DNA of 46,326 nucleotides from Desulfosoma sp. (lineage in GTDB: Bacteria; Desulfobacterota; Syntrophobacteria; Syntrophobacterales; DSM-9756): positions 1 through 46,326 of the forward strand of contig JBBFKY010000015.1 of assembly GCA_037481875.1 (NCBI GenBank). Direction: 5' to 3'. Made by a program: the position numbers and the translations under genes. Under the pieces are notes generated by a model. That model ran no database searches, was not told where the DNA came from, and worked only from the letters and a program-made list of their open reading frames with translations. Shown in pieces: positions 1 through 46,326 of this stretch. The number at the start of each line of letters is the position of its first letter. Within the stretch, counting starts at the first letter, position 1.

Positions 1-422
1 CCAGGCAAAACACATCCAGGTCCAAAGCCACATCCCCTGTGGAAAGAGGCGTTACGGGAACCTGGGTCTCTCAAGCAGTTCAACGCTAGCGGCGCCGGCA
101 AGACGTTCGAAAAGTCTCGCGTGCTTGTCGAAGCGCTGTCGCAAGGTTTCCTGAGAAGGGACCTTTTGGATGTCCAGAGCCTCTTTAAACCCGTGATCGC
201 CAGCCCCTCCTCGGTGCCTTCAAAGTCGCTATTCCCCAGACACAAAATCCCAATAGAGGTCTTGACCCCATCCGCATGAGAGATCACCGGCCGTCCCGGA
301 AATTCCTTTTCCAACCGTTGTCAGAGGTCCGTGCTGCCGTTGATCCAATGGCCCACAAGAACCAGGCCCGAGTAGGCGCTGGAGAAGACCTTCGAAGATT
401 GTTCAATCTCCGTTCTTTTAAT
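1..422 (-). pseudogene. IS1380-family transposase, N-terminal part, frameshifted
   Basis: Translating the minus strand in shifting frames gives recognisable IS1380 transposase blocks: KRTEIEQSSK at the N-terminus, then GILCLGNSDFEG, then KVPSQETLRQRFDKHARLFE, then TPLSTGDVALDLDVF. In the family the last block precedes the catalytic region. The blocks lie in different frames, an in-frame TGA follows the first, and the start codon is ATT instead of the ATG seen in the related copy at 7523. The gene is therefore dead. The C-terminal half lies outside the window. Confidence 0.85.
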
Positions 423-541
423 GAAGGCACCTAGCGGGTGAAATGGTGACAGGAGAGGCTAAAGCACAAAAGCAAATGAAATTCAGTACGATACATCCGG
501 CAAGATACTTTTCTTTATAGACACAATCTCACGGATTAAGG
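1..541 (-). mobile_element. IS1380-family element, terminal part, decayed
   Basis: Read on the minus strand, the tip at 541 starts CCTTAATCCGTGAG. The same tip occurs at 7405 on the plus strand, and a close variant (CCTGAATCCGTGAG) lies at 45742. About 180 bp from the tip inwards is alignable with 7405-7580 in inverted orientation. Deeper in, the strand encodes pieces of an IS1380 transposase. The element runs off the left window edge. Its tip lies directly against the end of the truncated hsdS gene, so the insertion interrupted hsdS. Family assignment rests on the transposase motifs and is confident; a named IS cannot be given. Confidence 0.85.
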
Positions 542-880
542 GTTTTGATAGTAGCAGGCCCCTATCTGCCGATTCCATATCGCTGTTCGCCCGATGTCTC
601 CTCCTTCACAAACCAATAGGTCACCGGCTTTCAACCCAAGCTTTCGCTCTTCAGCCTCTTCAAAGTGCATGTAGTCCAGAGTGGAGAGGTCCACTCGCCC
701 CCACAAGACGTTAGCGGTTCGCAGAAACGGACGCATTGGAGAGCCGGAGCGCGACTTCGGCGAGAGAGACTTTCCCTGCTGTATTTCAAAAACCTCCCCC
801 AACCGCACCACCCGCCACTCTTCGGGCAGGGGGCCGAGTTCGGTCAGGCGGAAACCGGCGGGCAAATCCTCGAGTTTCAT
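536..880 (-). pseudogene. hsdS: Type I restriction-modification specificity subunit HsdS, truncated by IS
   Basis: HsdS chooses the DNA target of a type I methylase or restriction complex. The 114-residue product has the classic start of the first target-recognition domain (GPLPEEWRVVRLGEV, then LRTANVLWGRVDLS and GDLLVCEGGDIGR) and breaks off after ACYYQN, where full proteins continue for roughly 300 more residues. The last codon and the stop (Pro-TAA) come from the IS1380 tip at 541. Starting at 880 is chosen because that ATG overlaps the PIN-gene stop (877-879) in an ATGA junction, implying translational coupling. An upstream in-frame ATG at 916 is possible but buried in the PIN gene. The fragment lacks the second recognition domain, so it is probably non-functional unless the remainder beyond the IS is used. 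Confidence 0.88.
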
Positions 881-1374
881 GGTTGCTTCTCCCATGCCTT
901 CAGGCGCCTCTGACATTCGTTTGCCGGCAGTCGGCTGCCTTGCGCCAGCATCTCCCGCAGCGCGTGGGCGGCAGCTGCGGTGGTGAGCAATCCTGCGGCT
1001 ACCAGCTCATCCAGCAGCCACAAGGTGCCGCGCACGGTAACCCCGTTCTGCTCCGCCGCCTCTCGCAAACGGCGGTTGCTGGTCAGCAGGATCGCCCGCT
1101 CGCGTTGTGCCAGCACCAGATGCGCCCGGTCGTATACAGTGAGGGCGGAGTAACGGCTACCGATGGCGATGATCTGCGAAATGTCCTCCCCAGATAACGC
1201 CATGACTTGCAATCCCAAACCGTGCAATGTGTCCGGCGTAGGATCGTTCAGTTCCGCCATCGCCAGGTCGGAAATCATCCAGTCGGCCTCCAAATGGAAC
1301 AGTGACTGCAATATGGCACCACGTGCACAGTCAATCAACACGCTGGCATCAATAACGCAGCGGAATCTCCTCAT
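877..1374 (-). CDS. PIN-domain protein (putative toxin, VapC-like nuclease)
   Basis: This 165-residue protein has the PIN fold pattern of a small metal-dependent RNase: Asp9 in CVIDASVLID, Glu41 in AMAELND and Asp83 in TVYDRAH. A LLTSNRRLREAA block follows, in which the usual fourth acidic residue is Asn101. It overlaps the upstream XRE-ImmA gene by 26 bp and the downstream hsdS fragment by 4 bp, so the three are one translational unit. XRE/ImmA genes followed by a PIN gene are a known toxin-antitoxin-like arrangement, which makes the neighbour the likely controller. Whether it is an active toxin is not shown, and the Asn substitution is a reason for caution. Confidence 0.8.
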   Translation of the reverse strand: MRRFRCVIDASVLIDCARGAILQSLFHLEADWMISDLAMAELNDPTPDTLHGLGLQVMALSGEDISQIIAIGSRYSALTVYDRAHLVLAQRERAILLTSNRRLREAAEQNGVTVRGTLWLLDELVAAGLLTTAAAAHALREMLAQGSRLPANECQRRLKAWEKQP

Positions 1375-2413
1375 GCGGGCGTTGTACCTCGATCATGAAT
1401 TGCGTCAGGGGCTTGCCCAGGAGTTCCGCTGCGCGTTCGGGTCCGATCACATCGTCGCGCAGGGCTCGCAAGACCAGCCGCTCAAGCCGCGTGCTAGATT
1501 CGCACGGGTAGGGGGCGCCCGGCTCGGTGATGTGCCATCCCTGGCTGCGAAAAGTCCGATAAAGCTTCTGTGCCGTCTGCGGGGAGATGATCGCCAAATC
1601 CTGAGCGCGGTGCACCCAGCCCTGCATGCTTAGCCCGTACTTTTGCTTGAGCAGATGAAGCTCCACGAGATCCAAGGAATGGCGTCGCCAGCCTAACTCG
1701 TTGAACACCGTCGGCTTGGCAACCAGGAAGGCAGCGGCGAAACGATTGGCCGCCTGCTCAACTCGTGCTTCGCTCCACGTCTCCGGCAGATCCAACACCA
1801 GATGCGCCAGTTCATGCGCCATGCTGAAACGCTGGCGATCCCCAGGCGCGTCCTGCTTAACGACGATCACCGGCGTCACCCCGTTGGCCACTAGCGAAAG
1901 TGCGTCAAAGTGGTCGTTCCCCGGCACAAAGCCCACTTTGATTCCAACGGCTTCCAGCGTTTCGGTCAGGTTGGGGATGGCATCTAACCCCAGTTGCCAG
2001 GCCTCGCGCAGGGCAATAGCAACGTCCTCTACCTGGTCCAAATGCGCTACCTGGCGGGAAAAGGTGGGCATAACAAACGATCGTTCTTCGCCGAGCAGGC
2101 ACTCGATGGTCGTGTAGCGTTCCAGCCAATCCTGCACCTGGGCCTGAACATGAATCTCTGCCCGCCGCGTCATACTGCTCCGGTGGCGACGATAGACCGG
2201 TTCGGTCAACGTCACCGTCTGCGGCCGCAGCAGATATTCTATGCTGACCCCCAGCGCATCGCTCAGGCGCAGCAAAACGCCCGAGCCGGGCATATCTTCG
2301 TTGCGCTCATATTTCGAGATGGCTTGTGCGCTCACGCCAACCCGTTCTGCCAGAGCACGCAAGCTCAAACCTGCGCCTTGGCGACTGCTCTTGAGCCGTT
2401 CACCGAGTTGCAT
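1349..2413 (-). CDS. XRE-family regulator with ImmA/IrrE metallopeptidase domain
   Basis: The 354-residue protein starts with a helix-turn-helix of the XRE/Cro type (about residues 5-60, with VGVSAQAISKYERNEDMP). It continues into an ImmA/IrrE (DUF955) zinc peptidase domain with HELAH at 200-204 and a candidate third ligand Glu near 220 in VEQAANRFAAAFL. Proteins of this design act as repressors or as proteases that relieve repression. The start ATG follows a GGGAGCAGGGG ribosome site. About 40 bp upstream a strong promoter sits inside a 40-bp inverted repeat, so autoregulation is likely. It is probably the antitoxin or controller of the PIN protein encoded next. Confidence 0.88.
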   Translation of the reverse strand: MQLGERLKSSRQGAGLSLRALAERVGVSAQAISKYERNEDMPGSGVLLRLSDALGVSIEYLLRPQTVTLTEPVYRRHRSSMTRRAEIHVQAQVQDWLERYTTIECLLGEERSFVMPTFSRQVAHLDQVEDVAIALREAWQLGLDAIPNLTETLEAVGIKVGFVPGNDHFDALSLVANGVTPVIVVKQDAPGDRQRFSMAHELAHLVLDLPETWSEARVEQAANRFAAAFLVAKPTVFNELGWRRHSLDLVELHLLKQKYGLSMQGWVHRAQDLAIISPQTAQKLYRTFRSQGWHITEPGAPYPCESSTRLERLVLRALRDDVIGPERAAELLGKPLTQFMIEVQRPHEEIPLRY

Positions 2414-2452
2414 GGCCCCTGCTCCCCTGAAATGTTCTCACGATTCACCTTG

Positions 2453-2492
2453 CGGTTTACATTGTAATAGATAATCTATCATTTGTAAACCG
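2453..2492 (-). promoter_or_regulatory. Promoter and nested operator of the XRE-ImmA/PIN operon
   Basis: On the minus strand TTTACA (2489-2484), a 17-base spacer and TACAAT (2466-2461) form a near-consensus sigma-70 promoter. It coincides with two almost concentric inverted repeats: outer arms of 9 bp (2453-2461 and 2484-2492) and an inner 13-bp palindrome ATAGATAATCTAT (2467-2479). A dimeric XRE repressor bound there would cover both promoter hexamers. Confidence 0.8.
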
Positions 2493-2559
2493 AAAGGAAC
2501 TCGGAGTGTGGCCCGCGATTAGCGAGAGAACCGGAACCGCGTTGAGAGGTCAACCTGTG

Positions 2560-2615
2560 CACCTCCAGCAGGGGGGCTGAGTTCAGTCATCTGGAAGCTG
2601 GGGGGAGGGCCTCCT
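2560..2615 (-). pseudogene. Relic of an hsdS 5' end (middle copy)
   Basis: The minus strand here reads PPSFQMTELSPP in one frame. This matches the start of HsdS (GFRLTELGPLP at the true gene, GFPMTELGPLP at the relic near 4087). The DNA core at about 2567-2588 differs at a few positions from the cores at 825-846 and 4066-4087. There is no start codon and no continuation into a recognition domain. It lies between the Fic gene and the promoter of the XRE gene. Confidence 0.65.
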
Positions 2616-2830
2616 CACGCGGCGCGGCGGCGCGCCCGGTCCCGTTGGCAGGTGCGTTCATCGCTTCCGTCCTCCGTTCTCGGTCGCACCGGTATCCCGG
2701 GCAAGGCGTGCCGGGCGGCGACTTTGGGTACTCGATTCGGTCATTCGGTTTCTCTCCGGCGATTTGTACTAAGTTTCAATTCTCTCTGGGCAAATTATAC
2801 TTTTTCGCCCAAAAGTTTAATTTTGAACAA

Positions 2831-4015
2831 CTACGCCGGCCCTTCATCGTGGATCACGTCCAGGATTTCTTGCGCTGCATAGGTCTTGCCGTAAGAGCCT
2901 TCACTGATCAACTGCAAGATGCCTGCCTGAACAAGTCGTTCCACGTTCTTTTGGGCACTGGGGTAGGTAACGTTCAACATACGCTGCGCTTGTGGTATAG
3001 TGAGTATCGGTGTCGTGTAAAGACTATCCGCCAGACGCAAAGCCAGGGCCGACGTCCGCGCCTGGGTCAGGCGCGCGCGCCAGCTTTGCTGCAGGTCTTG
3101 CAGCTTTTTGGCACGGATCGTTGCATCCAGGGCCTGTTCGGCCACACCGCGCAGGAAGAAGAGCAGCCATTCGCGCCAGGCCCCGCGCTCGCTTACCTCC
3201 AGCAACAAATCGTAATAAGCCTGGCGGTGACGATGAAAATACGCGCTCAGGTAGAGCAGGGGCAGCGGCAGCAGATCCCACTGCACGAGCAACAGCGACA
3301 GAAGCAGGCGCCCAATGCGACCGTTCCCGTCTACGAAGGGATGGATGGCCTCAAACTGGTAGTGCACCAGCCCCAGGCGGATCAGCGGCGGATAGTCGTC
3401 CTCGCGGTGCAGGTATTTCTCCAGCGCGTCCAGCGCCGCGTGCATCTCCGCCGGGGGTGGGGGCACAAAGGTCGCCTCGTTCAACGTGCAGCCGGGCGGA
3501 CCGATCCAGTTCTGCGTGCGCCGGAACTCGCCCGGCGTGGTATGTCCGCCGCGCACACCGGCCATCAGCCGCTCGTGCAGCTCACGGATCAGGCGCAGGC
3601 TGACCGGCAAGGTCGTCAGGCGCTTCAGACCGTACTCCAGCGCGTTCACGTAATTCAGCACCTCGCGTACATCCGATTCGGGCACGGACGACTCCATGCC
3701 GGGCAACGGCAGTTGTCTCGCCTCGTAGGCATACAAGTCGGTAATATCCGCCCGCGTCCCCTCGATGCGCGAGGAAAGCACCGCTTCACGGCGCACAAAG
3801 GGGCCGATGAGCAGATGGGGATTGGACATGGTGCGCCCTAAGCCGGCCAGCTCGCTCAGGGCCCGGTCCGCCGCGGAAAGTACGGCGGTTAATTCCCAAT
3901 CTGCCGGCAGGCGCGGCGGCAAGGGGTTGGGCACGAAAGCCCAGTAAGCCGTGTCCCCCTGTCCAACCCGGATGACTTTTCCGGATGTGCTATTTTCAAA
4001 TCGCTTCGGATCCAT
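2831..4015 (-). CDS. Fic-family protein (putative AMP-transferase, class II)
   Basis: Fic proteins usually transfer AMP from ATP to hydroxyl groups of target proteins. The 394-residue product has the complete catalytic motif HPFVDGNGRIGR at 225-236. It also has an N-terminal inhibitory helix motif SSRIEG at 81-86 (the S/T-x-x-x-E-G/N pattern whose Glu blocks ATP binding). The C-terminal 100 residues look like a winged helix (ILTIPQAQRMLNVTYPSAQK). The ATG at 4015 follows AAAGGA. It sits between two hsdS relics inside the hsdM-hsdS interval, so it is a passenger of the restriction-modification operon. The target is unknown; a toxin or regulatory role is an inference. Confidence 0.9.
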   Translation of the reverse strand: MDPKRFENSTSGKVIRVGQGDTAYWAFVPNPLPPRLPADWELTAVLSAADRALSELAGLGRTMSNPHLLIGPFVRREAVLSSRIEGTRADITDLYAYEARQLPLPGMESSVPESDVREVLNYVNALEYGLKRLTTLPVSLRLIRELHERLMAGVRGGHTTPGEFRRTQNWIGPPGCTLNEATFVPPPPAEMHAALDALEKYLHREDDYPPLIRLGLVHYQFEAIHPFVDGNGRIGRLLLSLLLVQWDLLPLPLLYLSAYFHRHRQAYYDLLLEVSERGAWREWLLFFLRGVAEQALDATIRAKKLQDLQQSWRARLTQARTSALALRLADSLYTTPILTIPQAQRMLNVTYPSAQKNVERLVQAGILQLISEGSYGKTYAAQEILDVIHDEGPA

Positions 4016-4055
4016 GAATTTGTCCTTTGGGTTGCCTTCTCAACCTCTGCGCGTC

Positions 4056-4124
4056 TCATGTTTCCGGCAGGGGGCCGAGTTCGGTCATCGGGAAGCCGGG
4101 GGGAAGAACGGTATACTCGCTCAT
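4056..4124 (-). pseudogene. hsdS 5'-end relic coupled to hsdM
   Basis: A 22-codon reading frame starts at 4124 with an ATG overlapping the hsdM stop (ATGA), exactly where hsdS starts in ordinary hsdMS operons. It ends in TGA just after the HsdS-like sequence GFPMTELGPLPE. A 22-bp stretch (4066-4087) is identical to 825-846 in the truncated hsdS and lies in the same reading frame. I read it as what remains of the original hsdS start after other genes entered the locus. Confidence 0.8.
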
Positions 4125-5656
4125 AGCGCCAGCCCCATTTCTTTCAGCACGTCGCGCAGGGCGCGGTCCGCCGCCGTCCGTTCCTCCTCAGCCTCGCGCA
4201 GCAGTACCATAGCTTCCTCCAATGGCAGAGTTTCCTCCTGCCCGTTTACGCTGACGTAGCGACTAGGAGAAAGGTTATAGTCATTGCGGGCGGCATCCTC
4301 GCGGGTGATAATCGCGGCAAACCCTTCCTCGGCCCGCCAGCCGTGATATACGTTCGCGATGGCGGCGATGTCGGCGTCGGTCAGGTAGTTCTTGGGCCGG
4401 CCTTTGCCATAGCGCCGGCTGGCGTTGATGAGCAGAATCTCGCCGGGGTGGCGCTTTTTGCGGTGGATGACAATGATCACTCCCGGCGCGGTGGTGTTGT
4501 AGAAAAGATTTTCGGGCAGCAGAAGCACCGCCTCGATCAGATCTCCCTCCACGAAGGCCTTGCGGATATCGCGCTCGCGGTTAGAGCCCTGGTTGCCGCT
4601 ACCGCGGCTGACCGCGCCGGTATCCAGCACGACCGCCATGCGCCCGGTCTCATTGAGCGAGGCCAGCATGTGCTGCAGCCAAGCCCAGTCGGCGCTGGAG
4701 GCAGGCGGGATGCCGAGGCCGAAACGGTCGTAGGGGTCGTTTTCGTAGAGATCGGTCGGGAAGTTCTGATTCCACATCGGGTTGGCCACCACGACGTTGA
4801 AGGTTTTCAGGCGGCCAGCGTCGTCCTTGAAGGCTGGGTGGCGCATGGTGTCGCCGATGCGGATGTCAGCCTCCAGGTCGTGGATGACGGCGTTCATACG
4901 CGCCATCGCAAAAGTTGCCGAGTTGATTTCCTGCCCGAAAAGACGCAGCGGCTGAAGGGAGGTCGGCAGCCGCCGCCGGTTGTTCTCCTGGACGCCGTGC
5001 GTTTCCAGCAGGCGCAGGTGGCATTTGATGAGCAGACCGCCGGAGCCGCAGCAGGGGTCGTAGATGCGCTCACCCGGCCGCGGCTCAATGAGCCGTGCCA
5101 TGAGCACCGCTACTTCGCGCGGGGTGTAGAACTCCCCGGCGCTCTGGCCGCTATCTTCGGCGAACTTGCGCAGCAGGTACTCGTAGGCGCGCCCGAGCAC
5201 GTCCGGCTCCACGTCGTCGAGACCCAGCCGGTGGCGGGAGAGTACCTCAATGAGCTGCGCCAGGTAGTCGTCCGGGACAATGCGCTGTCCGGCTGTGGTG
5301 GCGTTAAAGTCCACTATGTCAATCACGCCCTGCAGGCGAGGGTTCTCGCGGGCCACAGCGCGGACTGCGTCGGTCAGGTACTGGCCCAGGCCGGCTGGGG
5401 CGTGGGTGCGGATCGCCTCCCAACGTGCGTTTGCCGGTAGGTAGAATCGCACGAGTCGGTGATCTTGCTCCACCAAGCGCGGGGCCTCCTTGCCCAGTTC
5501 GGTCTTCAGATGCGCCACTTCATCGTCAAAAACATCGGACAGCCGCTTGAGGAAGCCCAGCGGGAGAATATAGTCCTTGAATTTGGCGGAGTCTACAGGC
5601 CCGCGGATGGCGCAGGCGGCGTCCCAGAGCCAGGTTTCCAGTGTCGTTACATCCAT
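4121..5656 (-). CDS. hsdM: Type I restriction-modification methyltransferase HsdM
   Basis: HsdM transfers methyl groups from S-adenosylmethionine to adenine in type I systems, guided by HsdS. The 511-residue protein has the N-terminal helical domain, the AdoMet-binding motif DPCCGSGG (about residue 199), the catalytic motif as NPMW (about residue 291; this variant of NPPY/F occurs in many HsdM proteins), and the late block RNDYNLSPSRYV. Start 5656 is chosen for the GAGGATGG ribosome site just upstream; an in-frame ATG at 5701 lacks one. The stop overlaps an hsdS relic by 4 bp. No hsdR lies in the window, and hsdS is broken, so methylation by this locus is doubtful. Confidence 0.93.
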   Translation of the reverse strand: MDVTTLETWLWDAACAIRGPVDSAKFKDYILPLGFLKRLSDVFDDEVAHLKTELGKEAPRLVEQDHRLVRFYLPANARWEAIRTHAPAGLGQYLTDAVRAVARENPRLQGVIDIVDFNATTAGQRIVPDDYLAQLIEVLSRHRLGLDDVEPDVLGRAYEYLLRKFAEDSGQSAGEFYTPREVAVLMARLIEPRPGERIYDPCCGSGGLLIKCHLRLLETHGVQENNRRRLPTSLQPLRLFGQEINSATFAMARMNAVIHDLEADIRIGDTMRHPAFKDDAGRLKTFNVVVANPMWNQNFPTDLYENDPYDRFGLGIPPASSADWAWLQHMLASLNETGRMAVVLDTGAVSRGSGNQGSNRERDIRKAFVEGDLIEAVLLLPENLFYNTTAPGVIIVIHRKKRHPGEILLINASRRYGKGRPKNYLTDADIAAIANVYHGWRAEEGFAAIITREDAARNDYNLSPSRYVSVNGQEETLPLEEAMVLLREAEEERTAADRALRDVLKEMGLAL

Positions 5657-5831
5657 AATCCATCCTCGCTTTGAAAGGTTTTCTTCGATCAGGTCATCCA
5701 CGTCCTGCTTGCCCGAGCCGGTGGCAGGTCCGGGTGCGGGGCGGAGGTCTTTTGCCGGCTGTTATTGGGTGTTTTGTGGCAGGTTAGGCGTCCGATCGGC
5801 TGTTCTCGTGAATCCCGGCGTCCGAAACGAC

Positions 5832-5863
5832 AAAACGCCCCGCCTTCCGTACTTGACGGCGGG
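5832..5863 (-). terminator. Possible rho-independent terminator upstream of hsdM
   Basis: On the minus strand CCCGCC and GGCGGG (5863-5858 and 5844-5839) can pair around a 13-base loop, followed by GCGTTTTG. The T run is short. It would end transcription arriving from the right before hsdM. Confidence 0.35.
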
Positions 5864-6434
5864 CGGGTCCTGGGGCGGAATCACTTTCGCCGCGCGGGAC
5901 CACACACCAACTGGCCTGCGCCTGGAGCTGTGTTGGTTTTAGTTTCTAAATCGAGAAAGCGACGTGTCCAAGTTTTCAAAGTTTCGTCTTTGATGTATTT
6001 TCGAAGCAGGTGGGAGGCGCCTCTCGCTCCCCCAAACTACTAACCCGAGACTATCTCTTTCCTTGGGGGCACGGGCCACTGATCCGCTCATTTTGGGAGC
6101 GGAGTTTCCACGCTTCCGGATGAACCGGCGACTTGAGGCATAGATCGTGCCGCGCCGTAGCCCTACAGGCCCATATTATAAAACTCGCTTTGGGAACTGC
6201 CACAAACCAGGTGGTTCTCGAAGGGGCGTTGATTTTCTCGGGTCGCCGCCTCAGAAAAAAAAGTTCTCGCTCTCAAACCTTGTCAATTCTTGGTGCGACG
6301 GCCCACAACCGCCGCCATCTTTATCTGAACTCTATCGTTCATCACCCCAGGTTCCTAAGGATCACGTGGTTTGCTATCCCACAGGAGTATGGTAATTTGA
6401 CAAGGTAGCAGGAAACTTGGGTAAGGAGTGCGCC
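5864..6434. other. Intergenic stretch without a supported gene
   Basis: Short reading frames occur on both strands, but none has a ribosome site or a recognisable family. Upstream of the nuclease gene at 6435 the sequence is more AT-rich than the island genes. I see no convincing promoter or repeat. Confidence 0.5.
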
Positions 6435-7397
6435 ATGGGGGGCTACGATGCGGCCGTGAAGGTTGTTTTGTCCCACTGCCGGCAGGCCGCGCTGGAATAT
6501 TTTCTTGGACTGGATGTGGCGGAATCTGAGCTCTTGGAACTTCCTCAGGAAACGGCTACGGTCAGGCGGAGCGATTTCCCCATTCGGGTGCACACGTCCG
6601 ACGGGCGTGTCTTTATTGTTCTCCTGGAAGTTCAAAGCCGGTGGGAACCCCAAGTCCCCTTGAAGCTTTTGGAATACGATGTTCGCTACCGCTTGAAAAC
6701 GGGTCTTACGGTCTATCCCGCAGTGATGCTTCTCGTTCCCAGCGGAAACGTGGTGGAATCCTTTGAGAACGACTTCATTCACTACCGGTTTCGGGTCATT
6801 TCCCTTGCGGCTATGGACGCTCGAAAGGTGCTGGAATCAGGAAATCCGTGCCTCATGCCTTTTGTTGGGCTCATGCGGGGAGGCTCCGAAGTTTTTCAAA
6901 TGGCCGAAGAGGTCATCTACGAATCACAGCTCAAACGAAGCGACAAGGCGGATCTTTTGACCGGCATGGCACTCCTTTCAGGCTTGGTGGACAAGGATTT
7001 ACCCAGGAAATTGCTGGATCGCAGGAGGGATATTATGACGGAATCCTATGCCTATGAACTGATCAAGAAGGAAGGCTATGAAGAGGGTCTCCGTTCGGGG
7101 ATAGAACGCGGAAGACAAGAGGGATTAGAGCAGGGATTAGAGAAGGGATTAGAGAAGGGATTAGAGCAGGGATTAGAGCGGGGATTAGAGCAGGGAATGC
7201 AGCAGGGAACGTTGGAGGCCACGAGGGAACATATTATAGAAACGCTGGATGCACGGTTTCAGGATATTCCCAAAGACGTCCTGCGTTGTCTTCGAAGGAT
7301 CCAAGAGGTGGATGCTTTGAAAATCCTTTTCAAGAGAGCTCTAAGGGTTCGCTCCCTCGACGAATTCCAGGAATCCCTGAAACGCCTTCTTGATTAG
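6435..7397 (+). CDS. Rpn-family PD-(D/E)XK nuclease (transposase-like, putative phage-defence protein)
   Basis: The 320-residue protein belongs to the Rpn/YhgA-like group (recombination-promoting nuclease, formerly annotated as putative transposase). The nuclease core shows FLGLDVAESELLEL, then the conserved VFIVLLEVQSRWEP strand with the PD-(D/E)XK-type E-x-Q, then LLEYDVRYRL. The C-terminal part carries an in-frame 12-bp repeat encoding GLE[Q/K/R] units and ends in a helical tail (RVRSLDEFQESLKRLLD). Start 6435 is set by TAAGGAG eight bases upstream; a TTG at 6417 has none. The gene stands alone, oriented against hsdM, and ends 8 bp before an IS1380 tip. Rpn proteins are DNA endonucleases with toxic, anti-phage activity, so membership of the island fits. 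Confidence 0.85.
   Translation: MGGYDAAVKVVLSHCRQAALEYFLGLDVAESELLELPQETATVRRSDFPIRVHTSDGRVFIVLLEVQSRWEPQVPLKLLEYDVRYRLKTGLTVYPAVMLLVPSGNVVESFENDFIHYRFRVISLAAMDARKVLESGNPCLMPFVGLMRGGSEVFQMAEEVIYESQLKRSDKADLLTGMALLSGLVDKDLPRKLLDRRRDIMTESYAYELIKKEGYEEGLRSGIERGRQEGLEQGLEKGLEKGLEQGLERGLEQGMQQGTLEATREHIIETLDARFQDIPKDVLRCLRRIQEVDALKILFKRALRVRSLDEFQESLKRLLD
7035..7397 (+). CDS. Putative intragenic antitoxin (RpnS-like) from an internal start
   Basis: Inside the Rpn gene an in-frame ATG at 7035 follows a perfect AGGAGG (7023-7028) with six bases between. Translation would give a 120-residue C-terminal product starting MTESYAYELIKKEG and containing the whole GLEQ/GLEK repeat. In characterised Rpn systems, as I recall the published work, a short in-frame protein of this kind dimerises with and blocks the full-length nuclease. 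The start is seen in the sequence; the function is inferred from the family. Confidence 0.6.
   Translation: MTESYAYELIKKEGYEEGLRSGIERGRQEGLEQGLEKGLEKGLEQGLERGLEQGMQQGTLEATREHIIETLDARFQDIPKDVLRCLRRIQEVDALKILFKRALRVRSLDEFQESLKRLLD
7122..7205 (+). repeat. 12-bp coding tandem repeat in the Rpn gene
   Basis: Six near-identical units of GGATTAGAGCAG (variants with AAG or CGG at the end) fill 7122-7193, and a degenerate seventh follows to 7205. Each unit encodes Gly-Leu-Glu-(Gln/Lys/Arg). Unit gain or loss keeps the frame, so it would change tail length without killing the protein. Confidence 0.95.
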
Positions 7398-7404
7398 CTT
7401 AATT

Positions 7405-7580
7405 CCTTAATCCGTGAGGTTCTGTCTATAAATAAAAGTATCATGCTGAATGTATCGTATTGAATTTCATTCTCTTTTGTGCTCTAGGGTCTCCTGTCAC
7501 AATTTCAGCCGGCAGGTGCTCTCATGAAAAGAATCGAGACTGAACAATCGACGAAGGCGGTCTACATGGCGTTGCTCACG
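7405..7580 (+). mobile_element. IS1380-family element, 5' remnant
   Basis: The tip CCTTAATCCGTGAG begins at 7405. The following sequence matches the reverse complement of 361-541 over about 180 bp. A transposase start is still present at 7523: ATG followed by KRIETEQSTK, which parallels KRTEIEQSSK in the left copy. The reading frame meets a TGA after 19 codons and similarity fades near 7580. Only the left end of an element remains, in opposite orientation to the copy at 1-541. Confidence 0.8.
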
Positions 7581-7893
7581 TGAGATTCGAACCAGTTCAG
7601 GATACCTTCTCTGTGGCTCTTTATGGCGGATGAAGATGTGACGGAGTCATTGTGACAAGCACGAAGTTCCTGGAAAACCGACGATCGCTCCCACTGGCAT
7701 GTGTCATGAGCAGGCGGGCCGTCAAAGGCGAAGTCGGCGATTTACGATCATCGGGGAACCGGTGCTCTCGGTTATGTCTCCGTTGGTGTTCCCGCCTTCG
7801 ACCCTTCTTGACTGTTTGAAGGCGTAACAGACGGTGCCGAGCCCATTGGCAGAGACGTTCCGGCTTCCCCGATAAACACAACTCAGGTTCCGG
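7581..7893. other. Intergenic stretch without a supported gene
   Basis: This lies between the IS remnant and the bcp stop codon. An open frame on the minus strand (7621-7881) is rich in Arg and His, has no ribosome site and resembles no family I know. The stretch may be eroded IS flank. Confidence 0.5.
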
Positions 7894-8382
7894 TCATGGC
7901 AGGGATTCCAGGACCTTGAGAAGGTTGGGGACAGTGTCCTTAGGGGAAACCGGGGACCATACTTTTAGAAGAATGCCGGAAGAATCAAAGAGGAAAGCCG
8001 AACGCGTGATGCCCTGCACCTTTTTGCCTCGAACCACCTTTTCTCCCCAGACTCCTAAGGCTTCAGCCACCAAATGGTCCGAATCGGATAGCAGAGGGTA
8101 ACATAGGCCATGCTTTTCGGCGAAGCGTTTCTGCGTCCCGGGGGAATCGGGGCTGATCCCTAAAACCTTCACCCCCAAGCCCTCCAGTTGCTGGAGAGCT
8201 TCCTGCACCGAGACGGCCTGAGCTGTGCAACCTCCCGTGTTGGCCCGAGGGTAAAAAAAGATGAAGAGTTTAGATCCGGCAAAGTCTTCGGGACGCACCA
8301 CGTTGCCGTCCTGATCCAAAAGGGAAAAGGAGGGCACGGAATCCCCGGGGGCCAACGACGCGGGCTGGAGTGATGCGCACAT
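7894..8382 (-). CDS. bcp: Peroxiredoxin of the Bcp/PrxQ type
   Basis: This thiol peroxidase reduces hydrogen peroxide and organic peroxides, usually with thioredoxin. The 162-residue protein has the peroxidatic motif PRANTGGCTAQA with Cys52, close to the family pattern N-T-P-G-C-T. Cys94 (HGLCYPLLSD) could be the resolving cysteine, because the usual second cysteine five residues after the first is a Val here. The start ATG follows AAAGGAG by seven bases. It begins 13 bp after the argJ stop on the same strand, so both are probably co-transcribed. Confidence 0.93.
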   Translation of the reverse strand: MCASLQPASLAPGDSVPSFSLLDQDGNVVRPEDFAGSKLFIFFYPRANTGGCTAQAVSVQEALQQLEGLGVKVLGISPDSPGTQKRFAEKHGLCYPLLSDSDHLVAEALGVWGEKVVRGKKVQGITRSAFLFDSSGILLKVWSPVSPKDTVPNLLKVLESLP

Positions 8383-8395
8383 GAAGCGGCTCCTT

Positions 8396-9631
8396 TCATG
8401 ACCTATAATCGGCGTTAATTTTTACGTAATCATACGAAAAATCGCATGTATACACGGTTTCCGACTCGGTTCCTTCTCCTAGCTCCAAGGTGATGTGAAT
8501 ATCCTTTTCTCGAAGCACGGCCGACGCTTTGGCTTCCAGGGTTTCGTCTTGAACGGGTTGCCCGTTTTGAAAAATGCGCACATCGTCAAAAAATAAACTG
8601 ACACGGTGAGGATCAAAATCCACGCCGGAGCGGCCGGCTGCCGCGACGACTCTTCCCCAATTGGCGTCCTGACCGAAAAGGGCGGTCTTGACCAAGGGGG
8701 AATTCGCAATAGTCCTCGCTACTTGCAAGGCACGTTCTCGCGTGCCGGCTTGAGAGACCGTAACCGTCACGAACTTGGTGGCTCCTTCACCGTCTCGAAC
8801 GATCTGCTGCGCAAGATCCAGACAAACCTGAGTGAGCAGCTCACCGAAAACTTTGGCTTTCGAAGATAAGGGATCCGTGATGAGGTCATGATCAGCAGAA
8901 CCGCTTGCCAGAACCAGGACCGTATCATTGGTGCTGGTATCCCCGTCCACGGTGATTCGATTAAAGGAACGGTTCACGGATTCGGTGAGCCAATAGGCCA
9001 GCACTTCTGGCGTCAGGCACGCATCGGTGGCCACGAAGGCCAGCATGGTGGCCATGTCGGGAGAGATCATGCCGGATCCTTTAGCCATGCCGCCGCAGGT
9101 GATAGGGGTGCCGTCAAGCTGCGTTTGAGCCCAAGCCGTTTTGGGCACCGTGTCCGTGGTCATGATCGCTTTGGCGGCTTCCAGCCATCCTTTGGAATCT
9201 AACCCGGCGATGAGCCGAGGATATGCTTCATGCAAAGGTTCAAGGCGAAGTTGCGGCCCGATGACTCCCGTAGATGCCACAAGGACTTGGTGCGAAGCGA
9301 TACCCAACAAAGAGGCTAAACGTTCGGCGCTTTGGCGAGCCCGCCTTAACCCTTCTTCACCCGTGCAGGCGTTGGCGATGCCCGCATTGATGAGAACCGC
9401 TCGAACATAACCTTCACTCGTGCTCAGGTGTTCCTTGCACAAAACCACCGGAGCGGCGCAAAACCGATTGCGTGTAAACACACCCGCAGCAGCCGCCGGA
9501 GTGTCAGTGAAAATCAAGGCGCAGTCCAGACGGTTCTTATAACGCATGCCGCTTTCCGCTGCGGCCACTCGAACCCCCCGCACATGAAAGGTACCTCTCT
9601 GCACGCACCCGAGCTTTCCTTCCCCATGCAT
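8396..9631 (-). CDS. argJ: Glutamate N-acetyltransferase / amino-acid acetyltransferase ArgJ
   Basis: ArgJ moves the acetyl group from N-acetylornithine to glutamate, recycling acetyl in arginine synthesis; some also use acetyl-CoA. The 411-residue length is normal. The precursor cuts itself at the conserved site in GSGMISPDMATMLAF, between Ala and Thr, making alpha and beta chains with Thr as nucleophile. INAGIANACTGEEG and TTDTVPKTAW are further family blocks. Start 9631 lies 11 bp after the secA stop with GAGGCGG upstream; a longer GTG frame would overlap secA. Order is secA-argJ-bcp. Confidence 0.95.
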   Translation of the reverse strand: MHGEGKLGCVQRGTFHVRGVRVAAAESGMRYKNRLDCALIFTDTPAAAAGVFTRNRFCAAPVVLCKEHLSTSEGYVRAVLINAGIANACTGEEGLRRARQSAERLASLLGIASHQVLVASTGVIGPQLRLEPLHEAYPRLIAGLDSKGWLEAAKAIMTTDTVPKTAWAQTQLDGTPITCGGMAKGSGMISPDMATMLAFVATDACLTPEVLAYWLTESVNRSFNRITVDGDTSTNDTVLVLASGSADHDLITDPLSSKAKVFGELLTQVCLDLAQQIVRDGEGATKFVTVTVSQAGTRERALQVARTIANSPLVKTALFGQDANWGRVVAAAGRSGVDFDPHRVSLFFDDVRIFQNGQPVQDETLEAKASAVLREKDIHITLELGEGTESETVYTCDFSYDYVKINADYRS

Positions 9632-9642
9632 GAATTTCCGCC

Positions 9643-12165
9643 TCACTTTCCGCAACACTTTTTATATTTTTTCCCGCTGCCACAAGGGCAGGGATCGTTC
9701 CGACCCACCTTCTTGTCCTTTTTGACCGTTTGCGGCGTGCTCGGGCCGTCGGCAGGGCCGTAATACATGGGCTGGTTTTCCTGTTCGCGGCGAAGCTGCT
9801 GAACCTCTTCTTCCCGGCGGATCTGAATGTGAAACAGAATCCGCACGGTTTCTTCTTTGAGCCGATGAATCATGTCATCAAACAGAGCATGTGCTTCTCT
9901 CTTGTATGCCACCAAAGGATCCTGCTGCGCATAGCCTCGAAGCCCAATGCCCTCCTTGAGATGATCCATGTTCAGAAGATGGTCTTTCCACAGACTGTCG
10001 AGGGTCTGGAGCAAGACGTAGTTTTCCAGATCCCTCATAAGGGTTTCGCCGAATTCCTTTTCCCGTGCAGCGTACCTTTCCTGAACCCGCTGCCAGAGAA
10101 GTTCCTTGAGGTCTTCCGGGCTCATGTCGGCAAGTTCGGAAGCCGAAGGCACCAGTCCCGGTCCAAAGAGACGTTGGACTTCCGTTCTCAAAGCTTCCAG
10201 ATTCCAATCTTCGGCGTATGATTTTTCGTCTGTGTTGGATTCTATGATATCCGCCAGGAGTTCTTCGGCCATATCCATGATGGCGGGTTTAAGATCACCG
10301 CCTTTAAGGGCTTCTCGACGTTGGCGGTAGATGACTTCACGCTGTTGGTTCATCACATCGTCGTATTCCAAAAGGTGCTTACGAATACTGAAATTCTGAG
10401 CTTCCACCCGTTTTTGGGCATTTTCGATGGCTCGAGACACCAACCGATGTTCAATGGGTTCTCCTTCTTCCATGCCGATGCGCTGCATCAAACCCGAGAT
10501 GCGATCAGCGGCGAAAATGCGCATAAGATCGTCTTCGAGGCTAAGGTAAAAGCGCGAAGAACCGGGATCCCCTTGACGACCCGCACGGCCGCGCAGCTGG
10601 TTGTCGATGCGCCGAGCTTCATGGCGTTCCGTGCCCAGGATGTGCAATCCTCCCAGTTCGGTCACTCCAGGGCCGAGCACGATGTCCGTCCCTCGGCCGG
10701 CCATATTGGTGGAAATGGTCACGGCACCCTTTTGACCTGCTCGGGCGATGATTTCCGCTTCTTTTTCATGATGCTTGGCGTTGAGCACTTGATGGGGAAT
10801 ACCCTCGCGCTTGAGCATGCGACTGAGCATTTCCGACTTGTCGATGCTCACCGTGCCCACCAGTACAGGACGCCCCTGGGTGTAGAGCTCTTTGATTTCT
10901 CGTACGACCGCCTGAAATTTTTCCCGTTCCGTTCGATAGATGCAATCCGGGTAATCTATGCGGATCATGGGCTTGTGCGTGGGAATCACCACCACTTCCA
11001 ATTTGTAAATCTTGGCGAATTCTTCCGCTTCCGTATCGGCCGTACCGGTCATGCCTGCCAGTTTTTTGTACATGCGAAAGTAGTTCTGAAAAGTGATGGA
11101 AGCCAAGGTCTGGTTTTCATTTTCCACACGTACGCCTTCTTTGGCCTCCAGAGCCTGATGCAAACCATCACTGTAGCGCCGGCCAGGCATAAGACGCCCA
11201 GTGAATTCATCGACAATGATCACTTTGCCGTCTTTGACGATGTAGTCCACATCTTTCTGGAAAAGGGTGTGGGCCCGGAGAGCTTGCTGCACATGGTGCA
11301 GAAGGTCCATGTTTCGAGGATCGTAAAGATTATCGACACCGAGCAGGGATTCGGCGGCGGCGACCCCTTCTTCGGTGAGGGTGACCGTGCGGCTTTTTTC
11401 TTCCTTTGTGTAATGAATGTCGGGTTTTAGGTGAGGAATGATGCGGTTGACCCGCACATAGAGCTGCGTGGATTTTTCCGCCGGACCTGAAATGATGAGA
11501 GGAGTTCTCGCCTCGTCGATGAGGATGCTGTCCACTTCATCCACGATGGCGTAATGAAGTTCGCGCTGCACCATATCTTCCAGGCGAAACTTCATGTTGT
11601 CCCGAAGATAATCAAACCCGAACTCATTGTTGGTTCCGTAGGTGACATCGCAGTCGTAGGCGGCCTTGCGTTCTCGGTCGTCCAGCCCGTGGACGATGCA
11701 GCCCACCGTAAGGCCGAGAAACTTGTAAACGGCACCCATCCATTCACTGTCGCGTTTGGCCAGGTAATCATTGACGGTGACCACATGGACACCGCGACCC
11801 GTCAAAGCATTAAGGTAGACCGGCATGACGGCTACCAAGGTTTTGCCTTCGCCCGTTTTCATTTCGGCGATTTTGCCTTGATGCAGCACGATACCGCCGA
11901 TGAGCTGCACGTCAAAGGGACGCATGCCCAGGGTTCGTGTGGCTGCTTCTCGTGCTACCGCAAAAGCTTCGGGCAAAAGATCGTCCAAAGGTTCCCCTCG
12001 CGAGACCCTTTCGCGAAATTCCGCCGTTTTGGCTTGCAGAGCCTGATCGCTCAGTTTTCTCAGGGACGGTTCCCACTGAATGATGGCGTCCACAAGAGGA
12101 GCGATGCGTTTGATGTTGCGTTCATTGTGGGTTCCGAAAACCTTTCTTAAAAGGGCACCGATCAT
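9643..12165 (-). CDS. secA: Protein translocase ATPase SecA
   Basis: SecA drives secretory proteins through SecYEG using ATP. The 840-residue protein has the full domain order: Walker A in [11 protein letters not shown] (about 100-110), Walker B region [15 protein letters not shown], the second nucleotide domain with [11 protein letters not shown] and [12 protein letters not shown], the helical scaffold, and the C-terminal zinc motif in [17 protein letters not shown] that binds SecB and phospholipid. The start ATG at 12165 follows AGGAGAATCGCCACC. It is the first gene of the secA-argJ-bcp run. Confidence 0.98.
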
Positions 12166-12369
12166 GGTGGCGATTCTCCTTGATTGAGGTGAAAAGCGAC
12201 CCTTAGGGCCGCCGCCTCGGTTCTATAACGCACAAGGGACGGAAATTCAACGAAACGATCCTGAAAGGCGAAAGAGCGGATGAGGGGGTATTTACGCGAG
12301 AACCCGCAGGAGCAAGGTCTTTCATGGCGTTTAAGGGCAAGTGGGTAAGGTTTTTCATGGCGTTTGGAG

Positions 12370-12398
12370 GTAGAGGCGAGGCGGCGCCTCGCCTCTAC
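12370..12398. repeat. Palindromic dispersed element
   Basis: Two 14-bp arms, GTAGAGGCGAGGCG and its exact complement, flank one central base. Related GC-rich palindromes lie at 12611, 23061, 34885 and 40202. Confidence 0.85.
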
Positions 12399-12610
12399 AA
12401 GCGTGAAACCGCGTCTTTTCCTGGAAGCATGGGCATTCCGCCTGCATGATGTGCGTCGCCTCCGAAACATGAGCTTGGCGGGAACCGAGGTTCCGGGGAA
12501 GCCATGGTATTCTTCTATGCCGGCCGAGCCTGAAGGTTTCGGCCGCTACCCCATCTGCAGAGGCCGCATTGTGAGTCCGCCCCAAAGGATTGTCGTGCCT
12601 CAATGGCTTG

Positions 12611-12634
12611 GGGGCGGACACACCGGTCCGCCCC
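12611..12634. repeat. GGGGCGGAC inverted repeat
   Basis: Arms GGGGCGGAC (12611-12619) and GTCCGCCCC (12626-12634) surround a 6-base loop. The same arms recur at 23061-23090. Confidence 0.75.
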
Positions 12635-12920
12635 GACGAGGGTGACCGAGAATTTATCCCTGGAAGTGCGGAGGTCCCACCTGCACAAACAGGGGGCCAG
12701 ACGCCCGCGCTCCCAAGAAAACAAAGGGTTTGGGACGTAGGAGCACGGTTCTGTCCCCCTATATCTTGGCCTGAAACGGCCCATTCCAAGCACTCGGTCA
12801 CACTTTTCGCAAGAAGGCCAACGCTGGAACGTTCTGACGGCTCGTACGCCGCGCCTTCGTCGTCCCTCTGGAAAAGGCGCTCAGGGGTTCCTTCGAAAAT
12901 TCCCGGCCTGTGAGAAATTC

Positions 12921-12949
12921 TTGACACAAGCAGCAGGCTTTGTTAAAGA
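12921..12949 (+). promoter_or_regulatory. Sigma-70-like promoter of the IclR gene
   Basis: TTGACA (12921-12926), a 17-base spacer and TAAAGA (12944-12949) preceded by TGT (extended -10). The start codon of the regulator follows 29 bp downstream. Confidence 0.6.
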
Positions 12950-12977
12950 CCCAAATAAAAAAACGGTGTTTTGTTAT

Positions 12978-13769
12978 ATGAAACAAGTGGGGCAACCAAA
13001 CGCCATTGAAAAAGCACTGCAGGTCCTTTTGGCCTTTCAGGTGGACCGGCCGCGCTGGGGTGTGCGTGAACTGGCGGCTCATTTAGGGTTTAGCCCGGCG
13101 ACCATTCAGAGGATTTTGCAGACCTTGAAGGCTTACCATTTCATAGATCAGGACCCTCAAACCCAGCAGTACCGACTGGGGCCCATCTATTACCGTTTTC
13201 TGGAGGTGCTGCAGAGCCAGCATGGCATCGTGCAGGAAGCGGGTCCCATCATGCGTCGCCTGGCTTATGAAACGGGTGAAACGGTGCATCTTAATGTGGT
13301 GGACGGGCGTGAGAGGCTGTGCATTGAGAGTGTGGAATCCATGCAGTCGCTCAAGGCCGGTATGCCTGTAGGAAACCGTTCGCCGCTCTATGCCGGAGCT
13401 TCTTCCAAGTGTCTTCTGGCTTTTTCTCCAAGGGCCTTCGTCGAAGGTTACCTGGCTGAACTGCGCCCCACGGCTTTGACCGCCAACACCATCGTGGATC
13501 TGGAAAAGCTCAAAGCCGAAATGGACGTCATCCGTCATCGGGGTTGGGCGGAAAGCTTGGCGGAGCGCACCTTGGGGCTTGGGTCCTTGAGTGTGCCCAT
13601 CTTTTCCCACAACGGCCATCTCCTGGCGGCGCTCAGCCTGGCGTTGCCGGAACTTCGGTTTCAAGACCCGGAGCACAAAAAGCGCTGTCTCGGACAGCTT
13701 TTGGAAGCAGGGGGTGCATTGTCTCGACGCATGGGCTGGCGGGGGTCCTATCCCAAGATCCATGCGTAG
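12978..13769 (+). CDS. IclR-family transcriptional regulator
   Basis: The 263-residue protein has an N-terminal winged helix-turn-helix (AIEKALQVLLAF, then GVRELAAHLGFSPATIQRIL) and the C-terminal IclR effector domain (GETVHLNVVDG, SPLYAGASSKCLLAF, and ALSLALPELRF). IclR proteins respond to small carboxylates or aromatic acids and usually control adjacent catabolic genes. The ATG at 12978 is preferred because the upstream TTG alternative at 12921 coincides with the -35 element; no good Shine-Dalgarno precedes it. It stands 43 bp before the CoA-transferase gene in the same direction, and is the likely regulator of the glutarate cluster. Confidence 0.9.
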   Translation: MKQVGQPNAIEKALQVLLAFQVDRPRWGVRELAAHLGFSPATIQRILQTLKAYHFIDQDPQTQQYRLGPIYYRFLEVLQSQHGIVQEAGPIMRRLAYETGETVHLNVVDGRERLCIESVESMQSLKAGMPVGNRSPLYAGASSKCLLAFSPRAFVEGYLAELRPTALTANTIVDLEKLKAEMDVIRHRGWAESLAERTLGLGSLSVPIFSHNGHLLAALSLALPELRFQDPEHKKRCLGQLLEAGGALSRRMGWRGSYPKIHA

Positions 13770-13812
13770 GACGGGCGGTGAGAAAGACTGGGACAAGGAG
13801 AAGGGGAACACC

Positions 13813-15015
13813 ATGACGAGTGAAGCCAGGGCGTTAAGCGGCATCAAGGTGTTGGATCTTTCGCGCGTTCTTGCGGGGCCGTATTGTTCCATGATGCTGG
13901 GGGATATGGGAGCGGATGTGATCAAGGTGGAGCGTCCTGGAGCCGGGGACGACACGCGCCAGTGGGGCCCTCCGGAAGCGGGTGGAGAAGCTGCTTATTA
14001 CCTGTGTGTGAATCGGAACAAGCGCAGCATCACGGTGGATCTGAAAAAGGAAGAAGGCCGGGAAATCATTCGAACCCTGGCTTCTCAAAGCGATATTCTG
14101 ATCGAAAACTATAAAGTGGGCACGTTGCCCAAGATAGGCCTGGGTTATGAAGATCTCAAAAAGATCAATCCCCGTTTGATCTATTGTTCCATTACCGGAT
14201 TCGGTCAAAACGGGCCTTACAAGGACAAGCCCGGCTACGATTTCATGATTCAGGGCATGGGCGGTATCATGAGCATCACCGGGGATCCCGAAGGGCCTCC
14301 CATGAAGGTGGGCGTAGCCATTGTGGACATCACGGCCGGTCTTTTTGCGTGCAGCGCCATTTTGGCTGCCCTCTATCATAGGACCATCACCGGGCGAGGC
14401 CAATATATTGATATAGCCTTGCTGGACGCCGTGGTGGCCTGGCTGGCCAACGTCGGCAGCAACTATCTGGTTTCCGGAGAACTTCCGAAACGATACGGAA
14501 ACGCTCACCCCAACATCGTGCCTTATGAACCGTTCAAGTGCAAAGACGGCACGTACGTCGCCCTTGCGGTGGGAAACGATCGACAATGGCAGGATTTTTG
14601 TCGTTTAGCCGGCTTGGAGTCTTTGGCGGATGATCCGCGGTTTGCCACCAACCCGCAGCGGGTCATTCACCGCAAGGAACTGATCCCTTTGGTCGCCCAA
14701 GCCATGTTGCAAAAGACCGGCAACGAATGGCTGGAAGCCCTGGATCGGCTCAAGATTCCTTGTGGGCCCATCAACACACTGGATCGAGTGTTTTCGGACC
14801 CTCAAGTGCTGGCTCGAGAAATGGTGGCGGAGGTCCCCCATCCGACGGCCGGTTCCGTCAAGCTGGTGGCAAGCCCCATGAAGTTTTCGGAAACACCCTG
14901 TGTCATTGAAAGGCACCCACCCCTTTTGGGTGAACACACGGAAGAAGTGCTTCGAAGCGTTCTCGGTTACTCAGAGGAAAAAATCCAAAAGCTTCGTGAA
15001 CAGGGGGTCATTTGA
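13813..15015 (+). CDS. Family III (CaiB/BaiF) CoA-transferase, candidate glutarate CoA-transferase
   Basis: Family III enzymes move CoA between acids through an aspartyl-CoA intermediate. The 400-residue protein opens with LSGIKVLDLSRVLAGPYCSM and has the catalytic Asp (about residue 143) in PGYDFMIQGMGG; FGQNGPY and the C-terminal HPPLLGEHTEEVL are typical. The ATG at 13813 follows AAGGAGAAGGGG; the open frame extends further upstream inside the IclR gene but has no ribosome site there. The downstream genes handle glutaryl-CoA, so activation of glutarate with succinyl-CoA or acetyl-CoA is the best guess; the mammalian SUGCT enzyme of the same family does this. Family is certain, substrate inferred. 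Confidence 0.9.
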   Translation: MTSEARALSGIKVLDLSRVLAGPYCSMMLGDMGADVIKVERPGAGDDTRQWGPPEAGGEAAYYLCVNRNKRSITVDLKKEEGREIIRTLASQSDILIENYKVGTLPKIGLGYEDLKKINPRLIYCSITGFGQNGPYKDKPGYDFMIQGMGGIMSITGDPEGPPMKVGVAIVDITAGLFACSAILAALYHRTITGRGQYIDIALLDAVVAWLANVGSNYLVSGELPKRYGNAHPNIVPYEPFKCKDGTYVALAVGNDRQWQDFCRLAGLESLADDPRFATNPQRVIHRKELIPLVAQAMLQKTGNEWLEALDRLKIPCGPINTLDRVFSDPQVLAREMVAEVPHPTAGSVKLVASPMKFSETPCVIERHPPLLGEHTEEVLRSVLGYSEEKIQKLREQGVI

Positions 15016-15023
15016 GAAAAGCC

Positions 15024-15152
15024 ATGGGTGAGGCCTTGATCGTTTTTGTCAATGGTGTGCTGGGGGTTTTCCTAGGTATGGGAGTCCTTTACGGAGCCAT
15101 GCATCTGCTGGCCTGGCTTGTAGGGCGTGTGGCCAAGGAGGGGCAATCGTGA
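15024..15152 (+). CDS. OadG-like small membrane subunit of a sodium-pumping decarboxylase
   Basis: A 42-residue protein with a single membrane helix (ALIVFVNGVLGVFLGMGVLY) and a short basic tail. The G-x-G-M-G-V pattern within the helix is typical of OadG/MmdD/GcdD gamma or delta subunits, which hold the decarboxylase complex together at the membrane. It starts 8 bp after the CoA-transferase stop. Its TGA overlaps the GTG start of the beta subunit by four bases, so the two are translationally coupled. It is shorter than usual OadG (about 80 residues), lacking most of the soluble tail. Confidence 0.75.
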   Translation: MGEALIVFVNGVLGVFLGMGVLYGAMHLLAWLVGRVAKEGQS

Positions 15153-16267
15153 GCTTAGGCTTTCTGGATCTGTGGGCTCAGATGGGCCTTTTGGCCGTCA
15201 CCCCCGGTATGGTCTTTATGTGGGTGGTATCCGGGATTCTCTTTTATCTGGCCATTGCCAAGCAATTTGAACCACTGTTGTTGTTGCCCATCGGATTCGG
15301 CATTCTTGTGGCCAATCTGCCTCTGACGGGCTTGATGGAACCCGGTGAAGGGCTTCTGTGGCGTTTCTATCATTACGGCCTGCAGTGGGAAATTATTCCT
15401 CCGGTCATTTTCTTGGGCTTGGGGGCCATGACCGATTTCGGGCCCATGTTGGCGCGACCCTCTCTGATCTTTTTAGGAGCAGGCGCCCAAGTGGGTGTCT
15501 ATGTCACTTTTTTCCTCGCCAGGCTTATGGGCATGTCGCTGCCGGAAGCGGCCACCACGGGAATCATCGGAGGCGCCGACGGTCCCACCACCATTTATCT
15601 CGCCACAAGGCTCGCCCCGCATATGCTAGGAAGCTGTGCCGTAGCCGCCTATTCCTACATGGCCATGGTGCCTATCATTCAACCTCCGGTGATGAAGCTT
15701 CTCACCACGCCCGCTGAACGGGCCATTGTCATGAAGAAATCCCGTAAGGTCCCTAAGCTGGAGCGCATCCTTTTTCCCATTGTGGCCACACTGGTGACCA
15801 TTCTGGTGGTACCCGCATCGGCTCCCCTGATGGTCATGTTCATGCTTGGAAATCTCTTTCGCGAATCCGGTGTTGTGGAACGTCTGGCCGGGGCCGCTCA
15901 AAATGAGCTCATGAATATTGTCACCATCTTCCTCGGCTTATCCGTTGGAGCCACCATGAACGCCGCCACTTTTTTACAGCCTAAGGTCATCTTCATTTTT
16001 GTGCTCGGTTTGGTGGCCTTTGCCGTGAGCACAGCTTCAGGGGTGCTTTTCGCCAAGTTCATGAACTTGTTTCTCAAGGACAAAATCAACCCTCTTATCG
16101 GCGCCGCAGGAGTGTCCGCCGTGCCCATGGCCGCTCGAGTGGTGCATCAAGTAGGTAGTGAAGCCAACAAGAAAAACTATTTGCTCATGTTTGCCATGGG
16201 CCCGAACATTGCCGGCGTTATCGGGACCATTTTGGCGGCGGGAGTGTTCCTTGCGATGTTGCAATGA
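15149..16267 (+). CDS. gcdB: Sodium-translocating decarboxylase beta subunit (GcdB/OadB type)
   Basis: This integral membrane subunit takes CO2 off carboxybiotin and pumps Na+ outward. The 372-residue protein is almost entirely hydrophobic, with the family signature GGADGPTTIY whose Asp (about residue 144) binds Na+, and the second conserved block GAAGVSAVPMAARV near the C-terminus. A GTG start at 15149 overlaps the small subunit stop. Its length matches GcdB/OadB/MmdB. The glutaconyl-CoA assignment comes from the adjacent dehydrogenase; methylmalonyl-CoA or oxaloacetate decarboxylase beta subunits would look alike. Confidence 0.92.
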   Translation: MSLGFLDLWAQMGLLAVTPGMVFMWVVSGILFYLAIAKQFEPLLLLPIGFGILVANLPLTGLMEPGEGLLWRFYHYGLQWEIIPPVIFLGLGAMTDFGPMLARPSLIFLGAGAQVGVYVTFFLARLMGMSLPEAATTGIIGGADGPTTIYLATRLAPHMLGSCAVAAYSYMAMVPIIQPPVMKLLTTPAERAIVMKKSRKVPKLERILFPIVATLVTILVVPASAPLMVMFMLGNLFRESGVVERLAGAAQNELMNIVTIFLGLSVGATMNAATFLQPKVIFIFVLGLVAFAVSTASGVLFAKFMNLFLKDKINPLIGAAGVSAVPMAARVVHQVGSEANKKNYLLMFAMGPNIAGVIGTILAAGVFLAMLQ

Positions 16268-16347
16268 GACGCTTTGATGCGGTCATCAAGGTTTTCGTTA
16301 AGGACGCATGCTTCGTAAACTTCACGAACTTTGAAGGAGGAATCCAC

Positions 16348-16563
16348 ATGGCTGAAGACGTTCTGGCCCCTATGGTGGGGAAAATTTTGAAAATCAAGGT
16401 GAAGCCCGGCGATACGGTGCAGGAAGACGACGAGGTGCTGGTGATGGAATCCATGAAATTGGAAACTTCCGTGCATGCACCCTGCAGCGGTGTCGTCAAG
16501 GAGATCAAAGTTTCCGAAGGCGACCGCGTTGAAGAAGACGATGTTTTGATGGTCATCGAATAA
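16348..16563 (+). CDS. Biotin carboxyl carrier protein
   Basis: A 71-residue biotinyl domain with the attachment motif VMESMKLET; Lys37 would carry biotin. The usual Ala-Met-Lys is Ser-Met-Lys here, a common variant. It lacks the long Ala-Pro linker found in many GcdC proteins, so it is a free, minimal carrier. AAGGAGG lies seven bases before the ATG at 16348. It would shuttle CO2 from the carboxyltransferase to the beta subunit at the membrane. It lies between gcdB and the dehydrogenase gene. Confidence 0.93.
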   Translation: MAEDVLAPMVGKILKIKVKPGDTVQEDDEVLVMESMKLETSVHAPCSGVVKEIKVSEGDRVEEDDVLMVIE

Positions 16564-16582
16564 ACACGTAAGGGGGACGCTC

Positions 16583-17740
16583 ATGCAGTTTGAACTCACC
16601 GAAGAACAGCGCATGGTGCAGGAACAGGCGCGCCGTTTTGCCGAAAAAGAGATCCTTCCGACGGTGGAGGAAGAAGAGCGGGGCCATGTGTTTAACCGAG
16701 AACGGTTAAAAAAGATGGGGGAATTGGGCTTTTTCGGGTGCTGCATTCCTGAGGAATACGGGGGAAACGGCATGGGCTTCGTGGAATCGGTGCTCATGAC
16801 CGAGCAGATCGCCAAAGTGTCCCCTTCTTGGCGTGTGCCTTTCAACATGCAGAACATCGGTCCCGCCATCACCGTGAATCAATTCGGCACGGAAGAGCAA
16901 AAGAGGACCTACATTCCCGGTTGGGTTTCCGGAGAAAAGATCGGCTTCTTTGCCATCACCGAACCCAATGCCGGTTCCGATGTGGCGGGGATGCGCACCA
17001 CGGCCAAGGACATGGGGGACCATTGGGAACTCAACGGCCAAAAGATGTGGATCAGCAACGCTCCCGTAGCCGATGTGGGTCTGGTTTACGCTTACACGGA
17101 CAAGGAAAAGAAATACAAGGGAATGACCTGCTTTATTGTGGATGTGGCCAACAATCCCAACATTGAGCGGCGTGCCATTGAAACGAAGCTGGGTCTTCAT
17201 TGTTCCCCTACGGGAGAACTTATTTTTGACGGAGCGAAGATTCCCAAGGACGCTGTGTTGGGTCAGGTGGGGGAAGGGTTCAAGATCTGTATGTGGATGC
17301 TCAATAACACGCGCTTGAGCTGTGCCGCCGGTGCCTTGGGGGTTTCCGGAGCGTGTTTGGAGCTGGCCGTCAAATACGCCAATGAACGCACCCAGTTCGG
17401 CAACCCCATTTCCACTTACCAGATGATTCAGGCTCAGATCGCCGAAATGGCCGCGGAACATGAAGCCGCCAAATGGCTTGTCTACCATGCGGCCTATCTT
17501 AAGGATCAAGGCAAGCCCAACCAGCTGCAAACGTCCATTGCCAAGTATTTCGCTTCGGAAAGCGCGGTGCGCGCGGCCAACGAAGCCATGAAGATCTTTG
17601 GATCCTATGGATTTTCCACGGAATACCCCATTGAACGCTACTATCGGGATGTCAAGTCCTATCAGATTGTGGAAGGGACCAGCAATGTGCAGAAGATGAT
17701 CATCGCCGGCATCACGTGCGGCCATCAGCCGAACCGATAG
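16583..17740 (+). CDS. Glutaryl-CoA dehydrogenase, probably non-decarboxylating
   Basis: This FAD-dependent acyl-CoA dehydrogenase (385 residues) shows ITEPNAGSDVAGM, the QKMWISNAPVADVG strand and the catalytic base Glu364 in VEGTSNVQKM. Arg84 (SPSWRVPF) aligns with the Arg that binds the distal carboxylate in glutaryl-CoA dehydrogenases. The two residues that promote decarboxylation in the human enzyme, Glu87 and Tyr369, correspond to Ala77 and Val363. As I recall, the non-decarboxylating Desulfococcus enzyme has Ala and Val at these places. The product would be glutaconyl-CoA, matching the decarboxylase encoded around it. Electrons probably go to electron-transfer flavoprotein. Without a structural alignment, another dicarboxylyl-CoA substrate remains possible. 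Confidence 0.85.
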   Translation: MQFELTEEQRMVQEQARRFAEKEILPTVEEEERGHVFNRERLKKMGELGFFGCCIPEEYGGNGMGFVESVLMTEQIAKVSPSWRVPFNMQNIGPAITVNQFGTEEQKRTYIPGWVSGEKIGFFAITEPNAGSDVAGMRTTAKDMGDHWELNGQKMWISNAPVADVGLVYAYTDKEKKYKGMTCFIVDVANNPNIERRAIETKLGLHCSPTGELIFDGAKIPKDAVLGQVGEGFKICMWMLNNTRLSCAAGALGVSGACLELAVKYANERTQFGNPISTYQMIQAQIAEMAAEHEAAKWLVYHAAYLKDQGKPNQLQTSIAKYFASESAVRAANEAMKIFGSYGFSTEYPIERYYRDVKSYQIVEGTSNVQKMIIAGITCGHQPNR

Positions 17741-17761
17741 AAGGAAGGGGAGTCAGGGGGT

Positions 17762-19318
17762 ATGGCACCGGAGTGGAAAGAGCTGACGGAAAAATTCCAA
17801 GCGGAACGGGAAAGGCTTCGAGCGGGCGGTGGCTCGGAGCTTCAGGCCAAGGAACACGCGAAAGGGAAGCTTACCGCCCGGGAACGCATCGATCTTTTGT
17901 TCGATCCCGGCACCTTTGAGGAACTGGACCTTTTTGCCAAGCACATCGGCCGGGATTACGGGTTGGACAAAAGGGAGTTACCCGCCGATGGGGTCATTAT
18001 CGGCTATGGGGAAATCAACGGTCGAGGTTGCATGGTTTATGCGGAAGATTTTACCGTGGTGGCCGGCACCTTTGGGGAAATGCACGGGCGAAAGATCTGC
18101 AAAATCATCGACATGGCCCGAAAATACGGTTACCCCGTTGTAGGAATCAATGATTCGGGTGGAGCCCGCGTGACCGAACAAATGGGGGCTTTGAGCCAAT
18201 ACGGTCAGTTGTTCTATCGTCACGTGGCGGCTTCGGGCGTTGTCCCTCAAATCGCTCTTATCATGGGTCCTGTGGCCGGCGGCCAGGCCTATTCGCCTGC
18301 GCTTATGGACTTCATCTTCATGGTGGACAAAACCAGTTCCATGTTCATTGCCGGTCCCCCCTTAGTGGAAGCGGTGGTCTACGAAAAGACCGACGAACAA
18401 TCCCTGGGAGGGCCCAAGGTGCATGGGCGCATTACGGGAGTTTCCGACGGCACCATGGCGGATGATCGCCAATGTTTAGAACAAACACGGCGCCTTTTGT
18501 CCTATCTGCCTCTGAACAATAAGGAACTGCCTCCTTATGAGGTGCCCGAAGATAGTCCGGATCGAGAAACCAAGGAACTGGAAGAGATCATTCCGACGGA
18601 CCAGAAGAAACTCTACAACATGCGCCGGGTCATCGAGGTGGTTTTTGATCGGGGCAGTTTCTTTGAACTGAAAAAGGAATTCGCCCAGAACCTCATCATC
18701 GGCTTCGCCCGCCTTAACGGCCATGTGGTCGGTGTTGTGGCCAATAACCCCATGAAATACAACGGTGCCTTGGACTACAATGCGGCGGACAAAGGATCTC
18801 GTTTCATAAGATTTTGCGACGCTTTCAATATTCCTTTGATCAATCTGCAGGATGTCCCGGGCTTTCTCATCGGTACACGATCGGAACACAACGGCATCAT
18901 TCGTCACGGCGCCAAAATGCTTTATGCCTACGCGGAAGCTACCGTGCCCAAAATCACCTGCGTTGTGCGAAAGGCCTATGCGGGAGGCTACCTGGCCATG
19001 TGCAGCAAGGACTTGGGAGCGGACGTGGTCTTTGCTCTGCCTACAGCCGAAATCTGCCTCATGGGCCCTCAAGGAGCGGTGAACATTCTATTTCGTAAGG
19101 AAATTGCCTCCGCTCAGGATCCAGAAAAGATACGCGCCGAACGTGAAGCCGAATTCATGGAACGCTACGTCAATCCCACTTATGCTGCCGGCTTGCAGCA
19201 CGTGGATGATATCATCTTGCCTGCGGAACTGCGCCGACGCCTCATAAGAGCTCTGGAAATGACCCTGGACAAGGACGAAGAAGCTCCGGAGCGCAAGCAC
19301 GGCATCACGCCTGTGTGA
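17762..19318 (+). CDS. Biotin-dependent carboxyltransferase, decarboxylase alpha subunit
   Basis: The 518-residue protein is a PccB/MmdA-type carboxyltransferase with two crotonase-like halves. Visible blocks are ARERIDLLFDPGTFEEL, INDSGGARVTEQ, MGPVAGGQAYSPALMDF, LQDVPGFLIGTRSE, VVRKAYAGGYLAM and LPTAEICLMGPQGAVNILF. It would move CO2 from glutaconyl-CoA to biotin, giving crotonyl-CoA. The absence of a biotin carboxylase gene and the presence of the beta and small subunits indicate a decarboxylase and not a carboxylase. It is of the propionyl-CoA type, unlike Acidaminococcus GcdA as I know it. GGAAGGGGAG lies upstream of the ATG. Confidence 0.88.
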   Translation: MAPEWKELTEKFQAERERLRAGGGSELQAKEHAKGKLTARERIDLLFDPGTFEELDLFAKHIGRDYGLDKRELPADGVIIGYGEINGRGCMVYAEDFTVVAGTFGEMHGRKICKIIDMARKYGYPVVGINDSGGARVTEQMGALSQYGQLFYRHVAASGVVPQIALIMGPVAGGQAYSPALMDFIFMVDKTSSMFIAGPPLVEAVVYEKTDEQSLGGPKVHGRITGVSDGTMADDRQCLEQTRRLLSYLPLNNKELPPYEVPEDSPDRETKELEEIIPTDQKKLYNMRRVIEVVFDRGSFFELKKEFAQNLIIGFARLNGHVVGVVANNPMKYNGALDYNAADKGSRFIRFCDAFNIPLINLQDVPGFLIGTRSEHNGIIRHGAKMLYAYAEATVPKITCVVRKAYAGGYLAMCSKDLGADVVFALPTAEICLMGPQGAVNILFRKEIASAQDPEKIRAEREAEFMERYVNPTYAAGLQHVDDIILPAELRRRLIRALEMTLDKDEEAPERKHGITPV

Positions 19319-19437
19319 CGCGCGCCTGGAAGGGGGAAGGAGCCGCCGTGACGGCATCTTTTCCCCTTTTTCATTTCCTAAAAAGGTTGTTTCTTCTCGA
19401 CAAAAATTGTACGAAATCTTTTGAAGTCTTTGGTGGG

Positions 19438-19463
19438 TTTCCAATGGCTGAGGCTATTGGAAA
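19438..19463 (+). promoter_or_regulatory. Inverted repeat between the decarboxylase and transporter genes
   Basis: TTTCCAAT and ATTGGAAA form 8-bp arms around ten bases, in the 187-bp gap before the TAXI gene. There is no T run after it. It could be an operator (the spacing suits an IclR dimer) or an mRNA stem-loop. Confidence 0.4.
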
Positions 19464-19505
19464 GGGAGCCGGAGTGAATGGAGGATCAAAAGAAAGGAGA
19501 GGCGT

Positions 19506-20501
19506 ATGAGGAAGCTTGCATTGGTGGGAATGTTGGTCATGTGTCTATTTATCGGACAGGCTCAGGCCCAATCGGCCAAGGTGCTGGTGGCCACGGGAGG
19601 GATCGGCGGCGTTTATTACTATTACGGCACACAGGTGGCTGAAATTCTGACCAAGAACAATGCGGTTCCTGCGACGGCGATTCAGACCGCGGCCTCCGTG
19701 GACAATATGCTTCTCATTCGAGACAAGACGGATCCGGACAAGAAAACCTATTTTCTGGCCACGGTGCTTCCTGACACCGCCTACTTTACCTTCACCGGAA
19801 AGCATGAGAAGTTTGCGGACAGACCTGCCAAAGCCAGTATTTTATGGATGATGTACCCGAATTACCTGCATGTGGTGACCACCGACCAGTCCGGGATCAA
19901 AACCTTAGCCGACCTCAAAGACAAACGTGTTTCCACTGGGGCTCCTGGAAGCGGCACCGAATTTACCGCGCTGAATCTGTTGAAGGCGGCGGGCATCAAT
20001 CCCGAAGGGTTCAAGAAATGGGAAAAACTCGGGGCCAAGGAATCCGATGAAGCTTTGGCCAACGGGACCATTGACGCTTACTTTTGGTCCGGCGGGTTGC
20101 CCACAGGAAGCGTTGTGGAACTGGCTAACACCTTGAAACGCAAGGGCATGAACTTGGCCTTGGTGCCTCTGCCGGAAAAGGATCCTGGAGTCGTTGCTTT
20201 CATGAAGGAGTTTGAGGGCCTCGTGGATCCGACTATGGTCAAGAAGGAAGTCTATTCTTTGACCGAAGATGTTCCTACTCTGGCGTTCTGGAACATGTTC
20301 GTGGCGCCCGACAGTCTTCCCGAAGATTTGGCATACACAATCACTAAGACGGTTTTTGAAAACCTGGAAACGCTCCATGCTTCGGTGAAGCCGTCCAAGG
20401 ACACGACAGCGGAGAATACGGCTCGCTTTGTCGGCAAAACGGCTATTCCGTTCCATCCCGGGGCTGTGCGTTACTTTAAGGAAAAGGGCCTTTTGAAATA
20501 G
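19506..20501 (+). CDS. TAXI-family TRAP transporter substrate-binding protein
   Basis: This periplasmic protein captures a carboxylate for the TRAP permease. It has a signal peptide (ALVGMLVMCLFIGQAQAQS, cut after AQA) and then the TAXI opening VLVATGGIGGVYYYYGTQVAEIL, split here as GGIGGVYYYYGTQ. The central VSTGAPGSGTEFTALNLL and the SGGLPTGSVVEL block are typical of the family. At 331 residues it has normal length. An AAAGGAGAGGCGT site precedes the ATG. Its place behind the glutarate genes suggests glutarate or a related dicarboxylate as ligand; the sequence does not prove it. Confidence 0.92.
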   Translation: MRKLALVGMLVMCLFIGQAQAQSAKVLVATGGIGGVYYYYGTQVAEILTKNNAVPATAIQTAASVDNMLLIRDKTDPDKKTYFLATVLPDTAYFTFTGKHEKFADRPAKASILWMMYPNYLHVVTTDQSGIKTLADLKDKRVSTGAPGSGTEFTALNLLKAAGINPEGFKKWEKLGAKESDEALANGTIDAYFWSGGLPTGSVVELANTLKRKGMNLALVPLPEKDPGVVAFMKEFEGLVDPTMVKKEVYSLTEDVPTLAFWNMFVAPDSLPEDLAYTITKTVFENLETLHASVKPSKDTTAENTARFVGKTAIPFHPGAVRYFKEKGLLK

Positions 20502-20517
20502 CAGGATTGTTTCGGGC

Positions 20518-20925
20518 ATGAGCGTGCGCCCTACGGTGATCAGCCTGACGGTTTTGCTTCTCGCACTGTTCACCGTAGGGTTTTTCTTGAAACCTGTCCG
20601 GTTGGTTCATGAAGGCCGGTCTCGTGTGGTGCTTCTGTACCGTTTTCAAAAAGGCGCCTGGCATTTCGTCAACTCGGTAACCCTCAAACCGGTAACCATT
20701 CATTTTCAAGTGCTTTCCCAGTTTGACCATTTCTCCATGGAAACGGATGAGGAGACCGAAAACTACTACACATCAGGAACTTACGAGATCGACGCTCTTT
20801 TATCCCGCCAGAAGACGTCCTCGCTCAAGCTGTGCAGTGTGCAAGGGATCGTGCTCTCCTTTGGTGACGACAGGTGGGAGATTCAAGACGGCTGCTTGGA
20901 GGTGACTCTGTTATGGACGTTTTGA
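20518..20925 (+). CDS. DUF1850 protein of a TAXI-TRAP transporter operon
   Basis: A 135-residue protein with an N-terminal membrane anchor (VISLTVLLLALFTVGFFL), then a small beta-rich domain containing FVNSVTLKPV, FHYTSG-like YYTSGTYEID and a LSFGDDRWEI ending. DUF1850 genes typically sit between TAXI binding-protein and fused permease genes; their role is unknown. It begins 16 bp after the binding-protein stop and overlaps the permease gene by 13 bp, so all three are made together. Confidence 0.8.
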   Translation: MSVRPTVISLTVLLLALFTVGFFLKPVRLVHEGRSRVVLLYRFQKGAWHFVNSVTLKPVTIHFQVLSQFDHFSMETDEETENYYTSGTYEIDALLSRQKTSSLKLCSVQGIVLSFGDDRWEIQDGCLEVTLLWTF

Positions 20926-23003
20926 TTCGAAGACTTGTGTATGTGCTGGCCATCGTGGGAACGCTCTATCATCTCTACCTAGTCGTTCACCCGTATACCC
21001 CCATGTCATCATTCCATTTTTCCATCCTGGACCTGACCCAGGTGCAGCGGGCCACTCACGTGTGCATGATTGCACTTCTTGGGTATTGGGTATGCATCTA
21101 CAAATTGAAAGCTCGAAGCCTGTGGGGTGCACTCCCATTACTGGTGATGACAGCCTTTCTTACATATGAATTCATACGCTTGGATCTACCCCTGTTCCTG
21201 AAGGTTTTGGGCTTTGGGGTCTGGGTTTTAACCATGGTTTCGGTGACCATTCCGCACGTGAGTGCTTACGCCAACCTTTTGTGTGGCATTCTGAGCCTTT
21301 TTCCCTTTTTGTACCTTGTGGTCACTTATGAAAAGCTTATCTATCGCGCCATCATGCCGGAACCTTGGGATCTTTTCATGGCTTTTTCGGAAGTCCTTTT
21401 GGTCTTGGGAGTGATCTTTCGGCTCAGCGGCCCCATCATGCCGACCTTGGTCATGATCTTTATCCTTTATAATGTTTACGGCCATTACATACCCGGCACC
21501 TTCGCCAATCCCGGATTCAGTGTGGATATGTTGCTGGGCAAGATGTATTGCGAAACGGAAGCCGGCATCTTCGGCTCCATTACGGGTGTTTCCTTGAAAT
21601 ACCTCATCTATTTCACCACACTGGGAGCCGTGGTAAGCCAAATGGGGTTCGGCAAGATTCTCGCCAACATTGCCCTTCTTCTGGTGGGCCGTAGCCCCGC
21701 ATCTCCGGGCCGAGCCAGTTCCGTCATGGCGGTGCTCATGGGGATGTTTTCCGGGTCCGGAGCCGCCGACACTCAGTTTGTGGCAACCCTCACGCGACCC
21801 CTTTACGATCAGGTGCGCTACAATCGTCTTGTGGCGGCGGGTGTCATAGCAACAGTAGGTTCCATCGCCTATATTACCCCTCCGGTCATGGGGTCCGTTT
21901 CGTTTATCATGGTGGAACTTCTCTCCATTCCCTACTCCATGATCATTGTGATGGCTACAGGGCCGATGCTGCTCTATCTGCTGGGTATTGTGCTTTATAA
22001 TGAATTGTACGTACGTCGTGAAAAACTGCCTCATCTGGAGATCACCGCCACGACCAACTGGGCGTATTTTTGGCGCTACTGTTATATTTTCCTCCCCATC
22101 CTTGTGATTATTGCTTTGATTTACCGAGGTTTTGCCATCAATTTGACCGTGTCTGTAGCCATCGGGCTGTTTTTATTGTTCGCCTATGCCGACGGATCGG
22201 TGAGGCCTCCTGTGAGCAAAGTCTGGGATGCTCTGGAAGAAGGTACCGTGTCCCTTTTGCACATCGCCAGTGCGGTCATCGCGGCGAACATGATCATGTC
22301 CATGATGGTGCTCAGCGGTTTGGCGTCCAAGTTTTCCATCGTCATGTTAAAGATCAGCGGCTCAAGCCTTCTTTTGGCTACGCTGTTCACCGGTGTTTTC
22401 AGCCTCATTTTGGGCATGGGTGTCCCTCCCATCGCAACCTATGTTCTGACTTCGGCTCTCACCGCGCCCACGATTCAAAAATTGGCCATGATCAACGGCA
22501 TTCCCGAAGGACCGGCTCTGCTGGCCACGCACATGTTCCTCTTTTACTTTGCCGTACTGGCGGAAGTCACACCGCCTGTGGCGCTTTCGGCCTATGCGGC
22601 GGGGGCCGTCATGGGAACGGATCCCATAAAGACCGGTGTCTTCGCCGCGCGCGTGGCTCTGCCCAAGTATTTCATCGGGCTCACCTTTATCTTGTCGCTG
22701 AGCGGCACAGGGCTTCTCATTGTTCCAATCACGGAAATCTTTTCCGGATGGGAGGCATTTCAAGCGATTGCGCTACGGTACATGGCCTCCATTGGAGCGG
22801 TGATTTTTCTCAATGTGGGAGTGGTAGGCTTTCTGTTTCGACCCCTTTCTATGGTGGAACGATGGATTACAGGCGTCTGCGGCGTCTTGCTCTTTTATCC
22901 ACAGTTAGGCTTTAACGCCGTCAGCGCAGCCATAGCCATGGCGATCTGCGCCAAGGCATGGGTCACTCGGGCTCAAGAAGCCCAGGTCCAGGCCCAAACG
23001 TAG
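20913..23003 (+). CDS. TRAP transporter fused permease (4TM/12TM)
   Basis: This 696-residue membrane protein joins the small (DctQ-like) and large (DctM-like) TRAP subunits, as in TAXI systems. Many hydrophobic segments are visible. Family blocks include GMFSGSGAADTQFVATL, AGVIATVGSIAYITPPVMG, LILGMGVPPIATYVL and VTPPVALSAYAAGA. Transport is driven by Na+ or H+ gradients; in this cluster the Na+ gradient made by the decarboxylase could power uptake (inference). The ATG at 20913 follows GGAGGTGACTCTG; an earlier in-frame start would lie inside DUF1850. Confidence 0.94.
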   Translation: MDVLIRRLVYVLAIVGTLYHLYLVVHPYTPMSSFHFSILDLTQVQRATHVCMIALLGYWVCIYKLKARSLWGALPLLVMTAFLTYEFIRLDLPLFLKVLGFGVWVLTMVSVTIPHVSAYANLLCGILSLFPFLYLVVTYEKLIYRAIMPEPWDLFMAFSEVLLVLGVIFRLSGPIMPTLVMIFILYNVYGHYIPGTFANPGFSVDMLLGKMYCETEAGIFGSITGVSLKYLIYFTTLGAVVSQMGFGKILANIALLLVGRSPASPGRASSVMAVLMGMFSGSGAADTQFVATLTRPLYDQVRYNRLVAAGVIATVGSIAYITPPVMGSVSFIMVELLSIPYSMIIVMATGPMLLYLLGIVLYNELYVRREKLPHLEITATTNWAYFWRYCYIFLPILVIIALIYRGFAINLTVSVAIGLFLLFAYADGSVRPPVSKVWDALEEGTVSLLHIASAVIAANMIMSMMVLSGLASKFSIVMLKISGSSLLLATLFTGVFSLILGMGVPPIATYVLTSALTAPTIQKLAMINGIPEGPALLATHMFLFYFAVLAEVTPPVALSAYAAGAVMGTDPIKTGVFAARVALPKYFIGLTFILSLSGTGLLIVPITEIFSGWEAFQAIALRYMASIGAVIFLNVGVVGFLFRPLSMVERWITGVCGVLLFYPQLGFNAVSAAIAMAICAKAWVTRAQEAQVQAQT

Positions 23004-23060
23004 AACAAAAGAAGGGGGTTCCCTCATTATTGCCTGCCACCTAGCCAGCCCGGACCCATA

Positions 23061-23090
23061 GGGGCGGACGCGGACCCGTGTGTCCGCCCC
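23061..23090. repeat. GGGGCGGAC inverted repeat downstream of the TRAP operon
   Basis: Arms GGGGCGGAC (23061-23069) and GTCCGCCCC (23082-23090) lie between the convergent TRAP and sdhE genes. They are shared with 12611-12634. It may serve as a bidirectional terminator hairpin, though no T run follows. Confidence 0.7.
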
Positions 23091-23173
23091 ACCAACCCGT
23101 AGGGATGAGTCTTATACCCGAGAACCCCATCCTCAGCCAGAGGTCTTCCCAGGCTTTGGTTGATCAAGAATCC

Positions 23174-23464
23174 TCACCTTCCGGGCAGGGGTTTGGGAAG
23201 GAGGCGCCTTGTCAAATCTTTTCGAAACTCGGGTGGAAACGGCTTTTGCCCGAGACACATGGCTAAAAGATCCATATCGTCCAAGGCCAAAAGATTTTCC
23301 AGTTCGTAAAGATCTTGTTCCCCAAGATCCTGAGCATGTTCATTCCAGAAACGGCAAAGGATAAGTTCCAGTTCCTGCGTAGCGCGTCGCCGGCACAAGT
23401 AATGAAGTTTCCGGCGCAACCTTTCGAGACATTCCTTTTCGTAAAGATTTCCAGACTCCGCCAC
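23174..23464 (-). CDS. sdhE: SdhE-family FAD assembly factor
   Basis: SdhE/SDHAF2 proteins help attach FAD covalently to succinate dehydrogenase or fumarate reductase flavoproteins. The 96-residue product has the small helical fold pattern: LHYLCRRRATQELELIL (the RG-x-x-E-L region, with RRATQEL in place of RGMxEL), then LYELENLLALDDMDLLAM. A GTG at 23464 is the start, with GGGGAG upstream. It is the last gene of the long minus-strand run, 36 bp after the lipase-like gene. Confidence 0.82.
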   Translation of the reverse strand: MAESGNLYEKECLERLRRKLHYLCRRRATQELELILCRFWNEHAQDLGEQDLYELENLLALDDMDLLAMCLGQKPFPPEFRKDLTRRLLPKPLPGR

Positions 23465-23500
23465 CTTTGGGACTCCCCTTCCTTTCGGGCTTCTCTGGTT

Positions 23501-24370
23501 TCAGCCTGAGGCTCCGTTTTCCCTCGGGCGCCACTGCTTCGCCCACAAGACAATCTGTCGAAGAATCGTCGGATGGTACAGCATGGCCACGTGACTCATG
23601 GGCGGTGTCCATTGTAGCTGCCAATGAGACCCAGCGGGTTCCAGAGCTTCCATGGGGAGGACCATATTGTCTACGGGAGAAACCAGAGCCAGGCAGGAGG
23701 TGCTTGTGTCGGCGAGGGCTGTTTCATCGTGTTCGATCTTTTGGATGAGGGAGCTTCGATAGGCAAGGGATCGTCCCAGCTTTCCTAAAGCGAAAACGGC
23801 TAGGCGGCTGCCTTGATGGGGAGATCCTAAAGTCAGGCAACCGGCCAAGGTTTTGGGCTTGAGCCTGGTGATGGCATGCCGGGCCAAGAGACCGCCCAGG
23901 CTGTGACCGATCACAAGAAGGGGACGATCTGGAGCCATGCGATGCAAAGCTTCCAGATCATGACTCAGCCGAGCGCTTAATTGAAAAAAATCCGTCTTCC
24001 AGCATGCATAGGACCAGGATCGAACATCTTCAAAGCCGGCCCGCTTCAAAGCCCAATGGATGAACAAAAAAGCGCTGCGGTTGTGATAAAGCCCGTGCAG
24101 AGTGACAATAATAGGATTGTTGCCGTCACCTTGTTCTTGGTTCTTTTTACGCTCGGGAAGCCAGCCAAGAGGAAAGGTCAGCACAGCCAAGGTTTGAGCC
24201 ATGAGAGCCCACAGATACCCTTGGAGGACACACAGTACAAGACGCCCTTGGCATCGAAGACGGAGATTCTCTAGCGCCGGCCCGTTAGCCGTATCGTACC
24301 AGTAAAGCACATAGGTCATGCTTGCAAAGAAAAAAACAATCGCCAAAAAAATGGAGAACACTGTCATCAT
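23501..24370 (-). CDS. Membrane-anchored alpha/beta hydrolase (lipase-like)
   Basis: The 289-residue protein begins with a hydrophobic anchor (FSIFLAIVFFFASMTYVLYW) and a second hydrophobic segment near 45-70. A lipase-like alpha/beta hydrolase follows: oxyanion loop TLHGLYHNRS, nucleophile elbow GHSLGG with Ser157, TLGSPHQGS, and a late MSHVAMLYHP holding a candidate catalytic His. The ATG at 24370 overlaps the HAD gene stop (ATGA). Substrate unknown; a triacylglycerol lipase or PGAP1-like esterase is plausible. Confidence 0.82.
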   Translation of the reverse strand: MMTVFSIFLAIVFFFASMTYVLYWYDTANGPALENLRLRCQGRLVLCVLQGYLWALMAQTLAVLTFPLGWLPERKKNQEQGDGNNPIIVTLHGLYHNRSAFLFIHWALKRAGFEDVRSWSYACWKTDFFQLSARLSHDLEALHRMAPDRPLLVIGHSLGGLLARHAITRLKPKTLAGCLTLGSPHQGSRLAVFALGKLGRSLAYRSSLIQKIEHDETALADTSTSCLALVSPVDNMVLPMEALEPAGSHWQLQWTPPMSHVAMLYHPTILRQIVLWAKQWRPRENGASG

Positions 24371-25062
24371 AGATAGCCTTTCTCTTGCAAAAACCCGAAA
24401 ACGTCTTTGAGTTCCGGGACACTGCCGTCGGGAGGCTCCCTTTTTCCGTTCAGAATCTCGGCAAGAATGTCCCGTTCCCTTTCCGGTCGGCACAGAATCC
24501 ATAGGCTTTGCATGCCGACAAGACGGGCTGGAGCCATATCCAATTCGTAGGAATCCCCGACCATCCAGCACGGAGCAAAACCCCGTCGACGGGCGGCATC
24601 CACAGCTTTTTGAAAGAGATCTTGCGCAGGTTTTTTGACACCCATTCGGTAGCTCAGAAATTGAAAATCCGTCAGGGCCTCGATCTCCGCACAGCGTTTT
24701 TGAAACCCAAGGAAAAAAGGATGCCAGATGTTGGAAATGAGACCCACGCTGTGTCCGGCCTGTTTCAGGCGGCGAATCAGCGCCGTCGCTTCCGGAATTT
24801 CGCGGACACAGGCTATCTGATCATCCCAGATTCGGCGCACTTCTTGAGCCACAAGGGAAGGTTCAATGTTTGGAAGGAGGCGTGCCACCGCTTCACTGAT
24901 GGTTTCCGGTGTTTCAGCCCAAAGGGTCATGATGAGCTTTCCGACCGCTTTGGTCTGATGTTCATTCAGACCAAGGGCGGATTCCAAAAGACGTCGAGGG
25001 GATTGGGCAGCGCCGGTCACCAGAGTGTGTCCGATGTCAAAGAAAAAAGCGGCTTTTGGCAT
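24367..25062 (-). CDS. HAD-superfamily hydrolase-like protein
   Basis: The 231-residue protein has the HAD core: nucleophile Asp9 in FFFDIGHTL, ISN for motif II, Lys in GVKKPAQDLF and the acidic motif VGDSYELDMAPARLVGMQ. The cap lies between (about 20-90). The residue two after the nucleophile is Gly where phosphatases have Asp, which argues against ordinary phosphatase chemistry or for an altered one. It is coupled to the lipase-like gene by a 4-bp overlap and follows the thymidylate synthase-like gene by 18 bp. A role in nucleotide metabolism is possible from context only. Confidence 0.82.
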   Translation of the reverse strand: MPKAAFFFDIGHTLVTGAAQSPRRLLESALGLNEHQTKAVGKLIMTLWAETPETISEAVARLLPNIEPSLVAQEVRRIWDDQIACVREIPEATALIRRLKQAGHSVGLISNIWHPFFLGFQKRCAEIEALTDFQFLSYRMGVKKPAQDLFQKAVDAARRRGFAPCWMVGDSYELDMAPARLVGMQSLWILCRPERERDILAEILNGKREPPDGSVPELKDVFGFLQEKGYL

Positions 25063-25080
25063 AGCTTACCCTGAAAGTTT

Positions 25081-26550
25081 TTATTCCTGTCGAAAAACGG
25101 ATCCGTCTCGAAGACACCGTTCGGCCCGTTCCAGTTGACGTCCCACGTACAAGGCGTGATTGATGTCCGAAAGAGCTCCATCCCTGGCCAGTTCATGCTG
25201 AATACGAGACGCCTTGGTATGCCGATAGGTTTTAAGCGTCACATCTCCATGACGATGTTCCACGACAATGGCGTCCTTGTCGAGACGGATACGAAAATAC
25301 CCCATGGGATCTTCTCGATACTGAAACGACTTTTCCGCGGCAATGATGGAAGCACGGTCTTCCTGTGCCGTGTCGATGGTGATGGAATGGCTGAAAACCG
25401 TAATGGGCCCTGGGGTCGTAGAAAGACGGTGAGCTACATAATGCTGCACGGCCATAAGTCCATAAAAATTAACCAGCCAAGCATCCAGAGCATTGTGAGT
25501 ACGAAACACCGCAGTGAGCGTCAAAGTGCCTTGAAAAATTCGAAAGAAGATGCTGACTAGGCACGGATGTCCTGTCTCGGCCGTCAGGTCGCGGCGAGGA
25601 TCCCAAAGGACGGCGTAGGCTTTTCGGTCCTGAAGGTCTCTTCGAAGACGTTCAATAACGGCCTGGAGGCTATCCAGACCGAAATAGGCCCGCAGGCGGT
25701 TTCCGTAATTATAGGTTTCGTCAGGTTCTATGGCGCCGCTGAGAATGTCCTGCTGGTATCGGCAAAGTCTTTCCGGATCAAACCCATAGCGTTGCAGCTG
25801 TGTGTCGGGAATAGGTCTTGGATTTTCCACCACCACCTTGACGTTCTGTAATTCACGGCGTTCTCCCTTTGCCAAGGTGACGGGTGTCCCGAAACGATAA
25901 AGGGTGGCGATTAGATCCTTCCAGGCGCTTAAAGGGTCTTCGGCTACGATCGTGTGAGCTCGAGGATTGCTAGGGTATCCGATCACACGGACTCGAGGTA
26001 AGGGTATGCGCAGACGTTGCGTCGGCGTGTTCGGATCGGGTCTGTAGTCTTGAAGAAAGCGAATCAGATCTGCGGCATCGGGATTGTCCTGAGGAGATCC
26101 GAAATATCGGATGACCGGCGGCCTTTGGAAATGCTCGGGTCTTACCAGGTTGTCGATCACCCGCCCGGTACCTCGAATACGCACCGGTTTAGGAGTTTCC
26201 AGCTCATTGGGTTCATAAGCCACCGAAGATCCTTCATAAGGTTCCAAACCCAGCTCAAAGAAAGCCTGCAACTCACTGAGAGATCCGGAACGATCTCGAC
26301 CGTAAACCACAAGAGTGTCGATCTGAGGATTGTAGAGAAGATTTCTTAGGAGTTCTCGAAGGCCGTTCCCGTACAAAGTGCCGACGGCGGCCACAGGGCT
26401 GGTTTCGGGATCGAGATCGGCACCGCGGCGTCGTAGCCTTTCCAGGATCACATCAGGGCGGGACCACAGGGTGAGCAGCCCCACGGTTCCTGTGGGATTA
26501 AGTCGAAGAATGTGTTCCTGACAATGGATGGGAAGAAAAACCGGTTTCAT
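25081..26550 (-). CDS. Divergent thymidylate synthase with MtrA/DUF4346-like N-terminal domain
   Basis: The 489-residue protein has two parts. The N-terminal 110 residues (TGTVGLLTLWSRPDVILERL, then GNGLRELLRNLLYNPQIDTL and VVYGRDRSG) resemble the MtrA/DUF4346 fold. From about 275 on it reads like thymidylate synthase: TYNYGNRLRAYFG, LQAVIERLRRD, WDPRRDL, a nucleophile-like Cys near 328 in GHPCLVSIFF, FRTHNALDAWLVNFYGLM matching the dUMP-binding block, and FSHSITI. Its stop precedes the HAD gene by 18 bp, and its ATG overlaps the dCMP deaminase stop, so the two enzymes would make and methylate dUMP in succession. The family is recognised from motifs; activity is inferred. Confidence 0.72.
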   Translation of the reverse strand: MKPVFLPIHCQEHILRLNPTGTVGLLTLWSRPDVILERLRRRGADLDPETSPVAAVGTLYGNGLRELLRNLLYNPQIDTLVVYGRDRSGSLSELQAFFELGLEPYEGSSVAYEPNELETPKPVRIRGTGRVIDNLVRPEHFQRPPVIRYFGSPQDNPDAADLIRFLQDYRPDPNTPTQRLRIPLPRVRVIGYPSNPRAHTIVAEDPLSAWKDLIATLYRFGTPVTLAKGERRELQNVKVVVENPRPIPDTQLQRYGFDPERLCRYQQDILSGAIEPDETYNYGNRLRAYFGLDSLQAVIERLRRDLQDRKAYAVLWDPRRDLTAETGHPCLVSIFFRIFQGTLTLTAVFRTHNALDAWLVNFYGLMAVQHYVAHRLSTTPGPITVFSHSITIDTAQEDRASIIAAEKSFQYREDPMGYFRIRLDKDAIVVEHRHGDVTLKTYRHTKASRIQHELARDGALSDINHALYVGRQLERAERCLRDGSVFRQE

Positions 26551-27134
26551 GGGTTTGCAAGGAAATCGGTGGCTGGGGTGCGACGCCGGGAGGTGATGTT
26601 ACGAATATCGGACAGAATGTAGTCGTAGGTTTCCGAAGAAATAATCAATTGCTCAAAAACTTCGATGCCTGCTTCTCGAACCGCCTGCTGCCAAAAAAGA
26701 TCCCTTTCCGGAGATGCTGAATCGTAGCGGTGTTCATAATAGACGGCTCGAAGGCGAGCTGTGGCGATCAGTTTCAAGCACACGTAACAAGGAGCCAGCG
26801 TGGTGTAAAGGGTTGCGCCTTCCACGGAAATACCGTAACGCGCCGCCTGAGCGATGGCGTTGGCTTCAGCGTGGCTCGCTTTGCAAAAATTGTATTTGTC
26901 CACATCAGGGATTCCCAGACTGCGCCGATAGCAATAAGGGCGGCCGTCCGGTAGGTCCGGCTGATCGATGCAGTGAGGAGCTCCGGGCATGGCCCCGTTA
27001 TAGCCTGTGGACAGTATGTGGTTGTCCTTGACGATCACCGCGCCCGTGGGTCTGGAATTGCATGTGGAACGCGTGCTCACAATCTTTGCGATCAGCATGA
27101 AGTATTCGTGCCAGTTGGGACGTTGTCTTGGCAT
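26547..27134 (-). CDS. Deoxycytidylate (dCMP) deaminase
   Basis: This zinc enzyme turns dCMP into dUMP. The 195-residue protein has the CDA-fold zinc site: His88-Ala-Glu90 in SHAEANAI and Cys116/Cys119 in LAPCYVCLK. GAVIVKDNHILSTGYNG and the second Cys/His-rich loop (PHCIDQPD) are typical of the dCMP group. The ATG at 27134 starts 8 bp after the dppF stop. A 4-bp overlap links it to the thymidylate synthase-like gene. Confidence 0.93.
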   Translation of the reverse strand: MPRQRPNWHEYFMLIAKIVSTRSTCNSRPTGAVIVKDNHILSTGYNGAMPGAPHCIDQPDLPDGRPYCYRRSLGIPDVDKYNFCKASHAEANAIAQAARYGISVEGATLYTTLAPCYVCLKLIATARLRAVYYEHRYDSASPERDLFWQQAVREAGIEVFEQLIISSETYDYILSDIRNITSRRRTPATDFLANP

Positions 27135-27142
27135 GGCTTTGT

Positions 27143-28147
27143 TTACGACTCGTTTTCCGTGACGTCATGGTAGAGAAAACACCGCACGAGGCGGTCTTCT
27201 TGAAGAGGCACCAAGGATGGCACAAAACGCCGGCAGGTGTCCATGGCTTTAGGGCATCTTGGGTGAAAATGGCATCCTTGAGGGGGATGCAAAGGACTGG
27301 GAAGATCCCCGCTCAAGCCCTTTCGCTCTTTTTTGCGGTCAGGATCGGGAAGAGGCGCCGCCTCTAAAAGTGCCTGGGTGTATGGATGCAGAGGATCCCT
27401 GTACAGGACCTTTTTATCGGCCGATTCCACAATACGTCCCAGGTACATGACCGCGACGCGATCGCTGATGTGACGGACCACGGACAAATCATGGGACACA
27501 AACAGATAGGTCAAGGCGAATTGTTCCTGCAGGTCCATGAGCAGGTTGATGACCTGTGCCTGAATGGAAACATCCAAGGCTGAAACGGGTTCATCGCAGA
27601 TGACAAGTTCCGGTTGCAGCGCCAGGGCTCGAGCGATACCGATACGTTGGCGTTGTCCGCCGCTGAACTCGTGGGGGTATCGATGGATGTGTTCCGGTCG
27701 AAGTCCCACCACTTCCATGAGATGACGAACACGTTCCTGTCGTTCGGCGGGCGTGCCCACCTTATGAATGACCAGCCCTTCTCCGATGATGCGTCCCACG
27801 GTCTGGCGCGGATTCAGGCTGGAGTACGGATCCTGAAAAATGATCTGCATTCGGCGTCGTAAAGGTCTCAGTTCATGTCGACGCAAGGCGACGATGTCCA
27901 GACCGGAAAAGAGAATGGAGCCGGATGTGGGCTTTTCCAATTGCAGAATCACGCGACCTAGAGTGGACTTGCCGCAACCGCTTTCCCCGACCAAACCCAG
28001 AGTTTCCCCCTTTCGAATGGTCAGGCTGACACCATCCACAGCCTTGACGACACCCACCTGACGACGAAACACGCCCCCTGTGACCGGATAATGTTTCTTG
28101 ACGTTTTTAAGGACCACAAGAGGTTTTGCAGATTCCGTATATGCCAT
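27143..28147 (-). CDS. dppF: Dipeptide/oligopeptide ABC transporter ATPase DppF/OppF
   Basis: This is one of two ATPases of a peptide or nickel-type importer. The 334-residue protein has Walker [10 protein letters not shown], signature [14 protein letters not shown], Walker [14 protein letters not shown] and the switch His in FVSHDLSVV. The C-terminal Cys-rich tail ([14 protein letters not shown]) is the oligopeptide/dipeptide extension, which can bind an iron-sulfur cluster in relatives. It follows dppD by 12 bp and is the last gene of dppABCDF. Confidence 0.95.
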
Positions 28148-28159
28148 GGAAAATTTCTT

Positions 28160-29152
28160 TCATTCCGTGTTGTTTTGAGAAGCCGTGTCGTAGAGCCAAC
28201 ATCGAACCCGGTGTTCGGAACCCATTGTCTGAAGAGGCGGCTCTTCAGTATGGCACCGGTCCATCACATAGGAGCAACGATCGTTGAACTTGCATCCCGG
28301 TGGCAACGCCAGCAGACTGGGTACCACTCCGGGAATGGCTTCCAGCCGACGTTTTTCGTCTTCCACCAGGCTTGGAATGGATCGCATGAGCCCTTGAGTG
28401 TAAGGGTGCAGAGGGTGATGAAAAAGTTCGCGCACAGGCGCTTCCTCCACCACTCGTCCCGCATACATGACCACCGCATGTTCGGCGGTTTCTGCCACCA
28501 CTCCGAGATCATGGGTAATGAGGAGCACCGCCGTGCCCGTGGTCCGTCGCAGATTGTCCATGAGTTCCAGGATTTGGGCTTGAATGGTCACATCCAAAGC
28601 CGTGGTGGGTTCATCGGCGATGAGCAGCTTGGGATTGCAGGCCAAAGCCATGGCGATCATGACCCGCTGGCGCATTCCACCGCTCATTTGATGCGGATAG
28701 TCTCTGATGCGGGATTCCGCGGAAGGAATCCCGACCATACGCAACAGTTCCACGGCGCGATCCAGTGCCTCCTTGCGGGAAAGCTTTTGGTGCCACTCCA
28801 GCACTTCGGCGATCTGGTCCCCCACACGAAACACAGGGTTTAAGGATGTCATGGGTTCCTGAAAAATCATGGAAATCTTGTTGCCGCGCACCCGGCGCAT
28901 ATCCGTTTCAGACAGTTGCAAAAGGTCTGTGCCGTCAAAGACAATACGGCCGGAAACAATCCTTCCTGGCGGTACGGGAATCAGCCGCATCACAGACAGA
29001 GCCGTCACACTCTTGCCGCAACCCGATTCCCCGACCAAAGCCAGAGTCTTTCCAGACTCCAGCGAAAAGCTCACATCATCCACGGCCCTAACCGTGCCGC
29101 GATCCGTGTAAAAATAGGTGCTCAGATGTTCAACCTGCAGCAGTGGCGCCAT
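28160..29152 (-). CDS. dppD: Dipeptide/oligopeptide ABC transporter ATPase DppD/OppD
   Basis: Partner ATPase of 330 residues with Walker [10 protein letters not shown], signature [15 protein letters not shown], Walker [14 protein letters not shown] and the switch His in LITHDLGVV. The tail has the spaced cysteines ([15 protein letters not shown] and a later Cys) of the oligopeptide family. It lies 15 bp after dppC. DppD and DppF form the heterodimeric motor on the membrane face of the permease. Confidence 0.95.
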
Positions 29153-29167
29153 GAAACAGGTCCTTTA

Positions 29168-30094
29168 TCAGTCACGAAGTCGAGGGTCCAGAGCGTCGCG
29201 TAAACCATCCCCTAGAAGGTTGAAGCCCAGGACCGAAAAGAGGATCATCAGCCCGGGAAAGGTCACCGCCCACCAGGCCCGCAGAATCAGGGCTCGACCA
29301 TTGGCCAGCATGGCTCCCCATTCTGGCGTGGGCGGCTGAGCCCCAAGGCCTAAAAAGCTCAGTGCCGCAGCTTCCAAAATGGCGGACGCAAATCCCAGCG
29401 TGGTCTGCACGATGAGGGGTGCCAGGCAATTGGGTAAAATGTGCAGGAAGATTAAACGGGCATCTCCTGCGCCTAAAGCCCGGGCCGCCTGCACGTAGTC
29501 CTTGGCGTATTCCTCCAGCACAGATCCCCTCACCAGGCGTGCGTACCGAGGAATACTCACAACCCCAATGGCGATCATGGCATTTTGTAAGCTGGGCCCC
29601 AAAAAGGCCACAATGACGATGGCCAGAAGAATGCTCGGAAAGGCCAGAAGGAGGTCCATGAAACGCATGATGACATTATCGAGAAGGCCCCCATAAAAAC
29701 CAGCCACGGACCCTGCAAGGGTACCGAAAAAAAGTGCGATGGAAACAGAAACCACCCCCACAACCATGGAGACACGTGCTCCGTAAATAAGCCGGCTTAA
29801 AAGATCACGACCGAAATCGTCCGTGCCCAACACATGGTTCCAGGATCCCCCGAATTGCCATACGGGGGGTTTCAGCTTGGCGTAGAGGGATTGTTCCAGG
29901 GGGTCGTGAGGAGCCAAAACAGGGGCGAAAAGGGCCATGATCAAAAAGAGGAGGATGATCATCAAGCCGGCCAAAGCCGTCTTGTTCTTTCGAAGCCGCC
30001 ACATGGCTTCCGCCAGAGGACTGGATGTCTTTTCCGCCTGAAGTGACTTTGTGGAATCCAGGTTTCGGGAGGATGCGGAAGAAGCCGTCGCCAT
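29168..30094 (-). CDS. dppC: Peptide ABC transporter permease DppC/OppC
   Basis: The 308-residue membrane protein has the DppC layout: N-terminal cytoplasmic stretch, first helix (ALAGLMIILLFLIMALFAPVL, here LMIILLFLIMALFAP), HVLGTDDFGRDLLSRLIYGA, then the permease domain with the EAA loop ARALGAGDARLIFLHILPN. The ATG at 30094 is one base after the dppB stop. A longer frame starts inside dppB and is rejected. It pairs with DppB to form the channel. Confidence 0.94.
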   Translation of the reverse strand: MATASSASSRNLDSTKSLQAEKTSSPLAEAMWRLRKNKTALAGLMIILLFLIMALFAPVLAPHDPLEQSLYAKLKPPVWQFGGSWNHVLGTDDFGRDLLSRLIYGARVSMVVGVVSVSIALFFGTLAGSVAGFYGGLLDNVIMRFMDLLLAFPSILLAIVIVAFLGPSLQNAMIAIGVVSIPRYARLVRGSVLEEYAKDYVQAARALGAGDARLIFLHILPNCLAPLIVQTTLGFASAILEAAALSFLGLGAQPPTPEWGAMLANGRALILRAWWAVTFPGLMILFSVLGFNLLGDGLRDALDPRLRD

Positions 30095-30095
30095 G

Positions 30096-31100
30096 TCAGG
30101 ACACCTTGATACGCGGGTTGATCCAGGCATACAAAATGTCCACGATCATATTGATGGTCACGAAAGCAGTGGCGATAAGCATGGTTCCCCCTTGCACCGC
30201 ATTGAAATCCCGAGCGTAGACGGCGTTGAGGAGCCAAAGGCCTATGCCGGGCCAGGCAAAGATGGTTTCCGTAAGAATCGCGCCCCCAAGCAATATCCCG
30301 AACTGGAGACCGATTACGGTGATAATGGGAATGAGGGCGTTTTTTAGGGCGTGTTTGTAATGGACCAGCCTGGGAGGCAAGCCTTTGGCTTTGGCCGTTC
30401 GAATGTAGTCCTGCCGCAGCACTTCCAGCATGCTGGAACGTGTGATGCGCGCGATAATGGCCATGGGAATGGTGCTCAAGGTAAAAGCCGGCATCACGAT
30501 GTGCCACAAGGCATCTCGAAATCCTTTCCAGTTTCCTGTGAGCGCGCTGTCCAGGAGAAACAGTCCAGTGATGGGTTCGATGTGCACATCATAGCTGAGT
30601 CTACCGGAAAGAGGAAGCCAACCCAAATGCAGGGAAAAAATGATCATGAGGATCAAACCCAGCCAAAAGATGGGCATAGACACACCGACCAGGGACAAAA
30701 CCATGCTGGAATAATCAAACATGGAATACTGACGCGTGGCGGAGATGACTCCGGCAAACATGCCCAGAGTGACCGCAAAGCACATGGCGGCTAAGGACAA
30801 CTCCACGGTGGCGGGGAAACGTTCGGCGATTTCCGTTGCGACTTTTTCATTGGTGCGCAACGCTCGGCCCAGATCCCCTTGCACAAGCCTGGAGACAAAC
30901 ATTGCGTATTGGACGTGCAAGGGTCGGTCCAACCCCAGTTCTTGACGCAGTTGCTGCAAAGCTTGTTCGGAGGCTCTTTCTCCCAGCATCATTTCGGCAG
31001 GATCTCCGGGTACCAGATGAATCATCAAAAACACCAGCACGGAGATGCCGAAAACGGTGGGGATCAATGTCAGGACGCGTCGAACAACAAAGGACAGCAC
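30096..31100 (-). CDS. dppB: Peptide ABC transporter permease DppB/OppB
   Basis: The 334-residue permease starts with LSFVVRRVLTLIPTVFGISV and shows LVPGDPAEMMLGE, the domain GMFAGVISATRQYSMFD and the EAA loop RTAKAKGLPPRLVHYKHALKN. A GTG at 31100 is preferred because AGAGAGG lies just upstream and the product then matches usual DppB length; an upstream ATG at 31142 falls in an intercistronic hairpin. It follows dppA by 93 bp. Confidence 0.93.
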   Translation of the reverse strand: MLSFVVRRVLTLIPTVFGISVLVFLMIHLVPGDPAEMMLGERASEQALQQLRQELGLDRPLHVQYAMFVSRLVQGDLGRALRTNEKVATEIAERFPATVELSLAAMCFAVTLGMFAGVISATRQYSMFDYSSMVLSLVGVSMPIFWLGLILMIIFSLHLGWLPLSGRLSYDVHIEPITGLFLLDSALTGNWKGFRDALWHIVMPAFTLSTIPMAIIARITRSSMLEVLRQDYIRTAKAKGLPPRLVHYKHALKNALIPIITVIGLQFGILLGGAILTETIFAWPGIGLWLLNAVYARDFNAVQGGTMLIATAFVTINMIVDILYAWINPRIKVS

Positions 31101-31122
31101 GGACGCCTCTCTAGACGACGGA

Positions 31123-31147
31123 TTGGGACGGGCAAAGCCCATCCCAA
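31123..31147 (-). promoter_or_regulatory. Intercistronic hairpin between dppA and dppB
   Basis: TTGGGACGGGC and its near complement surround a 3-base loop in the 93-bp gap. There is no T run. Such hairpins after a binding-protein gene often protect its mRNA and lower expression of the downstream permease genes. Confidence 0.55.
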
Positions 31148-31193
31148 CCTTCGGTTTATTTTTTAAGAATCATCCAACCCTTTCTCGTTTCCA

Positions 31194-32804
31194 TCAGGAC
31201 TCGATCCACACCTTGTGTAAACGAATACTGGCCGTAGGGTGCAACTTGAAGTTCATGACCGACTTCTTCATAGGACACACCACCAGAGAATGGGCCAAAT
31301 TGATCAAGGGAACTTCTTCGTGAATGAGTTCCTGAGCCCTACGATACAGTTTGATTCTTTCCTCTTTACTGGAAGCCTGTTTAGCTTTGACGATGATGTT
31401 GTGATATTCTTCGTTCTTCCATTGGGTGCGTACGTTCGGATCGGCATAACCGTCTAGAAGCACAGCCAAGAAATTGTCGGGATCCCCGTTGTCTCCCGTC
31501 CAGCCCAGCTGAAACAGATCCATGGACGGGTCTTGTTCCCGCTGTTTCTTGAGATAAGTTCCCCACTCAAAGGTGACCAATTCCACGTCGATCCCCACCT
31601 TTTTCAGGTCAGCCTGAATAGCTTCACCAACTTTCATGCCGTTAGGATTGTATGGTCTGGGTACCGGCATGCTCCAAAGCGTGATCTTGGTCTGGCCGGC
31701 TTCCTTGAGCTTTTCGAAGAACTTGGCTTCCGCCAGAAGCTTTTTGGCCGTTTCCGGATCATACGGATAATCTTGAATATCGTCGTTATATCCCCACAGG
31801 GTGGGAGGAATGGTGTTTTTGGCGACTTGTCCAAGTCCGTAATAGATGTTATCCACAATGGCTTTTTTATTGACGGCGTAAGCGATGGCCTTACGAATCC
31901 TCTTATCCTGCCATAAGGGTTTGGTGTGGTTGAAGCTCACATACCCGATATTCATTCCAGGTTGGGAAACAATCTTCAGGTTGGGATCCTTGGACGCAAG
32001 TTCGATGTCTTCCGGATTGGGGTACTGGCAGATGTCGATGTTACCGGTTTTCAGTTCCAAAAAACGCACGGAATTGTCGGGGATCGTGCGAAAGATGGCC
32101 TGATCCAGGTAGGGGCGTCCGTTCCAATAATCGGGGTTGGCTTGCAAAATGATTCGATCATCCTTGATCCATTTGACGAACTTAAAAGGACCGGTCCCCA
32201 CAGGATTGCTTTTGAAGTCGGGTCCCAGTTTGAGCACCGCCGTCGGGCTGACGATAGCGGCGAAATCCATGCCCATGTTGGCGATAAAAGGGGCTTCGGG
32301 TCGCAACAATTTGAAGACCACCGTGTGATCATCCACCGCTTCGATGCCGGCAACGATCTTATCCATTTCCATGGAAAGCCAGTATTCCGCGGGAGGTTGT
32401 TCCTTGGGGAATTCCCATTGGGTCTTGAAAAATTTGACTTTCTTTTCCTTCATCATACGTCCTAGGGAAAAAACCACGGCATCGGCGTTAAAATCCGTGC
32501 CGTCGTGGAACTTTACCCCTTTGCGCAGATGAAACGTATAGGTGAGTCCATCGGGGGAGACATCCTATGATGTGGCCAGGCCGGGCACAATATCCGTGGA
32601 TTCATCGGCATAGAGGACCAATTGGTCATAGACATTGTCGCAGATCATGAAGGAATTACCATCGGTTTCAAAGGCCGGGTCCAACCCCACACTGTCCCCG
32701 CCTCGTCCGAAAACAAGGGTTCCTCCCGTTTTGGGTGTCGCCGCCAAGGCACCTGCGGCCCAGAACACTGCCAAAACCACCAGCCACACGCTCCACTTTT
32801 TCAT
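31194..32804 (-). pseudogene. dppA: Peptide ABC transporter substrate-binding protein DppA, interrupted by an amber codon
   Basis: A family 5 solute-binding protein (periplasmic peptide capture) of about 536 codons. It has a signal peptide (KKWSVWLVVLAVFWAAGALA), then GGTLVFGRGGDSVGLDPAF, and the family continues normally to the end (LHPTASIRLHKVWIES). A TAG at 32567-32565 sits in the same frame, where relatives read S-W-(E/D)-V-S-P-D-G-L-T-Y; here it is S-stop-DVSPDGLTY. TGG to TAG is a single-base change. Everything else is intact, so this is a fresh mutation, a sequencing error or, less likely, readthrough. The start at 32804 follows AAGGAGGACGAG. Confidence 0.88.
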
Positions 32805-32943
32805 CTCTCGTCCTCCTTGCCTTTCGGTTTTCCTCAACACCCAACACCTTGGCCTTTAAAGAAAAACAGATGCACAGGTAACAGATTTCGGTTAAGATGT
32901 CAAAAACTCGAGCGGAGTCAAACCAAGGCGGAAAGGAGTGCGA
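32805..32943. promoter_or_regulatory. Divergent promoter region between dppA and ftsH
   Basis: A 139-bp AT-rich gap between oppositely transcribed genes. A weak -10-like TAAGAT lies at 32893-32898 towards ftsH, without a convincing -35 element. Confidence 0.35.
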
Positions 32944-34836
32944 ATGGCTGAAAAACAGGATCAGAATCCCACAGGGTGGAAAAGTTGGGTGGACCGTGTC
33001 AAGGAGTCCATGGGGGGAGCGGGCCAGGACCCTCGACGCAAGGTGCATTTTTCTTTCTGGTACTTTCTTCTGGCCCTCATGGTCATCTCCTGGATTCACG
33101 ATATCATGGTCCAACAACAGCGAGTTCCTATTCCCTATTCCCAGTTCAAACACTTGGTGCAACAGGGATCCGTCAAAAACGTGGTGATCGAGGCCAACCG
33201 CATCACGGGTGAGATCACTCAGGGAGACTTGGCCAACCGACGGTTTGTCGCCGTGCGTGTGGAAGATCCCGATCTGGTTCGGCTTTTGGATGAACGTGGC
33301 ATCGCCTACACAGGTCGCCTGGAAAACCGGATTCTGGAAGCGATTCTTTCTTGGCTTTTGCCCATGGCCTTTTTCATTCTCTTTTGGGGCTTTCTTATTC
33401 GGCGTATGGGCGGTGGACCTCAAGGGGTTTTGTCCGTAGGAAAGGCTCGAGTCAAAATTTACGCCGAAAAACAGGTGGGGATCACCTTTGATGATGTGGC
33501 CGGCATTGACGAAGCCAAGGTGGAGCTTCAGGAAATTGTGGAATTTCTTCAAAACCCTGAAAAGTTTCAAAGACTTGGAGGAAAGATTCCTAAAGGGGTC
33601 CTGCTGGTGGGGGCTCCTGGGACAGGCAAAACCCTCTTGGCCAAAGCCGTGGCCGGAGAAGCGGGTGTGCCGTTTTTCAGCATGAGCGGGTCCGACTTTG
33701 TGGAAATGTTTGTGGGTGTCGGGGCTGCCCGAGTGCGGGATCTTTTCGCTCAAGCTAAACAAAACGCTCCCTGCATTATCTTTATCGATGAGCTGGATGC
33801 CTTGGGCAAGGCCAGGGGCTTGAATCCCGTAGGCGGACATGACGAAAGAGAGCAGACTTTAAACCAGCTTTTGGTGGAAATGGACGGCTTTGAAGCCAAT
33901 TCCGGCGTGATCATCATGGCAGCTACGAACCGCCCTGAAATTTTGGATCCGGCTCTGCTGCGCCCCGGCCGTTTCGATCGTCATGTGGCCGTGGATAAAC
34001 CGGATATTCGAGGACGGGAAGCGATTCTCAAAATCCACACGCGCAATGTGAAGCTTGCCGACGATGTGGACTTACAAAAGGTCGCTGCCATGACGCCTGG
34101 GTTTGTGGGGGCGGACCTAGCGAATTTGGTCAACGAAGCGGCCCTGCTTGCGGCAAGACGAAATAAAGCAGAAGTGAGCATGGCTGAATTTCAGGAAGCC
34201 ATCGATCGCATCATCGGCGGCTTGGAAAAGAAAAACCGGGCCATGAACCCAAAGGAAAAGCAGATCGTGGCTTTTCATGAAGCGGGCCATGCTTTGGTGG
34301 CCATGAGTGTGCCTCACGCCGATCCAGTGAACAAAGTTTCTATCATTCCTCGAGGCATCGCCGCTTTGGGATACACACAGCAGATGCCTACCGAAGACAG
34401 GTACCTGATGACCCGGCAAGAACTTCTGGATCGACTGTGTGTGCTGCTTGGAGGTCGAGTGGCTGAGGAACTGGTTTTCGGGGATGTGTCTACCGGAGCC
34501 CAAAACGATTTGCAGCGAGCGACGGATATTGCCCGTAGCATGGTGATGGAATACGGCATGAGTGAAACTTTGGGGTTGGTGACCTTTACTCGAGAACCTC
34601 GATCCGCCTTTCTCGACCTGGGCATGACCCCGAGAGCTCGAGAATACAGCGAAAGGACGGCTCAAGAAATCGACGCCGAAATTCGACGCCTTGTCGAAGA
34701 ATCCTACGCCCGTGTTCGCGATATTCTCAATTCCAAACGATCTTACCTGGATGAAATGGCGCAGACGCTTCTGGAACGGGAAGTTTTGGAAGGGGAGGCT
34801 CTTCGAGAACTGGAACGCCGGGTTCGAGCCACCTAA
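32944..34836 (+). CDS. ftsH: ATP-dependent membrane zinc protease FtsH
   Basis: FtsH degrades misfolded membrane proteins and selected regulators. The 630-residue protein has an N-terminal helix ([19 protein letters not shown]), a small periplasmic domain, a second helix ([19 protein letters not shown]), the AAA domain with Walker A GAPGTGKT (about 222-229), Walker [11 protein letters not shown] and the second region of homology [20 protein letters not shown] (exactly that block). The zinc site FHEAGHALV follows (HEAGH about 445-449). Start 32944 lies seven bases after AAAGGAG. It is monocistronic here. Confidence 0.97.
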
Positions 34837-34884
34837 AGCTGAAGGAGTTTCTCCGAGAACGTGGATCGAGCCGTTCCAGCCCAA

Positions 34885-34918
34885 GACGTAGGGGCACGGC
34901 GCGCCGTACCCCTACGTC
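34885..34918. repeat. 34-bp palindrome downstream of ftsH
   Basis: GACGTAGGGGCACGGCG and its complement meet in the middle with one mismatch. The surrounding 65-70 bp resemble the reverse complement of 12716-12785. It lies between convergent ftsH and the YgjP-type gene and may also act as a terminator hairpin. Confidence 0.85.
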
Positions 34919-35088
34919 CCAGAATCTTTGTTTTGCAAGAAGCTCGAGCCTCTGACCTGGCATTCCTGCGGACGGGACGCCGGCGCTCCCTTGGGAAAAG
35001 CCGTTCTCGGATAGGCTTTAAAAGCGGCTCGACCGAAAGGCCTTTCCACAAGGTCCCCCATTGTTGGGGGAAGATTGAAGCAAAAGAG

Positions 35089-35835
35089 TCATCCCACAAA
35101 AGACGCAAGGTACCATGGGGGAAGCCGGCCTGTGGCGCTTCTTAGAGCGGCCTCCAGGCTTTGGTAATGCGGCTCATGGCGCGCCACCAGGCTCCAAAAG
35201 GCCGTGTCGTGGCGAGGGGAACGGCTGTGGCATAATTCGTGAGTGATCACCATGTCCACCAGTTCCCTGGGGAGAAATAGGACGGCGGCGTTGAGGCTCA
35301 CGGTGCCTCGAGATGAATAGCTTCCCCATCGTGTTTTTGGGGTGGTGATCCTGACCTTCGTAAAAGACAGCCCCGTCTTCCGCGCGGCGGCTTCCACCCA
35401 GAACGGAAGCCATCGTTTCGCTTCTTCGCGAAGCCATTGACGCAAGAGACGGCAGCAGGCGGACACCCGCGAAAAATCTCCTTGCAAGCAAAGTCGAGGC
35501 TCAGATTCCCGGATGCTGAAAAGTTCCAGGTTATTCCCGAACCTGGGCCGGTAGATCACGGTCCAGGTTGCGTCTATGGCCGCCAAATGAATCTTTTTCG
35601 GAAGCACGTCCGGACGTTGGAAATCTTGACGCATAGCCTGAAGTTTCGTCAGGGCTTCCTCAATCCATTGTCGATGATGATTCAGAATACGGGGAAGACG
35701 GCGCGGGTTGAAACCCTTCGGGACAGTAAGTTCCAAGCCTGTTTCCGGGCGCACACGCAGCGTGACATGTTTGGCTCGGGCATTTTCCCTGAGGCGGTAC
35801 ACTGGGGGCCAAGGGGGACCGTCTTTTTCCTTCAT
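35089..35835 (-). CDS. YgjP/DUF45-type zinc metallopeptidase
   Basis: The 248-residue protein belongs to the WLM/YgjP (DUF45) metallopeptidases. The family block RITTPKTRWGSYSSRGTVSL is split here into KTRWGSYSSRGTVSLN, followed by the zinc motif THELCHSRSPRHD in which HELCH and the later His bind zinc, and by FWSLVARHEPHY. The start ATG follows CAGGAAAGAAGCC. The gene lies 48 bp after pepA on the same strand. Substrate unknown; a role alongside the aminopeptidase gene is only positional. Confidence 0.85.
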   Translation of the reverse strand: MKEKDGPPWPPVYRLRENARAKHVTLRVRPETGLELTVPKGFNPRRLPRILNHHRQWIEEALTKLQAMRQDFQRPDVLPKKIHLAAIDATWTVIYRPRFGNNLELFSIRESEPRLCLQGDFSRVSACCRLLRQWLREEAKRWLPFWVEAAARKTGLSFTKVRITTPKTRWGSYSSRGTVSLNAAVLFLPRELVDMVITHELCHSRSPRHDTAFWSLVARHEPHYQSLEAALRSATGRLPPWYLASFVG

Positions 35836-35883
35836 AGGCTTCTTTCCTGCTGCACGTGATCCACGGCCGGCCGATTCAAATTG

Positions 35884-37410
35884 TCAGGTTTTCATGTTCG
35901 AGCCTTCTTCCGTTTTCCACGTGCGGATCAAGGATACCAGAGTGCGCACACCAAATCCGGTGGCTCCTTTGGGAATCCAGCCCAGGTCCTTATCGGCCCA
36001 GACGGTTCCGGCAATGTCCACATGAGCCCAGGGAACTGTGTCCGGCACAAACTGCTTTAAGAACATGGCGCCGATGATGGTTCCCGCTTTTCGATCCCCC
36101 ACGTTTTTGAAATCGGCCACGTCACTTTTTATGTCTTCGAAGTAAAAATCGTAGAGCGGCAAAGGCCAAAAGAGTTCACCCAAGGGTTTTCCTGTTTCCT
36201 GCATGGTGCTCAGCAAGGCTTCATGGTTGCCCAAAAGACCTGCCACTCGGTCCCCCAGGGCGATGACACAGGCTCCAGTAAGTGTCGCCAAATCCACCAG
36301 AGCCGATGGTTGAAACTGTAAGGCGTAGCTTAAGGCGTCGCAAAGAATCATGCGTCCTTCCGCATCGGTGGAAATCACTTCCACGGTGAGTCCCGCATGG
36401 GTCTTGACCACATCACCGGGCTTGTAGGCTTGACCGTCTGGCATGTTTTCCGTGCAGGGCATAAGGGCGATGACACGTCGAGGTATCTTCAAGCGTCCGA
36501 TGGCGTCCATGGTTCCCAGAACAGTGGCGGCTCCGGCCATATCGTGTTTCATGTCTTCCATCTTGGCCGCCGGTTTGATGGAGATCCCTCCCGTGTCAAA
36601 GGTAATGCCTTTGCCTACCAGCACGAAAGGCTCTTGGTTTTGAAGCCCATCGGGACAATGTTCCAAAATGATAAAGCGAGCCGGTTCTCGAGATCCCTGC
36701 GCTACCGCGACGAACCCTCCCATGCCCAATTCTTTGGCCTTGTCCAAATCCAGGACCTCAAAACGCATGCCATGGCTGGAAGCAACACGGGCGGCTTCTT
36801 GGGCCATACGTGAAGGGGTGACCACATTGGAAGGGGCTGTGGCCAGATTCCGTGCCAGCACAATGCCTTCTGCGACGGCTGCCACCTCATGGATCAGTTC
36901 AAATACATAGGGTAGGGGACTTTCGGAACAAAGGCACAGTTCCTTGGGACCTTCGAATTTTTCCACATCACGCGTTTTCAGTTCATCGTAGCGGTACAAA
37001 CCCAAAACGGCGGCCATGAATGCTTCTCGAACAAGGATTTCCTCGCTTTCCGGCAATCCCTCTAAGGCCGCCGTAGAAAGAAGAACACGTTCCAGTGAAA
37101 GATCCCGGCAACGACGCACGGCCATGGCCGTGGCATGACGAAAAGTCTCCAGGGACCAGTCTTTTCTTTTTCCCAAACCCACCAGAAGAAGCCGGGCGAT
37201 AGGGGCTACGGTCGGCGAGTACACGAGAAGAAGTTCGGCTTTTTTGGCCCGAAAATCTCTATGGGCAGGGCTGTCCTTGAACCAGGGGGCTTGTAGGGAC
37301 ATCCAACGGGCTAATCCTGAAAGAGGGGCCTCTTCATCCTGGAACGCATAAAAGATGATGACATCACCGCTCCATTGTGAAAAAGTCCCTTCCGTGTATT
37401 TCAATTCCAT
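35884..37410 (-). CDS. pepA: Leucyl aminopeptidase (M17, PepA)
   Basis: PepA removes N-terminal residues from peptides with two metal ions, completing breakdown of peptides brought in by importers such as the nearby Dpp system. The 508-residue protein has the M17 catalytic blocks VGKGITFDTGGISIKP, MKHDMAGAATVLG, ISTDAEGRMILCDAL (usually NTDAEGR; Ser replaces Asn) and DLATLTGACVIALG. The ATG at 37410 follows AGGAGG by eight bases; a longer frame runs into the DUF2207 gene and is rejected. Confidence 0.96.
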   Translation of the reverse strand: MELKYTEGTFSQWSGDVIIFYAFQDEEAPLSGLARWMSLQAPWFKDSPAHRDFRAKKAELLLVYSPTVAPIARLLLVGLGKRKDWSLETFRHATAMAVRRCRDLSLERVLLSTAALEGLPESEEILVREAFMAAVLGLYRYDELKTRDVEKFEGPKELCLCSESPLPYVFELIHEVAAVAEGIVLARNLATAPSNVVTPSRMAQEAARVASSHGMRFEVLDLDKAKELGMGGFVAVAQGSREPARFIILEHCPDGLQNQEPFVLVGKGITFDTGGISIKPAAKMEDMKHDMAGAATVLGTMDAIGRLKIPRRVIALMPCTENMPDGQAYKPGDVVKTHAGLTVEVISTDAEGRMILCDALSYALQFQPSALVDLATLTGACVIALGDRVAGLLGNHEALLSTMQETGKPLGELFWPLPLYDFYFEDIKSDVADFKNVGDRKAGTIIGAMFLKQFVPDTVPWAHVDIAGTVWADKDLGWIPKGATGFGVRTLVSLIRTWKTEEGSNMKT

Positions 37411-37519
37411 GCTGTTTGCCTCCTCGATTGGTTTCTTTGCGTTTTCCGCTGTCTCATTCGAAAACGTGATGCCAACCACATTTGACTCACCGCGTCGCCA
37501 CCGGGATTGGGACGAGGAT

Positions 37520-39475
37520 TCACCAACCGCTTCCGCCCCCACCTCCGCCACCCCCTCCCGAAGATCCTCCGCCTCCGGATCCGGACCTGGATCCCGGTGG
37601 TGTTGAAGCGGAAGCAATGGCACTTGTCAAGCCGGACCCGAGACTCTCACCTAATGCTGCCAATCGGCCGCTTCCAAAGGACGTGAAATCTGTCCCTTTG
37701 TACCATCGAGGCTGATAGGCATGGGTATCTTCTCTTTGAGTCTTGAAAAGATCGGCGAATTGTTCACACCATTCATGTTCCACATCCAGGGCTAAAGCGT
37801 AAGGCAAATACTTTTCAAAATGTTCGGGTGTTTTTTCAGGAGGATGCAGGATGCCCAGGCGATCTTTTTCGGCTATGGTCAAATAAAGGCGAAAACCTTC
37901 AATTTGGTCCAGAATCTTTCGACCTAGATGTGTCGGCGCTTTCAGAAGCTGATAGAAAAGCCCGTGAACGCCGCCCAAGGCCCCTAAAAGAACAGCCCCC
38001 ATGAAGGAGACACTGTAAGCGAAAATACCTAAAGCTACAATTTCCGCCACCCAAAAAGGCACGGCAAACAGGGTGATTCCAAGGGCTGAAAATTTGCCAA
38101 CTATACGGTGTGGCAGCCTGCCCCGTCGAGACCTTCTCCAAGTTTCAAAAACTTGCATGGCCAACGCCGCGCATCCCACGGACCAGATGCTTAACCAAAA
38201 GGCAAGGAAAGCCGCCACCACCGGCTGCGGAGCATAAACGATGAGCAGCACGACTACAGGGACGGTAAATATCAGGGCCGGAATCATGTACTTGGAATTT
38301 GTAAGAAAGTAGGTTTTTTCATATTCGCGGGAAAGAGTGTTGTGAAGTTGGTTTAAGGCTTCTTTAAATTTAGAGGCGTGCATGTTTTTGAGGCGAATTT
38401 CTCCACTGTTTCCCATCCCGAAAAGGGTTTCGGCGATCTTTTTTTCTCCGGCGGAGAGCCCGGCGGTCGTCGTGTTCTTTCGAACAAGCACATAAGCATC
38501 GTCCTCTTCACGAATCTGTAAGTGCCCTTTGACAGCCATGTTGACGACGGCAGCGGCAAAGGCCTTTGAGTCAAAATCCATCCTTCGCACAAAGCGCACG
38601 GCCGCCGGACTGAATCCTTTAGGGGGTTCAAAGAGAGGAATGATCGTTCCGGGCTTAGGATCCCGACCCACTCGAAACCAGACGGCAAGGTAATAGCTCA
38701 TGACAAGAACAAACCCGATCCATCCAAAGAAGGCGCCACGGTTATCGCCTAAAAGAGCCATAGCCCGATCGGTGACGGTGGGTTCTTGAACAAAACCCTT
38801 AGGCCATGCCACAGCCACCGTCAGGCCTTCCCCCACATCCAGAGGGCGAGTGGTTTCAAAAAACACGGTCCCTCGACCCTCATTGATGAATCGAAAGTCT
38901 GTACCCTGTGCGCCTTGTGGGCCTGTGTATGCGGCGCTTTGCATCGGAGTGGCGCCGGAGGGCAGTTGAATTCGAGCCGCCGCATGATCAATGGGAAACG
39001 TCCAACCGGTGCCTGTCACGTTCCAGTACAGCTCATCGAAATCTTTAAAATGACCCAGCTCGCGTGAGGTTCGATAGGTGATCTCGTAGCGATGAATCCC
39101 CGAAGGGATAAAAACATCTTTTGAACCGATGTAAATCTTGACACCGTTACTCACCAACTGCGTGTGATAGGGTTCCGTTTGACCGTTGCGTCGAATTTCC
39201 ACGATGTCAAAGGATACCTTAACACGATGCCCGAGTCGGTCCTTGTAGGTGGTGGGAAAATCACGAACGATGCCCCTTTTAATGGATTCGCCGAGAGCTC
39301 TGACCGTGATGGTTTCTTTGACGGTAAGGGTGGCGTCTGTATGGATAATGATGTCGCTGAAAAAATCCAGGATTCTTTCCTGGGAAGTGCTTTGAGCCGA
39401 CAGATCGCGGCTGTGCAAGGGAAACCAGGTAAAAAGCGTGATCAAAGCAAGAAACACTACACGCGACTGTCTCAT
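37520..39475 (-). CDS. DUF2207 membrane protein
   Basis: A 651-residue protein with a signal peptide (RVVFLALITLFTWFPLHS). An extracytoplasmic DUF2207 domain follows (IIIHTDATLTVKETITV, RGIVRDFPTTYKD, YWNVTGTGWTFPID). Next come a helix near 250 (GWIGFVLVMSYYLAVWF), a cytoplasmic region, several helices around 400-520, and a tail rich in Gly and Ser ending GGGSGW. The start at 39475 has AAGGA eight bases upstream; ATGs further up (39544) have none. It follows lemA, and LemA and DUF2207 genes are commonly paired. Function of both is unknown; an envelope role is the usual guess. Confidence 0.85.
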   Translation of the reverse strand: MRQSRVVFLALITLFTWFPLHSRDLSAQSTSQERILDFFSDIIIHTDATLTVKETITVRALGESIKRGIVRDFPTTYKDRLGHRVKVSFDIVEIRRNGQTEPYHTQLVSNGVKIYIGSKDVFIPSGIHRYEITYRTSRELGHFKDFDELYWNVTGTGWTFPIDHAAARIQLPSGATPMQSAAYTGPQGAQGTDFRFINEGRGTVFFETTRPLDVGEGLTVAVAWPKGFVQEPTVTDRAMALLGDNRGAFFGWIGFVLVMSYYLAVWFRVGRDPKPGTIIPLFEPPKGFSPAAVRFVRRMDFDSKAFAAAVVNMAVKGHLQIREEDDAYVLVRKNTTTAGLSAGEKKIAETLFGMGNSGEIRLKNMHASKFKEALNQLHNTLSREYEKTYFLTNSKYMIPALIFTVPVVVLLIVYAPQPVVAAFLAFWLSIWSVGCAALAMQVFETWRRSRRGRLPHRIVGKFSALGITLFAVPFWVAEIVALGIFAYSVSFMGAVLLGALGGVHGLFYQLLKAPTHLGRKILDQIEGFRLYLTIAEKDRLGILHPPEKTPEHFEKYLPYALALDVEHEWCEQFADLFKTQREDTHAYQPRWYKGTDFTSFGSGRLAALGESLGSGLTSAIASASTPPGSRSGSGGGGSSGGGGGGGGGSGW

Positions 39476-39573
39476 AAAACCGATCCTTTTTGATCTTTTT
39501 GTTTTGAGGACAAGCCTCTGAACCTTCATAAAGGCGGATTCCATGTCCTAAAAATAGAGGGAGCGCTTTCCAT

Positions 39574-40128
39574 TCATGCAAAGCTCACCTTTAGCACGGC
39601 TTTTTCCTCTTCACCGATCTCAAAGAACGGCGCCTTGCGGAAACCGAAAGCGGAGGCCAAAAGGTTGCTTGGAAAGCTTTCCACGAGAATATTCAAGTCA
39701 CGCACGGTGCCGTTGTAATAACGACGAGCCAATTGAATCTGTTCCTCGATCCCTGTCAGAGTGCTTTGCAATTCCAAGAAATTTTGGTTGGCCTTGAGAT
39801 CCGGGTAATTTTCGGCGAGGGCAAACAAAGCCCCCAGCGCTCGACTCATGGCACCTTCGGCGGAAGCACGCTCTTCCACAGATCCGGCGGCGAGGCTTCT
39901 GGCTCGAAGCCTTGTGACTTGGTCCAGGACACCACGTTCATGCTGCATGTATCCCTTCACCGTTTCGATCAAATTGGGAATCAGGTCTGTGCGCCGTTTC
40001 AACTGCACATCGATTCCGCTCCATGCTTCCTCCACCAGGTTTTTCGCACGCACCAGCCGGTTGTAGATCGTAACGGCGAACAACCCCGCAAGAACCAGGA
40101 CTCCTATCAAACCCATCCACACCCACAT
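39574..40128 (-). CDS. LemA-family protein
   Basis: A 184-residue protein with one N-terminal helix (MGLIGVLVLAGLFAVTIYN) and a long helical bundle: YNRLVRAKNLVEEAWSGIDV, QLKRRTDLIPNLIETVKGY, then ENYPDLKANQNFLELQ and EEQIQLARRYYNGTVRDLN. These are the standard LemA blocks. The next gene downstream encodes DUF2207. Cellular role unknown. Confidence 0.93.
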   Translation of the reverse strand: MWVWMGLIGVLVLAGLFAVTIYNRLVRAKNLVEEAWSGIDVQLKRRTDLIPNLIETVKGYMQHERGVLDQVTRLRARSLAAGSVEERASAEGAMSRALGALFALAENYPDLKANQNFLELQSTLTGIEEQIQLARRYYNGTVRDLNILVESFPSNLLASAFGFRKAPFFEIGEEEKAVLKVSFA

Positions 40129-40596
40129 GCTTTCCCCCTTTATCGGCTCTAGGAGCTTGTTCGAGAACTCGCCATACCGAGGGCTCTAATGTCGTTTCAT
40201 GGTAGGGGAGAGGGCGGCGCCTCGCCCCTGCTCCCCAAAACCTTCGTTCTCCTAGGAATCCTGGCGTCACGCCCGCACAAGTGACGGGCTGGAGGCTCTC
40301 GCTATCCAGAAGAACGATCGCCTTTTCCCCTGTTCGGAAAAACTCCTACGGATCTGTGGAAAGTTTCTACCTTTTCTCTTTTGACCAAAAGCTCCTCTGT
40401 CTTTTAGCAGCCATCTTCCTGCGGCGAAAGAGCTTTACGTGTGTCCACCTGAACTGCTGTCTACCCCTAAGGTTTATGGAAGAGCAAAGTTCCTTGAAAG
40501 GTGTATGAATGCCGGAAAGGCCTTTAGAGGCCAAAATTTCGAATGCGGTTCTTTTTTTAAACGGCTGAGACTTGGCCGAGCCTAGCGGCTGATACT
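40129..40596. other. Intergenic stretch with a dispersed repeat
   Basis: There is no supported gene. Around 40202-40235 lies an imperfect GC-rich palindrome of the dispersed type (GTAGGGGAGAGGGCGG and partner). Two open frames at 40281-40508 (plus) and 40367-40600 (minus) overlap each other and have no ribosome site or family likeness. Confidence 0.5.
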
Positions 40597-41436
40597 TCAT
40601 GAACTGAGCGGTAAGAGGTGGAACGTACCGGTTTCTCCGTCAAAATACAAGAGTCGGCCGCTATAGGCGGGAGGGCGCTTGGTGAGCAATCGAAGCACTT
40701 CCATGGCCTGCAGACTGCCAATGACGGCCGGTGTCGGGCCAAGCACTCCCAAAGCCTCCTCCGTGTGGGAACGTTGCCGACGCGTGCCATAGACGGCTTC
40801 CAAGCCGACGGGTGAGGACGGCAGAAAAGTGCTTATCTGACCGAACCAACCGGCGACGGCTCCATGCACCCATGGTACGCCGTGGCTTCGGCACGCTTTT
40901 TCAAACACGAAGCGACTTTCCAGATTATCCAAAGCGTCCACCGCCACGTGGCATTCCTGAATCAATGCTTCGGCATTTTCGGCCTGAAGGGTGTCTTCAA
41001 CAGATTGCACCTGAATCAAGGGGTTGATACAAAGGCATCCGGCAGCCGCTTCTTTGGCTTTGGGGCGACCTAAGTTGGCTGTGTGGGAAAAGATCTGGCG
41101 ATTCAGATTGGAGGGGCAGAAAAAGTCGCCGTCACAGAGTATGAGATGTCCGATGCCCGCTCGAGCCAGAAGCTGCGCTACGGTGCCGCCGAGTCCTCCG
41201 CAGCCCAGGACAAAAACCTTGGATTCAGCCAAGGCTTTCTGTTCATTCAGGCTGATGGCCCAAAGGTTTTTGAGATATCGAGAAGGCAGAATCCCTAGGT
41301 GCAGGGCTTCCCGTTGGGCATCCCACGGTGCTTTGCCTTCAGCTTCAGCCCATGCCAGAAGGTCGGCATCTTCGATGAGCCGAATATCTTTGCCTCCGTA
41401 GGAAAGAACCTTCGTCCGTGCATTGAGCAAATCCAC
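40597..41436 (-). CDS. ThiF/MoeB/HesA-family E1-like adenylyltransferase
   Basis: These enzymes adenylate the C-terminus of a small sulfur-carrier protein (ThiS, MoaD or similar). The 279-residue protein has the nucleotide loop VLGCGGLGGTVAQLLARAG, the DGDFFCPSNLNRQ motif with the conserved Arg, AVDALDNLESRF and GVLGPTPAVIGSLQAMEVL. The two CxxC pairs that bind structural zinc in MoeB/ThiF are absent. The GTG at 41436 follows AGGAGG by six bases; the frame opens further up without one. No carrier protein gene is adjacent, so the pathway (thiamine, molybdopterin or another) is open. Confidence 0.85.
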   Translation of the reverse strand: MDLLNARTKVLSYGGKDIRLIEDADLLAWAEAEGKAPWDAQREALHLGILPSRYLKNLWAISLNEQKALAESKVFVLGCGGLGGTVAQLLARAGIGHLILCDGDFFCPSNLNRQIFSHTANLGRPKAKEAAAGCLCINPLIQVQSVEDTLQAENAEALIQECHVAVDALDNLESRFVFEKACRSHGVPWVHGAVAGWFGQISTFLPSSPVGLEAVYGTRRQRSHTEEALGVLGPTPAVIGSLQAMEVLRLLTKRPPAYSGRLLYFDGETGTFHLLPLSS

Positions 41437-42081
41437 CGAAAACCTCCTGTGACGTAATGACAAGGTCAAGTGAGAACGCACCCAAAGATGGACGAAAGAC
41501 AATGGCCATCATGGTGCGTGGTTTTTGGTCGGGCACACCTGTCAACCCCTACGAGTTCGCGTGTCCTAGGCGGACACGTGGGTCCTGCCCCGACGGATTG
41601 TGAGTCCTTGAATGTATACATTGGTCGTGCCTTCGTTTACCAGTCATCGGGAAACATTTGGGTTTGACCGTAGAGGTTTTGGAGCATGGGCGGAAAGATG
41701 GCCGCCCTCCGGGTTCCAGCGTTATGGTCAGGCCCGAAGGTCCTGCCCCGACGGATTGGGAGTCCTTGGATGTATACATCGGTTGTGCCTTGGTTTACCA
41801 GTCATCGGGAAACATTTGGGTTTGACCTTACGGGTTTTGGAGCTTGGGCGGAAAGATGGCCGCCCTCCGGGTTCCAGCGTTATGCTCAGGCCCGAAGGTC
41901 CTGCCCCGACGGAGTGTTCAGGGGTTTTGCCCGACAGGTTCAATGACGCTGAATCTTATGGTAGAAAGCAAGGCGGCCCCTTAAAGGATACATGGGAAAA
42001 CGGCATTGACAAAAGAAAAGGGCGTCGGTAGCTTCGAGCGGCTGCCGTAACGGATGATATTTTCAAAAGGAGGGGAAAACC
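41437..42081. other. Intergenic region holding a tandem duplication
   Basis: This 645-bp gap between divergent genes is mostly the 158-bp tandem repeat at 41581-41915. Open frames in it are side products of the repeat and have no ribosome site. The serC ribosome site (AAAAGGAGGGG) lies at its right end. Confidence 0.6.
41581..41915. repeat. 158-bp tandem repeat, two full copies and a stub
   Basis: GGTCCTGCCCCGACGGA starts at 41581, 41739 and 41897, giving a period of exactly 158 bp. The two full units differ at roughly a dozen positions. Each contains the palindrome ATGTATACAT and a GGGCGGAAAGATGGCCGCCC hairpin. Confidence 0.93.
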
Positions 42082-43167
42082 ATGACAGAACGCATCTACA
42101 ATTTTAATCCCGGACCAGCCATGCTGCCTTTGAGCGCTCTGGAACAAGCTCGAGACGAGTTCCTCAACTACAAGGGCTCGGGGATGTCCATTCTGGAGAT
42201 CAGTCATCGGTCGGCGCTCTTTGAAGAAGTCCTGCAGTCGGCCATTGCCAGGATCAAACGTTTGTTGGGATTGGATGATCGTTACCATGTGCTTTTCCTT
42301 CAGGGCGGAGCCAGCCTGCAATTTGCCATGATTCCCATGAACCTGGCGCCCGATGGCACTCCGGTGGACTACGTAGACACAGGCACCTGGTCCACCAAAG
42401 CCATCAAAGAAGCACGCCTTTTAGGAAAAAACGTCCGCGTGGTGGCTTCCTCCGAAGACAAGGAATACACTTACATTCCCGAAAATATTCCAATCAACCC
42501 GGATGCCGCTTATCTGCACATCACGTCCAATAACACCATTCGCGGAACTCAGTACCGGTCTTTTCCCAACTCAGGCGATGTGCCTCTGGTGAGTGATATG
42601 TCGTCGGATATTTTCAGCCGCGTCTTTGATCCCGCTCCCTTTGGACTTATCTATGCCGGAGCTCAAAAGAATGCGGGGCCGGCCGGGGTGACTTTGGTCA
42701 TTGTGCGTCAGGATCTTTTAGAACGGGTGCCGAGCAATCTTCCGAGCCTGCTCAAATACACAACCCACGCAGAAAAGAATTCCCTCTACAATACACCACC
42801 CTGTTTTGCCATCTACATGGTGGAATTGGTCCTCAAGTGGTTGGAGGAAGACATCGGCGGCTTGGCCAAGATGGAAGCCATCAACCGCGAGAAGGCGGCC
42901 CTTCTGTACAATTACATGGACAGCCAGGACTTTTATCGAGGCACTGCTCGGCCTGATTCCCGTTCCTGGATGAATGTGACCTTTCGGTTACCATCGGTGG
43001 AACTGGAAAAGAAGTTCATCGACGAAGCACAAAAGGCAGGCTTGGGAGGTTTGAAAGGGCATCGGTCCGTGGGAGGCTGTCGAGCGTCCATTTACAATGC
43101 CATGCCTTTGCAAGGGGTTCAGGCCCTCGTGGATTTCATGAAAGATTTTGTGAAGCGAAACGGTTAA
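42082..43167 (+). CDS. serC: Phosphoserine aminotransferase SerC
   Basis: This PLP enzyme makes phosphoserine from 3-phosphohydroxypyruvate and glutamate. The 361-residue protein has the class V blocks YNFNPGPAMLPLSALEQA, MSILEISHRS, HITSNNTIRGTQY, DMSSDIFSR and the PLP lysine Lys196 in GAQKNAGPAG. The ending GGLKGHRSVGGCRASIYNAM binds the phosphate. A strong AGGAGGGG site precedes the ATG. No serA or pdxB lies beside it. Confidence 0.97.
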   Translation: MTERIYNFNPGPAMLPLSALEQARDEFLNYKGSGMSILEISHRSALFEEVLQSAIARIKRLLGLDDRYHVLFLQGGASLQFAMIPMNLAPDGTPVDYVDTGTWSTKAIKEARLLGKNVRVVASSEDKEYTYIPENIPINPDAAYLHITSNNTIRGTQYRSFPNSGDVPLVSDMSSDIFSRVFDPAPFGLIYAGAQKNAGPAGVTLVIVRQDLLERVPSNLPSLLKYTTHAEKNSLYNTPPCFAIYMVELVLKWLEEDIGGLAKMEAINREKAALLYNYMDSQDFYRGTARPDSRSWMNVTFRLPSVELEKKFIDEAQKAGLGGLKGHRSVGGCRASIYNAMPLQGVQALVDFMKDFVKRNG

Positions 43168-43293
43168 GGAGTCGATTTTTTCTTAAGAAATTTCCGGACT
43201 GTGCCGAGTAAAGCATTGAGGTTTCCTTGGGACATTACCCATGGAGAAAGGGAAACGGGAATTCTAACTGCGCGTTTCAGCGCCCCATAAGAG

Positions 43294-44007
43294 GTGAAGC
43301 AGGACTTGGCGGCAGTGGTATCCCCGAGGGTGGCCTTGAAACCTGGAATCGCCGTCGACATTGTGCTCAGGGTGGATTTCTACCGGGAAGTCATCGACGC
43401 GCGTCGCGCCATGGTCTATGACGTGGACGGGGCTACCATCGTGGTGTCCCGGCCGACTCCCGATGTGAAATCGGATCAGCTTGGTCGTCGGTGCACGGTC
43501 ACCTTTGTCGTTCAAGAAAACGAATTCAAGAACCGTTACGGCGTCCCTGCTGAAATCGTCGAACTTCGGGAGAACTACCCCATTCGCAAAGGCTCCACGG
43601 TCCAGGCCCTGATCCTAAGGGCTCTCGGCGGCGTGGAACCGTTCAACCTCCGCATGGCTTACCGCGTGCGTCCCCCCATCACAAGCGGTATCGCTTTGGA
43701 GGTTGACGGCCAGAGAGTAAGCATTTTGGATATTTCCACGGGGGGTGCTCGATTCCTTTCCACCGTGCGGCCTCCCCTGCAGTATCGGCAACGTGTGGAG
43801 ATTGTCCTGTATTTGGATGAAGTTCGCCATGCCTTTCATGCCTTTGTGATCCGCTCTCAGGATCCAGGTTCCCGCAGCCCTGTACGGAACGCTCAGGAAG
43901 TGGCCGTGCAATTTTCCGGTATGGAAAAACGTGCTCGGGAGCAGTTGGCCAAACGCATTTTACAGATCGATCGTGAACTGCGTGCCAAAGGTCTGGAAGA
44001 AATCTGA
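43294..44007 (+). CDS. PilZ-domain protein (putative cyclic-di-GMP receptor)
   Basis: The 237-residue protein has an N-terminal YcgR-like beta domain and a C-terminal PilZ domain with the two binding motifs: arginines in LRMAYRVRPP and D-I-S-T-G-G in SILDISTGGARFL. It would bind cyclic di-GMP and affect motility, secretion or adhesion. The GTG at 43294 is the longest plausible start and has only a weak ribosome site; a start a few codons later is possible. It follows serC by 126 bp and is likely separate from it. Confidence 0.85.
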   Translation: MKQDLAAVVSPRVALKPGIAVDIVLRVDFYREVIDARRAMVYDVDGATIVVSRPTPDVKSDQLGRRCTVTFVVQENEFKNRYGVPAEIVELRENYPIRKGSTVQALILRALGGVEPFNLRMAYRVRPPITSGIALEVDGQRVSILDISTGGARFLSTVRPPLQYRQRVEIVLYLDEVRHAFHAFVIRSQDPGSRSPVRNAQEVAVQFSGMEKRAREQLAKRILQIDRELRAKGLEEI

Positions 44008-44103
44008 ACGGGGGCAGGAATTGACACAGAGGGTGATGAAGCGGAAAAGCTTGTTCCCCATTCCTTTGAAGGACCCTGATACCATGGGGCTTAAGTCCTT
44101 GCC

Positions 44104-44125
44104 TCAAAGGTTGGGTAACCTTTGA
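44104..44125. terminator. Hairpin between convergent genes
   Basis: TCAAAGGTT and AACCTTTGA form a perfect 9-bp stem with a GGGT loop between the PilZ gene and the P1-peptidase gene. No T run follows on either strand, so termination is uncertain. Confidence 0.4.
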
Positions 44126-44277
44126 AGGGGTGGGGGGCTTGCGGCGTGCAAAAGCGCCGCATGGCAATGACGCCGTCTCCTACCCTAAGGGCATGCCCCG
44201 CCTTTGAAGGTCACCGGAACAAGCCCGGCAGGGCGTTCCGTCGCCAAAACATGACGGCACCCCTTTCAGGCAAAGCC

Positions 44278-45270
44278 TTAGATTTCGACAGGGCGAAGAA
44301 AAAGGTCCCGAGCTGCCGGCAAGCCGCCTCGAGGCTCCGCCGTCACGACCGCCCTCACTATAGCTTTTTCCACAACCTGTGCCGCCAGCATCCCTACAAT
44401 ACTCACATCGACCGGCTCTCGTTCTTCCGTGCTCAGGGCGAAGATCGTATCCCCGTCCACCTGCGTATGGCAGGGGACAACCACCCGCGCTAATCCATCG
44501 TGAGCCATTTGGGCAACCTTGGTGAGTTCCGTCTTGCTGAGGCGCACGTTGGTGGCCACCACGGCGAGCACCGTGTTGTCGCTTGGGGAAAAGCCCCGTA
44601 ACCGTTCTCGCTGGGCCATGGCTTCAGCTGTGCCCAAAAAACGTCGGGAATCCGGGCTTTCACGACAGCCTGCCAGAATGCGGCTTGCATGAGGATCTAC
44701 CACATCACCAAAGGGATTGACCACCACCAAAGCCCCGACGCGCACGCCACGAGGGGTTTCTGTGAAGAAGGATCCCAGGCCGCCTTTGGTGGCGCAGGAA
44801 AGACCGTTGAACTTTCCGATGGTGGCGCCGCAACCGGCTCCCACCGATCCCTGATCCACGGGCCCTGCGTGGGCTTTAAGGCACGCTTCAATGCCCAGAT
44901 CGGCATCGGGGGTAGGCCCACCCTTGTTAATACCCAAATCAAAGATGACAGCGCCCGCCACGGTGGGCACGACTCCGTATTCGGTGGCAAAACCGACGCC
45001 TTGTTCCTTCAGATATCGACGGACGCCGTCAGCGACGGCAATCCCGAAAGCGCTTCCACCGGAGAGAAACACGGCATGAACTCGGTCCACCAGATGGACG
45101 GGATGCAAACCTTCTGTACCGCAGGTGCCGGGAGCACCCCCTCGAATATCCACGCCCGCTACAGCGCCTCCTTCCGGAAGAATGACGGTGCAGCCGGATC
45201 GACCGCCGGGAACCTCGGCATGGCCGACTTTGATTCGGCCTACCGCTGTCAGGGTATCATTGGTTGCCAT
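44278..45270 (-). CDS. P1-family peptidase (DmpA/BapA-like, S58)
   Basis: These enzymes are N-terminal nucleophile aminopeptidases that cleave themselves into two chains. The 330-residue protein shows VGHAEVPGGRSGCTVIL, LSGGSAFGIAVADGV, VPTVAGAVIFDLG, GSVGAGCGATIGK and the probable cleavage region SDNTVLAVVATN (Asn-Thr near residue 231). The ATG at 45270 follows GGGAGGTGTCCTTC; the frame extends to 45366 without a ribosome site and would overlap the next ORF. Substrates are usually peptides or amides with beta-amino acids or D-residues. Confidence 0.9.
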   Translation of the reverse strand: MATNDTLTAVGRIKVGHAEVPGGRSGCTVILPEGGAVAGVDIRGGAPGTCGTEGLHPVHLVDRVHAVFLSGGSAFGIAVADGVRRYLKEQGVGFATEYGVVPTVAGAVIFDLGINKGGPTPDADLGIEACLKAHAGPVDQGSVGAGCGATIGKFNGLSCATKGGLGSFFTETPRGVRVGALVVVNPFGDVVDPHASRILAGCRESPDSRRFLGTAEAMAQRERLRGFSPSDNTVLAVVATNVRLSKTELTKVAQMAHDGLARVVVPCHTQVDGDTIFALSTEEREPVDVSIVGMLAAQVVEKAIVRAVVTAEPRGGLPAARDLFLRPVEI

Positions 45271-45340
45271 GAAGGACACCTCCCGAGCTTTGGCACTCCA
45301 TGTACGGTTTCCGCCTACCCTTGGAGAGATTGGCGCGATT

Positions 45341-45571
45341 CTACTGAAGACCGTACCGTTCCACAACGGCTCGTCGAAACCGGGGCGTGTAAATCAGTTC
45401 AAAGGTTTCTTTTTTATCGGGAAATTCTCGGTAGGCGTAGTGTCGGACGCCTTCCACCAGTCGGTGGACTTCGTCCAAAGAAAGGTCTCCCTGGCGAATG
45501 ACGGCCAGAGCGAAATCCACAAGGCGTTGCAACCGGCGCACGGCACGCCGGTCGTCCTCAGGCGTTACCAT
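45341..45571 (-). CDS. Small protein of unknown function
   Basis: A 76-residue, charged, mostly helical protein (RRLQRLVDFALAVIRQGDLS, EVHRLVEGVRHYAYREFPDK, ending RRAVVERYGLQ). It lies 70 bp upstream of the P1-peptidase gene on the same strand. Its composition looks like a real globular protein, but no clear Shine-Dalgarno precedes the ATG. I do not recognise a family with confidence. Confidence 0.6.
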   Translation of the reverse strand: MVTPEDDRRAVRRLQRLVDFALAVIRQGDLSLDEVHRLVEGVRHYAYREFPDKKETFELIYTPRFRRAVVERYGLQ

Positions 45572-45741
45572 AGGTTATCTGTTACGGTTTCGATTTATGC
45601 CTTTTAAAGGTTCTTTTTACAGCCACGGGTTAAGTCCCATTTGTTCACCACAACGGCTGGGTCGCTTTGAAAATCTAACCTATGCCATGGAATTCCGCAG
45701 TCATGGTATGCTAATTAAATGTGATTGTTTGATAGCTTTAA

Positions 45742-46326
45742 CCTGAATCCGTGAGGTGTGGTGGAGCGAACTAAGCTGTGGGCATGGTGACCCTGTTTTG
45801 AGCTGTCCACGATGCCCTGTTTCAGCCATTTGCCCGAATCATCGACTCTCAAGTGGCAGAAAAGTGCTCATGAGTGGGATCATTGAGCTGTTTTCGGGCG
45901 TACCTCACCCCCGTTCAACGTGAACATAAAGTAGATCCAGGCTCTTGCACCGACTTCTGCTTTACCCTGGGCAAAAATGAGTCATTGAGTCATGAACTTG
46001 CAACGACTCCCTTTTGCCTCAACCTGGGCAAAATTTGAGAAAGACACTCCGAAATGCTTGAAAGGCGGGACAATGCCGACCAAACTGGAGCTTCAGTCGA
46101 CGACCGCTTCGGATCACGCGCCCTGCCAGATAGATCAGTTCCTGGATCACGGTCTTGATGCGACGCCGTTTGGCCCGATTCGAGCTGGCGAAAAACGGCC
46201 CAAGAGCCCGTTTTGCCCCAGGATGCGCAAGATGTTGTAAGCCAGTCCGCCCAGGGTCAACACCAAAGCATTGGTCGCAAACTTTCCAGAGGGCAATCGC
46301 TCCAAGTCCAGATCGGACTTGATCTC
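45742..46326 (-). mobile_element. IS1380-family element, right-end part
   Basis: The outer tip CCTGAATCCGTGAGG at 45742 matches the tips at 541 and 7405. Reading inwards, about 277 bp of non-coding sequence precede the transposase stop at 46019. Within it, two imperfect copies of a roughly 36-bp stretch containing TTTGCCCAGG lie at about 45943-45978 and 46000-46036. The element continues beyond the right edge of the window. Confidence 0.85.
46019..46326 (-). pseudogene. IS1380-family transposase, C-terminal part, frameshifted
   Basis: From the right edge the minus strand reads SDLDLERLPSGKFATNALVL, then GGLAYNILRILGQNGLLGR, which is the typical IS1380 C-terminal region. Near 46170 one base appears to be missing. 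After it the neighbouring frame continues AKRRRIKTVIQELIYLAGRV, then SGRRLKLQFGRHCPAFQAF and the stop at 46019. Restoring one base would give a continuous protein. The rest lies outside the window. Confidence 0.88.

Follow-up and report, generated by a model that had tools for sequence, protein, structure and literature searches.

Copies of the hsdS leader separate defence-type genes between hsdM and hsdS of a Type I restriction-modification locus and are interpreted as probable scars of displaced hsdS starts

Organization of the locus

The window, that is the whole stretch of DNA analysed here (46,326 nt), is the start of contig C15. Its minus strand carries, in this order, hsdM, a 22-codon frame, Fic, a degenerate copy of the hsdS leader, XRE-ImmA, PIN-DUF3368 and hsdS (Table 1). 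The hsdM stop overlaps the start codon of the 22-codon frame, which translates as MSEYTVLPPGFPMTELGPLPET before its stop, and the PIN stop overlaps the hsdS ATG. The three genes that the first-pass annotation had placed between hsdM and hsdS are each backed by Pfam; these foreign genes lie on the same strand as the hsd genes, and PADLOC places all three in defence families.

Table 1. Features of the hsdM-hsdS region, with coordinates in the window.
Feature	Position	Strand	Evidence
hsdM, Type I methyltransferase, 526 aa	4121..5701	-	Pfam N6_Mtase 2.4e-92, HsdM_N 7.3e-20; PADLOC MTase_I 3e-246
Copy 1: hsdS leader of 22 codons, its ATG (4124) sharing ATGA with the hsdM stop	4056..4124	-	Sequence; 22-bp core 4066-4087
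Fic, class II, SoFic family	2831..4015	-	Pfam Fic_N/Fic; PADLOC SoFic 6.6e-119; motifs
Copy 3: former hsdS N-terminus, degenerate	2550..2662	-	ATG 2661; core about 2565-2590; alignment to L058
Palindrome with sigma70-like promoter, upstream of the XRE-ImmA gene	2454..2491	-	Layout kept in L053, L090
XRE HTH and M78/ImmA protease-like protein (HELAH), RmrA-like	1349..2413	-	Pfam HTH_3, Peptidase_M78; PADLOC RmrA 4.2e-48
Putative toxin with a PIN domain and a DUF3368 tail	877..1374	-	Pfam PIN 1.1e-6, DUF3368 2.7e-6; weak PADLOC PDC-S70 4e-4
Current hsdS, truncated	536..880	-	Pfam Methylase_S 2.2e-5 over profile positions 1-76 of 168; 114 codons covering only part of TRD1; core of the leader at 825-846
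Multicopy repeat, IS-like, cutting hsdS	1..541		20 genome matches; contig ends inside repeat

A true hsdS had been expected 3.2 kb beyond the 22-codon frame. Its leader is there, but the gene is not intact: a repeat cuts it at base 541, and what remains encodes half of one target-recognition domain (TRD). About 14 of the matches to this repeat in the genome are long, with 82-90% identity. No matching hsdR was found in the assembly, a search limited by the contig edge; the only hsdR found, on contig C6, belongs to another system. With a truncated hsdS and no hsdR of its own, the latter in part a limit of the assembly, the host system does not appear complete and active, which is not a strict requirement for embedded loci of this class.

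The embedded genes

The Fic protein has an intact Fic motif, HPFVDGNGRIGR, and an SSRIEG inhibitory motif, and thus carries the SoFic signature of HPFx[DE]GNGRxxR together with an N-terminal inhibitory motif. SoFic acts by abortive infection through AMPylation (PMC12249575). The protein in the window resembles that anti-phage Fic in being class II, in its Fic_N domain and both motifs, and in its PADLOC assignment; it differs in that the conserved small downstream antitoxin (AS1) was not recognised between Fic and copy 3. The second unit, an HTH-ImmA (RmrA) protein beside a predicted toxin gene as judged by Pfam and PADLOC, resembles RosmerTA, in which the RmrA antitoxin is found with diverse toxins, PIN-like among them (PMC10440598). 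Here the toxin is a DUF3368 PIN protein, and the pair, unlike RosmerTA, is located between hsdM and hsdS. We propose that the cargo may combine SoFic-type AMPylation with a RosmerTA-like toxin-antitoxin, both being defence in the style of abortive infection.

Upstream of the XRE-ImmA gene lies a 38-bp palindrome, GGTTTACA-N22-TGTAAACC, that encloses a sigma70-like TTTACA-N17-TACAAT. The same layout recurs before the homologous genes in two relatives, L053 and L090, and imperfectly in L055. We infer from this arrangement that the XRE-ImmA gene is probably autoregulated through the palindromic promoter, which may also drive hsdS. The proposed reading is that the cargo is expressed either within the restriction-modification operon or from its own promoter.

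Copies of the hsdS leader

The two 22-bp cores, at 4066-4087 in copy 1 and 825-846 in the current hsdS, match at 22/22 positions on the same strand and in the same codon phase, as first reported. They form the longest same-strand repeat in the locus (the maximum in 200 third-order Markov shuffles was 16), and a search of the whole genome allowing up to 3 mismatches returned these two copies only. The repeat encodes the conserved HsdS start TELGPLPEEW. Six other, unrelated loci from several phyla (L023, L025, L033, L054, L056 and L058) carry it without a mismatch in a functional hsdS leader, and nine more match it at 21/22 positions. The identity of the two copies therefore reflects conservation of the leader and not a maintained recombination site; copies derived from unrelated hsdS genes would often match perfectly over this stretch, and the identity would be no sign of recent exchange or of a switch.

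These results bear on the excision switch raised in the first-pass annotation, where recombination between the two cores would reversibly delete the three accessory genes and turn hsdM-hsdS on. The identical 22 bp in one reading frame is what such a switch would need, but the same 22-mer stands in the six unrelated leaders, excision would restore a start to a gene that is already broken and whose hsdR is absent from the assembly, neither an excised copy in the assembly nor a recombinase in the slot was found, and we regard the switch as very improbable. The locus shares with phase-variable hsdS loci, which have a duplicated hsdS (PMC7394358), the presence of repeated hsdS sequence; unlike them it repeats only about 20 codons, in direct orientation, with no recombinase and no silent TRD copies. 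A search of the slot genes for a recombinase, or for inverted repeats with an alternative hsdS, found only the direct leader copies. Likewise no integrase of an integron-like array was found in the slot, and the separators are coding hsdS leaders, not attC-type sites.

The third, degenerate copy that had been noted near 2567-2588 is real and extends beyond the core, but a frameshift is needed to read it. Against a profile of hsdS leaders copy 1 scores 37.4 bits, with nothing above 5 bits in 969 kb of control sequence; copy 3 scores only 5.0 bits because of its one-base frameshift. Independent support comes from alignment: the interval from the Fic stop to copy 3 aligns with the interval from the Fic stop to the hsdS leader of L058, a Thermoflexus MAG, with a score of 185 (shuffles 67 +/- 10.5). 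Because the functional hsdS of L058 starts at the aligned place, copy 3 is the old start of an hsdS that once followed Fic.

Earlier states in relatives

Two relatives show earlier states of the locus. The nearest HsdM (83%) is that of Meiothermus rufus (L021), which is sister to the HsdM of the window on the HsdM tree with 98% SH-aLRT. L021 has hsdM-hsdS with nothing between, and its real hsdS leader lies at +35, the position of copy 1; the two loci are colinear through the leader, after which L021 runs on into hsdS. L058 has the order hsdM-Fic-hsdS, with the real hsdS start in the place of copy 3, and is colinear with the window over hsdM-Fic, the Fic proteins being 84% identical. The window is a mosaic, its hsdM siding with L021 and its Fic with L058. 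A copy-1 scar is not recognisable before the L058 Fic; a degenerate copy that looked plausible by eye was dropped, as 167 of 2000 shuffles gave an equally good alignment.

A second pair shows a comparable difference. L022 has the order hsdM-SMC-hsdS. Its colinearity with L037, at 73%, extends from hsdM across the SMC gene and stops where the leader ends (RLG[D/E]V). There L037 departs: new genes fill about 700 bp, and another leader follows, with a TRD1 unlike that of L022. Homology returns midway through hsdS and continues downstream of it, so that the hsdS body differs between the state before (L022) and the state after (L037). DNA identity between pre and post loci is 70-80%, and they do not represent strains of a single species. 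As recognition domains vary beyond the leader, an old hsdS body could be hard to see.

Occupancy of the hsdM-hsdS slot

The comparison set comprised 80 relatives fetched by HsdM from genome contigs, to which Thermaceae and genomes of the same order were added. Genes lie in the hsdM-hsdS gap of 36 loci, the window included, and the gap holds none in 32; both states occur within the Thermaceae alone. On the HsdM tree 19 changes between empty and occupied are needed, at least 10 of them strongly forced by well-supported branches. Occupants identified with Pfam and PADLOC are AlbA_2/HATPase, SMC-like, Fic, XRE-ImmA/PIN, GmrSD, SIR2-HerA, Piwi and PIN genes, and further a Y1 transposase-like gene, a gene for a protein with DarT and macro domains, and MerR plus a reductase. 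Across dozens of unrelated bacteria, this slot either contains no gene or houses different defence genes.

We scanned the oriented hsdM-hsdS gaps of the HsdM relatives with a leave-one-out leader profile at a threshold of 5 bits. Seven extra hsdS leaders were found in 56,246 gap positions, as against 0 above threshold in 969,438 control positions. They fall in five loci, two each in the window and L098 and one each in L037, L055 and L079, and they sit between gene units: SMC and then nucleotidyltransferase-like genes in L037 (called by eye, without a Pfam hit), PIN and then XRE-PIN in L055, and AlbA_2-GmrSD and then SIR2-HerA in L079. The nucleotidyltransferase reading frame of L098 itself opens with a leader-like stretch. 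Relative to the leader tryptophan, the remnants break off between one codon upstream and about 8 codons downstream, and the next gene, or its promoter, begins at most about 100 bp behind each. Most occupied loci carry no scar, and ordinary recombination through hsdM must therefore be the commoner route.

The relatives thus include both empty slots and slots with other genes beside similar hsdS-start repeats, the two kinds of locus that the earlier reading had called for. Its proposal that a single slot was loaded step by step with defence or toxin genes is supported by these empty and occupied states, by the two pre/post-insertion comparisons, by leader copies that recur in gaps and are absent from controls, and by the state changes forced on the tree.

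Silent-site identity between loci is 0.51 in the leader, compared with a maximum of 0.49 and a median of 0.39 in 90 windows of hsdM; this hints at leader exchange, although the effect is modest. Two sweeps of 400 genomes each with a leader pattern, one in the phylum of the window and one in the class to which the Roseilinea locus belongs, returned mainly 'TDFGPLLE' matches of no relation and only a few true hsdS leaders, and the system is therefore patchy. A search of plasmids with HsdM returned relatives all below 40% identity, two of them with RhuM after hsdM.

A displacement model for the leader scars

We observe directly the scars, their recurrence, the earlier states in relatives and the turnover of the slot. 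Our preferred reading is that each leader copy marks an hsdS start displaced when an accessory gene came in together with another hsdS, in one event after the other, and we consider it probable that the hsdM-hsdS junction of this Type I family serves as a landing slot for such arrivals of defence and toxin genes. The start state would be an overlapping hsdM-hsdS pair. A Fic segment with its own hsdS would have arrived and been joined to the resident gene directly after its leader of ~20 codons; the rest of that gene would have been lost and its leader kept as copy 1. A second arrival, in which the XRE-ImmA/PIN unit brought both a promoter and an hsdS of its own, would have left the start of the Fic-linked hsdS as copy 3, and the newest hsdS was later broken by the repeat element. 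We infer that each arrival brought its own hsdS, with a left join that was illegitimate and a right join made through homology in hsdS or hsdR.

Displacement is favoured because the short distances from remnant to gene leave no room for the old body, and because the hsdS bodies of L022 and L037 differ. Against it, a changed body is weak evidence, since TRDs swap often on their own, and no insertion junction was caught in the act among the loci compared. The missing copy-1 scar of L058, the lack of scars in most occupied loci and the distance between pre and post loci count against it as well.

Another route to the leader-X-leader structure is insertion with duplication of the leader, in which a circular or tandem unit of a gene and one leader crosses over at the resident leader, keeping the hsdS body and doubling the leader. 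The window and L058 have the same TRD1 type and copies 1 and 3 are alike around the core, as this would predict; the differing L022 and L037 bodies speak against it, as does the window TRD1, closer to L033 (81%) than to L058 (63-69%), and neither a circle nor a recombinase was found. Identity as short as a leader is also too short for efficient RecA exchange. We judge this route unlikely; deletion between the copies would be its reverse reaction.

Tandem duplication is a further alternative: the copies would be relics of full hsdS genes whose bodies were deleted later, the accessory genes having entered independently by chance. An extended hsdS region in L048 (2.7 kb of hsdS-like sequence) and a slightly longer relic retained in L037 are in its favour, but each relic directly precedes an accessory gene or its promoter, nearly all relics stop at the leader, and L058 and L021 show earlier states with a single hsdS, which makes it decidedly improbable. 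The first-pass annotation had set an origin of the repeats as starts of full hsdS genes, later deleted, against its own reading; this applies in part, in that the copies are earlier hsdS starts whose bodies are gone.

Extending the displacement model, we put forward tentatively, as a possibility we still doubt, that the conserved hsdS leader provides a docking site which needs no recombinase, with units of a defence gene and an hsdS leader travelling between phyla and stacking in order behind old leaders. A Type I operon would then keep a readable record of past arrivals.

Relation to known embedded systems

That Type I operons can hold embedded defence genes is already known, also from a guilt-by-embedding survey cited in PMC12988326. 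Such embedding is a common guide in the search for new defence systems. DarTG2 lies between hsdS and hsdR in EPEC, at a site called a potential recombination hotspot (PMC12255303). The present locus is similar in having foreign defence or toxin modules at a recurrent operon position; unlike the EPEC case, its slot is hsdM-hsdS and not hsdS-hsdR, and leftover hsdS leaders separate the successive units. Leader scars appear to be undescribed within the literature searched, which excluded most subscription papers and all of bioRxiv and gave no description of them. Since the scars give the order, direction and breakpoints of single events, they make the mechanism of loading testable. With its several unannotated occupants, the slot is also a convenient place to look for new defence genes of thermophiles.

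Duplications of the hsdM tail were also scored. In the window the candidate, with a score of 36, falls inside Fic and was taken as chance. A duplication between Fic and AlbA_2 was seen only in L069 and L070, as one event, with a score of 42 against a control maximum of 30; this mirrored case is consistent with joins whose position varies about the border between hsdM and hsdS.

Slot occupants and their partners

Three proteins encoded between hsdM and hsdS in loci compared with the window, of 1662 aa (L023), 315 aa (L036) and 500 aa (L098), have no informative Pfam family and are candidates for new defence genes; the 500-aa protein is matched by PADLOC as candidate PDC-M11A. The slot also often holds a Y1 (IS200-like/RAYT-type) transposase-like gene (L024, L027, L043, L065, L070, L077, L078 and L186), which may be either a passenger or a mobiliser. 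A DUF3800 gene (Pfam) precedes hsdS in L098, and likewise a DUF3800-like frame, recognized by eye, lies immediately before an orphan-looking hsdS adjoining a methylase and a helicase in L139, on contig C14 of the window's own genome.

At the C-terminus of three XRE-ImmA proteins (L053, L055 and L090) we found a weak resemblance to UPF0175 (E 0.0003 to 0.01); this segment might serve as antitoxin to the DUF3368 PIN protein with which each is paired. This resemblance was not detected in the window XRE-ImmA protein.

Sequences between and within the genes

An A/T-rich imperfect palindrome (AAATTATACTTTT...AAAAGTATAATTT) after Fic is conserved between the window and the Thermoflexus locus L058, and may serve the hsdS that lies downstream as its operator or promoter. 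By eye, the L058 hsdS is interrupted in its first target-recognition domain by an IS1-like element; the window hsdS is similarly interrupted, but by a different repeat. In L069/L070 a copy of about 30 nt of the hsdM 3' tail lies between the Fic and AlbA_2 genes, a mirror image of the left-over hsdS-leader copies.

Positions of features in the window and compared loci
Feature	Locus	Position
Slot occupant	L023	10628-15616
Slot occupant	L036	5155-6102
Slot occupant	L098	10371-11873
DUF3800-like frame and orphan-looking hsdS	L139	6696-8698
XRE-ImmA, UPF0175-like C-terminus	L053	10768-11838
XRE-ImmA, UPF0175-like C-terminus	L055	4036-5103
XRE-ImmA, UPF0175-like C-terminus	L090	3268-4329
Palindrome	window	2740-2830
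Palindrome	L058	4460-4540
Interrupted hsdS	L058	4864-6150
Duplicated hsdM 3' tail	L069/L070	+1303 to +1332 after hsdM stop

Follow-up and report, generated by a model that had tools for sequence, protein, structure and literature searches.

Nested toxin-antitoxin genes of the Rpn family have been described in Escherichia coli, where the full-length protein, RpnL, is a nuclease that is toxic and has a role against phages. Cleavage is blocked by a small protein, RpnS, which is made from an internal start and attaches to the tail of RpnL, whose sequence is identical to its own (Zhong et al. 2023, PMC10327210). Neutralisation is abolished if one repeat is added to one of the two partners (Zhong et al. 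2023, PMC10327210). M244 of RpnA is a proven internal start, production has been shown for each of the five E. coli RpnS proteins, and every one that was tested inhibits its cognate RpnL (PMC10327210). In RpnA, the residues D11, D63, E82 and Q84 are important as judged by mutation (PMC5350276). Our search for literature on Rpn toxin-antitoxin systems later than Zhong et al. 2023 returned nothing beyond a restriction-modification review.

Here, we analyse a gene in a stretch of 46,326 nucleotides of Desulfosoma sp. DNA (contig JBBFKY010000015.1; referred to as the window), which very probably encodes a divergent Rpn toxin-antitoxin system composed of an RpnL nuclease toxin and a nested RpnS antitoxin made from a start at position 7035. 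Since the nested arrangement has already been published for E. coli, the window gene is a new, divergent member of the family that is invisible to Pfam. According to the proposed mechanism, translation from 6435 would yield RpnL, a PD-(D/E)XK DNA endonuclease with a toxic effect or with invading phage DNA as its target, and a second ribosome start at 7035 in the same frame would yield RpnS, i.e., the 120-residue helical tail alone. RpnS would pair with the identical tail of RpnL via the repeat-bearing helix and keep the nuclease inactive, and infection or stress would release the nuclease from RpnS. The antitoxin activity of the 120-residue product, as well as RpnS synthesis, binding, inhibition and phage defence for the window gene, we infer by analogy from the work on E. 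coli. The relevant features of the locus are the following:

5937..6434, + strand: upstream region that was duplicated along with the gene; the other copy in the genome is 90.3% identical
6423..6428, + strand: Shine-Dalgarno (SD) sequence AAGGAG of the full-length gene, 6-nt spacer, -8.7 kcal/mol
6435..7397, + strand: full-length gene (RpnL-like), 320 aa, PD-(D/E)XK nuclease domain followed by a C-terminal helical tail
6447..6635, + strand: predicted catalytic codons D5 (6447-6449), D47 (6573-6575), E65 (6627-6629) and Q67 (6633-6635)
7023..7028, + strand: internal SD sequence AGGAGG in codons Arg197-Arg198, conserved at the DNA level in 44 homologues
7035..7037, + strand: internal ATG start codon (codon 201), in frame, 6-nt spacer from AGGAGG
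7035..7397, + strand: frame of the putative RpnS-like nested antitoxin, 120 aa, one long and three short helices; S-only remnants occur
7120..7208, + strand: 12-bp tandem repeat, 7.4 copies (four-residue GLEx repeats)

The coordinates, the reading frame, the AGGAGG at 7023-7028, its 6-nt spacer, the ATG at 7035 and the 120-residue product given in the original prediction all proved exact. The internal ribosome site had also been rated better than that of the full gene, and this is borne out by the predicted anti-SD pairing energies of -10.8 versus -8.7 kcal/mol, though the full-gene site is good as well. The promoter presumably lies inside the duplicated upstream region. Within the 3.4-Mb genome, AGGAGG followed by ATG at a distance of 5-8 nt occurs 335 times compared to 54 times for the reversed control (about six times as often), and therefore, the combination marks real starts in this host. 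Among 31 window genes checked, only one other in-frame internal AGGAGG-N4-9-ATG was found, at 35884-37623 (- strand); it lies 213 nt into the open reading frame and is plausibly the real start of that gene. SD-stimulated frameshifting was considered and rejected: a slippery run is absent just after 7028, and the frame is unbroken in all intact homologues.

The assignment to the Rpn family (COG5464) is a remote one. PF04754 has no match anywhere in the genome, and the only Pfam match to the protein concerns its glycine-rich repeats (Yae1_N). The model TIGR01784 (Rpn family recombination-promoting nuclease/putative transposase) gives 13.4 bits and an E-value of 0.051 with the protein encoded by 6435-7397, as compared to a curated cut-off of 52.1, and it matches 15/15 aligned relatives below the cut-off, the best at 2.4e-6. 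D5, D47, E65 and Q67 are invariant among the aligned relatives and are the counterparts of RpnA D11, D63, E82 and Q84, the register of the last three being taken from a weak hhalign alignment and D5 being placed by eye from the motif D-A-x-x-K. In the AlphaFold (AF2) model, which reaches a pLDDT of about 90 for most of residues 50-180, the N-domain is followed by a long repeat-bearing helix and three short helices. The top VIA structural matches of the N-domain are PD-(D/E)XK nucleases, the best with a Z-score of 7.2 (over 99 residues, rmsd 2.7), which falls within the background range, and thus, a PD-(D/E)XK fold is predicted with moderate confidence. For the tail, hhalign gave a probability of 0.3% against RpnA-S (PDB 7TH0); in fold searches with the S domain, which is helical in the model, the RpnA-S structure was not among the matches listed and no clear match appeared. 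While formal family cut-offs are not reached, the TIGR01784 matches, the catalytic residues and the modelled N-domain lead us to treat the protein as a remote Rpn. Members of the same branch also occur in Chloroflexota MAGs (Anaerolineae, Ardenticatenaceae; L119, L127, L130), which suggests either horizontal transfer or a binning error.

The core of the argument is the conservation of the internal start. Homologues were gathered at the level of family, order and phylum as well as among GTDB genomes, and codon-aligned; 44 of them, representing several families of Desulfobacterota and one Chloroflexota MAG, cover the site. All 44 homologues have retained the SD core together with an ATG, which is codon 201 or, where codon 201 encodes Ile, codon 202. 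The disappearance of the internal SD and ATG from close homologues, named as counter-evidence in the original prediction, was thus looked for and not seen. Arg197 is encoded by AGG in 43/44 sequences, compared to 12% of the other Arg codons of the same genes, and Arg198 by AGR in 37/40, compared to 18%; at other conserved Arg columns, e.g., 16, 45, 69, 84, 118 and 274, AGR accounts for 0-9%. After thinning to less than 50% amino acid identity, AGG persists at Arg197 in 11/11 representatives. Averaged over the gene, the excess of synonymous identity is 0.031 (sd 0.054); its highest value, 0.373, is reached at codons 197-201, and no comparable conservation is present over codons 160-196. Codons 200 and 203, which flank the ATG, are likewise biased (GAA and ATC are kept), as around real starts. 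Upon synonymous resampling within each gene, the mean anti-SD energy of the homologues, which is -10.8 kcal/mol for the actual sequences, weakens to -5.3 (sd of mean 0.39).

Moreover, the SD sequence moves between codons. Codon 196 is AGG in all seven genes in which codon 198 is Lys or CGN but in only 2/37 of the others (Fisher P = 9e-7): where codon 198 is unable to supply the SD, codon 196 is AGG, and the SD therefore shifts one codon upstream. In E. coli, the corresponding position ahead of the helical tail holds the SD AAGGAG, contained in Lys-Glu codons, in rpnA, rpnB and rpnE, and GGGGAG in rpnC; other Rpn-like subfamilies of the phylum encode the SD by Glu-Glu-Asp or Gly-Glu-Glu. Compensation between codons 196 and 198, the E. 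coli rpn genes and these subfamilies thus indicate that the nucleotide signal is kept while the encoding amino acids change. Arg codon usage, synonymous excess, resampling and codon compensation together rule out chance or codon bias as the origin of the SD, and the comparison of homologous genes argues that the internal SD and ATG are under selection separate from the protein sequence. As a side observation, three loci (L019, L022 and L055:6393-7388) belong to a different Rpn-like subfamily (YDSAWKEVLE...), which lacks a Pfam match and carries GAGGAGGAC plus ATG before a repeat tail.

These patterns also bear on other readings of the site. A conserved protein motif, Arg-Arg-Asp-Ile-Met, in combination with codon bias might suffice to produce the AGGAGG, in which case the second protein would not be made. 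The motif RR[DEN]IM is indeed strongly conserved at the protein level, yet CGN predominates at the other Arg codons of these genes, synonymous resampling removes half of the pairing energy, codons 196 and 198 compensate for each other, and the SD is kept with other amino acids in E. coli and in other Rpn-like subfamilies, all of which renders such an origin extremely improbable. SD-like sequences and pairs of AGG codons are thought to slow ribosomes, and the site is located between nuclease domain and tail, where a pause at the domain boundary might serve co-translational folding or dimerisation rather than initiation. Pausing, however, does not account for the workable ATG spacing in 44/44 homologues, shifted by one codon when codon 201 is Ile, for the conserved GAA and ATC codons that flank the start as in real starts, or for the retention of SD and ATG in copies that have kept only the S part; we regard it as very unlikely.

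Alternatively, translation does start internally but yields a protein that acts not as an antitoxin but as a structural partner, in the manner of Cas11d with Cas10d, or modulates the oligomeric state. The long helix predicted for the tail would suit oligomerisation, and partner subunits arising from internal starts do exist (discussed in PMC10327210). On the other hand, every RpnS of E. coli is produced, and each one assayed inhibits its RpnL (PMC10327210), and the common catalytic residues and the variation in repeats suggest the same role as for E. coli Rpn, which leaves a partner function unlikely. The antitoxin reading, and with it the nested toxin/antitoxin organisation proposed in the original prediction, is highly probable in the light of synonymous-site conservation, catalytic residues, four-residue repeats and S-only remnants.

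The history of gene copies adds to this picture. A second copy is located at C1:536628-537551 on the minus strand, and a third, decayed copy on C16. The alignment of window 5937-7405 with the second copy contains a 647-bp block (6472-7118) without any difference, the 500 bp upstream of the two copies are 90.3% identical, and their S regions differ by three additional 12-bp units in the window copy and a few substitutions. Given the identical block, the divergent upstream DNA and the different repeat numbers, the toxin part up to the repeats looks as if it had been homogenised by gene conversion between the two copies. The repeats in the putative antitoxin are hypervariable: among relatives, and between paralogues, the length of the repeat segment changes in four-residue steps. 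Within-genome pairs sharing the same type of tail, most of which have nuclease domains 92-99% identical, are equal in length in 0/32 cases; this result is not significant, as random assignment gives 1.1 equal pairs on average and zero in 31% (P 0.31). Repeat number might serve as a private code: the paralogues of one genome, despite their nearly identical nuclease domains, would each carry a different number of 12-bp repeats, so that an antitoxin would hold back no toxin but its own and the paralogues would be independent defence units, a possibility that we consider rather doubtful. In a tandem pair of adjacent paralogues in Desulfacinum infernum (L028), the nuclease domains are 44% and the C-terminal tails 97% identical, and thus, tails or antitoxin modules appear to have been exchanged between toxin types.

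At 11 loci the nuclease part is lost or broken and the S frame is intact and retains its SD and ATG, compared to one locus (L128) with a nuclease part and without S. The excess of S-only loci is suggestive only, because the N part is the larger target and some of the MAGs have a coverage of about 2-3. One S-only locus (in G095) directly adjoins a full-length gene, an arrangement like that of ypaA, which adjoins rpnE in E. coli (PMC10327210). At one locus (L106; G059:C330, 835-1748), a frameshift yields the nuclease and S parts as two overlapping open reading frames with the SD and ATG of the S part intact; the frameshift may be a sequencing error in a low-coverage MAG.

The host, a sulfate-reducing bacterium, belongs to the Desulfobacterota and homologues are present in Desulfacinum and Syntrophobacteraceae, in agreement with the earlier assignment to a probable deltaproteobacterium. 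The contig ends at position 1 and cuts a partial type I restriction-modification locus (536-5701) with interspersed PIN, HTH-M78 and Fic genes:

536-916, - strand: HsdS fragment
877-1374, - strand: PIN/DUF3368
1349-2413, - strand: HTH-M78/RmrA-like
2831-4015, - strand: Fic
4121-5701, - strand: HsdM

From 7894 onwards, the right side contains ordinary genes (redoxin, ArgJ, SecA, metabolism). Since defence genes lie to the left and ordinary genes to the right, the gene is placed at the margin of a small cluster of defence genes, and the "defence island" of the original prediction stands for the left flank only. The window also harbours a 158-bp tandem repeat at 41581-41913 (2.1 copies, 94% match).

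Taken together, sequence evolution provides evidence that nested antitoxin starts are selected in a branch of the Rpn family that domain libraries miss. An SD sequence that is conserved at silent sites and moves between codons offers a signature for genes within genes that does not require ribosome profiling. Furthermore, paralogues that are almost identical and whose main difference is the repeat number would form a natural test bed for antitoxin specificity.

Compared to known systems, the locus resembles Cas10d/Cas11d of type I-D CRISPR (cited in PMC10327210) in that a defence gene gives rise to a smaller C-terminal product from an internal start, yet in the CRISPR system the small product is needed as a subunit and does not inhibit, and a sequence relation is not claimed. 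The closest counterparts are E. coli K-12 rpnA-E (PMC10327210), from which the window gene differs in several respects: its protein is too distant for PF04754, the SD is provided by Arg-Arg instead of Lys-Glu, and the S product comprises 120 instead of 49 residues. Unlike the E. coli rpn genes, which have internal transcription starts, a conserved internal promoter signal was not seen here, and no sigma-70-like promoter site was found on the + strand inside the gene, though host promoters may differ. Shared with rpnA-E are a PD-(D/E)XK N-domain with D, D and E-x-Q residues, an internal SD and start ahead of a helical tail, four-residue repeats that begin soon after the internal Met, and an occurrence in multiple copies, tandem arrays and separate S genes.
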